Assembly (NCBI RefSeq): GCF_009720675.1
Contig: NZ_WNJO01000002.1
Coordinates: forward strand, 186,001-250,000
Direction: 5' to 3'
Source: Secundilactobacillus folii
Lineage (GTDB): Bacteria; Bacillota; Bacilli; Lactobacillales; Lactobacillaceae
Length of the DNA: 64,000 nt
Below the pieces are notes generated by a model. The model saw nothing but the letters and a program-made list of their open reading frames with translations, did no database searches and was not told where the DNA came from. The translations under genes and the position numbers were made by a program. Shown here in pieces: positions 1 through 64,000 of this stretch (within the stretch, counting starts at the first letter, position 1; every line of letters starts with the position of its first letter).

Positions 1-1503
1 CTTTTGTTCGGGCAACAGCTCTGCAGCGATGTGACTCATACCCAGTTGTTGACCGATCGTATTGGCCGTTTGCTGATTATCACCCGTTAACAGGACGGTT
101 TGGTGAACACCATGCTGTTGCAAAGCATTGATTGCTGCTTTGGCGTCTGGCTTGGGCTGGTCAGCGACTTGAATTCGACCTGCAAGTTGGCCGTCAATTG
201 CAACAAACACCGTCGTGCAGGTTGGCTGGCTATTTGGAACTTTGATGTCACCTGCTTGCATTGCCTTGACGTTGCCCGCAATCACTGAATGGCCGTCTAC
301 ATGACCGCTGATGCCATGACCAGCAGTCTCGTGCAGCTCATCCAAACGGTATTTGGACAAATCACCCTGATACGCTTCAACGATTGAACGTGCAATCGGG
401 TGTATTGACTGGCTCTCAACAGCGGCTGCCAGACCCAGTAATTCATCCTGATGCCATGGCTGGAGCGGTAATACGTCAGTCACGCTAAAGTGGCCCTGAG
501 TCAGGGTACCCGTTTTATCAAATGCAATTGTGCTGACCTGATTCATCGCCTCTAAGAAATTACTTCCCTTGACCAGAATCCCGTGACGAGAGGCTGCTCC
601 AATGCCGCCGAAGAAGCTAAGTGGTACTGAGATGACCAGTGCACAGGGACAACTGATTACTAGAAATACGAGTGCGCGGTTGATCCAGGTGGCCCAGCTA
701 CCGACCAGCAAAGGCGGGACAACAGCAAGCAAAACAGCCAGGCCGACCACGACCGGCGTGTACACCTTTGCAAACCGCTTAATAAACTTCTCCGTCGTAG
801 TTTTCTTCTGGCTGGCATTTTGAACAAGGTCCAAAATGCGGGCAATGGTAGAATCTCGGTAAGGCTTTGTCACTCGTACGTCAATCACGCCGGTTAAATT
901 AATTGCGCCACTGAGCACCTGGTCGCCAACCTGAACGTCTCGGGGCAACGATTCGCCGGTCAGTGCAGACGTATCAAGACTTGTATTGCCCTGAATCAGT
1001 TCCCCATCAAGGGCGACACGTTCTCCCGGCTTGATCCGCATTAATTGTCCAGGTTGGACGTTTTCTGGTTTCATAGCGCGTTCACCATTAGCGGTAACGA
1101 TAGTGGCAATTGTTGCTTTAACCTTCAATAAAGCAGAGATCGACTGTTTGGACTGATTGACTGCCACGTCCTCAAATAAGTCACCAATTTGGTAAAATAG
1201 CATGACGGCGATAGCTTCTGGATAATCACTGAGCAATAAGGCGCCAACGGTAGCTACCGTCATCAGAAAATGTTCGTCAAGCACCTCACCGTGGACGATA
1301 TTTTTAATCGATTGCCAGATCACTGGATAGCCAATAATTAAAAATGCAGTTAAATATAGTAGAATTGTTAGCTCTGAAACTGGTAAAAAGAGCGCAATTA
1401 ATAATATAATGGTTGAGCTGGCAATCATCAGCAAGTCACTTTTATGGTTAAAGATGGCTGCCAACGTATTACCAGTACGCCTTGGGACAGAGAGTGTTTT
1501 CAA
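1..1503 (-). CDS. Heavy-metal P1B-type ATPase, CadA/ZntA-like (3' end outside window)
   Basis: ATP-driven efflux pump of the cytoplasmic membrane, most likely for Zn/Cd/Co. The frame is open for 501 codons and runs off the window edge, so about 100-120 C-terminal residues are missing. Seen: N-terminal membrane segments, TGES-type actuator motif (TGESLP), the metal site CPC in SCPCALVIS (Cys285, Cys287), the phosphorylated Asp329 in DKTGTLTQG, and AELLPEQK at the break. There is no N-terminal HMA domain. Start chosen: TTG at 1503, because GAGGTG lies about 5 bases upstream; the next in-frame ATG lies inside conserved sequence. It is divergent from an ArsR repressor gene whose zinc-site residues are intact, which supports Zn/Cd rather than copper. 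The ligand set CPC with SCPCALVIS is the usual CadA/ZntA form. Confidence 0.92.
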   Translation of the reverse strand, partial: MKTLSVPRRTGNTLAAIFNHKSDLLMIASSTIILLIALFLPVSELTILLYLTAFLIIGYPVIWQSIKNIVHGEVLDEHFLMTVATVGALLLSDYPEAIAVMLFYQIGDLFEDVAVNQSKQSISALLKVKATIATIVTANGERAMKPENVQPGQLMRIKPGERVALDGELIQGNTSLDTSALTGESLPRDVQVGDQVLSGAINLTGVIDVRVTKPYRDSTIARILDLVQNASQKKTTTEKFIKRFAKVYTPVVVGLAVLLAVVPPLLVGSWATWINRALVFLVISCPCALVISVPLSFFGGIGAASRHGILVKGSNFLEAMNQVSTIAFDKTGTLTQGHFSVTDVLPLQPWHQDELLGLAAAVESQSIHPIARSIVEAYQGDLSKYRLDELHETAGHGISGHVDGHSVIAGNVKAMQAGDIKVPNSQPTCTTVFVAIDGQLAGRIQVADQPKPDAKAAINALQQHGVHQTVLLTGDNQQTANTIGQQLGMSHIAAELLPEQK

Positions 1504-1527
1504 ATGATCACCTCACTTATATTTACA

Positions 1528-1538
1528 TATGAACATAT
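1528..1538. promoter_or_regulatory. Probable ArsR/SmtB-type operator
   Basis: The intergenic region between the ATPase and the ArsR gene carries an imperfect inverted repeat TATGAACATAT containing the TGAACA half-site known from SmtB/CzrA operators. It lies 25 bases from the ATPase start. Only one good half-site is visible, so the call is tentative. Confidence 0.45.
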
Positions 1539-1625
1539 CTCAATGTGTATTGTAACGTCTCTAGCGTTAAAATGCAACCGGAACCAAGCCCGTTATTCAG
1601 GCAAATATGGAGGTAACAGAAATTT

Positions 1626-1961
1626 ATGGAAGACCCTAAACATCTAGAAATCGTTAGTCATCTTAAGGAACACTTGCCCGTGTCATCAGAACTGGAGAAC
1701 GTGGTCGCACTTTTTAAAGCGCTTGGCGATGTGACGAGGGTTCGGATCATTTTGGCGCTGGCCCAGTCCACGTTGAGCGTCACAGAACTTACACAGGTTC
1801 TTGATTTAAACCAGTCAACTGTTTCTCACCAATTGAGCTTGCTTAAGCAGCGCAATCTAGTACGGGGGACTCGGAATGGTAAAAACGTGCATTATGAACT
1901 ATCTGACCGACACATTATGACGATTGTTGACCAGGTAAAAGCTCACGTGACAGAGCATTGA
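1626..1961 (+). CDS. ArsR/SmtB-family metal-sensing repressor
   Basis: Winged-helix repressor of 111 aa, the usual ArsR size. The recognition helix region is LNQSTVSHQLSLLKQ. The C-terminal helix carries Asp94, His96, His107 and Glu110, which is the alpha-5 zinc site spacing DxHx10Hx2E of SmtB; CzrA has His at the last position. There are no cysteines for a CadC-type alpha-3 site. The gene therefore probably senses Zn (or Co) and represses the divergent P1B ATPase; metal binding would release DNA. Start ATG 1626 has GGAGGTAA nine bases upstream. A terminator follows at 2066-2102. Confidence 0.9.
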   Translation: MEDPKHLEIVSHLKEHLPVSSELENVVALFKALGDVTRVRIILALAQSTLSVTELTQVLDLNQSTVSHQLSLLKQRNLVRGTRNGKNVHYELSDRHIMTIVDQVKAHVTEH

Positions 1962-2065
1962 GTGTTTGAAGTGGGGTTACCGAGGTAAAAACTTGTCTGT
2001 AAATAACGCCAGTCCCAGATAGACGTGCTGTTTTGCCGTCTTTGTGATTGCAATATTGTCATATT

Positions 2066-2102
2066 AGCTACAAGATGCAATTTCTGCATTTTGTAGCTTT
2101 TT
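2066..2102 (+). terminator. Rho-independent terminator after arsR
   Basis: Stem AGCTACAAGATGCA / TGCATTTTGTAGCT with a 5-base loop, followed by a T run. It separates the ArsR gene from the copper operon. Confidence 0.85.
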
Positions 2103-2106
2103 GTTG

Positions 2107-2160
2107 TTGACATTTGTAAACGGTGGGACTATCATACAGTTAAGGTTTACAGATGTAAAC
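2107..2160 (+). promoter_or_regulatory. Copper-operon promoter with two CopY boxes
   Basis: TTGACA (2107-2112), 17-base spacer, TATCAT (2130-2135). Two cop boxes of the form KACANNTGTM are present: GACATTTGTA at 2109-2118 overlapping the -35, and TACAGATGTA at 2148-2157, the latter within arms GTTTACA/TGTAAAC near the expected transcription start. This is the classical double-box layout of CopY-controlled promoters in enterococci and lactic bacteria. No copY gene lies in the window, so the repressor would act in trans. Confidence 0.85.
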
Positions 2161-2187
2161 AATAAAACGAGTTGAAAGGGGATCCGA

Positions 2188-2562
2188 ATGATGATCAAGA
2201 TCATTGTTTTAATCGTTGGATTAACACTGATTGGTTTTATTTCTTGGTGGTTCTTTGGCAAGCATGCTGTTGCAACCGAGACCGCCAATGTTGAAAATAA
2301 CGTTCAAAAAGTTGACGTTGAAGTTAACGGTGGCTACTCACCTGAAACGGTGGTGTTGAAACAAGGGGTCCCAGCTATTTTGAACTTTACCCGACAAGAT
2401 CCGTCTAGCTGTTTGGATCGCGTTGTTTTCCCAGAATTTGGTATTAACCGTGAATTACCGAAGGGCCAGCTCGAACCTATTAAGATCGATACCAGTAAAG
2501 CTGGCGAATATCAATGGGCTTGTGGCATGGATATGTTTCACGGCAAGCTGATCATTAAATAA
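2188..2562 (+). CDS. Membrane-anchored cupredoxin-domain protein
   Basis: 124-aa protein with one N-terminal membrane segment (about residues 3-22) and a cupredoxin-like beta domain (about 38-124). Candidate copper ligands are Cys75, Cys112, Met114, Met116 and His118, the last four in CGMDMFHGK, which resembles the C-terminal ligand loop of cupredoxins. It is first in an operon behind CopY boxes and is followed by a second soluble copy and a CopA-type ATPase without a metal-binding domain, so it probably captures copper or hands it to the pump. Whether the domain faces outside is not decided by the sequence; few positive charges precede the segment. SD AAAGGGG precedes the ATG. Confidence 0.85.
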   Translation: MMIKIIVLIVGLTLIGFISWWFFGKHAVATETANVENNVQKVDVEVNGGYSPETVVLKQGVPAILNFTRQDPSSCLDRVVFPEFGINRELPKGQLEPIKIDTSKAGEYQWACGMDMFHGKLIIK

Positions 2563-2586
2563 TTGAAGAACGTCTAGGAGGCCTTG

Positions 2587-2862
2587 ATGATGAGTGAAAA
2601 AGTACAAAATGTAAACGTTGAAGTTGCTGGTGGTTATCAGCCAAGTGTTGTGAACTTAAAAAAGGGTGTACCGGCAACCATCAGTTACACTAGAACGAGT
2701 GATCAGGGCTGTTTGGATGTCGTCCACTCCAGGGAATTGAACTTTGAAGAAGCACTCCCCTTAAACGAGACGAAGACGGTTCAGATCAATACTGATCAAG
2801 CAGGTGAGTTTGGCTTCAGTTGCGGCATGGACATGTTTCATGGGAAAGTGGTGATTCAGTAA
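2587..2862 (+). CDS. Small cytosolic cupredoxin-domain protein
   Basis: 91-aa paralogue of the preceding protein without the membrane anchor. Candidate ligands are Cys42, His47, Cys79, Met81, Met83 and His85, with the same CGMDMFHGK loop. AGGAGG lies five bases before ATG 2587 (eight before the alternative ATG 2590), so the TTG just upstream is not used. Its stop overlaps the ATPase start as TAATG, predicting translational coupling and equimolar synthesis. In family terms it could play the part usually taken by CopZ or by the ATPase's own N-terminal domain; that is inference. Confidence 0.85.
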
Positions 2863-4787
2863 TGTCAATTACATCCCGTTTTTGGATTTCATTGGTGCTT
2901 TCACTACCAATGTTAGCTGAGATGATCTTAAAGCCGTTTGGCTGGATGCTGCCTGGTGGCGAGTGGACCATGCTGGTATTGACAACGATCATCATGGCGG
3001 TTTCAGCAGGTCCGTTTTTGCAAAGTGCTTGGGCGTCGTTTAAAAAGCACCACTCTAACATGGATACCTTGGTTGCGATTGGCACGGCTACTGCGTATTT
3101 TTACAGCATTTATGCCATGATCACCGGACAAGCAGTTTTCTTTGAAAGTGCGGCTTTCGTGACGACGTTTGTACTCCTAGGGCAAGTGTTCGAGGAGCGG
3201 ATGCGTCATAACGCTTCTAGCGCAGTGGAGAAGCTAGTTAATTTACAAGCTAAGGAAGCAGAAGTGCTTCGGGATGGTAAATTCATTAAGATTCCGCTGG
3301 ATCAAGTTGTTGTTGGCGATGAGATTCGGGTCAAGCCCGGCGAAAAGATTGCAGTTGACGGTCTGATCACTAGCGGCAGTTCTTCAATCGATGAATCAAT
3401 GGTCACTGGTGAGAGTATGCCCGTTGAAAAGAAGCGGGGCGATCACGTGATTGGTTCAACAATCAACAGTAATGGTTCGTTTACGTTTAAAGCTGAAAAG
3501 GTTGGCAATGACACGATGCTTTCTCAAATTGTTGAGCTGGTAAAAAGGGCGCAGACCAGTCACGCCCCCATTCAAAAGCTAACTGATAAAGTTTCCGACA
3601 TCTTTGTGCCGATCGTTTTAATCATCGCTATTTTAACCTTCCTCGTCTGGTATGTATTTATCGGTGCCAGCGTTGCCAACTCACTGATTTTTGCCGTCTC
3701 CGTTGTCGTTATCGCCTGCCCTTGTGCACTCGGTTTGGCAACCCCCACGGCCTTAATGGTGGGAACTGGTCGTTCGGCTAAGATGGGTATCTTGATCAAG
3801 AATGGTGAAGTTCTTGAAGAAGTTAATGACATCAACACGGTGGTCTTTGATAAGACTGGGACAATTACCGTTGGTAAGCCGGAAGTTACTGACGTTACTG
3901 GTGACGAAAAACGGGTTCTATCAATTGCCGCTAGTCTCGAAGGTGCTTCCGAACATCCGTTGGCTGCAGCTATTTTGGCCAAAGCTAAGGCTGATAAACT
4001 GGATGTACCAAGTTCTTTTGATTTCAAAGCCATCGAAGGTAAGGGTGTCCGGGCCACAGTTGATGGTCAGACAGCGTTTGTTGGCAACGGCAAACTGCTG
4101 GCAGACTTTGATATCTCGGCTGATATGAAACAACAGATGGCTCGCTTACAAGACGAAGCTAAAACGGTTGTCTTTGTTGGCTTAGGAGATCGGGTCATCG
4201 GTTTGATTGCAATTCAGGATGCTCCCAAATCAACGTCTAAGGAAGCGATTGCTGCTTTGAAGGCCCGTGGCTTGAAGACCATCATGTTAACTGGTGATAA
4301 CGAACGTGTTGCACGAGCGATTGCTAATGATGTTGGGATCGATCAAGTTATCGCAGATGTGTTACCTGGTGATAAGGCCGACCGTGTGAAGGAATTGCAA
4401 GCTAATGGTAAAGTTGCATTCGTGGGTGACGGTATCAATGATGCACCGGCCCTGACGGTTGCTGATGTCGGGATCGCTATGGGTTCCGGTACCGATATTG
4501 CGATTGAATCTGGCGGCATTGTTCTGGTTAAGAACGATCTGCGAGACGTTGACCGAGCGCTTGCGTTGAGTCGGAAGACCTTCAACCGAATCAAATTAAA
4601 TTTGTTCTGGGCCTTTGTCTACAATGTTTTAGGAATTCCAATTGCTGCTGGTGTTTTCTTCGCAATTGGCTTGACCCTGAGTCCTGAGCTGGCTGGTCTA
4701 GCAATGGCATTTAGTTCATTGTCAGTGGTGACAAGCTCCGTTCTGTTGAACAAGGCCAAGATATCTACCAATGTTGCTATGGCTTAG
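2862..4787 (+). CDS. copA: Copper-translocating P1B-1 ATPase without N-terminal metal-binding domain
   Basis: 641-aa copper exporter of the cytoplasmic membrane. Seen: [11 protein letters not shown] in the early membrane segments, TGES actuator loop, CPC metal site (Cys286, Cys288) in [19 protein letters not shown], phosphorylated Asp330 in [27 protein letters not shown], and the late segment [11 protein letters not shown] plus MAFSSLSVV that marks Cu(+) pumps. The protein begins almost directly with the first membrane helix, so it lacks the usual HMA (GMxCxxC) domains of CopA; the two cupredoxin genes upstream probably replace them. Start ATG 2862 shares a base with the preceding stop; an upstream in-frame GTG/ATG-like start lies inside the previous gene and has no ribosome site. 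Confidence 0.92.
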
Positions 4788-4808
4788 GATGGTCAATTAC
4801 AAAATAAT

Positions 4809-4854
4809 AATCACTCTTTTCTGCGTGAGTATTAGCTGAAAAGAGTGATTTTTT
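4809..4854 (+). terminator. Terminator of the copper operon
   Basis: Thirteen-base stem AATCACTCTTTTC / GAAAAGAGTGATT with 16-base loop and a following T run. Confidence 0.9.
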
Positions 4855-4975
4855 GGTATTCTGATATAGGCAGCATCGGCGATAACAATGTGATAACTCT
4901 CAGTAATCTCCCATTTTGCTCAAAATTGCGACCAGTATAATATCATTAATAGAATGTCGAAAGAGAGAGATTATT

Positions 4976-6295
4976 TTGAAGGATAATGAGCCATCACCAA
5001 ATGGGAACTTTGTCGGTTTGCTGCCGTTAATATTTTTCCTTGTGTTATATATCAGCTCCGGCATTTTAACCGGTAGCTTTGATAATTTGCCACTGTTAGT
5101 CGCAATGATGCTGGCCAGTGTCGTCGCCTTTTTACTGAAGGGCGACCACCCTGAAGATACGTTTGAAGATAAACTGACGGTATTTTTCAAAGGGGCCGGC
5201 CAAGAGACCATGATCTTGATGATTGTCATTTTTATGTTAGCCGGAGCCTTCTACTACATTACTAAATCGATGCACGCCGTTGAAACGATCACTAACATTG
5301 GGTTAACGTTCCTTCCAAGGTCGTTTTTAGTCCCAGGAGTCTTCATTTTGGGCTGTATATTAAGCTTTGCCATGGGCACTTCAATGGGAACGGTGGCAGC
5401 GCTCATGCCAATTGCAGCCAGCATTGCCCAGATTGCACACATCAACATGCCATTAATGGCTGGAGTTGTTGTCAGCGGCGCGATGTTTGGTGATGATTTG
5501 TCCCTGATCTCCGGTTCGGCCATTGTATCGGCGAAGACGCAGGGGGTCACGATTTTTGAAAAATTCAAAACGAATACAATCATGGTCGTTCCAGCCGTGC
5601 TGATCACGATCGGTCTTTTGATGACTGTGACGGTGGGACATGCCAATCTAACTGGTCTTGGTGCTATTCACTGGTTAAATATTCTGCCCTACGTGGTCGT
5701 CATTGCCTTGTCATTCATGAATATCAACGTTTTGATCGTTTTGCTATTAGGAATCGTGACTGCCGTGGTCATCGGCCTTAGTTCTGGAGCCTTTGATTTC
5801 ATTGGTGCAATGGATTCGATCCATAAAGGGATACTGTCAATGGCTGATATTGCAATGATCTCAATTATTGTCGGTGGCCTAGCGCAATTGATGCACCATA
5901 TGGGTGGTATTCAGTGGTTATTGACGCGAATTACAAAGCATGCCAACGGTGCTCTTGGTGGTAAATTTGCCGTGGCGTTTTTAATTCTACTACTGGACTT
6001 GATCACTACCAATAATACCGTTTCAATCATGATCGCTGGTCCAATTGCCAAAGATCTAGCGGAGACCTACCATATTTCTAAGTCGTATACGGCTAGTATC
6101 TTGGACGTTTTTTCCTGCGTTGGGCAAGGCATCATTCCATACGGCGGTCAATTATTGATGGCGGGCGCAATTGCGCAAGTTTCAGCAGCTTCGATCGTCC
6201 CTTATAGCTGGTACTGCATGGTTTTAGGAATCGTCTCGGTCATTTTCTTGTTAACCAAATTTTCGCCGCGAGATCGTCGGCTTTCAGCAATGTGA
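4976..6295 (+). CDS. NhaC-family Na+/H+ antiporter
   Basis: 439-aa polytopic membrane protein with 10 or more hydrophobic segments. GTSMGTVAALMPIA, GAMFGDDLSLISGSAI and TTNNTVSIMIAGP are conserved features of the NhaC/ArsB-like antiporter fold. Likely exchanges cytoplasmic Na+ (or an organic anion in some relatives) for protons. Start: TTG 4976 preceded by AAGAGAGAGA; an ATG further upstream at 4916 overlaps the promoter (TATAAT at 4936-4941) and is unlikely. Gene stands alone between terminators. Substrate not provable from sequence. Confidence 0.85.
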   Translation: MKDNEPSPNGNFVGLLPLIFFLVLYISSGILTGSFDNLPLLVAMMLASVVAFLLKGDHPEDTFEDKLTVFFKGAGQETMILMIVIFMLAGAFYYITKSMHAVETITNIGLTFLPRSFLVPGVFILGCILSFAMGTSMGTVAALMPIAASIAQIAHINMPLMAGVVVSGAMFGDDLSLISGSAIVSAKTQGVTIFEKFKTNTIMVVPAVLITIGLLMTVTVGHANLTGLGAIHWLNILPYVVVIALSFMNINVLIVLLLGIVTAVVIGLSSGAFDFIGAMDSIHKGILSMADIAMISIIVGGLAQLMHHMGGIQWLLTRITKHANGALGGKFAVAFLILLLDLITTNNTVSIMIAGPIAKDLAETYHISKSYTASILDVFSCVGQGIIPYGGQLLMAGAIAQVSAASIVPYSWYCMVLGIVSVIFLLTKFSPRDRRLSAM

Positions 6296-6380
6296 GTAAC
6301 TGAAGATTATCCGCTAAACCGCGCAACATCATTGATCGCAGTGAAGTACGTGTTTAACCGAGCTGCCTCAAACACAAACA

Positions 6381-6425
6381 AAAAAGATGACTAGCAGGCC
6401 CAAATTAGCTGATAGTCATCTTTTT
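6381..6425. terminator. Bidirectional terminator between convergent genes
   Basis: Stem AAAAAGATGACTA / TAGTCATCTTTTT with 19-base loop; A-rich on one side and T-rich on the other, so it can serve the antiporter gene and the convergent dipeptidase gene. Confidence 0.88.
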
Positions 6426-6464
6426 CAGTTTATGCTGTAATAGTAAAATGCAGTTTGTGACACA

Positions 6465-7871
6465 TTAGTCATTTAACGTAAACTGCAATTTCATCCGTGG
6501 TTCGCCAAGAGCTAGCATTTGCCCCAGGAGTGTATTTGAATTCTTCTGTGCAACTTCAGCCATTTGTCCGTTTATCTTTTCCAAGTAGGCTGACAGGTCA
6601 GACTGTTTAGCTGCCCCAGCATCTGCTTTAATTTGAAGGTTACGGCATGCAGCAACTGTATGTTCTTCAAACAAGTTTTCTTGGTCTTCATACAAGCCAA
6701 AATTATTGTCTCCAAGTAATGCCAGTACGTTTGGTAGCCAATACATATTGGTCGGATCGCAATCACCCGTTGTATTCTTATATGCTTTAGGAGTATCCGT
6801 TACGTTGGCGTAAAATGGGACGACAGCATTAAAGGTGTTCGGTCCAAATGCTAACCAATGGATCGCCGCAATTTCAGCTGGCACATCGTTACGGATTTGG
6901 AGAATGTGCAATTCTTGATTCCGGTTGATACCAATTGGCCGGAACTGTTTCTTCTGGGCTTCGGTTCCAGTTCCATACGGGTCATAAGGGGTATTTTGAT
7001 AGTGTGAACTCAAGACGAACTTCATATCCTCGATACTGATCTTCTTGCTTGTCCGACAAATGAACGGCAAGTCTTGGTCGATCGGAGTTGTATCGAATTC
7101 TGGGTTGAAGTATTTTTGGCCATACCAGGCCCGTGGGTTGTTATAGCGCGTATCTTTGATGGTTGCACTACCGAAAATATGACGCAGGTTGACCTGGTTA
7201 CTATCAGGATTCATATGATATTTTTCAATAATATCCGGTAAGTCCTTGGCAAATAATGTATCATCAGAGTTGAAGTCGTATTTGTCAATATTTAAGCGGT
7301 TTGGTGCAATCACATACGCGTCGTCAGGAATCCGAATCGCCGCCCAGTGGTGGCCGCCAATTGATTCGAAGTACCAAACTTCATCTTTGTCAGAAAAAGC
7401 CATGGCATTCATTTCGTAAGTGCCATACTTCTCAAGTAAACTGCCCAAGCGTTTAACACCCTCACGCGCAGAATGAATATATGGCAGCGTAATTGTCGTG
7501 ATATCTTCTTCACCAATGCCATCGTCCACTAGTGGATCGACACCCAAGATACGTGAATTGGAAGTAATCGTTTCAGTTGCGGTCATTGCCACGTTCTCAC
7601 TATTGATACCCGCTGCTGCCCAAGTTCCATGACCATCAGTAGCGTCAGGTGTTGAGGTATAACGCAAAGGGTCATCAGGTAAATCGATGGCGACTTTGCT
7701 GAGAACCGCCTGATAGTGACGCGACTGGTCTTGTGGTTTAACAACGATAAATTTTTGAGGATTCAGCGGACCGGCGCCATCTTCATTTCTTGCAATCATG
7801 GTGGAACCGTCGATTGAGGCCTTCTTACCCACTAAAACAGTGGTACATGAGCCCTTGATCCGTTTTGTCAT
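6465..7871 (-). CDS. pepD: Dipeptidase, peptidase family C69
   Basis: 468-aa cytosolic dipeptidase of the N-terminal-nucleophile type, close to the 470-odd residues of lactobacillar PepD enzymes. The catalytic cysteine is Cys9 in GSCTTVLVG, followed by the conserved [12 protein letters not shown] and TATETITSN blocks. The short eight-residue leader before Cys9 matches what is seen in the family, where it may be removed. Cleaves a broad range of dipeptides in peptide nutrition. SD AAAGGGAG sits before the ATG. Single gene, converging on the antiporter and followed upstream by an unrelated reductase on the same strand (66-base gap). Confidence 0.93.
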
Positions 7872-7937
7872 GCAAACACTCCCTTTAATTTAGTTACTGC
7901 TTTAATTGTAGCACGATAGCAGTTACTTCAGCCATAT

Positions 7938-8897
7938 TTAGGGCAAGACGACAACTTTGCCTAAACTCTCACCACTTTCTAGGTAGGCGTGTGCTTTAGC
8001 GGTATCTTCAAGTGAAAAAACCCGGGTCGGACTGACATCAATGTGGTGTGCCGCAATAAAATCGAGTAACTCCTGTAATAACTGACCAGGATTTTCGTCG
8101 GATGCAAAACCAGTTAAATAACGGTCATTTGGAATACCCATAATTGGATCAAAATTGGGGATAGTCCACTCCCCACCCAAGTCGCCAGTAACGTTTAAGA
8201 TACCGAAACGACGAAGGTGCTTGAAACTATCTGAAACGGTTGTCGGGCCGACTAAATCAATGATTTTGTCAAATGCCCCTGCTGAATCGGGAACGTGATC
8301 GGCGTCAGGTGTGACGATCACATCATTAAAGCCATTCTTTTTCAATCGTTCAACCTTTGCTGCCGAACGGGTGGTGCCGATGATTTGGTTATCCAAGCTA
8401 TGGCCGCGAATCAATTTTGCTGCGGCAATTCCAACACCGCTGGATGCTGCTCGAATCAAAATTCTATCATTTTTCTTCACCTGCACGCTTCGAACGGCAC
8501 CATAAGCGGTATAGAAGGTCTCTGGGACGGCGGCCAGATCCTGCCAGCTCAGCGAAGTGGTGACCGGATAAATTTGTTCGTTTGGTAGCAGTGCATACTG
8601 TGCGTAGCCACCGTCGAATGCCCGACCCATTTCGCCCATAATCGAAACGACTTTTTGACCAGTATGGAATTGTTTGGGAGCCGAAGTTGCGTCAATTTCT
8701 CCAACGGCTTCGATTCCTAGGATGCGAGGAAATTTAACTGATGGTGAATCACCTTTTCGCGTAAAAATCTCTGAGTGATTGATTCCAAACCCCTTAACTT
8801 TAATGCGGGTCCACCCAGGCTTGACAGCAGGTGTTGGCACGTCTGTATATTCCAACACTTCTGGTCCGCCTGGGTGTTTAACAACGATTGCTTTCAT
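7938..8897 (-). CDS. MDR-family NADPH:quinone/enone reductase
   Basis: 319-aa medium-chain dehydrogenase of the zinc-free quinone oxidoreductase branch. Begins MKAIVVKHPGGPEVLEY, contains the GroES-like region with GINHSEIFTRKG, and a Rossmann segment ILIRAASSGVGIAAAKL for NADP(H). No cysteine/histidine zinc site is visible. Start ATG 8897 chosen because GGGAGA lies just upstream; the in-frame ATG at 8942 would put the start inside the parS-like palindrome. Likely detoxifies quinones or unsaturated carbonyls; substrate unknown. Confidence 0.88.
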   Translation of the reverse strand: MKAIVVKHPGGPEVLEYTDVPTPAVKPGWTRIKVKGFGINHSEIFTRKGDSPSVKFPRILGIEAVGEIDATSAPKQFHTGQKVVSIMGEMGRAFDGGYAQYALLPNEQIYPVTTSLSWQDLAAVPETFYTAYGAVRSVQVKKNDRILIRAASSGVGIAAAKLIRGHSLDNQIIGTTRSAAKVERLKKNGFNDVIVTPDADHVPDSAGAFDKIIDLVGPTTVSDSFKHLRRFGILNVTGDLGGEWTIPNFDPIMGIPNDRYLTGFASDENPGQLLQELLDFIAAHHIDVSPTRVFSLEDTAKAHAYLESGESLGKVVVLP

Positions 8898-8925
8898 GAT
8901 AGATTCTCCCATATCTGTTAGGGAA

Positions 8926-8941
8926 TGTTTCATGTGAAACA
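8926..8941. promoter_or_regulatory. parS-like site (variant core)
   Basis: TGTTTCATGTGAAACA differs from the parS consensus TGTTNCACGTGAAACA at one base (core CATG instead of CACG). It is the centre of a larger inverted repeat, GGGAATGTTTCA and TGAAACATTCCC (8921-8946), separated by TG. The same 16-mer recurs at 19631-19646 and an exact consensus site is at 59019-59034. It lies just upstream of the reductase gene, so it could instead be a local operator. Confidence 0.6.
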
Positions 8942-9132
8942 TTCCCTCACTTACTGTCAGTTACATTCTTTATAAGTATTATGAAGTTGCTTATCACTAT
9001 TATAACCGGCTGGTTTGAAGATTGCATCATCCAATGTTCAATGTTGATACTTGTGAATTTAAACGAGGTTGCTTAAATGGTAATTTATAGCGTAAAGTAG
9101 ATCATAAATATAGTTAAGGGGGAGATTGGCCA

Positions 9133-9963
9133 ATGAAGCAAATCGTGAAGAACGGTCTTGAAATTATTTTTGGCGCCATGCTTTACGCCATTGCGATCAA
9201 CTATTTTTTGATTCCTAACCGAATCGGTGAAGGCGGCGTCACCGGGCTGACAACGATCGGTTATTACACACTACGAATCACCCCCGCACTGACTAACCTA
9301 GTACTAAATGGCATTATTTTGATCATCGGCTTTCGTTATCTTCCCCAACGAACAATATTCTATACGTTTTGGGCGATTCTATGGATCTCAATATTTTTAA
9401 AATTGCCAGTTTTATGGCCATATCAGACCAATCAGACGTTGATTGCCACTCTAGCTGGTGGCGTTTTGATGGGGGTGTCCATGGGCCTGATTTTCCGCGC
9501 AAATGGCACGATAGCCGGTAGCACGATCTTGGCTAAAATCGTGAATCGTTATTTGGGTATTCGTAACGGTTCAGCGATGCTCTTTTTTGATTTGATCGTA
9601 GCAATCCCATCTGGCCTAGTTATTGGCTTTCAAAATATGTTACTGACAGTCATTGAATTGTATGTGTCAGCAGTGGTATTAAATAAATATCTCGATGCAT
9701 TTGGCGCTAAAAGGTCGGTCTTGGTTTTCTCCGAACGTAATCAAGCAATTGGGAAAGCACTGTCTGAACAACTGGGGAAGGGCGTGACAATGATTCAGGC
9801 TAAGGGATTCTACAGCCAGAAAAATGAAGATGTTTTATACTACATATGCAGTAGTAAAGATTGGACAACTGTGATCCCGATTATTTCCTCGGTTGATCCG
9901 CACGCGTTAGTCGTAACCGACCAAATTCGTAGCGTTCGCGGTTGGCATGTGGCTGATTTATAA
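9133..9963 (+). CDS. YitT-family membrane protein (DUF161/DUF2179)
   Basis: 276-aa protein. Residues about 10-185 form five or six membrane segments with the YitT hallmarks GEGGVTGLTTIGYY and FRANGTIAGSTILAKI; residues about 195-276 form the soluble C-terminal DUF2179 domain. Function of the family is unresolved. Strong SD (AAGGGGGAG) before ATG 9133, terminator directly after the gene. Monocistronic. Confidence 0.9.
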   Translation: MKQIVKNGLEIIFGAMLYAIAINYFLIPNRIGEGGVTGLTTIGYYTLRITPALTNLVLNGIILIIGFRYLPQRTIFYTFWAILWISIFLKLPVLWPYQTNQTLIATLAGGVLMGVSMGLIFRANGTIAGSTILAKIVNRYLGIRNGSAMLFFDLIVAIPSGLVIGFQNMLLTVIELYVSAVVLNKYLDAFGAKRSVLVFSERNQAIGKALSEQLGKGVTMIQAKGFYSQKNEDVLYYICSSKDWTTVIPIISSVDPHALVVTDQIRSVRGWHVADL

Positions 9964-9975
9964 TCTAGTTTGATA

Positions 9976-10013
9976 GGGGCAGGTTGTGTCGTACAAAACG
10001 CCTGCTCTTTTTT
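9976..10013 (+). terminator. Terminator after yitT-like gene
   Basis: GGGGCAGG / CCTGCTC stem, 17-base loop, then six T. Confidence 0.8.
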
Positions 10014-10034
10014 ATTCGATTATGCAGATATATA

Positions 10035-10064
10035 TTTTAGGTGTACCTAAAAATGTGTTATAAT
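10035..10064 (+). promoter_or_regulatory. MntR/DtxR-like box overlapping a promoter
   Basis: TTTTAGGTGTACCTAAAA (10035-10052) is an inverted repeat with perfect 8-base arms around GT, of the TTAGG-N4-CCTAA type bound by DtxR/MntR regulators. It overlaps the -35 position of the perfect -10 TATAAT at 10059-10064, as a repressor site should. A closely related box lies before mntH at 15126-15140. Confidence 0.75.
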
Positions 10065-10084
10065 CATCCTGGAGGCGAAGAATA

Positions 10085-10315
10085 ATGACAACCATTTACA
10101 TGCACCCAACTGCTAAGGATGAAATTGCAAAGTTGTCGGATGGCAGCCGTGCTTTAGTTGATGTTGAAAAGACGTCCGAAGGGCAACGGTATGGTTTCAA
10201 GTTTACAGGTCATTGTCATCCTAATTTTTGGTGCAGTCAGCCGTTGCAAGATGGTTTAACGGTCAGGGTTGATTCGATCGATGGACCAGAACAGTTTAAG
10301 ATTGCATTGCGTTGA
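10085..10315 (+). CDS. 76-aa protein with an MntR-like box, possibly HesB-like
   Basis: Not recognised with confidence. The protein is small, soluble, with two cysteines and several histidines clustered in FTGHCHPNFWCSQP, a plausible metal-binding patch. The opening IYMHPTAKDEI and the following beta-rich pattern loosely recall HesB/IscA-fold proteins, but the canonical three cysteines are absent. SD GGAGGCGA lies before ATG 10085. The upstream MntR-like operator ties it to manganese or iron status, the same signal expected to control mntH 5 kb away. Own promoter and terminator (10402-10455). Confidence 0.75.
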   Translation: MTTIYMHPTAKDEIAKLSDGSRALVDVEKTSEGQRYGFKFTGHCHPNFWCSQPLQDGLTVRVDSIDGPEQFKIALR

Positions 10316-10401
10316 TAAGTTGAAACATGGTCATATGTTGGTAGAATATGTGAATGTATTTCAGATTAGACAGCCACGATAAAAGTTTCCTGGGGAAAGA
10401 T

Positions 10402-10455
10402 AAAATGACATCATTCGACTTGACTAGGGGGGTCAAGCGAATGATGTCATTTTTG
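10402..10455 (+). terminator. Long hairpin terminator
   Basis: AAAATGACATCATTCG pairs with CGAATGATGTCATTTT; an inner CTTGAC/GTCAAG stem extends it, giving over 20 pairs and a small G-rich loop, then T-rich sequence. Confidence 0.88.
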
Positions 10456-10560
10456 AGTTTGCTGCTAATTCTTTAAATCAAAGTTAAGATTTGCCACCTT
10501 TACTTCCTTTTAAGCTTAAGCCTTCATACTATAATCACGTAAGACAAAGGCGGCGAAAAA

Positions 10561-11949
10561 ATGAAACATCGAACAAATCGGCAACTTAAGGGCCTTCGGT
10601 GGCTTATTGCTGCCCTGACATTTCTAGTTGTTTTGGGTATCGGTGGTATGGGATATGCGAGTTACTATTCTCAGCGTTTTAAACCGGCACAGATCAATGG
10701 TGTCAAAGTGACAAACTTGACTGCCGCCCAAGCGACAAAAAAGCTTAATCAAGCGGATAGTCAGACTAAAAGGAAGACGTTAACGGTCACACAATCAAGG
10801 GTAACGGTGAGTCAAACCACAGTTGAAAAAGCTCTTCGAAAGCGCAATGAGGGCTCAAGTCCTTTGAAAACGGTTCAGTTAACAGTTAAAGCACCCGTTT
10901 CAAAAGTTCAGTTACAGGCTAGAAAGACGACGTTGTTGAGCCAATTTAAGCAGCAAATTGAAACGATCAATGCAACGCGCACAAAACCGATTGCAGCTAA
11001 GGTAACACTTAAAAATGGTCAAACCACTGTTACTGCTGGTCGAAACGGTAATGCTCTTGATGAAGCCAAAATGGTTGCCAGTTATAAGAAACAGATATCA
11101 AGCGCAGCGGTTATTCGGGTGAAGGACAGTCAATCACAGGTTGGCAGTACTAGCAGCAGTAATATGAAAGCTACTAAGGTGAAGATGCAGCAGTTATTGA
11201 ATCGGATGGTTTCTATTAAGCTGCCAAACCGAACAATTACGCTAAAAGCGCGTGATTACCTTAAAAACGGTTATATGACAACTGCGGGGCAAACCTACTT
11301 TGACCCAACCACCGTTCAGCAACTGGTGGCAAAACTAGCAAAAGAGTACGACACACAGGGTAAATCAATGCGCTTTACGACTCATAGCGGAAGCAAAATC
11401 ACTGTCCCAGCTGGTGGAACGTATGGCTGGTCTATCTCTCAGGCTAAATTAACGGCTCGTATTCTTCAGGGCTTTGAAGGTAGTGCAACACAAGCAATCA
11501 ACCTTAAAAACGATGTCGCTGGGACAGGTTACGGGTCTACTAACGGAATTGGAAAGACTTACATTGAAGTCGACCTTAAGAATTTACGGGAATACGCGTA
11601 CGTAAACGGTAAATTAAAATTCTCAACAGCGGTTATGTCTGGAACGATCACCGGTGGGAATAAAACGCCGCAAGGGGTCTACTACATCCTCTATAAACAA
11701 CGTAATACAACGCTCACGGGCGCTAATGACAACGGTTCGACTTACCATTCAAAGGTCAAGTACTGGATGCCGATTACAAACGATGGTGTTGGCTTGCATG
11801 ATTCGCCTTGGCAGCCAAGTTACGTTTATGGTAATCCTAGCTATCGTAGTACTTATCATTCCCATGGCTGTATCAATAACCCGCCATCTAAGATCGGCAG
11901 CTTGTACAAAATATCCTATGCGGGTGAACCAGTCGTGATTTATGATTGA
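10561..11949 (+). CDS. L,D-transpeptidase with peptidoglycan-binding domain (YkuD)
   Basis: 462-aa cell-wall enzyme. One N-terminal membrane segment (about residues 13-35) anchors it outside the cell; the middle resembles the YoaR-type putative peptidoglycan-binding repeat; the C-terminal YkuD domain has TPQGVYYI, GLHDSPWQPS and the catalytic SHGCIN with Cys437. Such enzymes form 3-3 cross-links or attach components using meso-diaminopimelate stems, or trim stems. SD is weak (AAGGCGGCG) but the start is the first Met before the membrane segment. Terminator at 11998-12049; monocistronic. Confidence 0.9.
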   Translation: MKHRTNRQLKGLRWLIAALTFLVVLGIGGMGYASYYSQRFKPAQINGVKVTNLTAAQATKKLNQADSQTKRKTLTVTQSRVTVSQTTVEKALRKRNEGSSPLKTVQLTVKAPVSKVQLQARKTTLLSQFKQQIETINATRTKPIAAKVTLKNGQTTVTAGRNGNALDEAKMVASYKKQISSAAVIRVKDSQSQVGSTSSSNMKATKVKMQQLLNRMVSIKLPNRTITLKARDYLKNGYMTTAGQTYFDPTTVQQLVAKLAKEYDTQGKSMRFTTHSGSKITVPAGGTYGWSISQAKLTARILQGFEGSATQAINLKNDVAGTGYGSTNGIGKTYIEVDLKNLREYAYVNGKLKFSTAVMSGTITGGNKTPQGVYYILYKQRNTTLTGANDNGSTYHSKVKYWMPITNDGVGLHDSPWQPSYVYGNPSYRSTYHSHGCINNPPSKIGSLYKISYAGEPVVIYD

Positions 11950-11997
11950 TCAGCAACTCGGAGTTTGAACAATAACTTAAATTCTAAATAATTAAAA

Positions 11998-12049
11998 TGG
12001 TCGTAACTGAATTTTCTAAATTTGAAAATTCAGTTACGACCACTTTTTT
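11998..12049. terminator. Strong terminator between convergent genes
   Basis: Stem TGGTCGTAACTGAATTTTC / GAAAATTCAGTTACGACCA, 7-base loop, six T on the + side. Confidence 0.9.
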
Positions 12050-12128
12050 CTGACCTGTAAGTACTTATGCTTGCTAGCTTTAAGTCTAATTGGGTCATCT
12101 TAGATTACGTTCATCACGCTATCTGATG

Positions 12129-14873
12129 TCATCCTACGCGGCCCTGGTAGACTTTTGCCCAGCGTGACCGTAAGAATTTGACGATTTCAGTAACCACTAG
12201 CACAATGATACCCGCAATGATTGGGATTCCCCAGCCATACCAGAAGTTAACGCTGGTAGTGTGGAAGACACCCTGCATAAATGGCAGGTAAATAATCGCC
12301 ATTTGCAGGAGAATTAAAATCGCAATGATGTAGAAGGCCATCTTATTTTGGAAGAAGTACTTCGAAATCACGGGATGGTTATTCCGTAAATTGAAGAGGT
12401 AGAAGATTTTTCCGAAAATGACCACGTTTAGCGTCATTGTACTGCCAACTAGGGCGTTGATCGTACCATTTACTAACGTATCATAGGCAATGATGCCCAA
12501 ACCAGAAATCAGCAGTGAAACATAAACCACTTCAACAACGTCCATTTTAGACAAGATGCCGGCTTTAACATTTCGTGGGCCACGAATCATGATTCCTGAT
12601 TCAACGGGTTCGAAAATAAAGGCGAACTGAATCGTTAGAGCTGAAACCATGTTGATCCAAAGCAGTTGTGTTGGATAAAGTGGTAATGACTGATCAAGCA
12701 GGATACTAAGCACCACGATCAGACCTTCAGCAAAGCTGGTTGGCAACAGGAAACGGATCGTTTTGCGAATATTATCGAAAACATGCCGGCCTTCTTTGAC
12801 TGCCGCAAGAATGGTCGTGAAATCGTCATCGGCTAATACCATATCGGCGGCACCTTTAGCGACGTCAGTGCCTTTAATTCCCATTGCTACACCAATATCA
12901 GCCTGTCTAAGGGCTGGCGCATCGTTCACACCATCACCGGTCATGGAGACAACGTGGTCGTTGACCTGTTGTGCTTTGACTATTCGTAACTTATCCGAGG
13001 GTGTTGTTCTGGCGAATACCGTGTAGTTGTCAATCACTTTTGAGAGCTGCTCGTCTGTTAGTTGATTTAATTCCGGACCGGTAATCGCTTTAGGCTGGTC
13101 TGACAGGTTGAGCTGCTGGGCAATTGCCGCCGCAGTATCTGGATCGTCACCGGTAATCATTTTGACTTGAATACCGGCATAGCGCAGTTGCTTTACGGCC
13201 GTTGCAACTTCAGGTCTTGGTGGATCAATAATGCCAACTAAGCCAACTAAATTGAGACCATTACCAATTTGGTCTGGATTAATTTCATCTATTTCCTGGG
13301 AAATGATTTGGTATCCCAAGGCGACAACTCTTTTACCCTGCTTGGCTAATTGAGTCATTTGGCTACGAAGGGTCTCTTCTGCCGCAACTTCACCACCATG
13401 CTCGCGAATCAGCCGAGCTAGCGTTTGGGGAGCACCCTTGACCATTAAGACTCTTTGACCACTTTGATCGACTAACCTAGCGGAGTAACGGAAGGCAGAA
13501 TCAAAGGGCAGTGAATCAATTTCATTGACGATGGGATCAGTGTGATTGAGCTTATGGAACAAAGCGATTAATGCGCCGTCAGTCGGTTCACCAGTTAGAA
13601 CCCATTTGCCATCTTCATTGTTGAAGACGGCATCAGAAGTTTGGCCGGCGATTTGAACTAGCCAGTTCAGGCTTTCATTACTTTGCCAGTTCACTGGTTT
13701 ACCATCAGTGGATTGAATCTGCCCTTCGGAATCGTAACCGACCCCTGAAACTTGGTACTGGGCATCAGGAGTCAATATGTCGGTGACGGTCATTTCATTT
13801 TTGGTTAACGTGCCAGTTTTATCCGTGTTGACAATATCGACTGCACCTAAGGTCTCAACCGCTGGCAACGTTTTGACGATCGCATTTTGTTTAGTCAGTT
13901 GGCGAGTTCCCATTGCTAAAACTACTGAGGTACTGGCGGGTAATCCTTCTGGCATTGACCCAACCACCATCGTGATGACGGCAATAAGAAGCGTTGGCAA
14001 ACTGTAGACCTTAATGATGGCACCTAAGATAAACAGGACAATTGCGGCAATGACGATCGCCAATGAGAGACCAAAGCCTAAGCGGTTTAAGTTCTGCATC
14101 AGCGGCGTTGGCTTAACTTTAACGTCAGCGACATCTTGCTGAATCTTACCAATTTCGGTATGGGTGCCAGTCGCCACGACGATCCCCAGTCCAGAACCGC
14201 TGGTCACGGCCGTGGAAGCATAGGCTTGGTTACGACGCTCTGCAAGCGGAAGGCTCACTACATCAATTGGCTCTTCGATCTTTTCTACCGAGTCGGTTTC
14301 ACCGGTTAGGATCGATTCTTGGATCTTTAGGTTATCCGCTTCAACCAAGCGGAGATCAGCTGGAACGGAATCACCTGCTTCAAGCCGGACAATATCACCG
14401 GGTACGAGTTCCCTAGACGGTAGGGTGACTTTTTGGCCGTCACGAATGACAAAACTTTCAGAGACCAAGAGATCTTTGATTTTTGCTAGGGCATTGTCGG
14501 CTGAGATCTCTTGAAAATACCCGATGAAGGCGTTTGCGACGATGACTAAGGCGATAACGATTGAATCTGAATAACGGTGAAGCACGAAGGTAATAATCGC
14601 TGCCGCCGCCAAAATATAGATGATACTGTTGTTGAATTGTTTTAGAAACCGCAACAAATTTGACACTTTCTTGGCTTCCAGCTCGTTGGGACCATGTGCT
14701 GCGAAACGTTTCTTTGCCTCAGCTGTACTAAGCCCGTTATCGCAGTTGGTTTGCCATTCATGTTCAAGCTGAGAAGTGGATTGGCGCCAAATTTGTTGCT
14801 GACTGGGTCCGGCGTCAGTATTTTCGTCGGTGGCCCGAGGTGGCACTTGTTGATTATTTGAATCTGTTGCCAT
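12129..14873 (-). CDS. P2-type cation-transporting ATPase, possibly Mn2+ or Ca2+
   Basis: 914-aa membrane ATPase. Seen: N-terminal cation ATPase domain (NGLSTAEAKKRFAAHGPNEL), actuator loop LTGET, SMPEGLPAS in membrane helix 4, the phosphorylation motif DKTGTLTKNEMTV, ATP-binding KGAPQ, GDGVNDAPAL and ten predicted membrane segments. The helix-6 stretch is WINMVSALTIQFAF, which lacks the classic SERCA ND pair, so ion choice is open. It is divergent from mntH, and lactobacilli are known to use P-type ATPases for Mn uptake, so Mn is a reasonable guess. Start ATG 14873 has AAGGATGAT seven bases upstream; the ATG four codons earlier lies directly against the SD. Confidence 0.88.
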   Translation of the reverse strand: MATDSNNQQVPPRATDENTDAGPSQQQIWRQSTSQLEHEWQTNCDNGLSTAEAKKRFAAHGPNELEAKKVSNLLRFLKQFNNSIIYILAAAAIITFVLHRYSDSIVIALVIVANAFIGYFQEISADNALAKIKDLLVSESFVIRDGQKVTLPSRELVPGDIVRLEAGDSVPADLRLVEADNLKIQESILTGETDSVEKIEEPIDVVSLPLAERRNQAYASTAVTSGSGLGIVVATGTHTEIGKIQQDVADVKVKPTPLMQNLNRLGFGLSLAIVIAAIVLFILGAIIKVYSLPTLLIAVITMVVGSMPEGLPASTSVVLAMGTRQLTKQNAIVKTLPAVETLGAVDIVNTDKTGTLTKNEMTVTDILTPDAQYQVSGVGYDSEGQIQSTDGKPVNWQSNESLNWLVQIAGQTSDAVFNNEDGKWVLTGEPTDGALIALFHKLNHTDPIVNEIDSLPFDSAFRYSARLVDQSGQRVLMVKGAPQTLARLIREHGGEVAAEETLRSQMTQLAKQGKRVVALGYQIISQEIDEINPDQIGNGLNLVGLVGIIDPPRPEVATAVKQLRYAGIQVKMITGDDPDTAAAIAQQLNLSDQPKAITGPELNQLTDEQLSKVIDNYTVFARTTPSDKLRIVKAQQVNDHVVSMTGDGVNDAPALRQADIGVAMGIKGTDVAKGAADMVLADDDFTTILAAVKEGRHVFDNIRKTIRFLLPTSFAEGLIVVLSILLDQSLPLYPTQLLWINMVSALTIQFAFIFEPVESGIMIRGPRNVKAGILSKMDVVEVVYVSLLISGLGIIAYDTLVNGTINALVGSTMTLNVVIFGKIFYLFNLRNNHPVISKYFFQNKMAFYIIAILILLQMAIIYLPFMQGVFHTTSVNFWYGWGIPIIAGIIVLVVTEIVKFLRSRWAKVYQGRVG

Positions 14874-15125
14874 GTTATGAATCATCCTTTCTTAGTTCAG
14901 TTAAGATTAGCGGTCTGGAATTGCCAAATTAATAAAACGACCCTTCAATGATATCCCTTCCTTTCGTATTGTTATGTAATAGATTATATATTATTGGAAG
15001 TAAACGCAAGCGTTATCCAATCAAATTGTGACACATTTAGGCGGAAGTTCATAATTTTGAAAAAATTTTATTTTTATTATTAATTGGTATAGCGGGAATG
15101 AAAGCGGCAACAACTATCGTTTGGA

Positions 15126-15175
15126 TTAAGGCACACCTAAAAAGTGTTTTACAAACGTTCAAATAAATGTACAAT
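15126..15175 (+). promoter_or_regulatory. mntH promoter with MntR-like box
   Basis: TTAAGGCACACCTAA (15126-15140) matches the TTAGG-N4-CCTAA operator type with one arm mismatch. It abuts a promoter TTTACA (15148-15153), 16-base spacer, TACAAT (15170-15175). Position fits Mn-dependent repression of an uptake gene. Confidence 0.72.
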
Positions 15176-15214
15176 TAACATGTTAAATAAATCAATGAAA
15201 GGTGGCATTTTATT

Positions 15215-16789
15215 TTGAAAGATGAAAAAACACCTCGTAAACACCATTTGATTGAATACGCAAACGGTAAATCGTTGGAAGAGATCAATGGTTCAATTGA
15301 GGTTCCAAAGGGGAAAGGATTCTGGCGGACGCTATTTATGTACTCCGGACCAGGTGCGTTAGTCGCAGTTGGCTACATGGATCCAGGTAATTGGTCGACA
15401 TCAATTACCGGGGGACAAAATTTTCAGTACCTGTTAATGTCTGTTATCTTAATGTCAAGTTTGATCGCGATGCTGCTGCAATACATGGCGGCTAAACTTG
15501 GCATCGTGAGTCAGATGGATCTTGCTCAAGCAATTCGGGCACGAACCAGCAAAGCGCTAGGAATTGTGTTGTGGATCTTAACGGAATTTGCAATTATGGC
15601 AACTGATATCGCGGAAGTTATCGGGGCGGCAATTGCCCTTTATCTTTTATTTCATATTCCACTTGTGATTGCAGTTTTCATTACAGTTTTTGATGTTTTG
15701 CTCTTGCTATTATTGACTAAGATTGGTTTTCGGAAAATTGAAGCCATTGTTGTCTGCTTGATTTTAGTAATCCTGTTTGTTTTCGCTTATCAGGTAGCCT
15801 TATCACAACCTAATTGGGCTGGGGTATTTGGCGGTTTGGTTCCAAATGCTGATACCTTCTCAAGTTCCATTAAGGTTAGCGGCAGTACGCCGTTGACTGG
15901 TGCACTGGGTATCATCGGTGCAACTGTAATGCCACATAATCTATATTTACATTCAGCTATCTCACAGACTCGAAAGGTTGACCACGCCGATGAAGATGAT
16001 GTTGCTCGAACAGTTCGTTTTACAACTTGGGATTCAAACATTCAACTTACGGCTGCCTTCTTTGTTAATGCGCTCTTACTGATTATGGGTGTTGCGGTAT
16101 TCAAGACTGGTGCAGTTAAGGACCCTTCGTTCTTCGGATTATTCCAAGCCCTTTCGAATACCTCGATGCTTAGCAATGGTGTCTTGATTGGCGTTGCCAA
16201 GTCCGGTGTCCTTTCAGTTTTGTTTGCGGTTGCGCTGTTGGCATCCGGGCAAAACTCGACGATTACTGGGACGTTAACTGGTCAAGTGATCATGGAAGGG
16301 TTCGTTCACATGCGGATGCCACTGTGGTTACGTCGGTTAGTGACCCGATTGATCTCCGTGATTCCAGTTCTGATCTGTGTTGCCATGACTGGTGGCGAAA
16401 CACCGATTCAACAACACGAAGCGCTGAATACGTTGATGAATAATTCTCAAGTCTTTTTAGCCTTTGCGCTACCATTCTCAATGCTGCCACTCCTAATGAT
16501 GACGGATAACCGTCTGGAAATGGGTGACCGATTCAAGAACAGCTTAGTCATTAAGATCCTCGGCTGGTTCTCCGTCATCGCGCTAACGGTATTAAACATG
16601 AAGGGACTACCAGCAAACATTGAGGCCTTCTTCCCGGCTAATGCAACTGCTGCGCAGCTCCGATTGGCCGATGATATTGCATACGGTCTGATTGCTGCAG
16701 TGATTGCACTGCTGATTTGGACAGTATACGATCTTCACCAGGGTAACAAGCGCTTAGCGGCCAAGTTAGGTGCTAACACTGCGGCATAA
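15215..16789 (+). CDS. mntH: Nramp manganese/proton symporter
   Basis: 524-aa divalent-metal uptake transporter of the cytoplasmic membrane, about 11 membrane segments. Metal-site motifs of Nramp are intact: MDPGNW in helix 1 and MPHNLYLHS in helix 6. Start is TTG at 15215 with AAAGGTGG about ten bases upstream. Fourteen bases downstream lies a universal stress protein gene, so the two are probably cotranscribed. Lactobacilli accumulate millimolar Mn as an antioxidant, and several MntH paralogues are usual. The upstream MntR-like box predicts expression under Mn limitation. Confidence 0.93.
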   Translation: MKDEKTPRKHHLIEYANGKSLEEINGSIEVPKGKGFWRTLFMYSGPGALVAVGYMDPGNWSTSITGGQNFQYLLMSVILMSSLIAMLLQYMAAKLGIVSQMDLAQAIRARTSKALGIVLWILTEFAIMATDIAEVIGAAIALYLLFHIPLVIAVFITVFDVLLLLLLTKIGFRKIEAIVVCLILVILFVFAYQVALSQPNWAGVFGGLVPNADTFSSSIKVSGSTPLTGALGIIGATVMPHNLYLHSAISQTRKVDHADEDDVARTVRFTTWDSNIQLTAAFFVNALLLIMGVAVFKTGAVKDPSFFGLFQALSNTSMLSNGVLIGVAKSGVLSVLFAVALLASGQNSTITGTLTGQVIMEGFVHMRMPLWLRRLVTRLISVIPVLICVAMTGGETPIQQHEALNTLMNNSQVFLAFALPFSMLPLLMMTDNRLEMGDRFKNSLVIKILGWFSVIALTVLNMKGLPANIEAFFPANATAAQLRLADDIAYGLIAAVIALLIWTVYDLHQGNKRLAAKLGANTAA

Positions 16790-16803
16790 ACGGAGGATAA
16801 GAG

Positions 16804-17241
16804 ATGGCAGAGAAAAAAGTATTTAAACACGTTTTAGTTGGTGTAGATGATTCGGAAGATGCGCTGTTAGCCTTTGACTACGCAATTGGTTTTGCTAAAC
16901 GGCGAGACGCCGAATTGACGATTGTTTCAGTTCTGGAAGATCATAATTTGAGTGTCTATCAAGCTTTGGATAAGGACTATATTCACGGCGAAAGAGCTGA
17001 TTTGGAGGTCCACCTTCAAGATTACGTCAAGCAAGCTCAGGCTGCTGGCGTGGAAAAAGTGAATGCACTGGTCACCGAGGGCAATCCCGGTGAAGCCATC
17101 GTCAAAGATGTTATCCCGCATGCTAAGCCGGATGTACTGGTCATTGGTTCGATTTCAAAGAAGGGTCTCCGACGCCGTTTTGGGAGTCAGGCCGCCTACA
17201 TGGCAAAGTACGCACCAATCTCTGTACTAGTGATTCGCTAA
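16804..17241 (+). CDS. Universal stress protein, UspA family
   Basis: 145-aa single Usp domain. The N-terminal VGVDDSEDALLAFDYA and the C-terminal nucleotide-binding pattern around GSISKKGLRRRFGSQ fit ATP-binding Usp proteins (G-2x-G-9x-G form), although arginine-rich at the loop. SD GGAGGATAAG seven bases before ATG; cotranscribed with mntH. A role in stress linked to metal supply is inferred from the operon alone. Confidence 0.9.
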   Translation: MAEKKVFKHVLVGVDDSEDALLAFDYAIGFAKRRDAELTIVSVLEDHNLSVYQALDKDYIHGERADLEVHLQDYVKQAQAAGVEKVNALVTEGNPGEAIVKDVIPHAKPDVLVIGSISKKGLRRRFGSQAAYMAKYAPISVLVIR

Positions 17242-17256
17242 GAGTCTTTTAATGAT

Positions 17257-17400
17257 TTAAAAATGGGGAGTAGGACTAAATTTAGTTGGGTCCGAAATGA
17301 TAGAAAAGAGCGTCGTGGATTCCTAATTGGGAATCTGCGACGCTTTTATTTGCATGAATGGAACCTGAGGGATGAAGCACTAGACTAGGTGCAGATTCGA
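17257..17400 (+). repeat. Intergenic hairpin repeat, copy A
   Basis: Core hairpin 17307-17347: AGCGTCGTGGATTCC and GGAATCTGCGACGCT around a short loop, then TTTT. Copies B (23851) and C (30633) share the same stem; copies D (33399), E (59061) and F (29178) share the TTCC/GGAA tip. It probably terminates the mntH-usp transcript. The remaining bases to 17580 show no gene. Confidence 0.75.
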
Positions 17401-17592
17401 GATTGAGCCGTATTTTACGTTAAAAGGCCAGTTCAATACCTGCCGACATTGATTTTTATCTCCATTCCTTTTGAAATAAAAACTTGCTGTCAATTGGTAT
17501 TTGGATCCATCGACTACCCTGAGATATTTTGGCGACATTTACACATCATCGTTTAAAGCCAATCATACTGAGCACAATTTGACCTTTTTTTG

Positions 17593-17630
17593 GTAACGTG
17601 TTACGTTGTAAGTAACATGTAAATTATAAT
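17593..17630 (+). promoter_or_regulatory. Promoter and inverted-repeat operator before the NmrA-type gene
   Basis: GTAAC-GT-GTTAC (17593-17604) is a perfect five-base inverted repeat lying over the -35 region of the -10 element TATAAT (17625-17630). A further GTAACATGT follows it. The Rrf2 regulator encoded downstream may bind here; that is an inference from position. Confidence 0.55.
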
Positions 17631-17668
17631 ATAACACGTTGAAACTAAATTAAAGAAGGTCGTTAAAT

Positions 17669-18523
17669 ATGACAAGATATGCAGTAACTGGCGCAACTGG
17701 CCATTTGGGTACAAGGGCAATTCAGACGTTATCAAAGTTGGTTGAACCAAGTGACATCGTTGCACTGGCTCGTAATGTAGAAAAGGCTAAAGCCTCAGTA
17801 CCCGAAGGCGTTGAGGTTCGTCACGCTGATTATGATCATGAAGATAGTTTCGTGAAAGCGTTGCAGGGTGTTGATAAACTGCTACTGATTTCTTCTCAGC
17901 CTGGAGGCCCTGTATCCCGTCAACAGCAGCACCAAAACGTCATTGATGCAGCTAAAGCTGATGGCGTGGAATTTATTGCCTACACCAGTTTTGCGCACAT
18001 TGAAACTGCTAAGTCGCCATTGGCTAATGATCACCGATTTACCGAACAGGCAATCGTGAAGTCAGGAATCGCACATAGTTTTCTGCGAAATAACTGGTAC
18101 TTAGAAAATGAAGCTGCTACTATTCAGGCGGCCTTAAAAGGGCAACCATTTGTTTACGCCGCTGGAGAGGGCCACATAGGCTGGGCGGCTGAAATTGACT
18201 ATGCAGATGCTAACGCTCAGGTCATGGTATTAGAGCAGCCAAAGGAAATTTACGAATTTGCTGGCCAATCGAGAACCTACGCCCAACTAGCAGACGTTGT
18301 TAAAACGGTCAGTGACCACGATTTTGAGGTTCAATCCATTAGTGAAGCTGAATACCAAAAGAATCTTGAGGCCTCTGGTCTAAATACTCAAACTGCAGCG
18401 GCCATTGCATCACTTCAGAAGTTCATTAAGTCGGGGGACCTCGCTGAAAACAGTACGGATCTGCAAGACGTTCTAAAACGCCCACTAACAGATCTCGCTA
18501 CTGTCATCAAAGCGATGAAATAG
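17669..18523 (+). CDS. NmrA-type NAD(P)-dependent oxidoreductase (QOR2-like)
   Basis: 284-aa atypical short-chain dehydrogenase. Rossmann motif TGATGHLGTRAI at residues 8-19, then LLISSQPGG and AYTSFAHIE, as in quinone oxidoreductase 2 (QorB) and other NmrA proteins. The catalytic YxxxK of ordinary SDRs is absent, as in that group. Probably reduces quinones or senses NADP(H) in the cytoplasm. SD GAAGG before ATG 17669. It is followed after 77 bases by an Rrf2 regulator, a pairing that suggests redox-responsive control. Confidence 0.86.
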   Translation: MTRYAVTGATGHLGTRAIQTLSKLVEPSDIVALARNVEKAKASVPEGVEVRHADYDHEDSFVKALQGVDKLLLISSQPGGPVSRQQQHQNVIDAAKADGVEFIAYTSFAHIETAKSPLANDHRFTEQAIVKSGIAHSFLRNNWYLENEAATIQAALKGQPFVYAAGEGHIGWAAEIDYADANAQVMVLEQPKEIYEFAGQSRTYAQLADVVKTVSDHDFEVQSISEAEYQKNLEASGLNTQTAAAIASLQKFIKSGDLAENSTDLQDVLKRPLTDLATVIKAMK

Positions 18524-18600
18524 CGCGATTTAGCATCAATACTTGCGTCTTTTAGCCGTCTAGCTTACAATGACAACACTAACCAATCGAGGTAATTAAT

Positions 18601-19068
18601 ATGAAGTATTCTCACAAACTAAGCGATGCTGTTCATATCTTAGCTTTTGTCGAAATTTTCAAAAATGATGGCGATTTATCCAGTAAGGGTATCGCGCTTA
18701 GCATTGAGTCTAATCCTAGCCTAGTGCGGCGGTTAATGGCGTCTCTGGTTAAAGCGGGCCTTTTAAAAACACGCCCAGGAGTGGTTGCCCCTGAACTAGC
18801 CAAGCCCCAAAAAGAAATTAGCTTATTAGATATTTACCGGGCTATTGATGATGATCACAACTTGTTGCACGTTGATGACAAGACCAATATGAATTGTCCA
18901 GTCGGCGCTAATATTCAAGATACGTTAAATGTTGTTTACGCCAAAGTTCAAGCTGATGCAGAACAGAGCATGGCTCAAATTACTCTTGATCAGATTGTGA
19001 CCGATTTACAAGATCGGCAGGCTAGAAAAGAGGCAGCTAAAGCCACTAGTAAAATATCGACTAAGTGA
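18601..19068 (+). CDS. Rrf2-family transcriptional regulator
   Basis: 155-aa winged-helix regulator. N-terminal helix-turn-helix with SNPSLVRRLMASLVKAGLL at about residues 37-55; the C-terminal part has a single cysteine, in NCPVG. Only one cysteine rules out an IscR-type Fe-S cluster in the monomer and fits YwnA-type thiol switches. Likely regulates itself and the preceding NmrA-type gene. Moderate SD (GAGGTAATTAAT). Terminator follows. Confidence 0.88.
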   Translation: MKYSHKLSDAVHILAFVEIFKNDGDLSSKGIALSIESNPSLVRRLMASLVKAGLLKTRPGVVAPELAKPQKEISLLDIYRAIDDDHNLLHVDDKTNMNCPVGANIQDTLNVVYAKVQADAEQSMAQITLDQIVTDLQDRQARKEAAKATSKISTK

Positions 19069-19154
19069 ACACTCGATGTCCCAAGTGTTAGCCACTTCTC
19101 AGTTGAAACCTAACGCCAAGGATGTAACCGACAAGTACTCCGTTTTAGAGATAT

Positions 19155-19202
19155 AAAAAGCAATGATCAGTTTTGAAATTGACAAACGATCATTGCTTTT
19201 TT
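19155..19202. terminator. Bidirectional terminator
   Basis: AAAAGCAATGATC / GATCATTGCTTTTTT stem with 19-base loop, between the Rrf2 gene and the convergent YjbR gene. Confidence 0.88.
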
Positions 19203-19260
19203 GATACTGTCAGATTGTTAAATGGACTGCTGCGGTTCAACCCCAGACTTAATAATTAGT

Positions 19261-19611
19261 TTACTCGGTGGCTGAAAAACTACCTTCGATTAGGTCTGCT
19301 AACTCGTCAATAGTTTTAAAACGGGGGAGGATGGCCGTGATCCAGTGGGCTTTAGACATGTGGTAACCTGGCAGAAAGTTTGGTTGCGTCTGTAATATCG
19401 AGTTTAATTCTGGATCGACTTTCAGGTCTAAAATATCAATCTTGTCTGAACCGGGTAAACCAAGTTTATCGGCAGGGACGTCCATGATCAGTGCAAACCA
19501 CTTCCCATTGAGGTGCCGGATGGCAACATAGTTTGGAAAATGTTTGAACGGTTTAGTGATCTCCGAGTTATATTCATTGTGACAGTAAGTAATAATTTCG
19601 TCCCTAGTCAT
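19261..19611 (-). CDS. MmcQ/YjbR-family protein
   Basis: 116-aa protein of the CyaY-like-fold YjbR family, often labelled DNA-binding. Characteristic blocks: KWFALIMDVP and a C-terminal PGYHMSKAHWITAIL. Exact role unknown. SD AGGAGG upstream of ATG 19611. The upstream interval to the (p)ppGpp synthetase is only 54 bases and contains a parS-like palindrome, so the two genes could be cotranscribed across it. Confidence 0.88.
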   Translation of the reverse strand: MTRDEIITYCHNEYNSEITKPFKHFPNYVAIRHLNGKWFALIMDVPADKLGLPGSDKIDILDLKVDPELNSILQTQPNFLPGYHMSKAHWITAILPRFKTIDELADLIEGSFSATE

Positions 19612-19630
19612 AAAAATACCTCCTGATTAA

Positions 19631-19646
19631 TGTTTCATGTGAAACA
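19631..19646. promoter_or_regulatory. parS-like site (variant core)
   Basis: TGTTTCATGTGAAACA, identical to the site at 8926-8941; flanking AA/TT extends the inverted repeat to TAATG...CATTA. One base from the parS consensus. Located between the YjbR and synthetase genes. Confidence 0.6.
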
Positions 19647-19665
19647 TTAGTTAGTCTAATCGGCA

Positions 19666-20355
19666 TCAATCGTCCTGGAGATCCTTAAAAATCATTTGTA
19701 AATTGGTTTCGATTTGATTAAGTTCTGAAGAATAGCCCCGTAATTGATCACCATACTGTGCCACTTTATCCTGATCAACATTGGTTTTATAGCGCAATTT
19801 GTGCTCCAAACTTGCCCACATATCCATTCCAACAGTCCGTAGCTGAATCTCTACAGGCGTTTCAACTGGGCCATCAATTTGAAAGACCGGGACGGAAAGG
19901 ACCAGGTGCAAACTGCGATAGCCACTTGGCTTTGGGTGGTTAATATAGTCTTTACGCTTCAACAGTTTCACGTCGGTCTGGTTTGTCAGGGCCGTTTCAA
20001 CAGTTTGGATATCATCTAAGTAGTTAGTGATGACACGGATACCTGCAATATCGAAAATATGGTTTTTCATTGATGCAACACTGCGGGGAAGTTCTTTCTT
20101 AGCCATTTTATTAAATAAGCTGCGCGGTTCTTTCATCCGTGTCTCCATATGGTGAATGGGGTTATGATTAGTTCGTAATTGAAATTCGGTGTCGAGATTA
20201 TCTAATTTTGTGCCAAATTCATTAGAAGCGGCCTGGCATTGTTGATAATAAACGAAGAACTGACGAAATTCAGTGGTATTCGCGGTTCCAATTAAGCGAC
20301 TGAGTTCAGTAGAGATCTGATCGAGGTTGGGTACGTTGCTGCGTTGTAAAATCAT
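19666..20355 (-). CDS. Small alarmone synthetase (RelA/SpoT domain, RelQ/YjbM-like)
   Basis: 229-aa single-domain GTP pyrophosphokinase that makes (p)ppGpp from ATP and GTP or GDP. Synthetase motifs seen: DIAGIRVITNY, KRKDYINHPKPSGYRSLHLV, PVEIQLRTVGMDMWASLEHKLRYK. No hydrolase (HD) domain and no TGS/ACT tail, so it is a small alarmone synthetase. Start ATG 20355 has AAAGGAAGA six bases upstream; an in-frame ATG further upstream lacks one. A C-terminal acidic tail ends the protein. Nearest relatives likely RelQ (SasB). Confidence 0.9.
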   Translation of the reverse strand: MILQRSNVPNLDQISTELSRLIGTANTTEFRQFFVYYQQCQAASNEFGTKLDNLDTEFQLRTNHNPIHHMETRMKEPRSLFNKMAKKELPRSVASMKNHIFDIAGIRVITNYLDDIQTVETALTNQTDVKLLKRKDYINHPKPSGYRSLHLVLSVPVFQIDGPVETPVEIQLRTVGMDMWASLEHKLRYKTNVDQDKVAQYGDQLRGYSSELNQIETNLQMIFKDLQDD

Positions 20356-20586
20356 TGATTGTCTTCCTTTTACGTTTAATAGCCCTAATTTTATCACTGA
20401 CAACCAGATAACCCAAAATACTGTGTCCTAAATTTTCTCGTTTATTAATAAAGTGAGTGATGGACAAAATTAAGCTTTTGCTGATTGCTACAAAAAAGAA
20501 ATTTCCAAAATTCGGAAATTTCCCCTTACAGATCAACCTTTGAAAGTTAAACGTTCACTTTTCTACTGATCAGTTTAAAATCGTTA

Positions 20587-20910
20587 TTACTGATGATGCT
20601 CCTGATGCAAGGCAACTGAACGAGTTAATTGACGGTCACCCCACGCACTCAGATTGGTCAACATTTGCTGCAAATATTGACCGTCTAAAGTCAGCCGGTA
20701 ATGATAGTCTTTGGTATATACGAGACCTAATTCGCCTAATTCCTGCAGTTTAAGTAATAAATTAAAGGTCGAAATGCCACGCAGATCAGTTCTTAAGGTC
20801 ATAAATTCCTCTAGCTGATCAGATAAATTCAGTAGAATCAACGCGTACCACTTATCTGAAATGACAGCTAAGCCAGCTTTTGTACCAATGTTTAAATCTC
20901 GCATGACCAT
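20587..20910 (-). CDS. HxlR-like winged-helix regulator
   Basis: 107-aa protein with the HxlR fold: VISDKWYALILLNL, then RGISTFNLLLKLQELGELGLV as the recognition helix and YRLTLDGQYLQQML as the wing. The family-typical N-terminal cysteine is missing, so a redox switch is unlikely. Start ATG 20910 follows GGAGGG by ten bases; a second ATG is two codons downstream. Divergent from the LysR gene with 94 bases between, a shared control region. May regulate the nearby SDR-cupin operon. Confidence 0.8.
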   Translation of the reverse strand: MVMRDLNIGTKAGLAVISDKWYALILLNLSDQLEEFMTLRTDLRGISTFNLLLKLQELGELGLVYTKDYHYRLTLDGQYLQQMLTNLSAWGDRQLTRSVALHQEHHQ

Positions 20911-21004
20911 TGATCTCAATCCCTCCAGTGCATTTAACTATTAGTTTATACACTTTACTTTACTATGACCAGCAATTAGACTTAAAAACTAAGGGGGTGA
21001 CGTT

Positions 21005-21889
21005 ATGGAACTGAGAATATTGCGTTATTTTTATACCATTGCGGAGGAAGGCAACGTGTCTAAAGCGGCCGAAGTTTTACATATCACGCAACCAACGCTG
21101 AGTCGGCAATTAAAAGCCTTGGAAGATGAATTAGGCACCGCACTGTTTATTCGTCAGCATAACCATTTGGAATTGACGCCAGCTGGGATGTACCTGCGAA
21201 GTCGCGCAGCTGAAATGCTGCAACTTGCGCAGCAGACCAGCATGGAATTTGAAAACCGTAAACGGGAGTTATTCAATGGTCATGTGACTATCGGCTGTGT
21301 TGAAGCCGATAATTCGGATACCTTATCCATGCTGCTTGAAGATTTCACCCATGATTATCCTAACGTGACGTTTGATATCTTTAGTGGAACTAGCGATATT
21401 ATCAAGGAACGGCTGGATAAGGGGCTGCTGGATATGGCGATTTTGCTGGAGCCGGTTGATACGCGTAAATACAGTACGGTAACGCTGCCTCGGCGTGAAC
21501 GCTGGGGTTTACTCGTGCCGTTTTCGTCACCGTTGGCGCGTAAGGGAGCAATTTTCCCAGCTGATCTGCAACCATTGCCGCTGCTTATTTCTGGTCGGCC
21601 AGAAATTCAGCAAATGCTGGCCAATTGGGCGCAGATGCCATTTTCGAAACTGAACGTCCGTGGCCACTTTAACTTGTCATTCAACGTCATTTCATTGGTC
21701 GCCCACGGAGTTGCTGATGCAGTCATGATTGAAGGAGCCATCACTGGTCGTAAGCCCAAAGAAGTTTCCTTTGTGCCACTGTCACCCGAGATTCAAACAA
21801 ACTGCGTGCTAGTGTGGCGACGTGAGCGCGTTATGTCTCCGGTGGCTGATAAGTTTATTTCTTATTTTAAAACGAGTTTTCAAAACTAA
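21005..21889 (+). CDS. LysR-family transcriptional regulator
   Basis: 294-aa LysR protein: N-terminal helix-turn-helix (EEGNVSKAAEVLHITQPTLS) and a periplasmic-binding-like effector domain from about residue 90. SD AAGGGGGTGA seven bases before ATG. Immediately followed, after its own terminator, by an SDR-cupin-carboxymuconolactone decarboxylase operon that it probably activates. Effector unknown. Confidence 0.92.
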   Translation: MELRILRYFYTIAEEGNVSKAAEVLHITQPTLSRQLKALEDELGTALFIRQHNHLELTPAGMYLRSRAAEMLQLAQQTSMEFENRKRELFNGHVTIGCVEADNSDTLSMLLEDFTHDYPNVTFDIFSGTSDIIKERLDKGLLDMAILLEPVDTRKYSTVTLPRRERWGLLVPFSSPLARKGAIFPADLQPLPLLISGRPEIQQMLANWAQMPFSKLNVRGHFNLSFNVISLVAHGVADAVMIEGAITGRKPKEVSFVPLSPEIQTNCVLVWRRERVMSPVADKFISYFKTSFQN

Positions 21890-21897
21890 TTCTTATG

Positions 21898-21934
21898 GGT
21901 TGGTATGCTGAGTAAGCATGCCAATCCTTTTTTT
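21898..21934 (+). terminator. Terminator after lysR
   Basis: GGTTGGTATGC / GCATGCCAATCC stem with short loop and seven T. Confidence 0.9.
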
Positions 21935-22012
21935 AGGTATTTCACGAATGCCAAATTTGGCGATACACTGAGTCTTGTTCAACAGAATAAGAAAGAAACG
22001 GAGTATTAGTTT

Positions 22013-22756
22013 ATGACAATAAAAAATAAGGTCGTCGTCATTACCGGCGCGTCCTCTGGAATTGGCGAAGCATCGGCCAAGTTACTTGCTAGTAGCGGTG
22101 CCAAGGTAGTGCTGGGTGCTCGACGTGCGGCGCGGTTACAGACGATCACCGACGATATTAAACGGAATGGTGGCCAGGCGATTTACCGGGTGACTGACGT
22201 GACGCATCCAAATGATTTGGCAGCTCTAGTCGATGCCGCTCAGCAGGAATTCGGTGGTTTAGACGTCATCTTTAATAACGCAGGCATTATGCCAACGTCT
22301 CCAATCAGTGCCCTGAAGACTGACGAGTGGAATGAAATGGTCGACATTAACTTAAAGGGTGTCCTGAACGGTGTTGCTGCCGTGATGCCAACCTTTACTA
22401 AGCAAAAGTCCGGTCAGATTATTACAACCTCATCAGTCGCAGGTATTAAGAGCTTCCCTGGCGCTGGTGTTTACGGGGCTACTAAGTTTGCTGTCCGTAA
22501 CTTAATGGAGGTTATTCGAACTGAAAGTGCTCAAGAAGGCACTAACATTCGGACAGCAACCTTGTATCCAGCAGCAATCAACACTGAACTGTTGAGTACG
22601 ATCTCAGACCAGCAGGCGCTAAGTGGCATGCAGCAGCTATATAGTGCTGTTGGGATAACCCCTGATGCTATCGCACGTGTCGTGGCATTTGCCATTGACC
22701 AACCCGTCGAAGTCAATGTTAATGAATTTACAATCTATCCAACCAAACAAGCTTAG
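22013..22756 (+). CDS. Short-chain dehydrogenase/reductase
   Basis: 247-aa classical SDR. NADP-binding TGASSGIGEASAKLL near residue 11, NNAG at about 88-91, catalytic Ser in TSSVAG, and YGATKFA (Tyr/Lys of YxxxK). Resembles serine/3-hydroxy acid type SDRs (YdfG-like), but the substrate is unknown. First gene of a three-gene operon: the cupin begins 11 bases after its stop. Confidence 0.9.
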   Translation: MTIKNKVVVITGASSGIGEASAKLLASSGAKVVLGARRAARLQTITDDIKRNGGQAIYRVTDVTHPNDLAALVDAAQQEFGGLDVIFNNAGIMPTSPISALKTDEWNEMVDINLKGVLNGVAAVMPTFTKQKSGQIITTSSVAGIKSFPGAGVYGATKFAVRNLMEVIRTESAQEGTNIRTATLYPAAINTELLSTISDQQALSGMQQLYSAVGITPDAIARVVAFAIDQPVEVNVNEFTIYPTKQA

Positions 22757-22767
22757 GAGGCAAAATT

Positions 22768-23175
22768 ATGGCTAAAAATGAACAAGTAAAAAACGGTATT
22801 TTCCCAATGGGTCCCAAAAACGATGCCTATGCTAAATATTTTGTTGGTCAAAGTTATTTACAGGGCTTAGTCAATGATCCTGAGGTCAACGTTGGTGTTG
22901 GTAACGTCACTTTTGAACCTGGTTGCCGCAATAACTGGCATATTCACCACAACGGGTTCCAGATTTTATTGGTTACTGGCGGTGAAGGCTGGTACCAAGA
23001 AGAGGGCAAGCCAGCGCAGAAGTTGACGGCCGGTGATGTGATCGTGACCCATGACGGCGTTAAGCACTGGCATGGAGCCACCAAGGATAGTTGGTTCTCT
23101 CACATTGCAATCACAGCTGGGACGCCTGAATGGCTGGAACCAGTCTCTGATGAACAGTACAATGCGTTAGGCTAA
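22768..23175 (+). CDS. Cupin-domain protein
   Basis: 135-aa single-domain cupin. The metal-binding set is visible: WHIHHNGFQILLVTGGEGWY for motif 1 and GDVIVTHDGVKHWHGA for motif 2. Such proteins often accompany carboxymuconolactone decarboxylase genes and may act as small enzymes or modulators in stress responses. SD AGGAGG seven bases before ATG; middle gene of the operon. Confidence 0.9.
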   Translation: MAKNEQVKNGIFPMGPKNDAYAKYFVGQSYLQGLVNDPEVNVGVGNVTFEPGCRNNWHIHHNGFQILLVTGGEGWYQEEGKPAQKLTAGDVIVTHDGVKHWHGATKDSWFSHIAITAGTPEWLEPVSDEQYNALG

Positions 23176-23188
23176 GGAGGAGTTAAAC

Positions 23189-23509
23189 ATGGCAAAAAAA
23201 CAAACTGCAGGCCGCGATAATTTAGGTGATTTTGCACCTCAATTCGCTGCTTTAAACGATGATGTCTTATTTGGACAAGTATGGGCACGGGAGTCAGAAA
23301 TGTCACCTCGTGATCGTAGTTTGATCACATGCTCTGCACTGATGGCCCAGGGATTATTCCCACAGCTTGAATCACACATGAAGATTGCTAAGCAAAATGG
23401 TGTCACTAAGGATGAGATGGTCGAGTTGATCACTCATTTGGCTTTTTACGCTGGTTGGCCAAAAGCCTGGAGTGCCTTTGGCATTGCCAAGAAGATCTTT
23501 ACTGATTAG
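23189..23509 (+). CDS. Carboxymuconolactone decarboxylase-family protein
   Basis: 106-aa CMD-domain protein: FGQVWARESEMSPRDRSLITCSALMAQG and ELITHLAFYAGWPKAWSAF. It has one Cys (TCSAL) rather than the CxxC of AhpD peroxidases, so a peroxidase role is unlikely; the gamma-CMD type is a better fit. Last gene of the LysR-linked operon with SD AAGGAGGAG. Aromatic catabolism proper is unlikely here because no partner genes are present. Confidence 0.88.
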   Translation: MAKKQTAGRDNLGDFAPQFAALNDDVLFGQVWARESEMSPRDRSLITCSALMAQGLFPQLESHMKIAKQNGVTKDEMVELITHLAFYAGWPKAWSAFGIAKKIFTD

Positions 23510-23558
23510 TTAAAAACCGGTCATCTAAACTGAAATGTACAGATTGTGTAAATGTGAC

Positions 23559-23586
23559 TTGACTTCAGACGGATAAGGCGTATTAT
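23559..23586 (+). promoter_or_regulatory. Promoter before the SDR relic
   Basis: TTGACT (23559-23564), 16-base spacer, TATTAT (23581-23586). The relic at 23628 still has a promoter and an AAGGGAG ribosome site. Confidence 0.5.
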
Positions 23587-23627
23587 ATTCTCAAATAACT
23601 GATGCGTAATTGAAGGGAGCTGGGCAC

Positions 23628-23795
23628 ATGAAACGCACTTGGAAGATTACTGGAATGAGCAACGGATTTGGCCAAAAATTGATTCAAAACCTGATTAAAA
23701 AGGGTAAGCAGGCCACAACCAATGCCCAGAACGAATTAAAAATTAAAAATCTCGACCATGGACAAGTTGATGTTTTAATCAACTTACGCGGTTAA
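23628..23795 (+). pseudogene. Remnant of a short-chain dehydrogenase
   Basis: A 55-codon frame beginning MKRTWKITGMSNGFGQKL, the Rossmann entry of SDRs that start KTWFITGASSGFG. It then jumps to LKIKNLDHGQVDVLINLRG, which matches the later LDV...IDVLINNAG stretch, so about 40 residues are deleted between, and everything after the NNAG-like point is gone (stop TAA at 23793). The catalytic Tyr/Lys part is absent. Ribosome site and promoter persist. A short expressed peptide cannot be excluded. Confidence 0.7.
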
Positions 23796-23850
23796 GCATC
23801 GATTTAAATTAAAGGGTGTGGAACACAGCACAGTTACGTTCCATCGTCCA

Positions 23851-23900
23851 AATAAATAGCGTCGTGGATTCCTATTTTGGAATCCACGACGCTATTTATT
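23851..23900. repeat. Intergenic hairpin repeat, copy B
   Basis: Perfect 22-base stem: AATAAATAGCGTCGTGGATT plus CC, a 6-base loop, and its exact complement. Flanks (23811-23945) also resemble copy A: a small GTGTGGAACA / GTTCCA stem before, and TTTGCATGGTGGGACATGAG after. Confidence 0.85.
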
Positions 23901-24136
23901 TGCATGGTGGGACATGAGTTTTTGACGGGGGTTTAGTCTAGTTAGTAGTTCTAATGATTGCAGATTCATCAGGAGTCTTGATTAGAGACCAAGTCATGTA
24001 TTTATCGATCCCAGTTTCGGCACAGTTTTTGATTCCCATTTGGGGGTGAACACATCTTTGAAAACAGTTGCAAAATGGCGTTTACTGGCCAATAATTGTG
24101 GGTAAGGAGTAGCGTTGAATCCAAAATAGTTAGCTG
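23901..24136. other. Non-coding stretch before the P2C ATPase
   Basis: Contains the 3' flank of repeat copy B and about 190 bases with no convincing gene or clear promoter. AAGGAG at 24103 precedes only a four-codon frame. Confidence 0.4.
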
Positions 24137-26905
24137 GTGAATGAAGTGGGAGAAGAAAATAAAGCGGCCACGATGCCCATGAATGACCTGTTAGAAAGTT
24201 TAAAGACAAGCGAACTCGGGTTAACTGAGGGTGAAGCGACCAAACGACAGCAAAAATATGGACCAAATACGATTCACCGTGAGAAACAGCAATCACAATT
24301 ATTAGTGTTTCTGAAGAATTTTATTAGTCTGATGGCAATCTTGCTATGGGTCAGTGGCATCATTGCCATGCTGAGCGGCTCTATTGAACTTGGGATCGCT
24401 ATTTGGGCGGTTAATATCATCAATGGCGTCTTTAGCTATTGGCAGGAACACCGTGCAGCTAAGGCAACTGATTCGCTGATGGCAATGTTACCGACGTACA
24501 CAAGGGTTTATCGCGACGGTAAGGTCAAACAGCTCAATGCACTGGACTTGGTTCCCGGTGACGTTTTTGACCTTCAAGCCGGCAACGCCGTTCCAGCTGA
24601 TGCCCGTTTGATAACCGCGACTTCCATGCAGGTCGATCAGTCGGCGCTAACGGGTGAAACAGTGCCTGAATCAAAGAGCGTGGCGTTTGCCTCGGGTGAA
24701 GGTAAGTATGCCGAGACCAATATTGTCTACGCAGGAACTGCCGTTGGCGCAGGGACTGGTAGAGCGGTGGTTATTGCAACCGGAATGAACACTGAATTTG
24801 GCAAAATAGCTTCATTAACTCAGAAGCAGAATAAGGAATCCAGTCCGCTGCAATTAGAACTAAACCGTCTAACTAAGCAGATTTCGTTGATCGCCATGGG
24901 AATCGGCATTTTATTCTTTATTACGGCCATTTTCTTCGTCCACTACCCTGTTGATCAATCGTTTATTTTTGCATTGGGAATGATTGTTGCTTTTATTCCA
25001 GAAGGTCTGCTGCCGACCGTGACCCTTTCACTGGCACAGGGAGTCCAAAAAATGGCTAGGCGGCACGCTTTGGTTAAAGATTTGAACAGCGTTGAGACCC
25101 TTGGTGAAACGACGGTCATCTGTTCAGATAAAACCGGGACTTTAACTCAGAACCAAATGACCGTGAACCATATTTGGTTGCCAACTGGTGAGTATACGGT
25201 GTCCGGCCAAGGGTACGTTAATAACGGTCAGGTACAACGAAATGATCAACCAGTCGACTGCACCAGCACGACTGATCTGAACCGGCTGATGTCTATTGCC
25301 GCCTTAAATAACGATACGAAAGTTCAATCTGATACCCAGTCTAAAAAAGCAAAGATCCTAGGCACCCCAACGGAAGCAGCACTGGTGATACTATGTGAAA
25401 AAGCCGGTTTTGACACTGCCCACACCCTTAAAATCATGCCCCGAATCAAAGAACTTCCATTTGATTCACGGCGGAAGATGATGACCACGATCCACCGTGA
25501 AAATGACCAATTATTTATTTACGTCAAGGGTGCCCTAAGCGACTTGTTGGCCCACTGTACGACGATTCAGGAGAACGGAATTTCCCGGGCAATAACTGCT
25601 GCCGATAAAAAAGCAATTAATGCGGCGAATGAAAAATACGCAGCGAAGGGGCTTCGATCACTGACGTTTGCTTACCGTGAAGTACCGTTTAAGAATCAAA
25701 ACCAAGTTGATGGTTTAGAAATTGCAAATGCTGAACGGCAACTAACCTTTGTTGGGCTGACCGCTATGTCTGATCCGCCGCGACCAGAAATTTATGACGC
25801 TGTTAAGAAATGCCATGAGGCAAGCATCAAAATCATTATGGTCACCGGTGATAGTCAATTGACAGCAAAATCGATTGCTACCGAAATTGGGTTAACTTCA
25901 AATCAGGCTCGTGTTGTCACCGGCAAAGAACTGGATGAGATGAGTGATGCTGACCTTAAAAAAGCACTCAAAGGTGAGATCATTTTTGCCCGAGTAGCTC
26001 CTGAGCAAAAATATAAAATTGTTTCCACTCTGCAGACGATGGGCGAAGTCGTTGCCTCGACTGGTGACGGGGTAAATGATGCCCCCGCGCTGAAAAAAGC
26101 TAATATCGGCGTGGCCATGGGTGTGACCGGTACGGATGTTGCCAAGGATGCAGCCAACATGATCTTAACGGATGATAATTTTGCTTCAATCGTGGCTGCC
26201 GTTGAGGAAGGGCGTGCAGTATATAGTAACTTACAGAAATTCCTGCTCTATATTTTCAATTCTAATATGCCGGAAGCTGTTCCATCTGCACTCTTCCTGT
26301 TTAGCCGTGGTCTGATTCCACTGCCATTAACGATCATGCAAATTCTGACAGTTGATTTAGGAACTGATATGCTGCCTGCACTGGGACTTGGATCGGAGAA
26401 GGCCGAACCGGGTGTGATGAAGCTGCCTCCACGGGCGCGTAATGCCCACTTACTAAATAAGCGGATCATTTGGAAAGCCTTTGCATGGTATGGTGCAATT
26501 GCCTCCGTTGTTTCGACTTTAGCGTACTTCTTTGTCAATATTGAAGCAGGCTGGCCGAATCAGCCTTTGATGTCGAGTGGCGTTGGCTATTCTCGCGCCA
26601 CTACAATGACCTTAGCAGCCATTATTTTCTGTCAAATCGCCGCAGCAATGAATTGTCGAACTACGACCGAATCGATTTTTAAATTAGGTCTTTTCAGTAA
26701 CCACTTGATTTGGACTGGGATCATTGTTGAAATTATTTTGCTAATGATTTTGTCTTATACACCTGGGCTGCAAGCAGTTTTCCATATGACACCGTTACTC
26801 GGCAAGGACTGGATCTTTCTATGCATAATCCCGATTCCAATTGTTCTGATTGAAGAATGCCGCAAGTGGTTCTTTAGAAAACGGCATAGCACGTCCATTA
26901 ATTAA
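24137..26905 (+). CDS. P2C-like cation-transporting ATPase (Na+/K+-ATPase type)
   Basis: 922-aa membrane ATPase. Helix 4 carries IPEGLLPTVTLSLA, the form typical of Na/K- and H/K-type pumps and their bacterial relatives, followed by SDKTGTLTQNQMTVN; later MVTGD, GDGVNDAPAL and helix-6 region LTVDLGTDMLPALGLG. Ten membrane segments expected. Bacterial members probably expel Na+ or other cations; ion not certain. Start is doubtful: GTG 24137 is the first in-frame codon after a stop but lacks a ribosome site; ATG 24173 or 24179 would also give a complete cation ATPase N-domain. Followed after 16 bases by a TVP38 protein. Confidence 0.88.
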   Translation: MNEVGEENKAATMPMNDLLESLKTSELGLTEGEATKRQQKYGPNTIHREKQQSQLLVFLKNFISLMAILLWVSGIIAMLSGSIELGIAIWAVNIINGVFSYWQEHRAAKATDSLMAMLPTYTRVYRDGKVKQLNALDLVPGDVFDLQAGNAVPADARLITATSMQVDQSALTGETVPESKSVAFASGEGKYAETNIVYAGTAVGAGTGRAVVIATGMNTEFGKIASLTQKQNKESSPLQLELNRLTKQISLIAMGIGILFFITAIFFVHYPVDQSFIFALGMIVAFIPEGLLPTVTLSLAQGVQKMARRHALVKDLNSVETLGETTVICSDKTGTLTQNQMTVNHIWLPTGEYTVSGQGYVNNGQVQRNDQPVDCTSTTDLNRLMSIAALNNDTKVQSDTQSKKAKILGTPTEAALVILCEKAGFDTAHTLKIMPRIKELPFDSRRKMMTTIHRENDQLFIYVKGALSDLLAHCTTIQENGISRAITAADKKAINAANEKYAAKGLRSLTFAYREVPFKNQNQVDGLEIANAERQLTFVGLTAMSDPPRPEIYDAVKKCHEASIKIIMVTGDSQLTAKSIATEIGLTSNQARVVTGKELDEMSDADLKKALKGEIIFARVAPEQKYKIVSTLQTMGEVVASTGDGVNDAPALKKANIGVAMGVTGTDVAKDAANMILTDDNFASIVAAVEEGRAVYSNLQKFLLYIFNSNMPEAVPSALFLFSRGLIPLPLTIMQILTVDLGTDMLPALGLGSEKAEPGVMKLPPRARNAHLLNKRIIWKAFAWYGAIASVVSTLAYFFVNIEAGWPNQPLMSSGVGYSRATTMTLAAIIFCQIAAAMNCRTTTESIFKLGLFSNHLIWTGIIVEIILLMILSYTPGLQAVFHMTPLLGKDWIFLCIIPIPIVLIEECRKWFFRKRHSTSIN

Positions 26906-26921
26906 TATTAGGGGGTAGGCT

Positions 26922-27593
26922 ATGAAAAAAATGACACGGGGGATTTTGATCATTCTTGCAATACTGCTCATGTTAGTGGCTTGTTATGTGCTTTATCTGC
27001 ATAGCCACCCCAACTTAAACCGGTTTCTCACGGTTGCTAATTACCGACACGAACTGTTACGAAACATTGAGCAATACCGGCGTAATCCGCTAATTTTAGT
27101 TGTGATTGAAATCTTGATCGTTTTTCTAACCGCGATTCCATTTCTCCCAGTGTCCGTAGTTTGCATCGCCGTTGGATTAGGTTACGGCGGATTACAGGGT
27201 GCCTTGATCAACTCAATCGGTATCAGCATTGGCAACTTGCTGGTACTGGCTGGTATTAAATACACCGGGCTGGCGAGACGAATCCAAAATCGGCACGCCC
27301 CCTTGATGGATGAAGTAGCGAAGATGAGACAACCCTTGATTGGGATAACGGCCAGTTACGCCATTCCAATGGTGCCCTCGTTGCTGGTTAATCTGACTGC
27401 AACGCGCTTTAAATATTCCCTACGTCAAATGCTGATACCAGTTGTGGTTGGCAGCATTCCTGTCTCCATTATTTATGCATTTGGCGGTCAATTATTCTCA
27501 ATTGGCGATGTGCGCGTTGATGCTGGTGTGATTTTTGTTTTTGCTGTGATGCTACTGACTGTTGCACTGGCAAAGCACTTCCGAGATAAGTAA
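26922..27593 (+). CDS. TVP38/TMEM64-family membrane protein
   Basis: 223-aa protein with about five or six membrane segments and the DedA-like (SNARE-associated/VTT) core: FLPVSVVCIAVGLGYGGLQGALINSIG and SYAIPMVPSLLVNLTA. Family members are linked to membrane lipid handling and ion homeostasis. SD AGGGGGTAGG before ATG; same operon as the upstream ATPase. Confidence 0.88.
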   Translation: MKKMTRGILIILAILLMLVACYVLYLHSHPNLNRFLTVANYRHELLRNIEQYRRNPLILVVIEILIVFLTAIPFLPVSVVCIAVGLGYGGLQGALINSIGISIGNLLVLAGIKYTGLARRIQNRHAPLMDEVAKMRQPLIGITASYAIPMVPSLLVNLTATRFKYSLRQMLIPVVVGSIPVSIIYAFGGQLFSIGDVRVDAGVIFVFAVMLLTVALAKHFRDK

Positions 27594-27612
27594 GAAAATA
27601 ATGAGAAAATTT

Positions 27613-27651
27613 GCGGGTGCAAAGCCGCTTTCAAGTGGCCTGCACCCGCTT
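27613..27651 (+). terminator. Hairpin, probable terminator
   Basis: GCGGGTGCA / TGCACCCGC with an inner GCCGCTT/AGTGGC stem; only a short T tract follows, so termination may be partial. Confidence 0.6.
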
Positions 27652-27828
27652 ATTGACGGTCACCGACAACGGTTAAAAGGCTATGATGGTAACACTGGGT
27701 GGTGGTCCTATCCGTTGACAAACCAACGTTAGACTTGTAATGTAAACAAATAGTAGTTTTTCATTGTCAATTAAGTTAACAATGTTAATTAAATTATTTG
27801 TACCAATTTTTAGAGAGAAGGCAATCAA

Positions 27829-29031
27829 GTGTTAGAAAAGACCGTTTATCGACAATTACTGAGCCGCGCATTTGACATTCCTGTGTCCGTGACTTATTGG
27901 GATGGCAAGGAAGAGAAGTATGGTGACGGCGAACCGGTTGTTAAGGTCCGGTTTAATGAACAAATTCCTATCAAGAGTTTTACTGATAAGCCAACGTTGG
28001 TATTGGCAGAGGATTACATGCGTGGTGCCATTGAGATCGATGGCAGTATTGAAGAACTTGTTGCTTCTGCATACCGCTCAGCAGGTAGCTTTTTAACGAA
28101 TAACCCATTTTTGAAACATTTACCAAAGATGTCTCATTCTGAAAAGAACAGTGAAAAAGATGTTCAAAGTCACTACGATATTGGTAATGATTTTTATGAA
28201 ATGTGGCTTGATAAAACGATGACGTATTCGTGTGCCTACTTTGAAAATGATGACGACACGCTTGAACAAGCACAAATGAACAAGATTCACCATATTTTGA
28301 ATAAACTCCATCCCGAAGCAGGTAAGAGTTTATTAGATATTGGGAGTGGCTGGGGCACGTTGCTGTTCGTTGCTGCTGAAGAATATGGTCTGAAAGCTAC
28401 TGGCATTACTTTGAGTCAAGAACAATACGACTACACAAAGCAACAGATCCAGGAGCGTCACCTTGAAGGTAAAGTTGATGTTTTGCTGGAAGACTACCGT
28501 GAAGTCAATGATCAATTTGATTATGTGACTTCAGTTGGGATGTTTGAGCACGTTGGAAAAGAAAACCTTGGCCTGTATTTCCAAAAGGTTGCCGACTTTA
28601 TGAAGCCGGATGGTCGCGCATTGATCCACGGTATCACTGGTCAACACGTCGGTGCCGGAGTTGATCCGTTTATCATCAAATACGTTTTCCCAGGCGGCTA
28701 CATTCCTAACGTTTCTGAAAACCTGCAGCATATTATGGATGCTAAGTTGCAGTTTGCGGACCTTGAACCACTGCGCCGTCACTACCAAAAGACGCTTGAG
28801 ATGTGGTACGCCAACTATCAAAAGGTTGAGGATAAAGTTGAAGCCAAGTATGGTAAGGAATTTGCCCGCATGTGGGGAATGTATCTCCAAGCCTGTGCCG
28901 GTTCATTCGAAGGCGGTAACATTGACGTGATGCAGTATCTGCTTGAGAAGCAACCAAGCGGCAATGGACTACCAATGACTCGTCAGTATATGTATGATGC
29001 TGATAAGGCCAAAGTTTCACAGGAAGCTTGA
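27829..29031 (+). CDS. cfa: Cyclopropane-fatty-acyl-phospholipid synthase
   Basis: 400-aa S-adenosylmethionine-dependent enzyme that converts unsaturated acyl chains in membrane phospholipids to cyclopropane (lactobacillic) chains, raising acid and solvent tolerance. Seen: [24 protein letters not shown]-site [12 protein letters not shown], and SVGMFEHVG. Start is GTG 27829 with GAGAAGG eight bases upstream. Length matches the family (about 390-400). Monocistronic, followed by a terminator hairpin. Confidence 0.95.
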
Positions 29032-29144
29032 TCGACATTTGTTGCGGTTTTTAGAATTTACATTTAGAGGGCGGATGCCGTCCAGAATGTGAAAGGGCCT
29101 TGGTGCTGTGTTTTCTAAGAATCCACTCAATGTTTTGAAGATCC

Positions 29145-29164
29145 TTTCTAGTTCGAACTAGAAA
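29145..29164. promoter_or_regulatory. Perfect 20-base palindrome, possible operator
   Basis: TTTCTAGTTCGAACTAGAAA is its own reverse complement. It lies between the cfa stop and the terminator hairpin at 29178, about 155 bases before the OYE gene. No T run follows, so it is not a terminator by itself. Confidence 0.45.
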
Positions 29165-29177
29165 TCATAATTTAGCT

Positions 29178-29242
29178 AAATAAGACGTTAACAAACGCGT
29201 TTCCAAGCAAGGGAACTGAATTTGTTAACGTCTTATTTTTTA
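29178..29242 (+). terminator. Terminator after cfa; hairpin repeat copy F
   Basis: AAATAAGACGTTAACAAA / TTTGTTAACGTCTTATTT then T run. The loop GTTTCCAAGCAAGGGAAC resembles the tip of repeat copy C (TTTCCAAGCAGGAA), suggesting it belongs to the same hairpin family with a different outer stem. Confidence 0.85.
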
Positions 29243-29319
29243 AACTGGTTATTTTAAGTAAGTGGTTCTATAATAATCTTGTAATTTATTTCACAATTTT
29301 ATTCAAAGGGGCTGTAATC

Positions 29320-30486
29320 TTGACTAATTATAAATTTCTAGAACCTTATACCTTTGCTAATGGTGCCACGGTTAAGAACCGTATCGTGATTCCGCCAATG
29401 ACGGAAGAATCCGCAATGGCAGACGGGACCGTTTCCCGTGATGAACTTCATTATGTTAGTCTTCGAGCAGGTGGCGTAGGGATGTTCATTAGTCCAGTCG
29501 CCAACGTGACACCTGATGGTAAGGGGTTTGAAGGCGAACTATCAGTTGCTGATGACCGCTTTATTCCAGGTTTGTCTAAGTTAGCCCATGCGATGAAGGG
29601 TCATGGTTCTAAAGCTATTTTACAAATTTTCCATGCCGGCCGAATGTCATCAAGTTCCGTGCTGCGCGGCACGCAGCCGGTCAGTGCAAGTGCTGTTGCA
29701 GCACCGCGTGAAGGAATGGAGACGCCTCGTGAGTTAACTGAATCTGAGATTGAAACCATTATTCAGTCTTTTGGCGATGCAACGCGGCGAGCTATCGAAG
29801 CTGGCTTTGACGGTGTGGAAATCCATGGTGCCAACACGTATCTGATCCAGCAGTTCTTCTCACCGAACTCCAATCAGCGGACTGACAAGTGGGGCGGAAC
29901 GGTTGATAAACGGATGACGTTTGCACTTGAAATTATTAAAGCCGCTAGAAAAGCAGTTGACGACTATGCTAAATCACCGTTTATTCTGGGGTATCGTATC
30001 TCACCAGAAGAGGTTGAAACACCAGGTATTCGACTAGCCGATACGCTGCACTTTATCGATACGCTGGCTGATCAACCGATCGACTACCTGCATATTTCAA
30101 TGGGTAACGCTTGGCGGACCTCATTAAATGATCCTAGTGAGCAGACGCCAACTATTTTACGAATCAAGAAACAGGTGAATGGTCGAAAGCCTTTGATCTC
30201 AGTTGGTTCGATTAAAACCCCTGCAGAGGCCGAAAAGGTAATGGATGCCGGAATTGAGTTTGCTGCTATCGGGCGAGAATATCTCTGCGAGCCTAACTGG
30301 GTCGAAAAGGTCGAAGCTGGACTGGAAGATACGATTCATTACAGTATTAACCGGGCCGAATTGGACGATTTAGGCCTAACACCAATTTTAATGACCTTCC
30401 TGGAAGGCATGCAAGCTAACATTCCGTTTGAGGGTGAGTCGGAAAATAAGCAGGGCATTGAGGCTAGTCCGATTTTAAATGAATAA
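29320..30486 (+). CDS. NADH:flavin oxidoreductase, old yellow enzyme family
   Basis: 388-aa FMN enzyme. Begins with a TIM-barrel entry NRIVIPPMTEE; has ILQIFHAGRM, EIHGANTYLIQQFFSPNSN (His/Asn substrate pair), and the C-terminal phosphate-binding SVGSIKTPAEAEKVM and IGREYLCEPNW. No C-terminal FAD/NAD domain, so it is an OYE-like rather than a dienoyl-CoA reductase. Probably reduces activated double bonds. Start TTG 29320 with AAAGGGG eight bases upstream. Confidence 0.9.
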   Translation: MTNYKFLEPYTFANGATVKNRIVIPPMTEESAMADGTVSRDELHYVSLRAGGVGMFISPVANVTPDGKGFEGELSVADDRFIPGLSKLAHAMKGHGSKAILQIFHAGRMSSSSVLRGTQPVSASAVAAPREGMETPRELTESEIETIIQSFGDATRRAIEAGFDGVEIHGANTYLIQQFFSPNSNQRTDKWGGTVDKRMTFALEIIKAARKAVDDYAKSPFILGYRISPEEVETPGIRLADTLHFIDTLADQPIDYLHISMGNAWRTSLNDPSEQTPTILRIKKQVNGRKPLISVGSIKTPAEAEKVMDAGIEFAAIGREYLCEPNWVEKVEAGLEDTIHYSINRAELDDLGLTPILMTFLEGMQANIPFEGESENKQGIEASPILNE

Positions 30487-30604
30487 ATCGATAAATAATT
30501 CAGGGTCGAGATAAAAGTTGAGTTGGCTAGTCGTAAACTGGCTGCCTAATGCAAAGGTAGTTAAAGGTTCGTTCAGTTTTAGACTGTTATCAAGTCAAAC
30601 TTCC

Positions 30605-30715
30605 GTTAAAGCACAGGTTTCGGCCATGTAAGTAAATAGCGTCGCGGTTTCCAAGCAGGAATCCGCGACGCTATTTAATGCTACTCTGGAATCTAACCGA
30701 ATTTTGTCACACGCT
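30605..30715 (+). repeat. Intergenic hairpin repeat, copy C
   Basis: Core 30633-30678: TAAATAGCGTCGCGG-T-TTCC and GGAA-T-CCGCGACGCTATTTA, one T-T mismatch in a 20-base stem. Compared with copies A and B the stem reads GCGG/CCGC instead of GTGG/CCAC, a compensated change. The 3' flank GGAATCTAA...TTTTGTCACA matches copy D. Confidence 0.8.
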
Positions 30716-30724
30716 TTATTTTTG

Positions 30725-30844
30725 CTACTTAGTCTTATTATTAGTCCGTTTAGCATCGCGAATAACCTTCATCGCTCGCTTACGAGTTTTCAGGCTCGGA
30801 CTTTTCAGTCGGCGATATGCACTGGCTAAATCTGTTTTTTCCAT
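30725..30844 (-). CDS. 39-aa basic protein linked to rpsN
   Basis: Small Lys/Arg-rich protein, beginning MEKTDLASAYRRLKSPSL. AGGTC-type ribosome site (GGAGGTCAACGC) precedes ATG 30844. Its start lies 15 bases after the rpsN stop, so both are one operon behind a Zur-like box. I recall similar short proteins annotated as putative metal homeostasis proteins in lactic bacteria, but cannot verify it here. High charge would also fit an RNA or ribosome partner. Confidence 0.75.
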   Translation of the reverse strand: MEKTDLASAYRRLKSPSLKTRKRAMKVIRDAKRTNNKTK

Positions 30845-30859
30845 GCGTTGACCTCCATG

Positions 30860-31129
30860 CTACCAAGAAGCTTTACGGACACCAGGAATCTGTCCTAGGT
30901 GGGCATACTTACGGAAATTTAAACGAGACATTTCAAATTTACGCATATAGCCACGAGGACGCCCGTCGAGACGGTCACGATTGTGCAACCGGATAGGATT
31001 CGAGTCCTTGGGTAGTCGTGCTAAAGCTTCGTAATCACCCTTTGCTTTCAGCTCGCGACGAATCGAAGCGTACTTTTCGACCAGTGCGCGCTGTTTGTTA
31101 AACTTAACGATTTTTGATTTCTTTGCCAT
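30860..31129 (-). CDS. rpsN: Ribosomal protein S14, zinc-independent form
   Basis: 89-aa S14 with no cysteine at all, so it is the C-minus form that needs no zinc. Typical blocks: [34 protein letters not shown] and [12 protein letters not shown]. Bacteria with a zinc-ribbon S14 in the main ribosomal cluster induce this paralogue under zinc starvation to free zinc. Start ATG 31129 has GGAGG seven bases upstream; longer in-frame starts have none. Located outside any ribosomal cluster. Confidence 0.95.
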
Positions 31130-31271
31130 GTTTTCCTCCAATAACTTAGTGATGGTATTCAGTCCAATAAGTAATTGCAAGCCTCAGGCTAGTATTATTC
31201 TGTTCGTCACAACAATGAGTTAACTTTACCAGTATTGCCTGGGAAATACTAACGATTTGACTCACATATCT

Positions 31272-31298
31272 TGTAAATAGTAAAAGTTACTATTTACA
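31272..31298. promoter_or_regulatory. Zur-like operator
   Basis: TGTAAATAGTAA-AAG-TTACTATTTACA: perfect 12-base arms around 3 bases. The inner part TAAATAGTAA...TTACTATTTA equals the Bacillus Zur box TAAATCGTAAT-N-ATTACGATTTA form with a symmetric C-to-A change. It is 143 bases upstream of rpsN. A zinc-responsive site before the zinc-free S14 is what is expected. Confidence 0.75.
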
Positions 31299-31471
31299 TT
31301 AAACCACCTTTTGGAAACGAAGTAAAGAATAATGGGTCGCTTAAACAAAGTAAATTTGTCTATCAAAATGATTGAAATGGGACCAGCAGATAGGCATTTC
31401 CCAAAAGTACTTTAATCCTAGACGTATCTACTACTGTCAGATATGTTAAAATAATAGCAGTCAATAAAACT

Positions 31472-31552
31472 ACACTAGGGGCGCCAAACGGCTGAGAAAG
31501 AATTATCTAGTCCCTTTGAACCTGTTAAGTTAATGCTTGCGAAGGAAAGTGT
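31472..31552 (+). ncRNA. TPP riboswitch (THI element)
   Basis: P1 closes by ACACT/AGTGT; the invariant blocks are present: GGGGCGCC, GGCTGAGA, CCCTTTGAACCTG and TGCTTGCGAAGGAAAGTG. It precedes a terminator hairpin at 31572-31613 and thiamine-precursor transport genes, so TPP binding should end transcription. Confidence 0.95.
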
Positions 31553-31571
31553 AAACAACATCTAATCAGAT

Positions 31572-31613
31572 GGTCTTTCAGCGCGCAAACGAAACGTAGC
31601 TGGAAGGCTTTTT
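31572..31613 (+). terminator. Riboswitch-controlled terminator
   Basis: GGTCTTTCAGC / GCTGGAAGGC with 16-base loop, five T; expression platform of the TPP riboswitch. Confidence 0.82.
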
Positions 31614-31637
31614 AAATTGAAAGGGGAAATTTGTTTC

Positions 31638-32822
31638 ATGGGAAATACCAAATCGAGCGGACTGTTTCTGCTCTGGATGGGAGCGGCTATCTCCATTGCT
31701 GAGATCGTCACGGGCACCCTGATCGCACCATTAGGCTGGCAAAGCGGCCTGTTAGCAATTATTATTGGTCACGTAATCGGCTGTTTCGTCTTTTTGCTAC
31801 CGGCGGGCTACCTGTCTGCTCAGCAAAACCGAACCGCGATTCAGTCTACGAAAACTGTATTTGGCGAACATGGGGTCCAGCTCTTTTCACTTTTAAACGC
31901 CATTCAGCTTCTCGGCTGGACCGCTGTGATGATCGTGAACGCCCAGCTAGCGATGAACGGCATCTCTAAAGTACTTTTTCACTACCGTTCAGTGCTGGTG
32001 ATGTCACTGATCGTTGCGGTGCTGATCATTGTTTGGCTGTTGATGGATCATGAATGGCTGTTTCGGATCAATAACGCGATCGTGGTGCTCTTGGCACTCG
32101 GGATGGTGCTGATGCTTTGGACAATTATTCATGAGGGTCGTCTTAATGCAAGTACAAATCTGGCACCCATCAGTTTCGGCAGCGCAGTTGAACTAAACGT
32201 CACCATGGCGTTGTCATGGCTGCCACTGATCGGTGATTATACCCGGCATACTGAGCATCCCTTCAAAACTAGTATGGCTAGTGTTAGTGGCTACTTCTTG
32301 GCTAGTATCTGCATGTTTTCACTGGGGCTCTTCACCGTTATCTTAACCGGCCAGTCTGATTTCACGACGGTGCTGTCCCGTTCAAGTATGGGCATGATTG
32401 CACTGCTAGTCATTGTGTTCTCCACCGTAACCACTACCTTTATGGATGCTTATTCCGCAGCCACAAATATTGCTAACATTGTTAAAACAAAAGCGATGAA
32501 CTGGATTGCCGTTGGTATTACGGTGCTTGGCTTACTCATTGCATTGTTTGTTTCGATGGCCTACTATCAAAATTTCTTGTACGCTATCGGCGCGGTTTTC
32601 ACGCCACTTTTTGCCATTCTGTTTGTGAGCGTCTACCTGATGCACGAGCGGCTATCGATCCCGCTTAACTTCATCTGGTGGGTCATCGGCGTTATCGGTT
32701 ATTCTTGGTTACAAAAATTAGACTTTTTCTTGGGGACGACTTTCTTCCTCCTGTTAGTCCTGGGTGTAGGGGTTTACCTCACCGGTTTAGTCACCAAGAA
32801 ATATCCGTTGATCACAGATTGA
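31638..32822 (+). CDS. cytX: Hydroxymethylpyrimidine transporter, CytX-like (NCS1)
   Basis: 394-aa membrane permease of the cytosine/purine/thiamine-precursor (NCS1) group with about 12 segments; WMGAAISIAEIVTGTL near the start and SWLPLIGDYTRH in the middle are CytX-like. The TPP riboswitch directly upstream and thiW downstream indicate HMP as substrate rather than cytosine. Start ATG 31638 follows AAAGGGG; a TTG seven codons earlier is less likely. Forms an operon with thiW. Confidence 0.88.
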   Translation: MGNTKSSGLFLLWMGAAISIAEIVTGTLIAPLGWQSGLLAIIIGHVIGCFVFLLPAGYLSAQQNRTAIQSTKTVFGEHGVQLFSLLNAIQLLGWTAVMIVNAQLAMNGISKVLFHYRSVLVMSLIVAVLIIVWLLMDHEWLFRINNAIVVLLALGMVLMLWTIIHEGRLNASTNLAPISFGSAVELNVTMALSWLPLIGDYTRHTEHPFKTSMASVSGYFLASICMFSLGLFTVILTGQSDFTTVLSRSSMGMIALLVIVFSTVTTTFMDAYSAATNIANIVKTKAMNWIAVGITVLGLLIALFVSMAYYQNFLYAIGAVFTPLFAILFVSVYLMHERLSIPLNFIWWVIGVIGYSWLQKLDFFLGTTFFLLLVLGVGVYLTGLVTKKYPLITD

Positions 32823-32851
32823 GTTGAATAACATGAAGGAGTTTGATCGAG

Positions 32852-33358
32852 ATGAATAAGCGAGTTTACTATTTAACGTTAACTTCCGTACTTGTCGCGT
32901 TGGGTGTAATTGGTGGCAGTTTGTTTGAATTTACAGTGGGTGTAGCGAAAGTCGCCCCGATGCAACACCTCATCAACGTCGTGTCTGGTGCACTTCTAGG
33001 TCCATGGTGGGCAGTTACCCAGGCTTTTTTGACGTCGCTGGTTCGTAATTTGTTGGGGACGGGTACGATTTTGGCCTTCCCAGGCAGCATGTTCGGGGCG
33101 TTTTTGAGTGGCTTGTTTTTCAAATACACAAAGAAGTTGCTGGCAGCCGTCTTCGGCGAACTTATTGGAACTGGTATCATTGGCGCCTTCGCGGCTTATC
33201 CGCTGGCAGCTTGGCTACTGGGAGCGAAGGGTGCCCTTTGGCTATTTGTGCCGAGCTTTTTTCTGAGTGCGCTGGTTGGCGCAATTGTCGGTTACGCCTT
33301 GTTGAAGAGTATCTGGTCTTCTGTAATTCAACCGCAACTAAATAGAATGCAAAAGTAA
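32852..33358 (+). CDS. thiW: ECF transporter S component ThiW
   Basis: 168-aa membrane S component with about five or six segments, for the thiazole precursor of thiamine. HLINVVSGALLGPWWAVTQAFLTSLVRN and GTILAFPGSMFGAFLSG match ThiW. It would share the ECF A/A'/T module encoded elsewhere. Start ATG 32852 has AAGGAG about eleven bases upstream; the TTG at 32843 sits too close to it. Together with CytX it salvages both thiamine halves, implying the cell makes TPP from precursors. Confidence 0.9.
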   Translation: MNKRVYYLTLTSVLVALGVIGGSLFEFTVGVAKVAPMQHLINVVSGALLGPWWAVTQAFLTSLVRNLLGTGTILAFPGSMFGAFLSGLFFKYTKKLLAAVFGELIGTGIIGAFAAYPLAAWLLGAKGALWLFVPSFFLSALVGAIVGYALLKSIWSSVIQPQLNRMQK

Positions 33359-33398
33359 GCGGGTGATAAAACTCGTTTTAGCTTCGGAGCGTAGGAAC

Positions 33399-33434
33399 AA
33401 AAAAGCAATTTCCTCACTGGGAAATTGCTTTTTG
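33399..33434 (+). repeat. Intergenic hairpin repeat, copy D (terminator)
   Basis: AAAAAGCAATTTCC / GGGAAATTGCTTTTT with a 5-base loop. Flanks match copies C and E: GGTGATAAAACTCG before, and GTCGCTATG...GATCTAAGTTTTGTCACAG after (33358-33470). Also terminates the thi operon. Confidence 0.8.
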
Positions 33435-33575
33435 TCGCTATGCTGCCGGGATCTAAGTTTTGTCACAGCTTCTTTTAAAATTGTCTTTTAATCGTGCTGA
33501 ATTTACGTTGTCCGCTTAGCTTGCATTTCCATTAACCTAACAACATTGAATTCCTAAAAAGCCTGGGACCTGTGA

Positions 33576-34520
33576 CTAAATCAGTTGATAATGACTGTCG
33601 GTTAAAGTGAAGACATCCTTTAATCCGGAAGTAATTGCCACGCGATAGTCACGGGTGACAAAGATTGCGTCTAGGCCTGGCTGATTTTCAATTAGTGGCA
33701 GACCCTTATCAATATCTTGATAGAAGGCCTCAGTGGTCCAAATATCACCGTCGATGGATAAGTCGCTAATGATGGTGACACTCTCCAAATCATTTTGAAT
33801 CGGATAGCCAGTTTTTGAATCGAACATGTGATGGTAATTTTGACCATTGATTACGAGATAACGTTCGTAGATCCCAGAAGTCACAATTGACTTTGCCGGT
33901 GTGGTCATGACGCCGAGGGCAACGTTTCGTTTCTGAACGGGATTTTGCACGCCAATTCGCCAGAGACCATTTGGGCGGGCACTTTTACCAACCAGTAAAA
34001 TGTTGCCACCGAGATCAATGATTCCGCTCTTCACACCCATAGAGACCCAAAGATACTTGATGGCATCTGCAATATAGCCCTTAGCAATCGCACCCAGATC
34101 GATCTCCATTCCCGGTTTAGTGAGAAAGACTGTCTGCGCTCCGTCATTTAATTTAATGTCTGCGGGGTCGATCAATTTAAGCCGTTCCTTGATATCCGAA
34201 TCAGCCGGCAAATTAGCCCCGTCAAAGCCAATTTTCCAGAGCTTGACTAACGGGCCGATTGCCGTGTTAAACCCTAAGTTCCAAAGACTGACCTCTACTG
34301 CCCGTTTAATTAATTGATAGGTGATCGCAGACACGTGAACCGGTTGATCGCCGGCTGCGTGATTAACGTCCATGACTTCCGAAACGGGTCGGTTGACAGT
34401 TAAAATATCCTCGTAGTGCTGAATTAACCGGTGACCAGCATCTAGGTCGGCCTCCGTTGCCGGCTCTTCAACTGAGAGGGTAATAGTGGTACCTAAACCA
34501 TAATACTGCTTTTGAATCAT
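33576..34520 (-). CDS. apbE: FAD:protein FMN transferase
   Basis: 314-aa ApbE enzyme that covalently attaches FMN to Thr/Ser of target flavoproteins. Seen: MEIDLGAIAKGYIADAI, GIIDLGGNILLVG, and HHMFDSKTGYPIQN. No lipobox or signal peptide, so cytosolic or anchored by other means; in lactobacilli the enzyme often serves extracellular electron transfer or fumarate reductase proteins. The fumarate reductase gene 7 kb away has no FMN-binding (DGAT-type) attachment domain, so its target is probably elsewhere. Start ATG 34520 (TTG 34523 is an alternative). Confidence 0.9.
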   Translation of the reverse strand: MIQKQYYGLGTTITLSVEEPATEADLDAGHRLIQHYEDILTVNRPVSEVMDVNHAAGDQPVHVSAITYQLIKRAVEVSLWNLGFNTAIGPLVKLWKIGFDGANLPADSDIKERLKLIDPADIKLNDGAQTVFLTKPGMEIDLGAIAKGYIADAIKYLWVSMGVKSGIIDLGGNILLVGKSARPNGLWRIGVQNPVQKRNVALGVMTTPAKSIVTSGIYERYLVINGQNYHHMFDSKTGYPIQNDLESVTIISDLSIDGDIWTTEAFYQDIDKGLPLIENQPGLDAIFVTRDYRVAITSGLKDVFTLTDSHYQLI

Positions 34521-34564
34521 CAAGTTTCACGCCTTTCTTGGCAAATGTTTAACTCCAAGATAAC

Positions 34565-34603
34565 ACAAAACCGACTTAACAGCAGACTGTTAAGCCGGTT
34601 TTG
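34565..34603 (-). terminator. Terminator between the orphan leader and apbE
   Basis: On the minus strand CAAAACCGGCTTAACAG / CTGTTAAGTCGGTTTTG with a 4-base loop. It would end any transcript from the leader promoter at 35020-35048 before apbE, as if it were the terminator of a lost operon. Confidence 0.8.
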
Positions 34604-34754
34604 AATCTGGGGTGAGAGGTCCCAGAATTGTGTGAATATCGGATTTGCACTTCATTATCGTGCTATTGATGAAAGGAGTCCGTTTGACCTGATGCTTGAT
34701 GAGTCTTGTTTTCAGGTATCCACGGATAAAATCATGGCTAGGTTGTAGTTTCTT

Positions 34755-34820
34755 TCATTGGCATTCGCTCCCTCTAAACATTCCCCTAAAAACTATGTAA
34801 TCGAATCCTTTACCAAACAT
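34755..34820 (-). CDS. 21-aa open frame behind the orphan attenuator
   Basis: Short frame starting MFGKGFDYIVFRG with a strong site GGGAGGTGATAT before ATG 34820, right after the attenuator terminator. This is where the first structural gene of an attenuated operon would begin. I do not recognise the peptide; it may be a deletion scar or a real small protein. Confidence 0.35.
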   Translation of the reverse strand: MFGKGFDYIVFRGMFRGSECQ

Positions 34821-34851
34821 ATATCACCTCCCGCTACAAATGGGTAAGAAA

Positions 34852-34935
34852 AAACCAGGAACCTTGAACAGCTCCTGGATAGACCAACGCTGCCCGCTCT
34901 ATTTTGCGGGCACTAAACTGTGACCCGCCTGCTTA
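34852..34935 (-). promoter_or_regulatory. Attenuator of the orphan branched-chain leader
   Basis: On the minus strand, downstream of the leader stop: GGCGGGT can pair with GCCCGC, or GCCCGC with GCGGGC (mutually exclusive), followed by the terminator CCAGGA...TCCTGG with six T (34852-34877). This is the pause/antiterminator/terminator order of amino acid attenuators. Confidence 0.72.
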
Positions 34936-34989
34936 TAAAATCACGACGCGAATAATCACACTGTTTAATTGTACGTTAGTCTTTGTCAT
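34933..34989 (-). CDS. Orphan branched-chain amino acid leader peptide
   Basis: 18-aa frame MTKTNVQLNSVIIRVVIL with AAAGGGG nine bases before ATG. Eight of its residues are Val, Ile or Leu, five of them in the last seven codons, as in ilv-type leader peptides whose ribosome stalling controls attenuation. An attenuator hairpin set follows, but no ilv gene: the next gene is apbE, beyond another terminator. Confidence 0.75.
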   Translation of the reverse strand: MTKTNVQLNSVIIRVVIL

Positions 34990-35019
34990 TTGGATTACCC
35001 CTTTGTTTGAATTGCATCT

Positions 35020-35048
35020 AATATAGCATTAAAACATGATGAGTGCAA
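35020..35048 (-). promoter_or_regulatory. Promoter of the orphan leader
   Basis: Minus strand TTGCAC (35048-35043), 17-base spacer, TATATT (35025-35020), about 30 bases before the leader start. Confidence 0.65.
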
Positions 35049-35185
35049 GATTAAAATAAAATTAAATTAAAAAAGTTAAAATTCAGTATCATCGCTCTTA
35101 GCAGTGAACATTTAGCTTGCTAATTATGGTTCGGCAGCGTACCTTAAATGGTGAATAGACACGCACTGGAAGAGAGGAAGACATT

Positions 35186-35623
35186 GTGAAAGTTGAAAAA
35201 ATGGATCATATCTCATCTACTGACCTTCAGACATTGATGACCCTCTGGCTGAGTGGTAACTTGGATGCCCATCCGTTCATCAGCGAAGAATACTGGCAAG
35301 AGCACGAAAACGAGGTTGCAGGGGCTTTGAAAACCGCTGAAGTCTACGTTGTTCGTGATGATAATGGCGAGATCGTCGGTTTTGCCGGGATGCAGGGTCA
35401 GCGACTAACTGGTATCTTCGTTAAAGCTGGTCAACGAAATGATGGTCTTGGAAGCCTGCTGATGTTTGCTCTGAAGTCAGACTATCGGTTGATCAAAGCC
35501 TCAGCCTTCGAGAAAAATGCCAATGCAATTCACTTCTATAAGCAGCATGATTTTGACATCAGTGAACGCGAATTAAATCAGGAAACCAATGAAGTTGTCG
35601 TTAAGATGATTTGGCAGGCTTAA
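35186..35623 (+). CDS. GNAT-family N-acetyltransferase
   Basis: 145-aa single GNAT domain. The acetyl-CoA loop is GQRNDGLGSLLM (a variant of RxxGxG/A) and NANAIHFYKQHDF marks the C-terminal half. Substrate unknown; size and pattern fit ribosomal-protein or small-molecule acetyltransferases. GTG start at 35186 with AGAGGAAG six bases upstream. Shares a terminator with a convergent small gene. Confidence 0.88.
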   Translation: MKVEKMDHISSTDLQTLMTLWLSGNLDAHPFISEEYWQEHENEVAGALKTAEVYVVRDDNGEIVGFAGMQGQRLTGIFVKAGQRNDGLGSLLMFALKSDYRLIKASAFEKNANAIHFYKQHDFDISERELNQETNEVVVKMIWQA

Positions 35624-35631
35624 TTGAGATA

Positions 35632-35669
35632 CAAAAACACCGGGTGCTCGCAGTCACCCGGTGTTTTTG
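35632..35669. terminator. Bidirectional terminator
   Basis: AAAAACACCGGGTG / CACCCGGTGTTTTT with 8-base loop. Confidence 0.92.
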
Positions 35670-35706
35670 TGTTTGGAGGAGTTGATATATATATTGTTTT
35701 AGAGCG

Positions 35707-35826
35707 TTAACCGATAAATTTTCGCTTCGGGTCTTCTTGAAGGACCACTGGCGGAATTTTTATCGGTGGCTGTTTTTCAGACTTGATCAGCTTTTGCATT
35801 GGGGTTTGTGACATGACAACTGACAT
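35707..35826 (-). CDS. 39-aa hypothetical protein
   Basis: Open frame with SD AAAGGA eight bases before ATG 35826, ending just before the terminator at 35632-35669. Proline- and lysine-rich: EKQPPIKIPPVVLQEDPKRK. No membrane segment, no known motif. The well-placed ribosome site and terminator argue for a real gene; no homologue is recognised. A second ATG two codons upstream is too close to the SD. Confidence 0.5.
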   Translation of the reverse strand: MSVVMSQTPMQKLIKSEKQPPIKIPPVVLQEDPKRKFIG

Positions 35827-36004
35827 TAGCATCGTCCTTTCACTCATTGCTTGTAGCAACTTGATGTGTCTTACTATACGGAGGATGACTTAACCGGAGC
35901 TTAAAAGTAGTTAAAGAAAAGATTATGGTCTGAATAATTATTAAAGAAATTTAATTTAATTCTCATTTTTATGTTTACTAGTAAACACTGTTCTGCTATA
36001 CTGA

Positions 36005-37396
<1,392 letters not shown>

Positions 37397-37437
37397 TTGC
37401 GGTCGTTGATGGAGGGAAATTAAGTTAATCAATTTAT

Positions 37438-37487
37438 AAAAAATCAGTGGCTAGCTTTAGAAATTTTGAGGCTTACCACTGATTTTT
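37438..37487 (+). terminator. Terminator after gdhA
   Basis: AAAAATCAGTGG / CCACTGATTTTT stem, 25-base loop. Confidence 0.88.
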
Positions 37488-37766
37488 GCTTGGCTAAAAA
37501 GGAATTGGAAACACCAGGTTAGTCGATAAGTGAGCGTTTCTTCGTCGTTTTTTACTAGTTGTAATTTAGCTGTCAAGAGGCTTGATTCATGGTAAGCTCC
37601 GATTCTTGGAGTCATTTTAACCAGTTAAATAGTGCGTTATATATGGATTTATCTGCCAATCAATTTACCCCCCTAGTTCCGATTCCTAATTGGGCTTATA
37701 ATGTAAATCAGGAATGTAAATCGATTTAAAAAAACGAGTTTAGGAAAACATAGGGGGGATAATCTG
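37488..37766. other. Intergenic stretch with a -10 element
   Basis: No gene seen. TATAAT at 37697-37702 is a good -10 for the next gene; its -35 is weak. AGGGGGG at 37751 is the ribosome site. Confidence 0.4.
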
Positions 37767-38372
37767 ATGGGGATCATCTTAGTATTTATATTTAGCATTA
37801 TGACCATTCTAGGTGTGCTTTCGTGGTGGTACGCTGCACACTACAACGGGTTGGTCGGGACGACTCGCACCCTAGCTATTATTAGTATCATTGGACTGCT
37901 GTTTAGCTTTGGCTACGTTTATAAGAAGGGTTGGTCAAACAACAGGCCTAATAGTCAAACGACTACCAGTCAAAAGACAAATGTTAGTTCAAATCAGTAT
38001 TTTGCACAAAAAAACTCCGAATCGGCGTCAATTGCTCAACAGCATCAAAACGAGCAGAGTATTTTAAAGCAGCTCAATAAGTCCTATAACACCAACGTTG
38101 GTCAGGTCACTTTTGACCAGGCAACGAAGACGTACACGGTCACACCAACTAAGGCCAGTTATATCAAGTCAGTGACGATTATGTGGAATTATCCTAAGAC
38201 CAACGCTAAGTCAATCAATTCTATGAAGACCAATTACGTCAAGATGTCAAAGTCGATCGATAAATCCTTAAAGGGCAGTTATACCCTACAGGTGAAAAAA
38301 TCACAAAAAGGGCCAGTGATTCTTAAAATTAAAAATGGTCAAGCACAAGTGTTAAATGAAGGCACTGAATAG
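37767..38372 (+). CDS. Hypothetical membrane protein with lysine-rich exterior domain
   Basis: 201 aa, not recognised. Two hydrophobic segments (about residues 2-24 and 33-52) followed by a hydrophilic Gln/Asn/Ser/Lys region (60-105) and a small beta-type domain ending KGPVILKIKNGQAQVLN. Topology suggests the C-terminal part faces outside. SD AGGGGGGATAA before ATG 37767, own terminator after. Function unknown; an envelope-stress or adhesion role would be a guess. Confidence 0.75.
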   Translation: MGIILVFIFSIMTILGVLSWWYAAHYNGLVGTTRTLAIISIIGLLFSFGYVYKKGWSNNRPNSQTTTSQKTNVSSNQYFAQKNSESASIAQQHQNEQSILKQLNKSYNTNVGQVTFDQATKTYTVTPTKASYIKSVTIMWNYPKTNAKSINSMKTNYVKMSKSIDKSLKGSYTLQVKKSQKGPVILKIKNGQAQVLNEGTE

Positions 38373-38421
38373 GTTTTGAGAAGGCCTAATTTAAAAAAAG
38401 GTTCATGATTCAACTTAAGCT

Positions 38422-38479
38422 AAAAAGCGATACCGGCTTAATTTTCCAAATCAGGAGGATTAAGCCGGTACCGCTTTTT
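38422..38479. terminator. Bidirectional terminator
   Basis: AAAAAGCG-A-TACCGGCTTAAT / ATTAAGCCGGTA-CCGCTTTTT with 11-base loop between convergent genes. Confidence 0.9.
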
Positions 38480-38532
38480 GGTAGTGAAACGAACTTTAGT
38501 TTATCTATTCATTCTTCTAGTAACGGCTAGTT

Positions 38533-39345
38533 TTAATTACCTGTCACACCATTAGTTTTCGACTGGTCGTAAATAATTTTAGTTTGTTTATTGGTTACTG
38601 TGAGCAAGTAGTAATGCATCCCCGTCACATCCACGCGGTAGCCCCCATAAACTTTGCGACCGATTTGAAAGGGCTGAATGCGTTGATTAAACGTAAAGTT
38701 ACTCAGTGAGATCTCGTTTGCCATGATGACGTTAGCATCCCCATATTGGACGGTTTTAACGGGATAGATCTTCAAGGCAAATTGTTCACCCTTTCCCTGT
38801 CGCGAGGACGTGAGGGCATACGGTGTTGGCGCTGCATAACTGCTAGGGTTATCGTGGATCGCCTGATTAATTTTAAGATATTGCTGAAGCGCTTTGATCT
38901 GGGTCGGATCACTCTTTGACTTTTTTAAAGCATTCAAATCGGACTGAATACCCTTGATGCTAGTGGCAACGATTTTTTGCTGCCCAGACACACCGTCGCG
39001 AAACGCCTGCCTGTCAGCTCGCTTGCCGAATTGAATTTGTTTTGTTGTAGACATGGTCTGCAGCCGTTTAAGGGTGACCTTATTTTTTCCCGTAGGCAGC
39101 ATATAAGTCGTTGCTTGGCCATTGCGAAGGACAAAAATGCTGTTGACCGTGGATGAAGCCGTTAATTGTTTCTTTGAAGATTCCAAGTGATACCACAATC
39201 GTGGGCGTGCACCACGACCGGATCTGACTAAAGCTAACTTACTGACTGGCTGCTGAGATTGAGTTTTTTTGGTGCCACAAGCAGTCATCAAAATTCCTAA
39301 ACTTAAGATCAAAATACCAACCAGAACGTGTCGAATGCGCTGCAA
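38533..39345 (-). CDS. Hypothetical lipoprotein
   Basis: 270 aa. N-terminal signal peptide with lipobox LMTACG, so exported and lipid-anchored by Lgt/Lsp. The rest is lysine-rich and has no recognised domain; VKTVQYGDANVIMANEISLSNFTF and GRKVYGGYRVDVTGMHYYLL suggest a beta domain near the C terminus. Start TTG 39345 chosen: GGGAGGGG lies five bases upstream, while a longer frame would start on top of that site. Converges with the preceding membrane protein. Confidence 0.78.
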   Translation of the reverse strand: MQRIRHVLVGILILSLGILMTACGTKKTQSQQPVSKLALVRSGRGARPRLWYHLESSKKQLTASSTVNSIFVLRNGQATTYMLPTGKNKVTLKRLQTMSTTKQIQFGKRADRQAFRDGVSGQQKIVATSIKGIQSDLNALKKSKSDPTQIKALQQYLKINQAIHDNPSSYAAPTPYALTSSRQGKGEQFALKIYPVKTVQYGDANVIMANEISLSNFTFNQRIQPFQIGRKVYGGYRVDVTGMHYYLLTVTNKQTKIIYDQSKTNGVTGN

Positions 39346-39632
39346 AAAATCCCCTCCCAAATGTTGTTCCTAACATAGTGTACGCAAATTGACTGTTGAA
39401 TGACAGAATAATCAGTAAGATTTTAAAAATTTTCTTGTTCCTTGGCTTTCAGGAACTAAATTTTATAAGCAGAATGGTCATTTAGCCGTATAAAACGCTT
39501 ACATTGATAGGTTGTGAAAAATATACAGTAAAATCCTCCTGCTTCCATTCTTTCGTTTAGATCAAGTCAGATTACCTCAATAGCTGCAAAGACTTATTTA
39601 TCAAGCTCATAAGTAAATGCAATGAGGTCTTC
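39346..39632. other. Non-coding stretch before the fumarate operon
   Basis: AT-rich, no gene seen. Holds the upstream part of the fumC control region. Confidence 0.35.
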
Positions 39633-39691
39633 ATAGTTTGACTATAGGACTTGTGTGCAATTAAACTATCTTTGTTAGTGAAATACATCAC
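39633..39691 (+). promoter_or_regulatory. Possible LysR and Crp/Fnr-type sites before fumC
   Basis: ATAG-TTTGA-CTAT (39633-39645) has the dyad form of LysR sites; GTGA-AATACA-TCAC (39678-39691) matches the Crp-type core GTGA-N6-TCAC. The second lies about 50 bases before the fumC start. Both are short motifs and could be chance. Confidence 0.4.
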
Positions 39692-39741
39692 TTAAAATAT
39701 TTGAACTTTTACTCAGTCATCAGACAATGGAGGTCAACAAC

Positions 39742-41127
39742 ATGGCAGACTACAGAATTGAATCAGACACGATCGGCGAAGTTAAGATCCCGTCTACCGC
39801 CCTTTGGGGTGCTCAAACGGAACGGAGTCGTAACAACTTTCCCACCGGTGAAAAGATGCCGCTTGAATTGATCAAGGCTTTGTTACAGATTAAAAAGGCT
39901 GCAGCCACCGCTAATAAAGAATTAAAGAATATTGACGCCGCAAAGGCAGACTTGATCGTTGAGGCAATCAACACCTTGTTAGCACTGGATGATGAGGATC
40001 TGCGTAAAGACTTCCCATTGGTGATCTATCAAACGGGATCCGGTACTCAAACCAACATGAACGTTAACGAGGTCGTTGCCCACCAAGCTGCAAGGCTAAA
40101 CAGCGACATTGAGATCTTACCTAATGACGACGTTAATAAGGGTCAAAGCTCAAACGATATTTTTCCAACTGCCATGAACATCACGGCTGCTAAGGCTGTT
40201 AGTAGTTTGGAAAAATCACTGCAACATTTAATTGATGAATTAAAAGTTAAACAAGACAAGTATTGGAAGACTGTAAAAATTGGCCGAACCCATTTACAGG
40301 ACGCAACACCGTTAACATTCGGCCAAGAAGTTTCCGGTTGGGTGTCTGCTTTGGAACATGACTTAGATTATTTAAAGACGCTCGGCAAGACCTTGAGCGA
40401 ACTGGCAATGGGTGGCACAGCTGTCGGGACGGGTCTAAATGCAGCACCAGGCTTTGCTGACATCATTGCCGAAAAGATGGGTGAGCTTTATGGTCTTCAC
40501 TTTACCGCAGATACTAACAAGTTCTACGGTCTGGCACACCATTCCGGTCTTAATGTCGTTCATGGGGCGATCAAGACGTTAGCTGCTGACCTAATGAAGA
40601 TTGCCAATGATGTGCGTTTCTTAGCTTCCGGTCCACGAGCTGGGTACGGCGAGTTAAACATTCCAGCTAACGAACCTGGTTCCTCGATCATGCCTGGTAA
40701 GGTCAACCCAACCCAGGCTGAAGCCATTACGATGGCCGCAGTCCGTGTGATGGGTAACGATGTGGTCGTTGATTTAGCTTCCAGCCAAGGTAATTTTGAA
40801 ATGAACGTTTATAAGCCCGTTTTAATCGCTGCTTTTCTCGAATCGGCTGAATTATTAACCGGTACTATGAGAGGCTTCGCTGACAAGATGATCCACGGCT
40901 TGAGTGTTAATTCAGAACGGATGGAAGAATTAGTCGATCGGTCATTGATGACGGTGACTGCATTGTCACCGCATATTGGCTACCACGAAAGTGCCACGAT
41001 TGCCCAAGAAGCTTTGGCTGAAGGCACAAACTTGAAGGAAGCCGCTTTGAAGTCTGGCTTAGTTACCGAAGAACAGTATGACAAGTGGGTCGTGCCGATC
41101 AACATGACCAATATCGATCAAAAATAG
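39742..41127 (+). CDS. fumC: Class II fumarate hydratase
   Basis: 461-aa tetrameric fumarase converting malate to fumarate without an iron-sulfur cluster. Seen: QTGSGTQTNMNVNEV, NDDVNKGQSSNDIFPTAM, GRTHLQDATPLTFGQE and the signature SSIMPGKVNP. Start ATG 39742 follows GGAGG nine bases upstream; the ATG five codons earlier contains that site. First gene of a fumC-reductase-transporter operon (21- and 25-base gaps) that would take in malate or fumarate and run the reductive branch to succinate. Confidence 0.96.
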   Translation: MADYRIESDTIGEVKIPSTALWGAQTERSRNNFPTGEKMPLELIKALLQIKKAAATANKELKNIDAAKADLIVEAINTLLALDDEDLRKDFPLVIYQTGSGTQTNMNVNEVVAHQAARLNSDIEILPNDDVNKGQSSNDIFPTAMNITAAKAVSSLEKSLQHLIDELKVKQDKYWKTVKIGRTHLQDATPLTFGQEVSGWVSALEHDLDYLKTLGKTLSELAMGGTAVGTGLNAAPGFADIIAEKMGELYGLHFTADTNKFYGLAHHSGLNVVHGAIKTLAADLMKIANDVRFLASGPRAGYGELNIPANEPGSSIMPGKVNPTQAEAITMAAVRVMGNDVVVDLASSQGNFEMNVYKPVLIAAFLESAELLTGTMRGFADKMIHGLSVNSERMEELVDRSLMTVTALSPHIGYHESATIAQEALAEGTNLKEAALKSGLVTEEQYDKWVVPINMTNIDQK

Positions 41128-41148
41128 TCACAGAATAGGAGTTTAGTA

Positions 41149-42543
41149 ATGGCTGAAAAATTTCATTTTGAACCAACGTCACTAACGAAGTTAAGAAAGC
41201 ACTACGACGTGATCGTCATCGGTTCAGGCGCGGCTGGAATGACGGCTGCCATTCAAGCTCATGAACTGGGCTTGAAACCCGTGATTCTAGAAAAGATGGA
41301 CAACCTAGGTGGTAATACTAACCGGGCGTCGTCAGGGATGAACGCTGCCGAGACCAACGTTCAGTTAAAGCACCACGTGGTCGATAGTTTTGAAGAATTT
41401 TACGACGAGACACTCAAGGGTGGCGGCAATCAGAACAACACGGAATTATTAAAATACTTCTCAACGCACGCTGCTTTAGCAATTGATTGGTTAAGCGACC
41501 ATGACATTCACTTAGATGAAATTACGATCACGGGTGGCATGAGCAAGATGCGGACCCACCGGCCAAGCTCACTGGCACCGATTGGCGCCTTTCTCGTCAC
41601 GGAATTACTAAAACAAGTTCAAAAGGCTAGAATTCCGTTATTTGCCGGTTTAAAAGTCACTGAATTAACCACTGAAAACGGCCGCGTGACGGGTGTTCGC
41701 GCAACCACTGGTAAACAAAGCGGTCCGTTAACGGCTGACGCAGTAGTCTTAGCGGCTGGTGGCTTTGGTGCTAATCAAGATATGTTAGCTGAGTACCGCC
41801 CAGATTTAAAGGGTATGAAGACCACTAATCAACCTGGTGCAACCGGGGATGGTATCAAACTGGCACAGGCATTAGGTGCTAAGTTGGTTGATATGGACCA
41901 AGTCCAAGTCCACCCAACTGTTCAGCAAGACACTGACCATGCTTACTTGATTGGTGAGGCTGTTCGTGGTGAAGGTGCTATTTTGGTCAACCAGCACGGT
42001 GAGCGGTTTGTTAACGAGCTGGATACCCGAAAAAATGTGACCGCTGCTATTGATCAGCTAAATGAGGGTGGCGCCTACCTGATTTTTGATCAGGGGATCC
42101 GTAATCGTGTGAAGGCAGTGGAATTTTACGATTCCATCGGCCTTGTGCATACGGGACAGTCCCTGGATGAGATTGCCGACCAGCTCGGATTTGATGCCGC
42201 AACTTTAAAACAAACGGTTACTGACTGGAACAAAGCTGTCACAGATGAAAATGATGCGGCCTTCCACCGGACCACTGGTATGGATCGCGATATTGAAAAT
42301 GCACCGTTCTTCGCCATTCACATTGCACCGGCCGTTCATTACACCATGGGTGGCATCGCCATCAACCATAAAACGGAAGTTCTAAATGAAGCTGGAGACT
42401 CCATCAAGGGACTTTATGCCGCGGGGGAGATCGTTGGCGGACTTCATGGCAATAACCGAATCGGCGGCAATTCAATCGCCGAAACCGTTATTTTTGGTCG
42501 CCAGGCAGGCGAACAAGTTTTCAACTACGTAAGTCAAAAATAA
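41149..42543 (+). CDS. Soluble fumarate reductase flavoprotein (flavocytochrome c type)
   Basis: 464-aa FAD protein of the FrdA/OsmO-like family: VIGSGAAGMTAAIQAH at the N terminus, GGNTNRASSGMNAAETN, active-site region EAVRGEGAILVNQHGERFVNE with the catalytic Arg, and YTMGGIAINHKTEVL plus HGNNRIGGNSIAET at the C terminus. No heme domain, no FMN-binding domain, no signal peptide, so it is a cytosolic reductase that probably uses reduced flavin or NADH equivalents. It would reoxidise NADH by turning fumarate into succinate. Lies 21 bases after fumC. Confidence 0.9.
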   Translation: MAEKFHFEPTSLTKLRKHYDVIVIGSGAAGMTAAIQAHELGLKPVILEKMDNLGGNTNRASSGMNAAETNVQLKHHVVDSFEEFYDETLKGGGNQNNTELLKYFSTHAALAIDWLSDHDIHLDEITITGGMSKMRTHRPSSLAPIGAFLVTELLKQVQKARIPLFAGLKVTELTTENGRVTGVRATTGKQSGPLTADAVVLAAGGFGANQDMLAEYRPDLKGMKTTNQPGATGDGIKLAQALGAKLVDMDQVQVHPTVQQDTDHAYLIGEAVRGEGAILVNQHGERFVNELDTRKNVTAAIDQLNEGGAYLIFDQGIRNRVKAVEFYDSIGLVHTGQSLDEIADQLGFDAATLKQTVTDWNKAVTDENDAAFHRTTGMDRDIENAPFFAIHIAPAVHYTMGGIAINHKTEVLNEAGDSIKGLYAAGEIVGGLHGNNRIGGNSIAETVIFGRQAGEQVFNYVSQK

Positions 42544-42568
42544 GGTACCTTAATGGGGAGCTAATGAC

Positions 42569-43987
42569 ATGACACTGAACAAAATTAATTATCGCAAATT
42601 TATCTTGCCACTTGCTGTGGGATTGATCATTTGGTTTTTATCACCATTTAAGCCAGCTGGTGTTTCAATGGTCGCATGGCACATGTTAGCTATTTTTGTT
42701 GCTACTATTTTGGGTTGTATTACCCAACCCCTGCCGATTGCTGGGGTCGCTCTTATTGGCATGACACTTGCAGTATTGCTTGGCGTGGTCAGCATCGATG
42801 ACGCCACCGTAGGGTTTGGTAATGGCACGGTTTGGATGATTGGGATGGCTTACTTCCTATCGCGTGGCTTCATTAACACGGGTCTTGGCCGCCGGATCGC
42901 ATTGATCTTCGTGAAACTGTTTGGTAAACGGACTTTGGGCTTGGCCTACGCCTTAATTGGGGTCGACCTTGTTACTGCACCTGCAACGCCAAGTAATACG
43001 GCGCGTGCCGGTGGAATTGTTTTTCCAATTATTGAGTCACTGTCAGATACTTTTGGTTCTTCGCCGAAGGATGGTACCCAGAGTAAAATCGGTTCCTACT
43101 TGATTTTCTCAGAATTTCATGGTGACATCATTACATCCGGAATGTTTATGACTGCGATGGCACCTAACCTGGTTGCCGTAGCGTTGGCGAAGGGGTTGCA
43201 CGTTCAAATTTCATGGATCGGCTGGTTTGTCGCAGCAATCGTGCCAGGCATCATTTGTTTAGCACTAGTTCCTTGGTTGATCTACAAACTGTATCCGCCT
43301 GAGATCAAAGAAACTCCTAATGCAAAGGAATGGGCAGATAAAGAACTTGCTGAAATGGGCAAGGTCTCGTTACCTGAGAAATTAATGGCTGGCGTCTTCG
43401 TCATTGCTTTGGTCCTTTGGATGATTTCTAGTTTCATTGGTTTGGATGCTACCACCGTTGCGTTCTTAGCCGTTGGTCTGTTGCTGCTATCTGGTGTGCT
43501 TAGTGTGAAGGACATCCTAGCTGAGACCGGTGCTTGGAACACGATCGTTTGGTTCGCAATTTTGATTTTTATGGCTAACGAGTTGAATACCTTAGGCTTC
43601 ATTCCATGGATGTCGAAGGCATTGGGTAATAGCCTTCATGGCATGAGCTGGGGAATCGTGATGGTCGTACTGGTAATCTTTTACTTCTACAGTCACTACC
43701 TCTTTGCTTCCGGAACGGCTCACGTTACTGCGATGTATAGTGCTCTGCTGGCCGTCGCCATTTCCGCTGGTGCACCAGCAACGTTTGCGGCCGTGATGCT
43801 AGGCTTTGTTGGCGCAATTTTCGGTTCAACTACGCAGTATGCAAACGGGCCAGCCTCCGCCTTGTTTGGTGCTGGTTATAACAAGCAAAGTGACTGGTGG
43901 CGGTTAAACTTCATCCTTGGGTTAGTCTACCTCGTCGTTTGGGGCGGGATTGGTTCGTTGTGGATGAAAGTACTTGGTATGTGGTAA
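42569..43987 (+). CDS. DASS-family dicarboxylate/tricarboxylate transporter
   Basis: 472-aa membrane protein with about 12 segments. DASS hallmarks: TPSNTARAGGIVFPI (SNT motif of the first repeat), EFHGDIITSGMFMTAMAPN and ASGTAHVTAMYSALL (second repeat, with SNT changed to SGT). In bacteria such proteins swap external malate, citrate, fumarate or tartrate for succinate. Operon context favours malate/fumarate uptake with succinate export. Strong terminator at 44017. Confidence 0.92.
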   Translation: MTLNKINYRKFILPLAVGLIIWFLSPFKPAGVSMVAWHMLAIFVATILGCITQPLPIAGVALIGMTLAVLLGVVSIDDATVGFGNGTVWMIGMAYFLSRGFINTGLGRRIALIFVKLFGKRTLGLAYALIGVDLVTAPATPSNTARAGGIVFPIIESLSDTFGSSPKDGTQSKIGSYLIFSEFHGDIITSGMFMTAMAPNLVAVALAKGLHVQISWIGWFVAAIVPGIICLALVPWLIYKLYPPEIKETPNAKEWADKELAEMGKVSLPEKLMAGVFVIALVLWMISSFIGLDATTVAFLAVGLLLLSGVLSVKDILAETGAWNTIVWFAILIFMANELNTLGFIPWMSKALGNSLHGMSWGIVMVVLVIFYFYSHYLFASGTAHVTAMYSALLAVAISAGAPATFAAVMLGFVGAIFGSTTQYANGPASALFGAGYNKQSDWWRLNFILGLVYLVVWGGIGSLWMKVLGMW

Positions 43988-44016
43988 AAGGTAACACGAA
44001 CTATAAAGTTTCAAAC

Positions 44017-44077
44017 AAAAAAGGTGACTTCAGCTGTATTTCTAAGTGTGGAAAATACAGTTAGGGTCACCTTTTTT
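44017..44077 (+). terminator. Terminator of the fumarate operon
   Basis: AAAAAAGGTGAC and inner GCTGTATTT pair with AAATACAG and GGTCACCTTTTTT; over 20 pairs. Confidence 0.9.
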
Positions 44078-44155
44078 GTGAGAGCTAAAACAACTATGTA
44101 GCGCTCGTCTCTTATGTGCTACACTTACTTCAATACCACTTTCGAGGAGTGTAAC

Positions 44156-45052
44156 ATGAACACAAAGGACCTTGCCTATTTTAAGGCGTTAGTTGAAAAA
44201 CGAAACTATACGGCGGTCGCTGAGTTATTTAATGTCTCGCAGCCTACCGTGACACAGGCCATCAAACGATTGGAAAAAGAATTTGCTGATGAACTGGTGC
44301 ATGTGGATCGTGCCCATCACAGAACAGAAATTACGCGTTCGGGACAATTGTTGTATGAGAAGGCCAGTGAAATTGCAACCAGCTTGAGCCTTGCTCATCA
44401 AGAAATCGACAACGCCAAGTTATCCCAAATTCGTTTTGGGCTGCCACCGATCATTGGAACATTATACTTTCCGTCCCTTGCTGGTCGTTTGCTGAAGGAC
44501 GGTCTTTTGCAGCGGCTTAAGGTCACTGAAATGGGTTCCGGTGGGTTGTTGGATGCCGTTAAGGCCGGTGAGATTGATATTGCGTTATTAGCCTCAGTCC
44601 TACCACTCCACGAACCATCACTTGAAGTCCATCGAATTGGCAGTCGACCCTTCGTTATCGTTGTTAGCCGTCAACACCCGCTGGCTGAGCAGGGCAGCGT
44701 CAATTTTAAACAGTTGGCAAATGAAAAATTTATTATGCTGAACCGCAAATTTATTCATCCTAAAGTGTTCAAGGCGTATTCCGAATATGCTGGTGTCAAC
44801 CCGCCGGTAATCTACAGAACCCCTGATATCGCCTGGATCACTAGTTTAGTTAAGGAAAATTTGGGTATCAGTCTACTAGTTCGTGATATTGTGGCTAAGA
44901 GTGACGAAGATGTCCTAGCGTGTCTGACAATTAATGATCCGCTTCCGGAACAGTTTAACGTGTCAATTGTCAGTCGGAAGGGCTACGTTTTAACCCCAGA
45001 TGAAAATCATTTTGTGCACGATTTGATGCAGTTAAAATTGCCAAAAAGTTGA
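44156..45052 (+). CDS. LysR-family regulator (MleR-like)
   Basis: 298-aa LysR protein with HTH EKRNYTAVAELFNVSQPTVTQ and a co-inducer domain. Overall layout recalls MleR, the malate-responsive activator of lactic bacteria; that assignment is not certain. It follows the fumarate operon in the same direction but after a strong terminator, so it has its own promoter. Start ATG 44156 has GAGGAG eight bases upstream. Confidence 0.9.
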   Translation: MNTKDLAYFKALVEKRNYTAVAELFNVSQPTVTQAIKRLEKEFADELVHVDRAHHRTEITRSGQLLYEKASEIATSLSLAHQEIDNAKLSQIRFGLPPIIGTLYFPSLAGRLLKDGLLQRLKVTEMGSGGLLDAVKAGEIDIALLASVLPLHEPSLEVHRIGSRPFVIVVSRQHPLAEQGSVNFKQLANEKFIMLNRKFIHPKVFKAYSEYAGVNPPVIYRTPDIAWITSLVKENLGISLLVRDIVAKSDEDVLACLTINDPLPEQFNVSIVSRKGYVLTPDENHFVHDLMQLKLPKS

Positions 45053-45158
45053 TCTGATGAGCTTTTGAATGTCATACACGCAATCGTTGGTTGGATAACA
45101 TCACCCAAAATATTACGACAACAACGTAAATCGGACTCAGTATCCTAGAATTGAACGC

Positions 45159-45218
45159 AATCAGGCGGTATCAGATGAATTCGATAACTTTGGAATTCTT
45201 CTGATACCGCCTGATTTT
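45159..45218. terminator. Bidirectional terminator
   Basis: AATCAGGCGGTATCAGA / TCTGATACCGCCTGATT with an inner AATTC/GAATT stem, between the LysR gene and the convergent Doc-like gene. Confidence 0.9.
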
Positions 45219-45271
45219 AAATGAAATGGGCTATATATCGTCTTATCGTCAATTGTCTTCATAGCGGGGCA

Positions 45272-45655
45272 CTAATGCTCCTTTAAATGGTCGTTAAAAA
45301 TATTGAATAATTCGGTTTCAGGGACCTGGTCTTGATCAACACGATTGACTAAGTCAGTGAACTCAGCGTTACTGAAAGTTAATTCATAGTCGTTCAGGTC
45401 AGCCAACGTTGACACCGCAATGGCGGCCGTTTGCAAATTATAACTGGAAAATGGTTTACCAGAAATGATCGACGCAAAGAGGAAGCCGGTTTTATTGGCC
45501 ACCATTTCACGTAAGTTTCGGTCATAAAAGTTTGCTTGCGGCACTGCAATGATCTTATTTAGGAGATCAGCGTTGTTGATGCCGGGTTGCTGACCAGCAT
45601 CGATCACTAACCGGCTATTAATGGCAATCAGTTCATCCGCTGTAATATAACGCAT
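45272..45655 (-). CDS. Doc-like protein with a degenerate Fic motif
   Basis: 127-aa protein of the death-on-curing fold, following directly on an AbrB-like antitoxin gene (TAG then ATG). In Doc the active loop reads HxFxDGNKRxA; here it is SGKPFSSYNLQTAA, so the catalytic His is Lys, and the Asp, Gly, Lys and Arg are replaced as well. The surrounding fold (LNDYELTFSNAEFTDLV) is kept. Kinase or AMP-transfer activity is therefore unlikely; a non-catalytic or altered function is possible. No recognisable stop or frameshift. Confidence 0.78.
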   Translation of the reverse strand: MRYITADELIAINSRLVIDAGQQPGINNADLLNKIIAVPQANFYDRNLREMVANKTGFLFASIISGKPFSSYNLQTAAIAVSTLADLNDYELTFSNAEFTDLVNRVDQDQVPETELFNIFNDHLKEH

Positions 45656-45877
45656 CTATTCGTCACCTCGTAGTTGATCTAGGGTCAAATCGTATTGGTT
45701 GATAGCTCTGTCAAGACTACTGTAAAACTGGTCGTCAAGCTGAACATCATTTCTAAACGTGACATCGATTTCATCACCCTTTTGAGCGTTTAATTTGCGG
45801 GCAATATTAGCGGGAATCGTAATGGCAAGTGAATTACCCACCTGAATAATTTGTCGACGTGATTTGATTTCATTCAT
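45656..45877 (-). CDS. AbrB/MazE-type antitoxin
   Basis: 73-aa DNA-binding protein with the swapped-hairpin AbrB fold: QIIQVGNSLAITIPANIARKL and KGDEIDVTFRNDVQL, then a short C-terminal tail that would bind its partner. Start ATG 45877 is chosen from the fold; GGAAGGG lies 13 bases upstream. Its stop abuts the Doc-like start, so both are translationally coupled. Probably represses its own promoter. Confidence 0.85.
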   Translation of the reverse strand: MNEIKSRRQIIQVGNSLAITIPANIARKLNAQKGDEIDVTFRNDVQLDDQFYSSLDRAINQYDLTLDQLRGDE

Positions 45878-46123
45878 TGTAAGGAACATCCCTTCCGTTA
45901 TAACAAATTCATATTTATCCACGTGCATTATAGCACAAATGATACATTTCATCATTAGTATCTTAAATCGTACAATTAGAATTCCGATACTATATCAAAG
46001 AATCCGGAATATATTTCTGAGAAAAAAGAATATCAATAAATGCGCGTGGAACGAGATTCCAGACATTAACGGGAATTTGGCCTGCTTAAAATGAGAAAAA
46101 TATTAGGAATATTAGAAAACACG

Positions 46124-46152
46124 TTGTCAGCTCTCATTTAATATGCTAAAGT
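46124..46152 (+). promoter_or_regulatory. leu operon promoter
   Basis: TTGTCA (46124-46129), 17-base spacer, TAAAGT (46147-46152), 33 bases before the leader peptide start. Confidence 0.65.
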
Positions 46153-46185
46153 TTGGCCATACTAAAAACGACGAGGAGGTTACAC

Positions 46186-46251
46186 ATGATGACTGTTCAA
46201 TTTAACAACAACTCAACACTTGCAACCTCTTTATTAGCCTTATTACTATGA
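46186..46251 (+). CDS. leuL: leu operon leader peptide
   Basis: 21-aa frame with SD GAGGAGGT four bases before ATG, ending SLLALLL then TGA: five of its last six residues are leucine, mostly rare-like TTA codons. Ribosome stalling here under leucine shortage should favour the antiterminator just downstream. Confidence 0.92.
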   Translation: MMTVQFNNNSTLATSLLALLL

Positions 46252-46253
46252 CT

Positions 46254-46349
46254 TAGGATTTGACAATGTAACACGTCAAGTCCTATTTGCGTTATGGAAT
46301 GGGGCTGACGAAACAACACCCCATTCTCTGTGAATGGGGTGTTGTTTTT
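46254..46349 (+). promoter_or_regulatory. leu transcription attenuator
   Basis: Pause hairpin TAGGATTTGAC / GTCAAGTCCTA (46254-46284); antiterminator segment GAATGGGG (46297-46304) and terminator segment GAATGGGG (46332-46339) compete for the same CCCCATTC (46319-46326). Terminator AACAACACCCCATTC / GAATGGGGTGTTGTT is followed by five T. A textbook attenuator that leaves leuABCD on only when leucine is short. Confidence 0.93.
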
Positions 46350-46383
46350 GGTTAAAATACTAATCCTGAGAGGATGATCCACT

Positions 46384-47547
46384 ATGACAAAACAGATTCA
46401 ATTTTTTGATACCACGCTGCGTGACGGCGAACAAACCATTGGTGTTAACTTCAGTATTGATGAGAAAGTAGCAATCGCAAAGCAGCTTGAGGCGTGGGGT
46501 GTCGACGTCATTGAAGCCGGCTTCCCAGTTGCTTCCGAGGGCGATTTTGAGGCCGTTCAAGCAGTTTCACGCGCCGTGAAGAAGGCCTGCGTAACTGGTC
46601 TTGCGCGGGCCCGAAAAGGTGACATTGATGCTTGTGTAAAAGCAACTGCCGATGCCGCCCATAAACAGGTACACGTTTTCATTGCTACCAGTCCGATTCA
46701 TCGTGATTCAAAATTACATATGACTAAGCAGCAGGTGATTGATACTATCACCGACTGCGTCTCTTACGCCCATCAGTTTTTCGATATCGTTGAGTTCTCA
46801 CCGGAAGATGCTACCCGGACGGAACCTGATTTTCTCGTTGAGTCGATCAACGCTGCCACTGCAGCTGGTGCTACAGTGATCAATATTCCGGATACGGTGG
46901 GCTATACGAACCCCGTCGAATTCGCAGAACTCTTCAAGAATCTCCGCGAAAACGTGACGGATTTTGATAAATACACCTTTTCGGTTCACTGCCATGATGA
47001 TTTAGGAATGGCCGTTGCTAACAGCCTGGCATCAATTGAAAATGGGGCGACTCGAATTGAAGGCACCATCAACGGAATTGGAGAACGTGCCGGCAACGCA
47101 GCGTTGGAAGAAGTTGCGGCTGCCATGTACGTTCGTAAAGATTACTATGATGCTACTAACAACATTAATATGAAGGAAACTAAGCGCACCAGCGAGATGA
47201 TCAGTCGATTTGCTAAGATGCCGGTGCCGCATAACAAGGCGGTTGTCGGTGCCAATGCATTTGCCCACGAATCAGGGATCCACCAAGACGGCATGCTGAA
47301 GAATCCACAGACTTATGAAATTCTGACGCCTGAAAGCGTTGGCGCCCAAAAGACGACCCTGCCCCTTGGTAAACTTTCTGGTTCACATGCGGTGATGACC
47401 AAGCTAAATAAAATGGGTTACGATGTCGACCGTGATGATATGAAGACGATTTTTCCACGGTTCAAAGATAAGGCCGACCATACCGACATTGTCTCCGAAG
47501 ATGATTTGCGTGTGATCATGGATCAATACAACGAGGTGAGCGCCTAA
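46384..47547 (+). CDS. leuA: 2-isopropylmalate synthase, short form
   Basis: 387-aa enzyme condensing acetyl-CoA with 2-ketoisovalerate. Seen: FFDTTLRDGEQTIGVN, metal-binding HCHDDLGMAVANSLA, and the GERAGNAALEEV and NAFAHESGIHQDG blocks. It ends soon after the catalytic (beta/alpha)8 barrel and subdomains, lacking the about 120-residue C-terminal leucine-feedback domain of the 510-520 aa enzymes. With no visible feedback domain, control may rest on the attenuator. leuB overlaps its stop (TAATG). Confidence 0.93.
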   Translation: MTKQIQFFDTTLRDGEQTIGVNFSIDEKVAIAKQLEAWGVDVIEAGFPVASEGDFEAVQAVSRAVKKACVTGLARARKGDIDACVKATADAAHKQVHVFIATSPIHRDSKLHMTKQQVIDTITDCVSYAHQFFDIVEFSPEDATRTEPDFLVESINAATAAGATVINIPDTVGYTNPVEFAELFKNLRENVTDFDKYTFSVHCHDDLGMAVANSLASIENGATRIEGTINGIGERAGNAALEEVAAAMYVRKDYYDATNNINMKETKRTSEMISRFAKMPVPHNKAVVGANAFAHESGIHQDGMLKNPQTYEILTPESVGAQKTTLPLGKLSGSHAVMTKLNKMGYDVDRDDMKTIFPRFKDKADHTDIVSEDDLRVIMDQYNEVSA

Positions 47548-48617
47548 TGACAGCACAGATCACAGTTCTTGCCGGTGACTACATTGGACCAGAGATCATG
47601 GCAGCAGGGCTGAAGGTTTTAGCCGCTGTCAGCGAGGGTCAAAACTTCGACTATCAATTACATGAGATGCCATTTGGCGGTGCTGGCATTGACCAAGCCG
47701 GCGACCCCTTACCAGCCGAAGCACTGCAAACTGCCCAGAAAAGTGACGCCATTTTGTTGGCAGCAATCGGCGGGCCAAAATGGGATGGTGCGCCTAAGAC
47801 GCCAGAGCAGGGACTGTTAGCGATTCGAAAGGCACTGAATTTATTTGCAAATATCCGACCAACTGAAATTAGTCCGGCTATGCAAAAATATTCACCAATT
47901 AAGAACACTGAACCGGTTGATTTTGTCATCGTCCGTGAGTTGACTAGCGGTATCTACTTTGGTCAGCCACGAGAAACGACTTCGGAGTACGCACTGGATA
48001 CGATGCGCTACACCAATCAAGAAATTGAACGGATCACGCGAGTGGCATTTGACATGGCAATGAAGCGCCGCAAGCACGTCACGCTGGTAGATAAGGCCAA
48101 CGTGCTGGATACCAGTAAGCTCTGGCGAAAAATCGTCGCTCAGATTGCCACTGAATATCCAGCAGTCACCTACGACACCAGTTACGTCGATGCAGCTTCA
48201 ATGAAAATCATTGCTTCGCCAAGTCAATTTGACGTCATACTAACTGAAAACCTCTTCGGCGACATTTTGAGTGATGAAGCGGCACAGATCACCGGTTCAC
48301 TGGGAACGATTCCCTCGATGAGCCGGGGCAGCAATGGGCCGTCGCTATACGAACCGATTCACGGGTCGGCGCCAGACATTGCCGGGCAGGGAATCGCTAA
48401 CCCGATCTCAATGGTGAAGTCAGTGGCCATGATGCTGACCCACTCGTTTGATCGAGCCGACCTCGCGAAACAAATCAGCGATGCAGTTGATGCGACTGTT
48501 GAATCAGGCGTTGTCACACCAGACTTGGGCGGTAACGCAACCACCGATGAGATGACCAGTGCAATTATTAATCATATTAAGGAAAGCAGGCATTCATATG
48601 AGCCAGACCATGTTTGA
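47547..48617 (+). CDS. leuB: 3-isopropylmalate dehydrogenase
   Basis: 356-aa NAD-dependent oxidative decarboxylase. Seen: [47 protein letters not shown] and [10 protein letters not shown]. Normal length. Starts on the last base of the leuA stop and its own end overlaps leuC by 20 bases. Confidence 0.96.
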
Positions 48618-49974
48618 TAAAATTTGGAACCAGCACGTGATTACTGGAAATGCAGGGGAGCCGCAATTGATCTACGTCGATCTGCACTTACTCCACGAGG
48701 TGACTTCACCGCAGGCCTTTGAAGGGTTGCGCGAAAATCACCGAAAAGTCCGTCGAACCGACAAAACCTTCGCGACGATGGATCACAACGTACCGACGGA
48801 AGATATCTTTAACGTCAAAGATAAAATTTCTCGTCTGCAGATTGATACCTTAGGGAAAAACGCGAAGGAATTCGGCGTTCGCCTAGCTGGTATGGGGGAT
48901 GAAGACCAGGGAATCATCCACGTTATTGGCCCGCAATTGGGATTAACGCAACCGGGGATGGTTATCGTTTGCGGGGATTCGCACACGGCTACTCACGGCG
49001 CATTCGGTTCCATTGCATTTGGCATCGGGACCTCCGAAGTTGAACACGTTTTGGCTACGCAAACGATTTGGCAGACTAAACCAAAGACGATGGGGATCCA
49101 CGTTCATGGTGAGCTGCCCCACGGGATCTACGCTAAGGATATCATTATGGGATTGATTGCGCGTGAAGGGGTATCATTTGGAACGGGCTACGCGGTTGAA
49201 TTTTACGGGGATACGATCGACCGGATGAGCATGGAAGAGCGCATGACCCTGTGTAACATGTGTATCGAAGGCGGTGCCAAAATGGGTGCGATGAAACCAG
49301 ATCAAAAAACCTTTGATTACGTGGCGGGTCGAAAGTATGCTCCAAAGAACATGGAAAAGGCTATCCAGTATTGGCAGCAATTCTACACGGATGATGAATC
49401 GGCATTTGATACCACCCTTGATATGGACGTTACCGAACTGGCACCGTTCGTATCTTGGGGAACCAATCCCGGGATGGCCGTTCCGGTTGACCAACCGTTT
49501 CCGGAAATCAAAAATGAGGATGATCGTAAGGCGTATGAATATGTTGGCTTACATCCAGGTCAAAAAGCGCCGGAAATTCCAATTGAATTTGCCTTTTTTG
49601 GTTCATGTACAAATGGTCGTTTGTCTGATTTGAAGATTGCGGCATCGATCCTCAAGGGTCATCACATTGCGCCGCAAGTCACGGCCTTAGTTGTACCGGG
49701 GTCACGGACGATTAAACACGAAGCCGAAAAGTTAGGCCTGGATAAGATCTTTAAGGATGCGGGCTGTGAATGGCGAGAACCTGGTTGTTCAGCTTGTCTT
49801 GGCATGAATCCTGACCAAGTGCCGGCCGGCGTGCACTGTGCCTCAACTTCGAACCGGAACTTTGAGGGCCGTCAAGGGGCAGGATCACGAACCCACCTGG
49901 CCAGTCCGGCAATGGTTGCTGAAGCAGCCATCAATGGTCACTTTGTTGATATTCGAAAGGTAGGCGTTGCATAA
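48598..49974 (+). CDS. leuC: Isopropylmalate isomerase, large subunit
   Basis: 458-aa aconitase-family subunit that isomerises 2- to 3-isopropylmalate with LeuD. The cluster ligands are visible: one Cys in [10 protein letters not shown] and two in [12 protein letters not shown]. Also [14 protein letters not shown] and [15 protein letters not shown]. Start ATG 48598 overlaps the end of leuB by 20 bases; a ribosome site AGGAAAGCAGG is inside leuB. Confidence 0.96.
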
Positions 49975-50555
49975 TGGAACCGATTACCACAATTACAGGC
50001 ACTTCAGTACCAATCATGAAAGATAACATTGATACCGATCAGCTAATTCCCAAGCAATTTTTGAAAAATATTTTAAAGGTTGGTTATGGTCGCCATTTAT
50101 TTTTCGATTGGCGTTATAACAAGGATGGCTCGCCAAACGCGGATTTCATTTTAAATCGGCCGGAACGGCAAGGTGCTGAGATCTTGATCGCGGGGGATAA
50201 TTTTGGCTGTGGCTCTTCACGTGAACACGCCGTTTGGGCACTTAAAGATTACGGCTTTAAAGTGGTGATTGCGGGTGGCTTCAGTGATATCTTCTATATG
50301 AACAGTACGAAGAATGGCTTCCTAGCAATCAAGCTGCCACGAGACCAGCGAGAGACATTAGCGGCCGCACCAGCGGATGCCAAAATTACCGTTGATCTGC
50401 CTAATCAGGAAGTTCGTTATGATGGCCAAACTTTTCCGTTTGATATTGATCCATTGTGGAAGCATAAGTTCGTTAATGGTTTGGATGATATTGCGATTAC
50501 GATGCAGTATGAAGATCAGATTGAAGCTTACGAGTCAAAGATCCCCCAGTTTTAG
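49974..50555 (+). CDS. leuD: Isopropylmalate isomerase, small subunit
   Basis: 193-aa swivelling subunit: [14 protein letters not shown] and [21 protein letters not shown], then [15 protein letters not shown]. Standard length. Starts on the last base of the leuC stop. No ilv gene follows; the operon ends at the hairpin 50633-50674. Confidence 0.96.
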
Positions 50556-50632
50556 AAATCCAGTTGAACGGATCAACTAAATTCGAATTAAATAAAGGGA
50601 CACTATATTAAATTATGTCCCATTTAACGTCT

Positions 50633-50674
50633 AAACGTCCTTGTTGTTTTTGATGAACAGCAAGGACGTTTTAG
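50633..50674 (+). terminator. Terminator of the leu operon
   Basis: AAACGTCCTTG / CAAGGACGTTTTA with a 17-base loop. Confidence 0.85.
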
Positions 50675-51071
50675 TGCAGTTGACTTTTTAATGATTAGAT
50701 TTTAATTTTTTCATTAAATTATCAGGCGTTACCGAATTTTAGAAATCTTTTTTATAGTTGAGTTTCTAGGAATATTGATCTATAGGTTGATACTTCTTTT
50801 ATCAGCTTACCAAAAAATTTCAAAAAAAGGTAAAAAATTAAAAAAGTTGGGAAACAATACATCTATACAATCAGAAAAAATTGTGCCATTATATACCCGG
50901 ATATTTGATTTTTGTAAATCGTTTAGGGCGTTCATTAGATTGTTAATCACGATGGATGGACTAAATAGATTGTCATTCGCAAGTGTTTAAGAATGGATGT
51001 TTTAAAGGGATTTTAACTTTCAGCGTTAAGCTTTGAGTACTGGCGATTAGTATGGTAGGGGGGATTACCAG
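50675..51071. other. AT-rich stretch before the adhesin gene
   Basis: No supported gene. It carries the ribosome site GGTAGGGGGGATTACCAG for the adhesin; a clean promoter is not evident. Confidence 0.35.
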
Positions 51072-54000
51072 ATGGTTGGAAAAAATAATCAACAGAAGTT
51101 AATCGATTCAAATGTTAGGGAGCATTATAAAGCATATAAGGTTGGAAAAAAATGGGTCTTTGCGAGCATTGCTAGCCTGTCACTGAGTGCGGCTTTGTTT
51201 TTGGCTGGCGGTACAACAGCCTTTGCTCAAGATAATACCGTGAATACTGGCACCAACGATACGACAGAAAGTACACCTAATTCTAAGTTAAGTGGGTCGA
51301 GTGTGAAGCTAAGCAGTGCGGCCGATTCTAGTCAGACGGATTCAGCAGCTCATGCTAACACCAATTCTCAGGGTGCAGATCAATCAGGTACAGCAGAGAA
51401 TAAGGGCACTGGAAATACTCAGGCTAATCAAAATTTAACCTCAGCTGCAGCAAAAAGCACCGCGGCAGCTCAGTCAACGCCAACTGCTTCAGTTTTCGAT
51501 TCAGCTGATACAGACAGTCAGCAACAGACAGTTCAACCGGGCAAACAGTCAGGGACTGCAGATCAACAGACTGCTCAGTCAGATCCGCAATCAGGGGCGT
51601 CGAATCAGCAGACAGTGCAGACTGATACACAGACAAAAGGTACCAGTCAGGATGCCAATACCAAGACGCTGGTTGAACCAACTGCCAGTGAACTTCAAAC
51701 AGCGAAAAACCAATCTGCACAAGTATACACGCAAACTCTTAAACCACAGACGGTCATTGCCGTTGGTGATTCAGATACTGAGGCGTCACTAACGTTGAGC
51801 TCTCCTGGCGTTGGGTATGGGACAACTAATCCTAACGATCAACTTGTTGCGACTTTCAAAGTGACCGCTCAACCAGGTGATAAGTATGTGATTACTTTGC
51901 CGGCTGCCACACAGGTATTTAGTTACAAATCGGTTGATCCATTGGCTGCAGCTGTTGGGACAACAGTTGTTGATACACCTAAAAATGGGCCAGTTACCAT
52001 TACTGATACCTTTAATGTTGCAACAGTAACCACTCAGTTGATCAAGATTGGTTTAAATGATAATTATCTTGCCCAATGGCAGGCCATGGATAATGTGGGT
52101 AAAACGGTCACCGAAACGATAACCTGGTCTGCAAACGGTGGTGATCCGGTGCCGGTTACGTTTACTCAAACGATTAAACCAACCGTTAATCTAACTGGTG
52201 TGACACAGCTGTTTCCTGACGCAGGTAGTGTTCCCGAGCTACTACCAAATACGAACTATGTTTTTAGTTTGGCAGTCAACGAAGCTAACGGTGTTAAGGA
52301 TGGTGGTTCAACAACTTCTTTAGTAAATCTTGATGATAATTATGGTGGGACGACGGTGACGATTCCGGTGCCAGCCGGGTTCAAACTTGATGAGACAAAC
52401 ACTGCAAAAATTAATAGTTTCTCCGCTGGTCATCCTGACAAGACAACCATTACACAACCAGGCGGAGCAGGCACCGATTTGATTATTAATGTTCCTGTCG
52501 GCAGTGGTACTGAAAACTGGCGCAATGAAGGCCCTTATAAAATTATTGGTTCTTTTGATATCACGCAACCAGCTACCGATACCGATTATACTGCTGATGG
52601 CGGGCCCGCCTTCAGTCAGATCATAAACTCAGACGGGGATAAATTAACCGCAACTGCTGCACCTTGGAAGGTTACTATTCTTGGTGTCAATTCGGGTGGT
52701 TCAGCCATTGGGGCTGGTAAAGCAACCGTCTCAGCACATGCTTCAGAGGCTCAATTATTGCTCGATAATGACCCGACGGATGATCCAACTTATCTATCAA
52801 GTTTTGGGTTTATGATGAATGCAATTCAAGATACCAGTGACGCTACGATTACAATTAAGATTCCAGATGGACTTGATGCAACTGGCATTCAGACGCCAAC
52901 TTCAGATGTCAATCCGAAGGTCTATCTGCCTGGGACTACTAGTTACTCATACGTTTTGACCCTAGCTGATGGTTCAACTGAAACGGGGACGGTGAACGCT
53001 GGTGACAAGGTGGTTCCTACTAAGTCGTCATCCATTAGGACACTCGTATTGACGCCGAACCAACTTGCTCCAGGGGCAAATACTGAAACGGCTGTCGGGT
53101 ATGATGTCACTAAACCGGTTACCGGTCCATATCAAAATTTAATTGTTTATGGTAATTTGGCACAAACTTATGATAATGGTGATCCAGTTAAATATGGAGA
53201 TACTTTAACTTCATCGATTGCACTCTCAACTTCTAAATCAGATGCTGCGGCTGATACTGTGTCAGCAACGATTGTTCAAACTGTCGTCGAAGATAGTTCT
53301 TATGGAATAGGATATGCAAAGCAGTCAAGCACTACCCCAGGTGAAGAGGGTGGGAACTTTTATGTTCAAGGCGGTAATTACGGTCAGGTTTCGAAAAAGA
53401 TTTTTGAACCAATTTTCTACTTTGTTTTACCGACTGCCGTTGCTGTTGATGGCACGCCCACTGCCTTACCGGGAGCCAAAATTAGTGAATTTAAATCTAA
53501 TGATGGCCATACTGTCGTTAAAATTGACTATACGGGTACTGGTATTACTGTGAATACGGATGATGCAAGTAAAAATGGTAATATCAATGTCGTCAATAAC
53601 CCCGATGCACTTCCAGGTTCATACCCGTATTTGATGTATATCGTATCGCCAACCACTAAGCTTACCAATAAGACTCGAGTTGAGAACACTTCATATACTG
53701 AAGGTAATCAGAATGCCTTTTTGATGCAAAATGGTTCCGGAAACTGGCAAATTGTGACTGCTAGTTCGTTTTTTAACACATCATTGGCACAGGGTAACAC
53801 TGATCCTGATCCTGTAGCTGCTGGCAAGAGTGATGATCAAGGGTCTTCAACGCTAACCTTTTATGATAATATTCTTTATCTTGCTCTTGAGGCCAATGCC
53901 AAAGATAGTCAGGCATCAATAGCGATTAATCTGCCGACAATTGGTGATGCGAAGGGGTCACAGTACACCTTTAATTTAGACGGTCCAATCACTGTCCCAA

Positions 54001-57000
54001 CTAATTATACGGATGTCAGTGGGACTGGTACGGCCATTAATCCAACAGTCCTTTATTCGACGAAACCACAAACGATGCTTGGAACTGAGACTGCACCTGA
54101 TTTAACGGGTTACGTTCCGGCGTCAGAGGTTAAAGATTGGTCAACAATTCGCTCCGTAATTGTTCAAATTAAAGATATTAAGGCCAACAGTTCAACGGGT
54201 CGAATTGCCTTAACTGGGACCACGGCTGAACCGTTTGCTACTCAGGCGGGTAAAACCGGATCCCTCCAAACGGCATTTTACGGTGATGGTGCGAAGGTCA
54301 GTCTTGGTGGCAGTCAAGACGCATCGATCAAGATAATCGGGGACTCCACTATCCAGGCTCGCTATCACTATGTTGACCAAAACGGTAAAGACCAATATGT
54401 AGCTCTCGACGATTTAAAACAAAAACTAAATGATAATGTTGATGTGTTTAAGAATGACTATCCGACGAAAGTGACGGACTTTTCGGCAGCTGACCAAGCA
54501 CTTATTCCAGCCGGCTATTCATTGGTTCAAGATTCAGCAGGTAATGTTGACCCGAAAATTATCGATGGTACTGGAGACGGCTCTGCGATCTTTGGAACAG
54601 TTGCTCAATATTTCTATGATGGCGATTTTGTTCAATATGAGCTGGAAAGCAACATTAGTGCAACGGTTAATTATGTTGATGATGATAATGGGGGCGCAGT
54701 GGTCGGCTCGGGTGTCGAGTTGAACGGTGCAGCAAATGCGACATCAACTTGGAACCTCGGCAAGGTGCCAGCGGGATACGTTTTGGTTGATAATCAGCCA
54801 AATGTTTCAGTGAATAGTGATACGAAAGACGTTACTGGGACATATACGTTTACTACTGATCCAAAACAAACAATAAATGTTCACTTGACCCACCATGTCT
54901 CACATGGGACTGTCCAAACGACACGGACTATTAATTATTTACTGAATGGTTCGACAACCCAAGTAGCTGATCCTACTATCCAAACAATTACTTGGAATTC
55001 CAGCACCGACGATATTACTGGGGCGACTGTCTATACGGCCCAAAATCCTTTTGGACCACAAAATACAGCGGTTGTTCCTGGCTATTCTGCAAAGTTAGCT
55101 GAGGTAGCCGCAGAATATCCAGATGCCACAACTACGAAGCCAACCGACAGCAGTGTTGATGTTTACTACACCGCAGATCCACAAACCTTGAAGGTGACCT
55201 ACGTCGATGATTCGGATGGGTCCACTGTTAAGACAGATAGTGTTAATGGTGAAACAAATGGGACTGGAACTTATACCGCAGTCGTGCCCGCGAAGTATGA
55301 ATTAGCCAAAGGGCAATCAAGTACGGTGCCATATACGTTAACTACTGGGATAAATGCTATCACCATTCATTTGACCCACCACTTTACGACAAGTGCTGCA
55401 ACCACGACCCGAACCATCAATTATTTGTTGAACGGGACGACAACACAGTTGGCGGATCCAACAGTTCAGACGATTACCTGGGCTGTTAGGACTGATGATG
55501 TGAATGGTAATACTGTCTACACGGCTCAGGATCCTTATGGTCCGCAAGCTACGGCAACTGTTGCTGGCTACACCGCAAAATTGGCTGAGGTAGCTGCAAA
55601 TTATCCAGATGCCACAACTTCGAAGCCAACTGACAGCACTGTTAATGTATACTACACTGCTGATCCGCAAACCCTGGCGGTGACCTATGTCGATGATACC
55701 GATGGTTCCACTGTTAAGACTGACAGTGTTAACGGTGAAACTGATGGCACTGGAACTTATACCGCAGTTGTGCCTGCTAAGTATGAATTAGCGAAGGGTC
55801 AAGCTGCTACTGTACCGTATACGTTAACTACTGGGACAAATGCCATCACAATTCATTTGACCCATCACTTTACGACAAGTACTGCAACCACGACCCGAAC
55901 CATCAATTATCTGCTGAATGGGACGACAACGCAGTTGGCTGACCCAACGGTTCAGACGATTACCTGGGCTGTTAGGACTGATGATGTGAATGGTAATACT
56001 GTCTACACGGCTCAGGATCCTTATGGTCCGCAAGCTACGGCAACTGTTGCTGGCTACACCGCAAAATTGGCTGAGGTAGCTGCAAATTATCCAGATGCCA
56101 CAACTTCGAAGCCAACTGACAGCACTGTTAATGTATACTACACTGCTGATCCGCAAACCCTGGCGGTGACCTATGTCGATGATACCGATGGTTCCACTGT
56201 TAAGACTGACAGTGTTAACGGTGAAACTGATGGCACTGGAACTTATACCGCAGTTGTGCCTGCTAAGTATGAATTAGCGAAGGGTCAAGCTGCTACTGTA
56301 CCGTATACGTTAACTACTGGGACAAATGCCATCACAATTCATTTGACCCATCACTTTACGACAAGTACTGCAACCACGACCCGAACCATCAATTATCTGC
56401 TGAATGGGACGACAACGCAGTTGGCTGACCCAACGGTTCAGACGATTACCTGGGCTGTTAGGACTGATGATGTGAATGGTAATACTGTCTACACGGCTCA
56501 GGATCCTTATGGTCCGCAAGCTACGGCAACTGTTGCTGGCTACACCGCAAAATTGGCTGAGGTAGCTGCAAATTATCCAGATGCCACAACTTCGAAGCCA
56601 ACTGACAGCACTGTTAATGTATACTACACTGCTGATCCGCAAACCCTGGCGGTGACCTATGTCGATGATACCGATGGTTCCACTGTTAAGACTGACAGTG
56701 TTAACGGTGAAACTGATGGCACTGGAACTTATACCGCAGTTGTGCCTGCTAAGTATGAATTAGCGAAGGGTCAAGCTGCTACTGTACCGTACACGTTAAC
56801 TACTGGGACAAATGCCATCACAATTCATTTGACCCACCACTTTACGACGAGCACTGCAACGACTACTCGAACGATCAATTATCTGTTGAACGGGACGACA
56901 ACGCAGTTGGCTGACCCAACGGTTCAGACGGTTACTTGGGCTGTTAGGACTGACGAAGTTAATGGTAATACTGTTTACACGGCTCAGAATCCTTATGGTC

Positions 57001-59018
57001 CGCAAGCTACGGCAACTGTTGCTGGCTATACCGCCAAATTAGCTGAGGTAGCCGCAAATTATCCAGATGCCACAACTTCGAAGCCAACTGACAGCACTGT
57101 TAATGTATACTACACTGCTGATCCGCAAACCCTGGCGGTGACCTATGTCGATGATACCGATGGTTCCATTGTTAAGACTGACAGTGTTAACGGTGAAACT
57201 GATGGCACTGGGACTTATACCGCAGTTGTGCCTGCTAAGTATGAATTAGCGAAGGGTCAAGCTGCTACTGTACCGTACACGTTAACTACTGGGACAAATG
57301 CCATCACGATTCATTTGACCCACCACTTTACGACGAGCACTGCTACGACAACTCGTACCATCAATTATCTGTTGAACGGGACGACAACAAAGTTGGCGGA
57401 TCCAACAGTTCAGACGGTTACCTGGGCTGTTAGAACTGATGATGTCAATGGCAATACTGTATACACGGCTCAGAATCCTTATGGACCGCAAAATGCAGCG
57501 GTTGTTCCTGGCTATACCGCAAAATTAGCTGAGGTAGCCGCAGAATATCCAGATGCCACAACTACGAAGCCAACTGACAGCAGTGTTGATGTTTACTACA
57601 CCGCTGATCCGCAAACTCTGCAGGTAACCTATGTGGATGATACGGATGGCTCAACCGTTAAGACTGATCACGTAAATGGTATTACAGACCAAACTGGCAG
57701 TTACAGTGTGACGGTTCCTGCCGGTTATCTGCTCGCAAATGGTCAAGCAAACACGTTGCCATATACTTTGACAGCTGGCAACAACTCACTCACCGTGCAC
57801 TTGACCCACCACATTACTGATTCAACGATGCAGACTACGCAAACGGTGGACTACCTGATTCAGGGCACCACAACGCCGCTGAAAGCACCAACTTCCCAGA
57901 CCATCACGTGGAACGTGGCCAAGGATGATGTCACTGGTATATCTACCTACACGCCGGAGACACAGTATGCCGCGACCAGCGCACCTGCATTTGACGGGTA
58001 TATTCCTTCTACCTACGAAGTAACGGCTTCCACACTGACTGCCACGACGAGCAAGCCAAACAATAGCGTTGAGACGATCTTCTACGGGCCGGTGCAGGAG
58101 GGTCTGACTGTCAAATACATTGATGACCCAACCGGCAAGCTAGTGAAAACTGAACAGATGGGTGGTTCTAATGGTACGACATTAACAATCGATCCAGTGG
58201 CACCTGCTGGTTACGTATTGGCAAATGGCCAACCAACTGAGCTGACGTACACGCTGACACCTGGCGATAATGCGGTCACCGTGCACTTGAATCACCACAT
58301 TACTCATACCAATTGGGTTACAACTCGCACGATCCACTTTGTCGATCAAAATGGTAATCAAATAGCTGACCCAGTCACACAAACCTTAACCTGGAACGTT
58401 TCAACCGATGATATCACTGGCCGGACCGTTGCAATTCCTCAGGGTGGCTACGCAGAATATCCTGCCAAGGACATTAGTGGTTATACGGCCACCACTGCGG
58501 GTATTCCAGCTGATGACTTGTATCCAGTTATGGGTGACGATGTGCACAGTTCTAATGTTTACATTGTTTACACAGTTAATCCAACGACGCCGGTTACACC
58601 ACTAACTAATGGTGGTGAAGGCACCGATGGTCAGCCAGACGTCAATCAACCTGGTGGTGGCACTGATGAGACTCAGCAACCAGGAGAGGGTGAGGATCAA
58701 AATGATGATCAGCACCCACAATCTGGTCAGAACAATGATCAAAATGGGGCTCCAGGTCTGCAATCCGGTCAAGAAAATGCAACTGGTGAAGAATCAGGCG
58801 CTGAGATGGCTTCTGCTGAGAACAGTGGGGCAAAAGCCCGCGTTAAAGCTGATATGAGTCAGAGTGCTTCCCGTCAGTCTCAAGCCGCTGCAAGTAAGGG
58901 CGAAAAGTTACCTCAAACCAATGAACATGAGAATCACTCATCGCTTATTGGTCTGGCATTACTAAGCGTCATGAGCTTGCTTGGACTTGCTAAGCGTAAG
59001 AAGCATGAAGAGTCATAA
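51072..59018 (+). CDS. Giant LPxTG-type surface adhesin with MucBP/Muc_B2-like repeats
   Basis: 2648-aa cell-wall protein. N terminus: KxYKxGKxW signal peptide (motif KAYKVGKKW at 20-28, hydrophobic to about 50, cleavage after FA at 52). Residues about 55-235 are Ser/Thr/Gln-rich. Residues 236-1190 form several beta-type domains. From about 1195 come repeated YVDD...VNG / RTINYLLNG units of MucBP_2 and Muc_B2 type: five 162-residue units from about 1370, then two or three diverged ones. Residues 2515-2600 are Gly/Gln/Asn-rich; the sorting signal LPQTN starts at 2613, followed by a hydrophobic stretch and KRKKHEES. Probably binds mucus or plant polysaccharide; sortase A anchors it. Confidence 0.95.
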   Translation: MVGKNNQQKLIDSNVREHYKAYKVGKKWVFASIASLSLSAALFLAGGTTAFAQDNTVNTGTNDTTESTPNSKLSGSSVKLSSAADSSQTDSAAHANTNSQGADQSGTAENKGTGNTQANQNLTSAAAKSTAAAQSTPTASVFDSADTDSQQQTVQPGKQSGTADQQTAQSDPQSGASNQQTVQTDTQTKGTSQDANTKTLVEPTASELQTAKNQSAQVYTQTLKPQTVIAVGDSDTEASLTLSSPGVGYGTTNPNDQLVATFKVTAQPGDKYVITLPAATQVFSYKSVDPLAAAVGTTVVDTPKNGPVTITDTFNVATVTTQLIKIGLNDNYLAQWQAMDNVGKTVTETITWSANGGDPVPVTFTQTIKPTVNLTGVTQLFPDAGSVPELLPNTNYVFSLAVNEANGVKDGGSTTSLVNLDDNYGGTTVTIPVPAGFKLDETNTAKINSFSAGHPDKTTITQPGGAGTDLIINVPVGSGTENWRNEGPYKIIGSFDITQPATDTDYTADGGPAFSQIINSDGDKLTATAAPWKVTILGVNSGGSAIGAGKATVSAHASEAQLLLDNDPTDDPTYLSSFGFMMNAIQDTSDATITIKIPDGLDATGIQTPTSDVNPKVYLPGTTSYSYVLTLADGSTETGTVNAGDKVVPTKSSSIRTLVLTPNQLAPGANTETAVGYDVTKPVTGPYQNLIVYGNLAQTYDNGDPVKYGDTLTSSIALSTSKSDAAADTVSATIVQTVVEDSSYGIGYAKQSSTTPGEEGGNFYVQGGNYGQVSKKIFEPIFYFVLPTAVAVDGTPTALPGAKISEFKSNDGHTVVKIDYTGTGITVNTDDASKNGNINVVNNPDALPGSYPYLMYIVSPTTKLTNKTRVENTSYTEGNQNAFLMQNGSGNWQIVTASSFFNTSLAQGNTDPDPVAAGKSDDQGSSTLTFYDNILYLALEANAKDSQASIAINLPTIGDAKGSQYTFNLDGPITVPTNYTDVSGTGTAINPTVLYSTKPQTMLGTETAPDLTGYVPASEVKDWSTIRSVIVQIKDIKANSSTGRIALTGTTAEPFATQAGKTGSLQTAFYGDGAKVSLGGSQDASIKIIGDSTIQARYHYVDQNGKDQYVALDDLKQKLNDNVDVFKNDYPTKVTDFSAADQALIPAGYSLVQDSAGNVDPKIIDGTGDGSAIFGTVAQYFYDGDFVQYELESNISATVNYVDDDNGGAVVGSGVELNGAANATSTWNLGKVPAGYVLVDNQPNVSVNSDTKDVTGTYTFTTDPKQTINVHLTHHVSHGTVQTTRTINYLLNGSTTQVADPTIQTITWNSSTDDITGATVYTAQNPFGPQNTAVVPGYSAKLAEVAAEYPDATTTKPTDSSVDVYYTADPQTLKVTYVDDSDGSTVKTDSVNGETNGTGTYTAVVPAKYELAKGQSSTVPYTLTTGINAITIHLTHHFTTSAATTTRTINYLLNGTTTQLADPTVQTITWAVRTDDVNGNTVYTAQDPYGPQATATVAGYTAKLAEVAANYPDATTSKPTDSTVNVYYTADPQTLAVTYVDDTDGSTVKTDSVNGETDGTGTYTAVVPAKYELAKGQAATVPYTLTTGTNAITIHLTHHFTTSTATTTRTINYLLNGTTTQLADPTVQTITWAVRTDDVNGNTVYTAQDPYGPQATATVAGYTAKLAEVAANYPDATTSKPTDSTVNVYYTADPQTLAVTYVDDTDGSTVKTDSVNGETDGTGTYTAVVPAKYELAKGQAATVPYTLTTGTNAITIHLTHHFTTSTATTTRTINYLLNGTTTQLADPTVQTITWAVRTDDVNGNTVYTAQDPYGPQATATVAGYTAKLAEVAANYPDATTSKPTDSTVNVYYTADPQTLAVTYVDDTDGSTVKTDSVNGETDGTGTYTAVVPAKYELAKGQAATVPYTLTTGTNAITIHLTHHFTTSTATTTRTINYLLNGTTTQLADPTVQTVTWAVRTDEVNGNTVYTAQNPYGPQATATVAGYTAKLAEVAANYPDATTSKPTDSTVNVYYTADPQTLAVTYVDDTDGSIVKTDSVNGETDGTGTYTAVVPAKYELAKGQAATVPYTLTTGTNAITIHLTHHFTTSTATTTRTINYLLNGTTTKLADPTVQTVTWAVRTDDVNGNTVYTAQNPYGPQNAAVVPGYTAKLAEVAAEYPDATTTKPTDSSVDVYYTADPQTLQVTYVDDTDGSTVKTDHVNGITDQTGSYSVTVPAGYLLANGQANTLPYTLTAGNNSLTVHLTHHITDSTMQTTQTVDYLIQGTTTPLKAPTSQTITWNVAKDDVTGISTYTPETQYAATSAPAFDGYIPSTYEVTASTLTATTSKPNNSVETIFYGPVQEGLTVKYIDDPTGKLVKTEQMGGSNGTTLTIDPVAPAGYVLANGQPTELTYTLTPGDNAVTVHLNHHITHTNWVTTRTIHFVDQNGNQIADPVTQTLTWNVSTDDITGRTVAIPQGGYAEYPAKDISGYTATTAGIPADDLYPVMGDDVHSSNVYIVYTVNPTTPVTPLTNGGEGTDGQPDVNQPGGGTDETQQPGEGEDQNDDQHPQSGQNNDQNGAPGLQSGQENATGEESGAEMASAENSGAKARVKADMSQSASRQSQAAASKGEKLPQTNEHENHSSLIGLALLSVMSLLGLAKRKKHEES
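55179..57608 (+). repeat. Five tandem 486-bp repeats inside the adhesin
   Basis: Units start at 55179, 55665, 56151, 56637 and 57123, each exactly 486 bp (162 codons). The second and third are identical by eye at every base, and identity extends into the neighbours; first and last differ more. Recent duplication or gene conversion. Confidence 0.95.
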
Positions 59019-59034
59019 TGTTACACGTGAAACA
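59019..59034. promoter_or_regulatory. parS site
   Basis: TGTTACACGTGAAACA is an exact match to the parS consensus TGTTNCACGTGAAACA bound by chromosomal ParB/Spo0J. Immediately after the adhesin stop codon. Confidence 0.8.
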
Positions 59035-59037
59035 AAG

Positions 59038-59120
59038 CGAGTGTGACAAAACTCGTAGCGAAAAAGGGGATTTCCACTTGGGAAATCTCCTTTTTTGACG
59101 CTATAAGGCCAGAATCTAAA
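59038..59120 (+). repeat. Intergenic hairpin repeat, copy E (terminator)
   Basis: Core AAAAAGGGGATTTCC / GGAAATCTCCTTTTTT (59061-59096). Preceded by GAGTGTGACAAAACTCG and followed by GACGCTATAAGG...GAATCTAAACTTTGG, as in copies C and D. It ends the adhesin transcript. Confidence 0.8.
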
Positions 59121-59183
59121 CTTTGGCATGCCGATGTTCATAATATTCTCAGCAATAAGGGATTGATTGTCCCAAGCGACGGG

Positions 59184-59669
59184 TTATAAATTCAGTTCGT
59201 ACAAGCGCGAATTTCGATTCGGATAGGCATAGGAGACGCCCAACTGTTCTGCCGTGATTTGCTTAAATCCTTGACGTTCGTAAAAGGTATGTGAGCGGTG
59301 CTCGCCCTCAGGAGTGTCCAATACAAGGCGTTTAAAGCCGTGAGAGGCTGCAAATCCCATCAGCACGTCAAAGAGCTGCTGACCCAAACGAACCGGTTGT
59401 CCGCGATATTTTGGATAGGTAAAGAATTTTTTTAGCACGGCGGTGGTTGGCTGTACGGGCAACAAGGCAATGCACCCCACGACCTGATCCCTTTCTAGAG
59501 CCAGCCAGAAATTACCGCCAGGTTGCTGGTAATAAGCCTCAATATTAAAAATATCATCCTGTTCCGCCATTTTGATACCAAGATGAGCTTCTTCATTTTG
59601 ACAGTAGTTGATTAAATCGACTAGTTGCGCCGTGTGATGGTAGTTTGGCTTAAATGGTTCAATCTGCAT
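59184..59669 (-). CDS. GNAT-family N-acetyltransferase
   Basis: 161-aa GNAT enzyme: VVGCIALLPVQP, then FFTYPKYRGQPVRLGQQL as the acetyl-CoA loop (usual RGxGxG altered to RGQPVRLG) and HTFYERQGFKQI. Substrate unknown. Start ATG 59669 follows GGGGG; in-frame codons further upstream overlap the LysR gene and lack a site. Divergent from the LysR gene, sharing 111 bases of control region. Confidence 0.86.
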   Translation of the reverse strand: MQIEPFKPNYHHTAQLVDLINYCQNEEAHLGIKMAEQDDIFNIEAYYQQPGGNFWLALERDQVVGCIALLPVQPTTAVLKKFFTYPKYRGQPVRLGQQLFDVLMGFAASHGFKRLVLDTPEGEHRSHTFYERQGFKQITAEQLGVSYAYPNRNSRLYELNL

Positions 59670-59780
59670 TTTAAAACCCCCGTTGTTTATTCTGATAAGA
59701 ATAGTGTATGCTGGGTAGGGATATAAGTAAAATTGATAGTTAAAATATCGGATATCACGATAATTGATAGTGAGGCTCAT

Positions 59781-60653
59781 ATGGAAATCAGACAACTTAA
59801 AACATTGCAAATGATTGATGAATTGCACAGTTTCTCTAAGGCAGCGAAACGCCTTGGCTACACCCAATCAACCGTTTCGATGCAAATTCAAAAACTGGAG
59901 TCAGAAGTTGGGGGCAAGTTACTTCAGTACGATGGTCACGATGTTACACTCACGGCTGCCGGGCAAGCCATGATGCCAATGGTTAACCGAACCTTACAAG
60001 ATTATGGTTCCTTAGAACGGTTTTCACAGACGACTGATCAGTTCGGTCAGTTGCGAATCGCGGCGCCTGAATCGTTAACAATTTCGTTAGTGACCCCAAT
60101 GCTGAAACGATTCCACAAGGTACAACCGAAAGTTGATATTCACCTTCAAAATGCCACCTGCCTGCATAATGAAGAAGCACTTATCCGCGGGGATGTCGAT
60201 GTCGCTTTCATGATGTGGCCTAGTCGCCCGAAACCGCAGTTAGTCGATAGGGACTTGGGCGAGCAAGAAATTGTGCTTGTGGTCTCTAAGACTGCCACGT
60301 TCAAACAGTTACTAGCGGATCCTAGTGCCACTTTCATCATCAACGAGCCAGACTGTTCTTACCGTAATCAGTTTGAAACCAGCTTGTGGCAACAGCACCA
60401 GCGGAGATTTCCGACTTGGATGCTACCAAGTATTGCGGCGATCAAAGCCGCGGTCATTAATGGACTGGGGTTTAGTTACTTACCAAAGTCAATGGTGATA
60501 GCAGAACTTGAGAGTGGTGAATTGACTGCGATTCCAACCGATATTGAAAATCACATTCACGCCCATTTGCTGACGCGAAGCGATTCAAAGGAGAATCGTT
60601 CTATTGCCAAGTTCACTTCATTATTTAATGCAGTCCAGCAAGAACCAAACTAA
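59781..60653 (+). CDS. LysR-family transcriptional regulator
   Basis: 290-aa LysR protein: HTH LHSFSKAAKRLGYTQSTVSMQ and effector domain with LRIAAPESLTISLVTPML. GTGAGG lies five bases before ATG 59781. Divergent from the GNAT gene, its likely target (classical LysR arrangement). Confidence 0.9.
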   Translation: MEIRQLKTLQMIDELHSFSKAAKRLGYTQSTVSMQIQKLESEVGGKLLQYDGHDVTLTAAGQAMMPMVNRTLQDYGSLERFSQTTDQFGQLRIAAPESLTISLVTPMLKRFHKVQPKVDIHLQNATCLHNEEALIRGDVDVAFMMWPSRPKPQLVDRDLGEQEIVLVVSKTATFKQLLADPSATFIINEPDCSYRNQFETSLWQQHQRRFPTWMLPSIAAIKAAVINGLGFSYLPKSMVIAELESGELTAIPTDIENHIHAHLLTRSDSKENRSIAKFTSLFNAVQQEPN

Positions 60654-60820
60654 TTTGAAATGAGTGGTCTTAACGCATCGGCCGATTTATAGAGTAGCGT
60701 GTTTTAATTTGGTGATGTCGATTAACGACGTAATAACCCGGTCGGCTATCACTTCAAATATTTTTGGACGGGAAAAGTGAAGATTTCAGACTAACATAAC
60801 AAAAAGATTAGAATTTAATG
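60654..60820. other. Intergenic stretch
   Basis: 167 bases after the LysR gene; no gene or clear terminator seen. Confidence 0.35.
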
Positions 60821-60849
60821 TTGACATTCTAATCGACTGTGGCTATGAT
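60821..60849 (+). promoter_or_regulatory. brnQ T-box promoter
   Basis: TTGACA, 17-base spacer, TATGAT: a near-consensus promoter directly before the T-box leader. Confidence 0.88.
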
Positions 60850-60855
60850 AGACCC

Positions 60856-61136
60856 AATGAAACAATTAAAACGCTATGAGAAAGTTAAGTAGCTGTTCAG
60901 CACCTGTAAGCGAGCTTCGGTTGGTGAGAGGAAGCCAGAGTTGAATAGTGAAGATCCCTTTCGAGCGACGTACCGAAGTTGAAGTAACGTACGTTGGGTA
61001 CTCCCATTATCGAGTTAGCGTATCGCCAATTGGCCGTACGTGAAGAGGCTATTTCAGTGATGAGATAGCAAGATAAGGTGGTACCGTGCATACGCACCCT
61101 TAGCTCACATGAATTGTGAGCTGAGGGTGCTTTTTT
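60856..61136 (+). ncRNA. T-box leader, probably isoleucine-specific, with terminator
   Basis: The T-box core AAGGTGGTACCGTGC is at 61075-61089, followed by the terminator GCACCCTTAGCTCAC / GTGAGCTGAGGGTGC with six T (61094-61136). Stem I contains GGTGAGAGGAAGCC and the specifier region GTGAAGATCCCTTTCGAG, where ATC (Ile) sits in the usual position after GAA. Uncharged tRNA-Ile binding would allow reading into brnQ. Specifier assignment is by analogy with other T-boxes. Confidence 0.9.
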
Positions 61137-61174
61137 GTTACATAGCGTCATATCAAATAAAGGTGGTGGTTTCC

Positions 61175-61291
61175 GTGGAGGATCAGATTAGTCATATTAG
61201 TCAAAACCAGATTCATATTCAAAATTTAAGCAATTATACACATATTACGGAGGTCTTCACATATGGAAGAAGTCAAAGATTTAAATCCTAA
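61175..61291 (+). CDS. Possible 38-aa frame overlapping the brnQ start
   Basis: GTG 61175 follows AAAGGTGGTGG by five bases; the peptide is Ile/Gln/His/Asn-rich and overlaps the first 29 bases of brnQ in another frame. Could couple translation of brnQ to the T-box transcript, or be chance. Confidence 0.35.
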   Translation: MEDQISHISQNQIHIQNLSNYTHITEVFTYGRSQRFKS

Positions 61292-62669
61292 ACCGTTAAC
61301 AGTCAGACAGTACCTAGTCGTGAGTTCGATGCTTTTTGGACTCTTCTTTGGAGCCGGAAACCTAATTTTCCCGATTCACCTGGGACAGCTTGCCGGTGCT
61401 CACTGGGTCATGGCAACGGTTGGTTTTCTAGTTACTGCGGTGCTGCTGCCAATGTTATCCGTGCTCGCCGTTGCCGTCACCCGTTCAAAGGGGGTCTATG
61501 ACATTGGCCGGCCACTTGGTCCAACGTTCGCACTGGTCTTCATGGTTTTGATTCACGCAACAATTGGGCCACTTTTTGGGACACCGCGGACCGCTTCAAT
61601 TCCATTTTCAGTTGGTGTTCAGCCATTATTACCAGCTAATATGGCCCACGTTGGTCTACTGGTATTTTCAGCCGTCTTCTTTGGGGTAGCTTTCCTCATT
61701 GCTTATCGGCAATCAAACATCATGACAACTATTGGTAAGGTTTTGAATCCGTTATTCTTGCTGATGCTATTCTTCGTCTTCGTTTTAGGCTTCTCACACC
61801 CAATGGGTCATGCATCGCAACAGGCCGTTACATCTGCCTACGTTCACGCGGACTTCTTCAACGGCTTTTTGCAAGGCTATAACACGATGGATGCCTTAGC
61901 TGGTTTGGCATTTGGTGTAACCGTTGTTACTGCCGTTTCTCAATTAGGTAAAACCTCCGCTAAGAGCAACGCTAAAGTGACTGCCCGTGCTGGTGTCATG
62001 GCAACGGGGATGATCGGTGTGATCTACGTTGGTTTGATTTTCCTTGGTGCAACAACTTTAGGTCGCTACAAAGTTTCTGCTGATGGTGGTGTAGCCTTCA
62101 ATCAACTGGTTGGCTACTACATGGGGACGTTTGGCCACGCACTGCTGGCAACGCTGCTCACAGTAACTTGCTTGACCACTGCAGTTGGTTTGATTGCTGC
62201 ATTCGCACAAGACTTTCACAAGCATTTCAGCCGTGTCAGTTATCGTCAGTGGTTAGGTTTCATGAGTGTAGCTTCCTTCTTGACCGCTAACTTCGGTTTG
62301 GATACGATCATTGCTTGGTCAACACCAATGTTGATGTTCCTGTACCCATTCGCTATGGTTCTTATCCTGCTGTCAGTCTTCTCACCACTGTTCAAGCGTG
62401 ATAGTGTCGTTTATGCATTCGTCGTTGTCTTCACGGCGATCCCAGCATTCTTCGATATGATTGCGGCATTTCCGGCAGTTGTTAGCCAAAGTGCATTTGG
62501 GAAAGCTATGGGTGCTGTTCAACAAGCCGTCTTGCCATTCGCAAATTTAGGTATGGACTGGGTTGTACCAGCTCTGATTGGGTTGGTATTAGGTCTTGGT
62601 TTTCACTTCCTTCGCCCAGTATTTGCCAGTCACAGAGTCGCTTCACGTCAACAAGTTAATAACCGTTAA
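61263..62669 (+). CDS. brnQ: Branched-chain amino acid:cation symporter BrnQ
   Basis: 468-aa LIVCS-family uptake carrier with 12 predicted membrane segments; FFGAGNLIFPIHLGQLAG near the N terminus and NTMDALAGLAFG in the middle are BrnQ signatures. Imports Leu, Ile and Val with Na+ or H+. ACGGAGGT lies nine bases before ATG. The Ile-type T-box ensures uptake when Ile-tRNA is uncharged; terminator at 62692. Confidence 0.95.
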   Translation: MEEVKDLNPKPLTVRQYLVVSSMLFGLFFGAGNLIFPIHLGQLAGAHWVMATVGFLVTAVLLPMLSVLAVAVTRSKGVYDIGRPLGPTFALVFMVLIHATIGPLFGTPRTASIPFSVGVQPLLPANMAHVGLLVFSAVFFGVAFLIAYRQSNIMTTIGKVLNPLFLLMLFFVFVLGFSHPMGHASQQAVTSAYVHADFFNGFLQGYNTMDALAGLAFGVTVVTAVSQLGKTSAKSNAKVTARAGVMATGMIGVIYVGLIFLGATTLGRYKVSADGGVAFNQLVGYYMGTFGHALLATLLTVTCLTTAVGLIAAFAQDFHKHFSRVSYRQWLGFMSVASFLTANFGLDTIIAWSTPMLMFLYPFAMVLILLSVFSPLFKRDSVVYAFVVVFTAIPAFFDMIAAFPAVVSQSAFGKAMGAVQQAVLPFANLGMDWVVPALIGLVLGLGFHFLRPVFASHRVASRQQVNNR

Positions 62670-62691
62670 TCAGGGTTTAAATACAGTTTAG

Positions 62692-62730
62692 AAATGACCT
62701 GCAACAGGGGGAGTGTTGCAGGTCATTTTT
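62692..62730 (+). terminator. Terminator after brnQ
   Basis: AAATGACCTGCAAC / GTTGCAGGTCATTTTT with 9-base loop. Confidence 0.92.
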
Positions 62731-63524
62731 CTGTTAAAGGGAATAAATTGGATTTGAAAGCATTCGTAAAATGGTACAGATATAGGTTAGTGTGGATAGA
62801 ATTTCTGAAAATTATTGTTTTAGTTTAATGAATATTCAATTTTTACTAATGAATACTATAATCGCATATGATACATATAGTTCCTATTTTCTAAATATTA
62901 TTTGCCTACAAATAGCTATTTAGTTAATGTAATAAGGACTATGTAATTATTATTATAAAATATGTCTTACTTACATTTATTCAAAAGGTGCTATAATTAT
63001 GTTGTAAGCGCTTTAATAAAACTGCTGCTTACAGCTCCTATAGAAATCTCTTCATTGATCCCACTACAATCAAAACACCTTACGTGCAAGAGCCATCATG
63101 CTGTATCTAAACTTCCTTTCGTATCACAAACTTGCGAGCGCGCGATATTTTCAACTACAACTCTGATTGGGTGAGTGAGGCGAAGGGATTTTTTTGTGGT
63201 TTCTACTGGCGCTTTGCCTTAACTGTGAATGGTTGAACTAATAACTGGTGAAGACGAAATCGGGTGAGTACAGGGTAAATAAAAGCAATCAGATTATTCG
63301 ATTAACCAAATTATCGACTCGGTGTTTTCCCGATATCAGTGGCGCTTCCAGTTTTTCTGACGTGGCCTATAATTAAAGTTGCGAATTTTTGATGACAAGT
63401 AAGGTAGGATGACCAGTCAGCTCGGCAAACGTACCTTTTACAAGCACTATTTGGGTGAATTGGTACCCCAAAGGATTTTTAAATGATGCCATATTGAATT
63501 CATTAAAGAAAACAGAAACTCAAT
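62731..63524. other. Non-coding, AT-rich stretch
   Basis: About 800 bases without a supportable gene. Base composition shifts to more AT than elsewhere; only short frames without ribosome sites occur. It adjoins a decayed gene and may be relic sequence. Confidence 0.4.
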
Positions 63525-63991
63525 ATGATGGCATATCCAGAACTAACTTTTAAAATGAACGGTGAAACAGTTGAATGGGAAGAAGTTGCCCTTTTGAAAG
63601 CTTATCGACCGCCCATGCATTGGGTGAAATTGCAGAGTTGGGTGCAAAGTTACAACTTGATGGCCCAGAGATGTAGACGTTGAACAACTGCATTTACTAT
63701 CTAACAATGACCTTCTTCAAACAGACCAGCAAAGGCGGCACCAAACGCTGCCGTAGTGATCGCAGGTAAAGGCTTCTTGATGTCGGATGGTACAGCTAGG
63801 AATATGGCAGCAATGCATGAGTTCATTCCTACCATTAGTAGTCTAACGGCTAAGTTAAGTTTGTATACGCCAAAGAGCATACCGGAAGAATTGCTGATTA
63901 GCGATCGAATTCACTTTGCCATTGATTTGGCTCAGTGATTAAGGAGATGTTGGATAAAAGACGTGCGATGGATGGGTTAAATAAGTATTGA
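63525..63991 (+). pseudogene. Decayed gene of unknown function with several frameshifts
   Basis: Reading through shifts gives one continuous protein-like sequence of about 150 aa: MAYPELTFKMNGETVEWEE, then HALGEIAELGAKLQLDGPE, DVDVEQLHLLSNNDLLQTDQ, AKAAPNAAVVIAGKGFLMSD...HFAIDLAQ, and VIKEMLDKRRAMDGLNKY with TGA at 63989. At least four frame changes separate them, all on the plus strand and in order. Not recognised; a phage-type origin is possible but unproven. Sequencing error is less likely because neighbours are clean. Confidence 0.6.
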
Positions 63992-64000
63992 GGAAAACGT

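Follow-up and report, generated by a model that had tools for sequence, protein, structure and literature searches.

An orphan branched-chain attenuator in Secundilactobacillus folii that may control a short non-coding transcript

Introduction

Leader-peptide attenuators of branched-chain genes are known from Escherichia coli, in the form of the ilvGMEDA and ivbL type. Attenuators are usually regarded as belonging to the operon that follows them. The ilvD attenuator of Staphylococcus aureus contains a branched-chain-rich leader peptide, a terminator and a proposed antiterminator, according to the available part of PMC5794164. The unit of Secundilactobacillus folii reported here is similar to the E. 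coli and S. aureus attenuators in its leader peptide and terminator, and likewise has a proposed antiterminator. Unlike them, it has no biosynthetic or transport gene behind it, its predicted output is a short RNA, and its sequence family is one of the Lactobacillaceae.

RNA products of attenuators can act in trans. The rnTrpL RNA of Sinorhizobium meliloti is such a product, being the terminated leader of the trpE(G) operon (PMC7298713, available part). The RNA of the present unit is likewise attenuator-derived and is a candidate for trans action. It would be the read-through product of a unit whose gene has been lost, whereas rnTrpL is the terminated leader of an operon that is still present. 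A small RNA can also be derived from the 5′ UTR of a transporter mRNA, as is Vsr217 from that of malK (PMC8265627, available part). The present unit probably shares this kind of origin, but it would have lost its transporter gene and would have the RNA gated by an attenuator. The 23S-methyl RNA (RF01065), encoded before trmL at another locus, has a linker complementary to the orphan RNA; it may be a partner of this RNA but is unrelated to it.

Among the literature matches listed, with subscription journals mostly outside the scope, there is no report of the leader family or of its orphan form. The available part of PMC2965389 contains neither "ilv" nor "branched", and that of PMC2864571 does not mention "23S-methyl". 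The leader family of the Lactobacillaceae is described below; no Rfam model matches convincingly at the locus of the unit. In several lineages of the genus one attenuator has probably outlived its gene, and it seems to have been turned into the switch of a stand-alone RNA.

Results

The window is the whole stretch of 64,000 nucleotides of S. folii that was analysed. An earlier note, made from the letters alone, had placed on its minus strand a complete control unit with promoter, 18-residue leader, hairpins, a T6 terminator and a second terminator. Re-reading the sequence confirms it. The unit runs from 35048 to 34556 and comprises the promoter, the leader ORF, the switching hairpins, the attenuator terminator, a gene-free stretch of about 290 nt, and the end terminator. 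The promoter TTGCAC-N17-TATATT (35020–35048) has its −35 box TTGCAC at 35048–35043 and, after a 17-nt spacer, its −10 box TATATT at 35025–35020. It scores under the threshold of the promoter scan; a similar promoter block recurs at the loci of the relatives. The leader ORF MTKTNVQLNSVIIRVVIL (34933–34989) starts with ATG at 34989, ends with TAA at 34933 and has 18 codons, seven of the last eight encoding Ile, Val or Leu. Upstream, the divergent GNAT acetyltransferase gene (35186–35623, plus strand) is a constant neighbor.

The fold of the leader region reaches −60.7 kcal/mol (z = −5.1), and none of 200 shuffles is as low. Four segments precede the attenuator terminator. Segment A (GACTAACGT, 34973–34981) is predicted by the folds to pair with segment D (GCGGGCAGCGTTGGTC, 34882–34897) if it is not covered by a ribosome. 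Segment B′ (GCGGGTCAC, 34920–34928) is predicted by the nascent-RNA folds to pair, in the stalled state, with segment C (GTGCCCGC, 34906–34913), which was located by folds and by helix comparison of the five orphan copies described below. Segment D is the putative 5′ arm of the antiterminator, located by nascent-RNA folds. The attenuator terminator E:F with its T6 tract lies at 34849–34878 (hairpin 34878–34855), and was found by the terminator scan and the helix comparison. The end terminator of the short transcript occupies, with its tail, 34556–34603; its hairpin (34603–34566) has 17 pairs. Both terminators were recovered on the minus strand by the scan, a count of two against a shuffled mean of 1.3 (sd 1.0) that is not above chance. 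The gene apbE (33576–34523, minus strand) lies past the end terminator and outside the unit.

Rfam scans at curated and at permissive thresholds gave no convincing RNA family at the unit locus. The two curated matches in the window, a T-box at 60867–61104 and a TPP riboswitch at 31467–31564, lie elsewhere and are ordinary. Identity of the leader with a T-box was rejected, RF00230 having no match at the unit locus at E up to 5 and the sole T-box of the window being the one just named. Plasmid DNA showed no similarity to the unit.

Relatives of the GNAT and apbE genes occur in all 15 genomes of the genus, and the GNAT-promoter locus is recognizable in 12. An orphan leader, divergent from GNAT, is present in five of them: the window, S. 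odoratitofui, S. collinoides, S. paracollinoides and the genome G013. The peptide ends in IIRVVIL in the window, in VIVRVVIL in S. odoratitofui, in VIRVVVI in S. collinoides and S. paracollinoides, and in RVVRSVLI in G013. An Ile/Val/Leu-rich end is retained in these five copies and throughout the leader family.

The first gene past the unit is apbE at nine of the 12 loci, an L-hicDH/LDH-like gene at two, and a convergent gene at one. The earlier statement that no ilv or leu gene stands behind the leader, and that apbE lies past the terminator, is correct for the window. Neither a structural pathway gene nor any other gene precedes the end hairpin in three of the five orphan-bearing genomes, those of the window, S. 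odoratitofui and G013. In S. odoratitofui the closing hairpin was seen in the fold and missed by the terminator scan, and apbE follows. In G013 a strong hairpin, likewise seen in the fold and not listed by the scan, closes the unit, and the next gene is convergent; a leader-apbE operon is therefore unlikely.

In S. collinoides and S. paracollinoides the L-hicDH/LDH-like gene is directly behind the leader, with no terminator between them by the scan (S. collinoides) or by eye (S. paracollinoides). The orphan leader may drive this gene there. We take the gene to be hicDH by name; its best NCBIfam model is L-lactate dehydrogenase, at 267.6 bits under a cut-off of 303.55. Its place behind the orphan leader looks derived, because hicDH-like orthologues sit elsewhere in other genomes, in six of 12 behind a similar upstream gene (G004 and G013 included).

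Seven species, S. hailunensis, S. silagei, S. mixtipabuli, S. angelensis, S. silagincola, S. yichangensis and S. pentosiphilus, have the promoter and the downstream element with no leader. Their end hairpins were identified by reading, and the leader model has no match there. In a tree of ApbE and hicDH-like proteins, which includes a partial ApbE from G009, these seven group in a single clade (UFBoot 72) surrounded by leader-bearing lineages; this suggests, with moderate support, that the leader was lost once. The partial protein is encoded in the S. paracollinoides genome (G009:C2:50199-50891); it matches from residue 84 on only, and its gene may be broken or fragmented.

When the five orphan copies are compared, helices C:D and E:F are paired in every one of the 80 cells, a result reached by 2 of 500 shuffles, and the covariation score also by 2 of 500. 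Pairs changed on both sides number 3 of 16, a figure that shuffles often equal (141 of 500). Equilibrium folds with the full terminator give the terminator in every state and in all five copies, so the switch would rest on kinetics. Nascent RNA was modeled by cutting the RNA ahead of the 3′ terminator arm and masking the ribosome positions. In these folds four of the five orphan copies behave like a classical attenuator: the probability of D:E is 0.00–0.12 without a ribosome, 0.00–0.25 with a ribosome at the stop codon, and 0.69–0.76 once a ribosome occupies the first control codon. D:E is never favored in G013, where it reaches at most 0.04. A single stalled ribosome allows D:E in the window only at Ser10 (0.76) and Val11 (0.69); at the eight later positions, from Ile12 to the stop, D:E is at most 0.03, and it is 0.73–0.76 if everything upstream is masked. 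In S. odoratitofui and the S. collinoides pair D:E stays at 0.31 or above up to the third-last codon.

A covariance model built from the five orphan copies was searched in 397 genomes of Lactobacillaceae. It matched 74 places in 57 genomes at E ≤ 0.1, and 46 of these genomes have a match at E ≤ 0.0021. Together with the leader fold and the helix comparison, these matches show that the unit is not chance. Under the stricter filters the window's genome gave this single match only.

The 74 places are the five orphan copies and 69 others; 58 of the latter were examined and 11 with E > 0.02 were left out. The first sense gene at the 58 loci is an MHS transporter at 42 (41 by pattern, one, L212, with a variant motif), ilvD at nine, and brnQ or hydratase-brnQ at four (two each). 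Two loci run into contig ends (L180, L188), and L196 has no sense gene of at least 90 residues. These names were assigned by reading, and six of the proteins were scanned with NCBIfam: three transporters, one ilvD product, one brnQ product and one hydratase. The transporters match the metabolite/H+ symporter model at 395.7, 410.5 and 410 bits, all below its curated cut-off of 443.45. L172 is ilvD (774.5 bits) and L216 a branched-chain carrier (329.3 bits), both above cut-off, and the hydratase of L219 has a weak match of 81.7 bits.

Soon past the attenuator an SD-like motif is found at 38 of the 41 MHS loci (for instance L207, L208 and L179), in the form GGAGGTG at 19. Often no start codon is directly behind it. 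The motif CTCATTTACTTTTAAT upstream of many MHS leaders was tried as a regulator site and dropped, since by eye it falls within the −35/spacer region. L196 (G004:C23:110772-110921) is a second family leader with no sense gene of at least 90 residues; an SD and a 60-codon frame beginning MTTIITLLCLSFLWLRL follow it.

The gene lost from the unit was probably one for an MHS-type transporter (metabolite/H+ symporter) rather than an ilv gene. This is taken from the likeness of the 5′ UTRs, the profile scores, the stub and the glutamate dehydrogenase neighbor. The orphan units and the MHS 5′ UTRs share an SD-like motif soon past the attenuator, which in the window is GGGAGGTGAT (34823–34832), and a second SD ahead of an ATG; the string CATA occurs in 16 of the 41 MHS 5′ UTRs. 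In the window the second SD, GAGGGAG (34774–34768), precedes a six-codon stub, MKETTT (34738–34758), a probable remnant of the transporter start. Transporters begin, for example, with MEETPTTY, METTTTV, METTTEAL or MQETDATS, and orphan stubs read MKETTT, MEETTT or MKETTQ, among others.

A nucleotide profile was made from 35 of the 41 MHS 5′ UTR and start segments, with UTRs of up to 140 nt; the control set comprised 170 gene starts from the genus, 153 of them distinct. Five orphan units score 14.0, 9.9, 9.6, 8.4 and 7.5 bits against a control maximum of 5.9, and three further units score 5.0, 3.8 and 3.4 bits, under that maximum. Eight of the 12 units exceed all 200 of their own shuffles; single-unit matches are weak, the best having E = 0.01. 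The units of S. odoratitofui and S. pentosiphilus have no match, and in S. collinoides and S. paracollinoides the profile matches only the start of the hicDH-like gene. No convincing coding remnant of the transporter was found past codon six of the stub. A glutamate dehydrogenase gene adjoins the leader-MHS unit in three of the five leader-bearing genomes of genus g3, divergent in all three; in the window it is the second gene on the corresponding side.

The ilv descent proposed in the earlier note was abandoned. None of the 12 genus genomes with this locus has an ilv gene there, and ilvC (KARI_C), present in five of the 15 genus genomes, is on other contigs and absent from the window's genome. 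What stands of the proposal is a branched-chain attenuator remaining from an operon, with no structural gene; its ilv origin does not agree with the genes found next at the 12 loci. The window's genome retains only a distant MHS relative of 30% identity. In G007, G012 and G014 an MHS transporter of 84–85% identity has no leader upstream. The MHS genes of S. silagincola, S. yichangensis and S. odoratitofui (L261, L262, L263) are preceded by a promoter-like block and an SD, without leader or attenuator.

The segment past the attenuator was aligned in nine species, namely the window, S. odoratitofui and the seven leaderless ones; S. collinoides, S. paracollinoides and G013 were excluded, as they do not share the block set. 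Of 136 gapless columns 36 are invariant; for fourfold sites of apbE the figure is 3 of 98 (Fisher p = 6e-7). TACATA served as the anchor for cutting the segments; without its six columns the count is 30 of 130 (p = 8e-6). The invariant blocks are TACATA (in the window within TACATAG, 34793–34799), ATG.AAGAAA and CTCATCAAG (34695–34703). We read the segment as a retained RNA, since these blocks are kept in nine species, seven of which have no leader. A further hairpin, with loop CCTCTCACC (34606–34626), is also present in S. odoratitofui and G013. The model of the downstream element (R2) gave 33 rows at E ≤ 0.01. Nine of them, all in its nine source genomes, have at least 67 bits; the other 24, with 24.2 bits or less, we take as background. 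The structure consensus of the leaderless RNA has a covariation term of +0.68, and no fold is claimed.

The earlier note also considered a small protein, and listed in this segment the motif GGGAGGTGAT and a 21-residue frame, MFGKGFDYIVFRGMFRGSECQ (34755–34820). The frame is found in the window only, with no counterpart in the 11 other species that have the locus. The motif, GGAGGTGA, is no evidence for a small protein, because it is common past attenuators, being SD-like at 38 of 41 transporter loci. The SD and ATG of the stub are kept in the nine species, with two to eight codons of varying sequence (MKETTT, MKETIIQV, MKEIKVN, MK); no stub was found in G013. Of the two uses that had been imagined for the leader, the control of a short transcript is the favored one, and the part concerning a small protein falls away.

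A weak match of the orphan RNA in its own genome (E = 0.335 alone) revealed the block GAAGTGCAAATTC at a second place. It has 18 exact copies in 13 of the 15 genus genomes, the reversed control pattern having three copies in two. Twelve of the 18 are in one conserved intergenic place, with a trmL-like gene beside 11; of the six others, four belong to the orphan RNAs of S. odoratitofui, S. silagincola, S. yichangensis and G013. In the window's genome the opposite strand of that place is a 23S-methyl RNA (RF01065, 60.3 bits, gathering threshold 50). The other 11 places carry the same RNA by sequence, and its 24-nt linker is identical in all 12. The best NCBIfam model of the trmL-like gene is TrmL (178.3 bits, below the cut-off of 190.6), and the PDB relatives of its product are mostly named tRNA (cytidine(34)-2′-O)-methyltransferase. 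E. coli TrmL modifies the wobble bases of tRNA-Leu (PMC3763551, available part).

The candidate antisense site of the window lies at 34637–34661, with a 15-nt exact core at 34657–34643. The exact complement of the linker is 15 nt long in the window and in S. odoratitofui, 21 nt in G013, 13 nt in S. silagincola and S. yichangensis, and 9 nt in S. mixtipabuli. The predicted duplexes have −27.2 kcal/mol in the window and S. odoratitofui and −30.8 kcal/mol in G013, with none of 1000 shuffles as good in each case; random 24-mers from sampled stretches of the same genomes match these energies in 1, 3 and 0 of 3000 cases, respectively. The duplex is weaker in S. silagincola (11 of 1000 shuffles as good) and S. 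yichangensis (5 of 1000). It is unconvincing in S. mixtipabuli (66 of 1000) and S. angelensis (87 of 1000, best site at another place), and no better than shuffles (773–996 of 1000 as good) in S. hailunensis, S. silagei, S. pentosiphilus, S. collinoides and S. paracollinoides. Extended complementarity to the separately encoded RNA is accordingly strong in three units, weaker in two, and unconvincing or absent in seven. The linker was chosen post hoc and the species share ancestry, so these tests are not independent. Precisely those species that have both the leader and a stand-alone RNA show the strongest site (n = 3). Coverage by 7-mers against the whole 23S-methyl RNA stands out in three of 12 units only (G013 2, S. 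yichangensis 3 and S. angelensis 8 of 1000); the signal is carried by the longest complementary block and not by overall coverage.

Two further matches were set aside. A 21-mer with a 95% match on contig C16 is inside a 109-residue frame and was dropped. The 13-mer GAAGTGCAAATTC has another exact site in that genome (L311, G000:C12:156563-156575), which lies between frames and is followed by a terminator-like hairpin; it is excluded as evidence, the reversed control also giving three matches in two of 15 genomes.

Discussion

With a probability of about 0.58, the unit is a branched-chain attenuator coupled to translation that stems from a leader-MHS operon and today governs a short non-coding transcript. 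The operon would have lost its coding sequence before the radiation of the 12 sampled Secundilactobacillus species. We infer the switch from the folds, as follows. When Val or Ile is scarce, the ribosome would stall at the first control codon, Val11, with later codons effective only if the leader behind is covered too. The stalled ribosome would hide segment A, thereby allowing B′:C to pair and D:E to form, and transcription would continue over about 290 nt as far as the end terminator. With Val and Ile in ample supply, the ribosome would reach the stop codon, A and C would hold D, and the terminator would form, leaving a product of only about 160 nt. Control by the leader appears dispensable, because seven species have no leader.

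The unit could instead be a dead remnant, decaying without function since the operon lost its gene, which we consider unlikely. It would account for the absence of the leader in seven of 12 species, for the weak or absent antisense site in several leaderless ones, and for the failure of the G013 attenuator to switch in the fold model. However, five species on four branches of the tree still have the leader, its hairpins and the promoter, the invariant columns are far above those of fourfold sites, and the downstream element stays even where the leader is absent. Control of apbE or another downstream gene by read-through is less probable still. It would fit the position of apbE next on the same strand in the window, and the fact that in S. 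collinoides and S. paracollinoides no terminator was seen to separate the leader from the L-hicDH/LDH-like gene behind it. Yet a 17-pair terminator separates the unit from apbE in the window, the next gene of G013 is convergent, and the downstream gene changes among lineages while leader and GNAT stay. That the unit encodes a functional small protein, either the 21-residue frame or MKETTT, is very improbable: the SD and ATG of the stub are conserved in nine species, but the frame is restricted to the window, and the stub, with its two to eight variable codons, was not found in G013.

If the attenuator controls a short transcript, that RNA would be trans-acting, with the 23S-methyl leader RNA of trmL as its most likely pairing partner. 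We propose tentatively a starvation-gated antisense RNA: under shortage of Val, Ile or Leu the RNA would pair with the 23S-methyl linker, tying branched-chain supply to wobble methylation of tRNA-Leu. In G013 this pairing, equally tentative, would extend to the start of the 23S-methyl terminator stem. A little more plausible, though still short of an even chance, is that the linker match is a resemblance by chance or by descent only and that the RNA acts otherwise, for example as a mimic of ribosome or mRNA. The match was found post hoc, from an own-genome hit that alone has E = 0.335, and in five of 12 units the duplex does not surpass its shuffles, while in two more it is unconvincing. Against chance stand the perfect 21 nt in G013 and 15 nt in the window and S. 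odoratitofui, which no shuffle out of 1000 equals in any of the three and which very few of 3000 random 24-mers do. If the pairing is real, the 23S-methyl RNA gains a candidate trans partner, and amino-acid sensing is linked to tRNA modification.

Judged by the genes and peptides of the family as a whole, the leader seems to be a portable element for branched-chain control of uptake and synthesis genes. At L202 (G359:C88) a leader is followed in series by an MHS transporter, a hydratase-like gene and an L-hicDH-like gene, an order that hints at a 2-hydroxy/2-oxo-acid operon.
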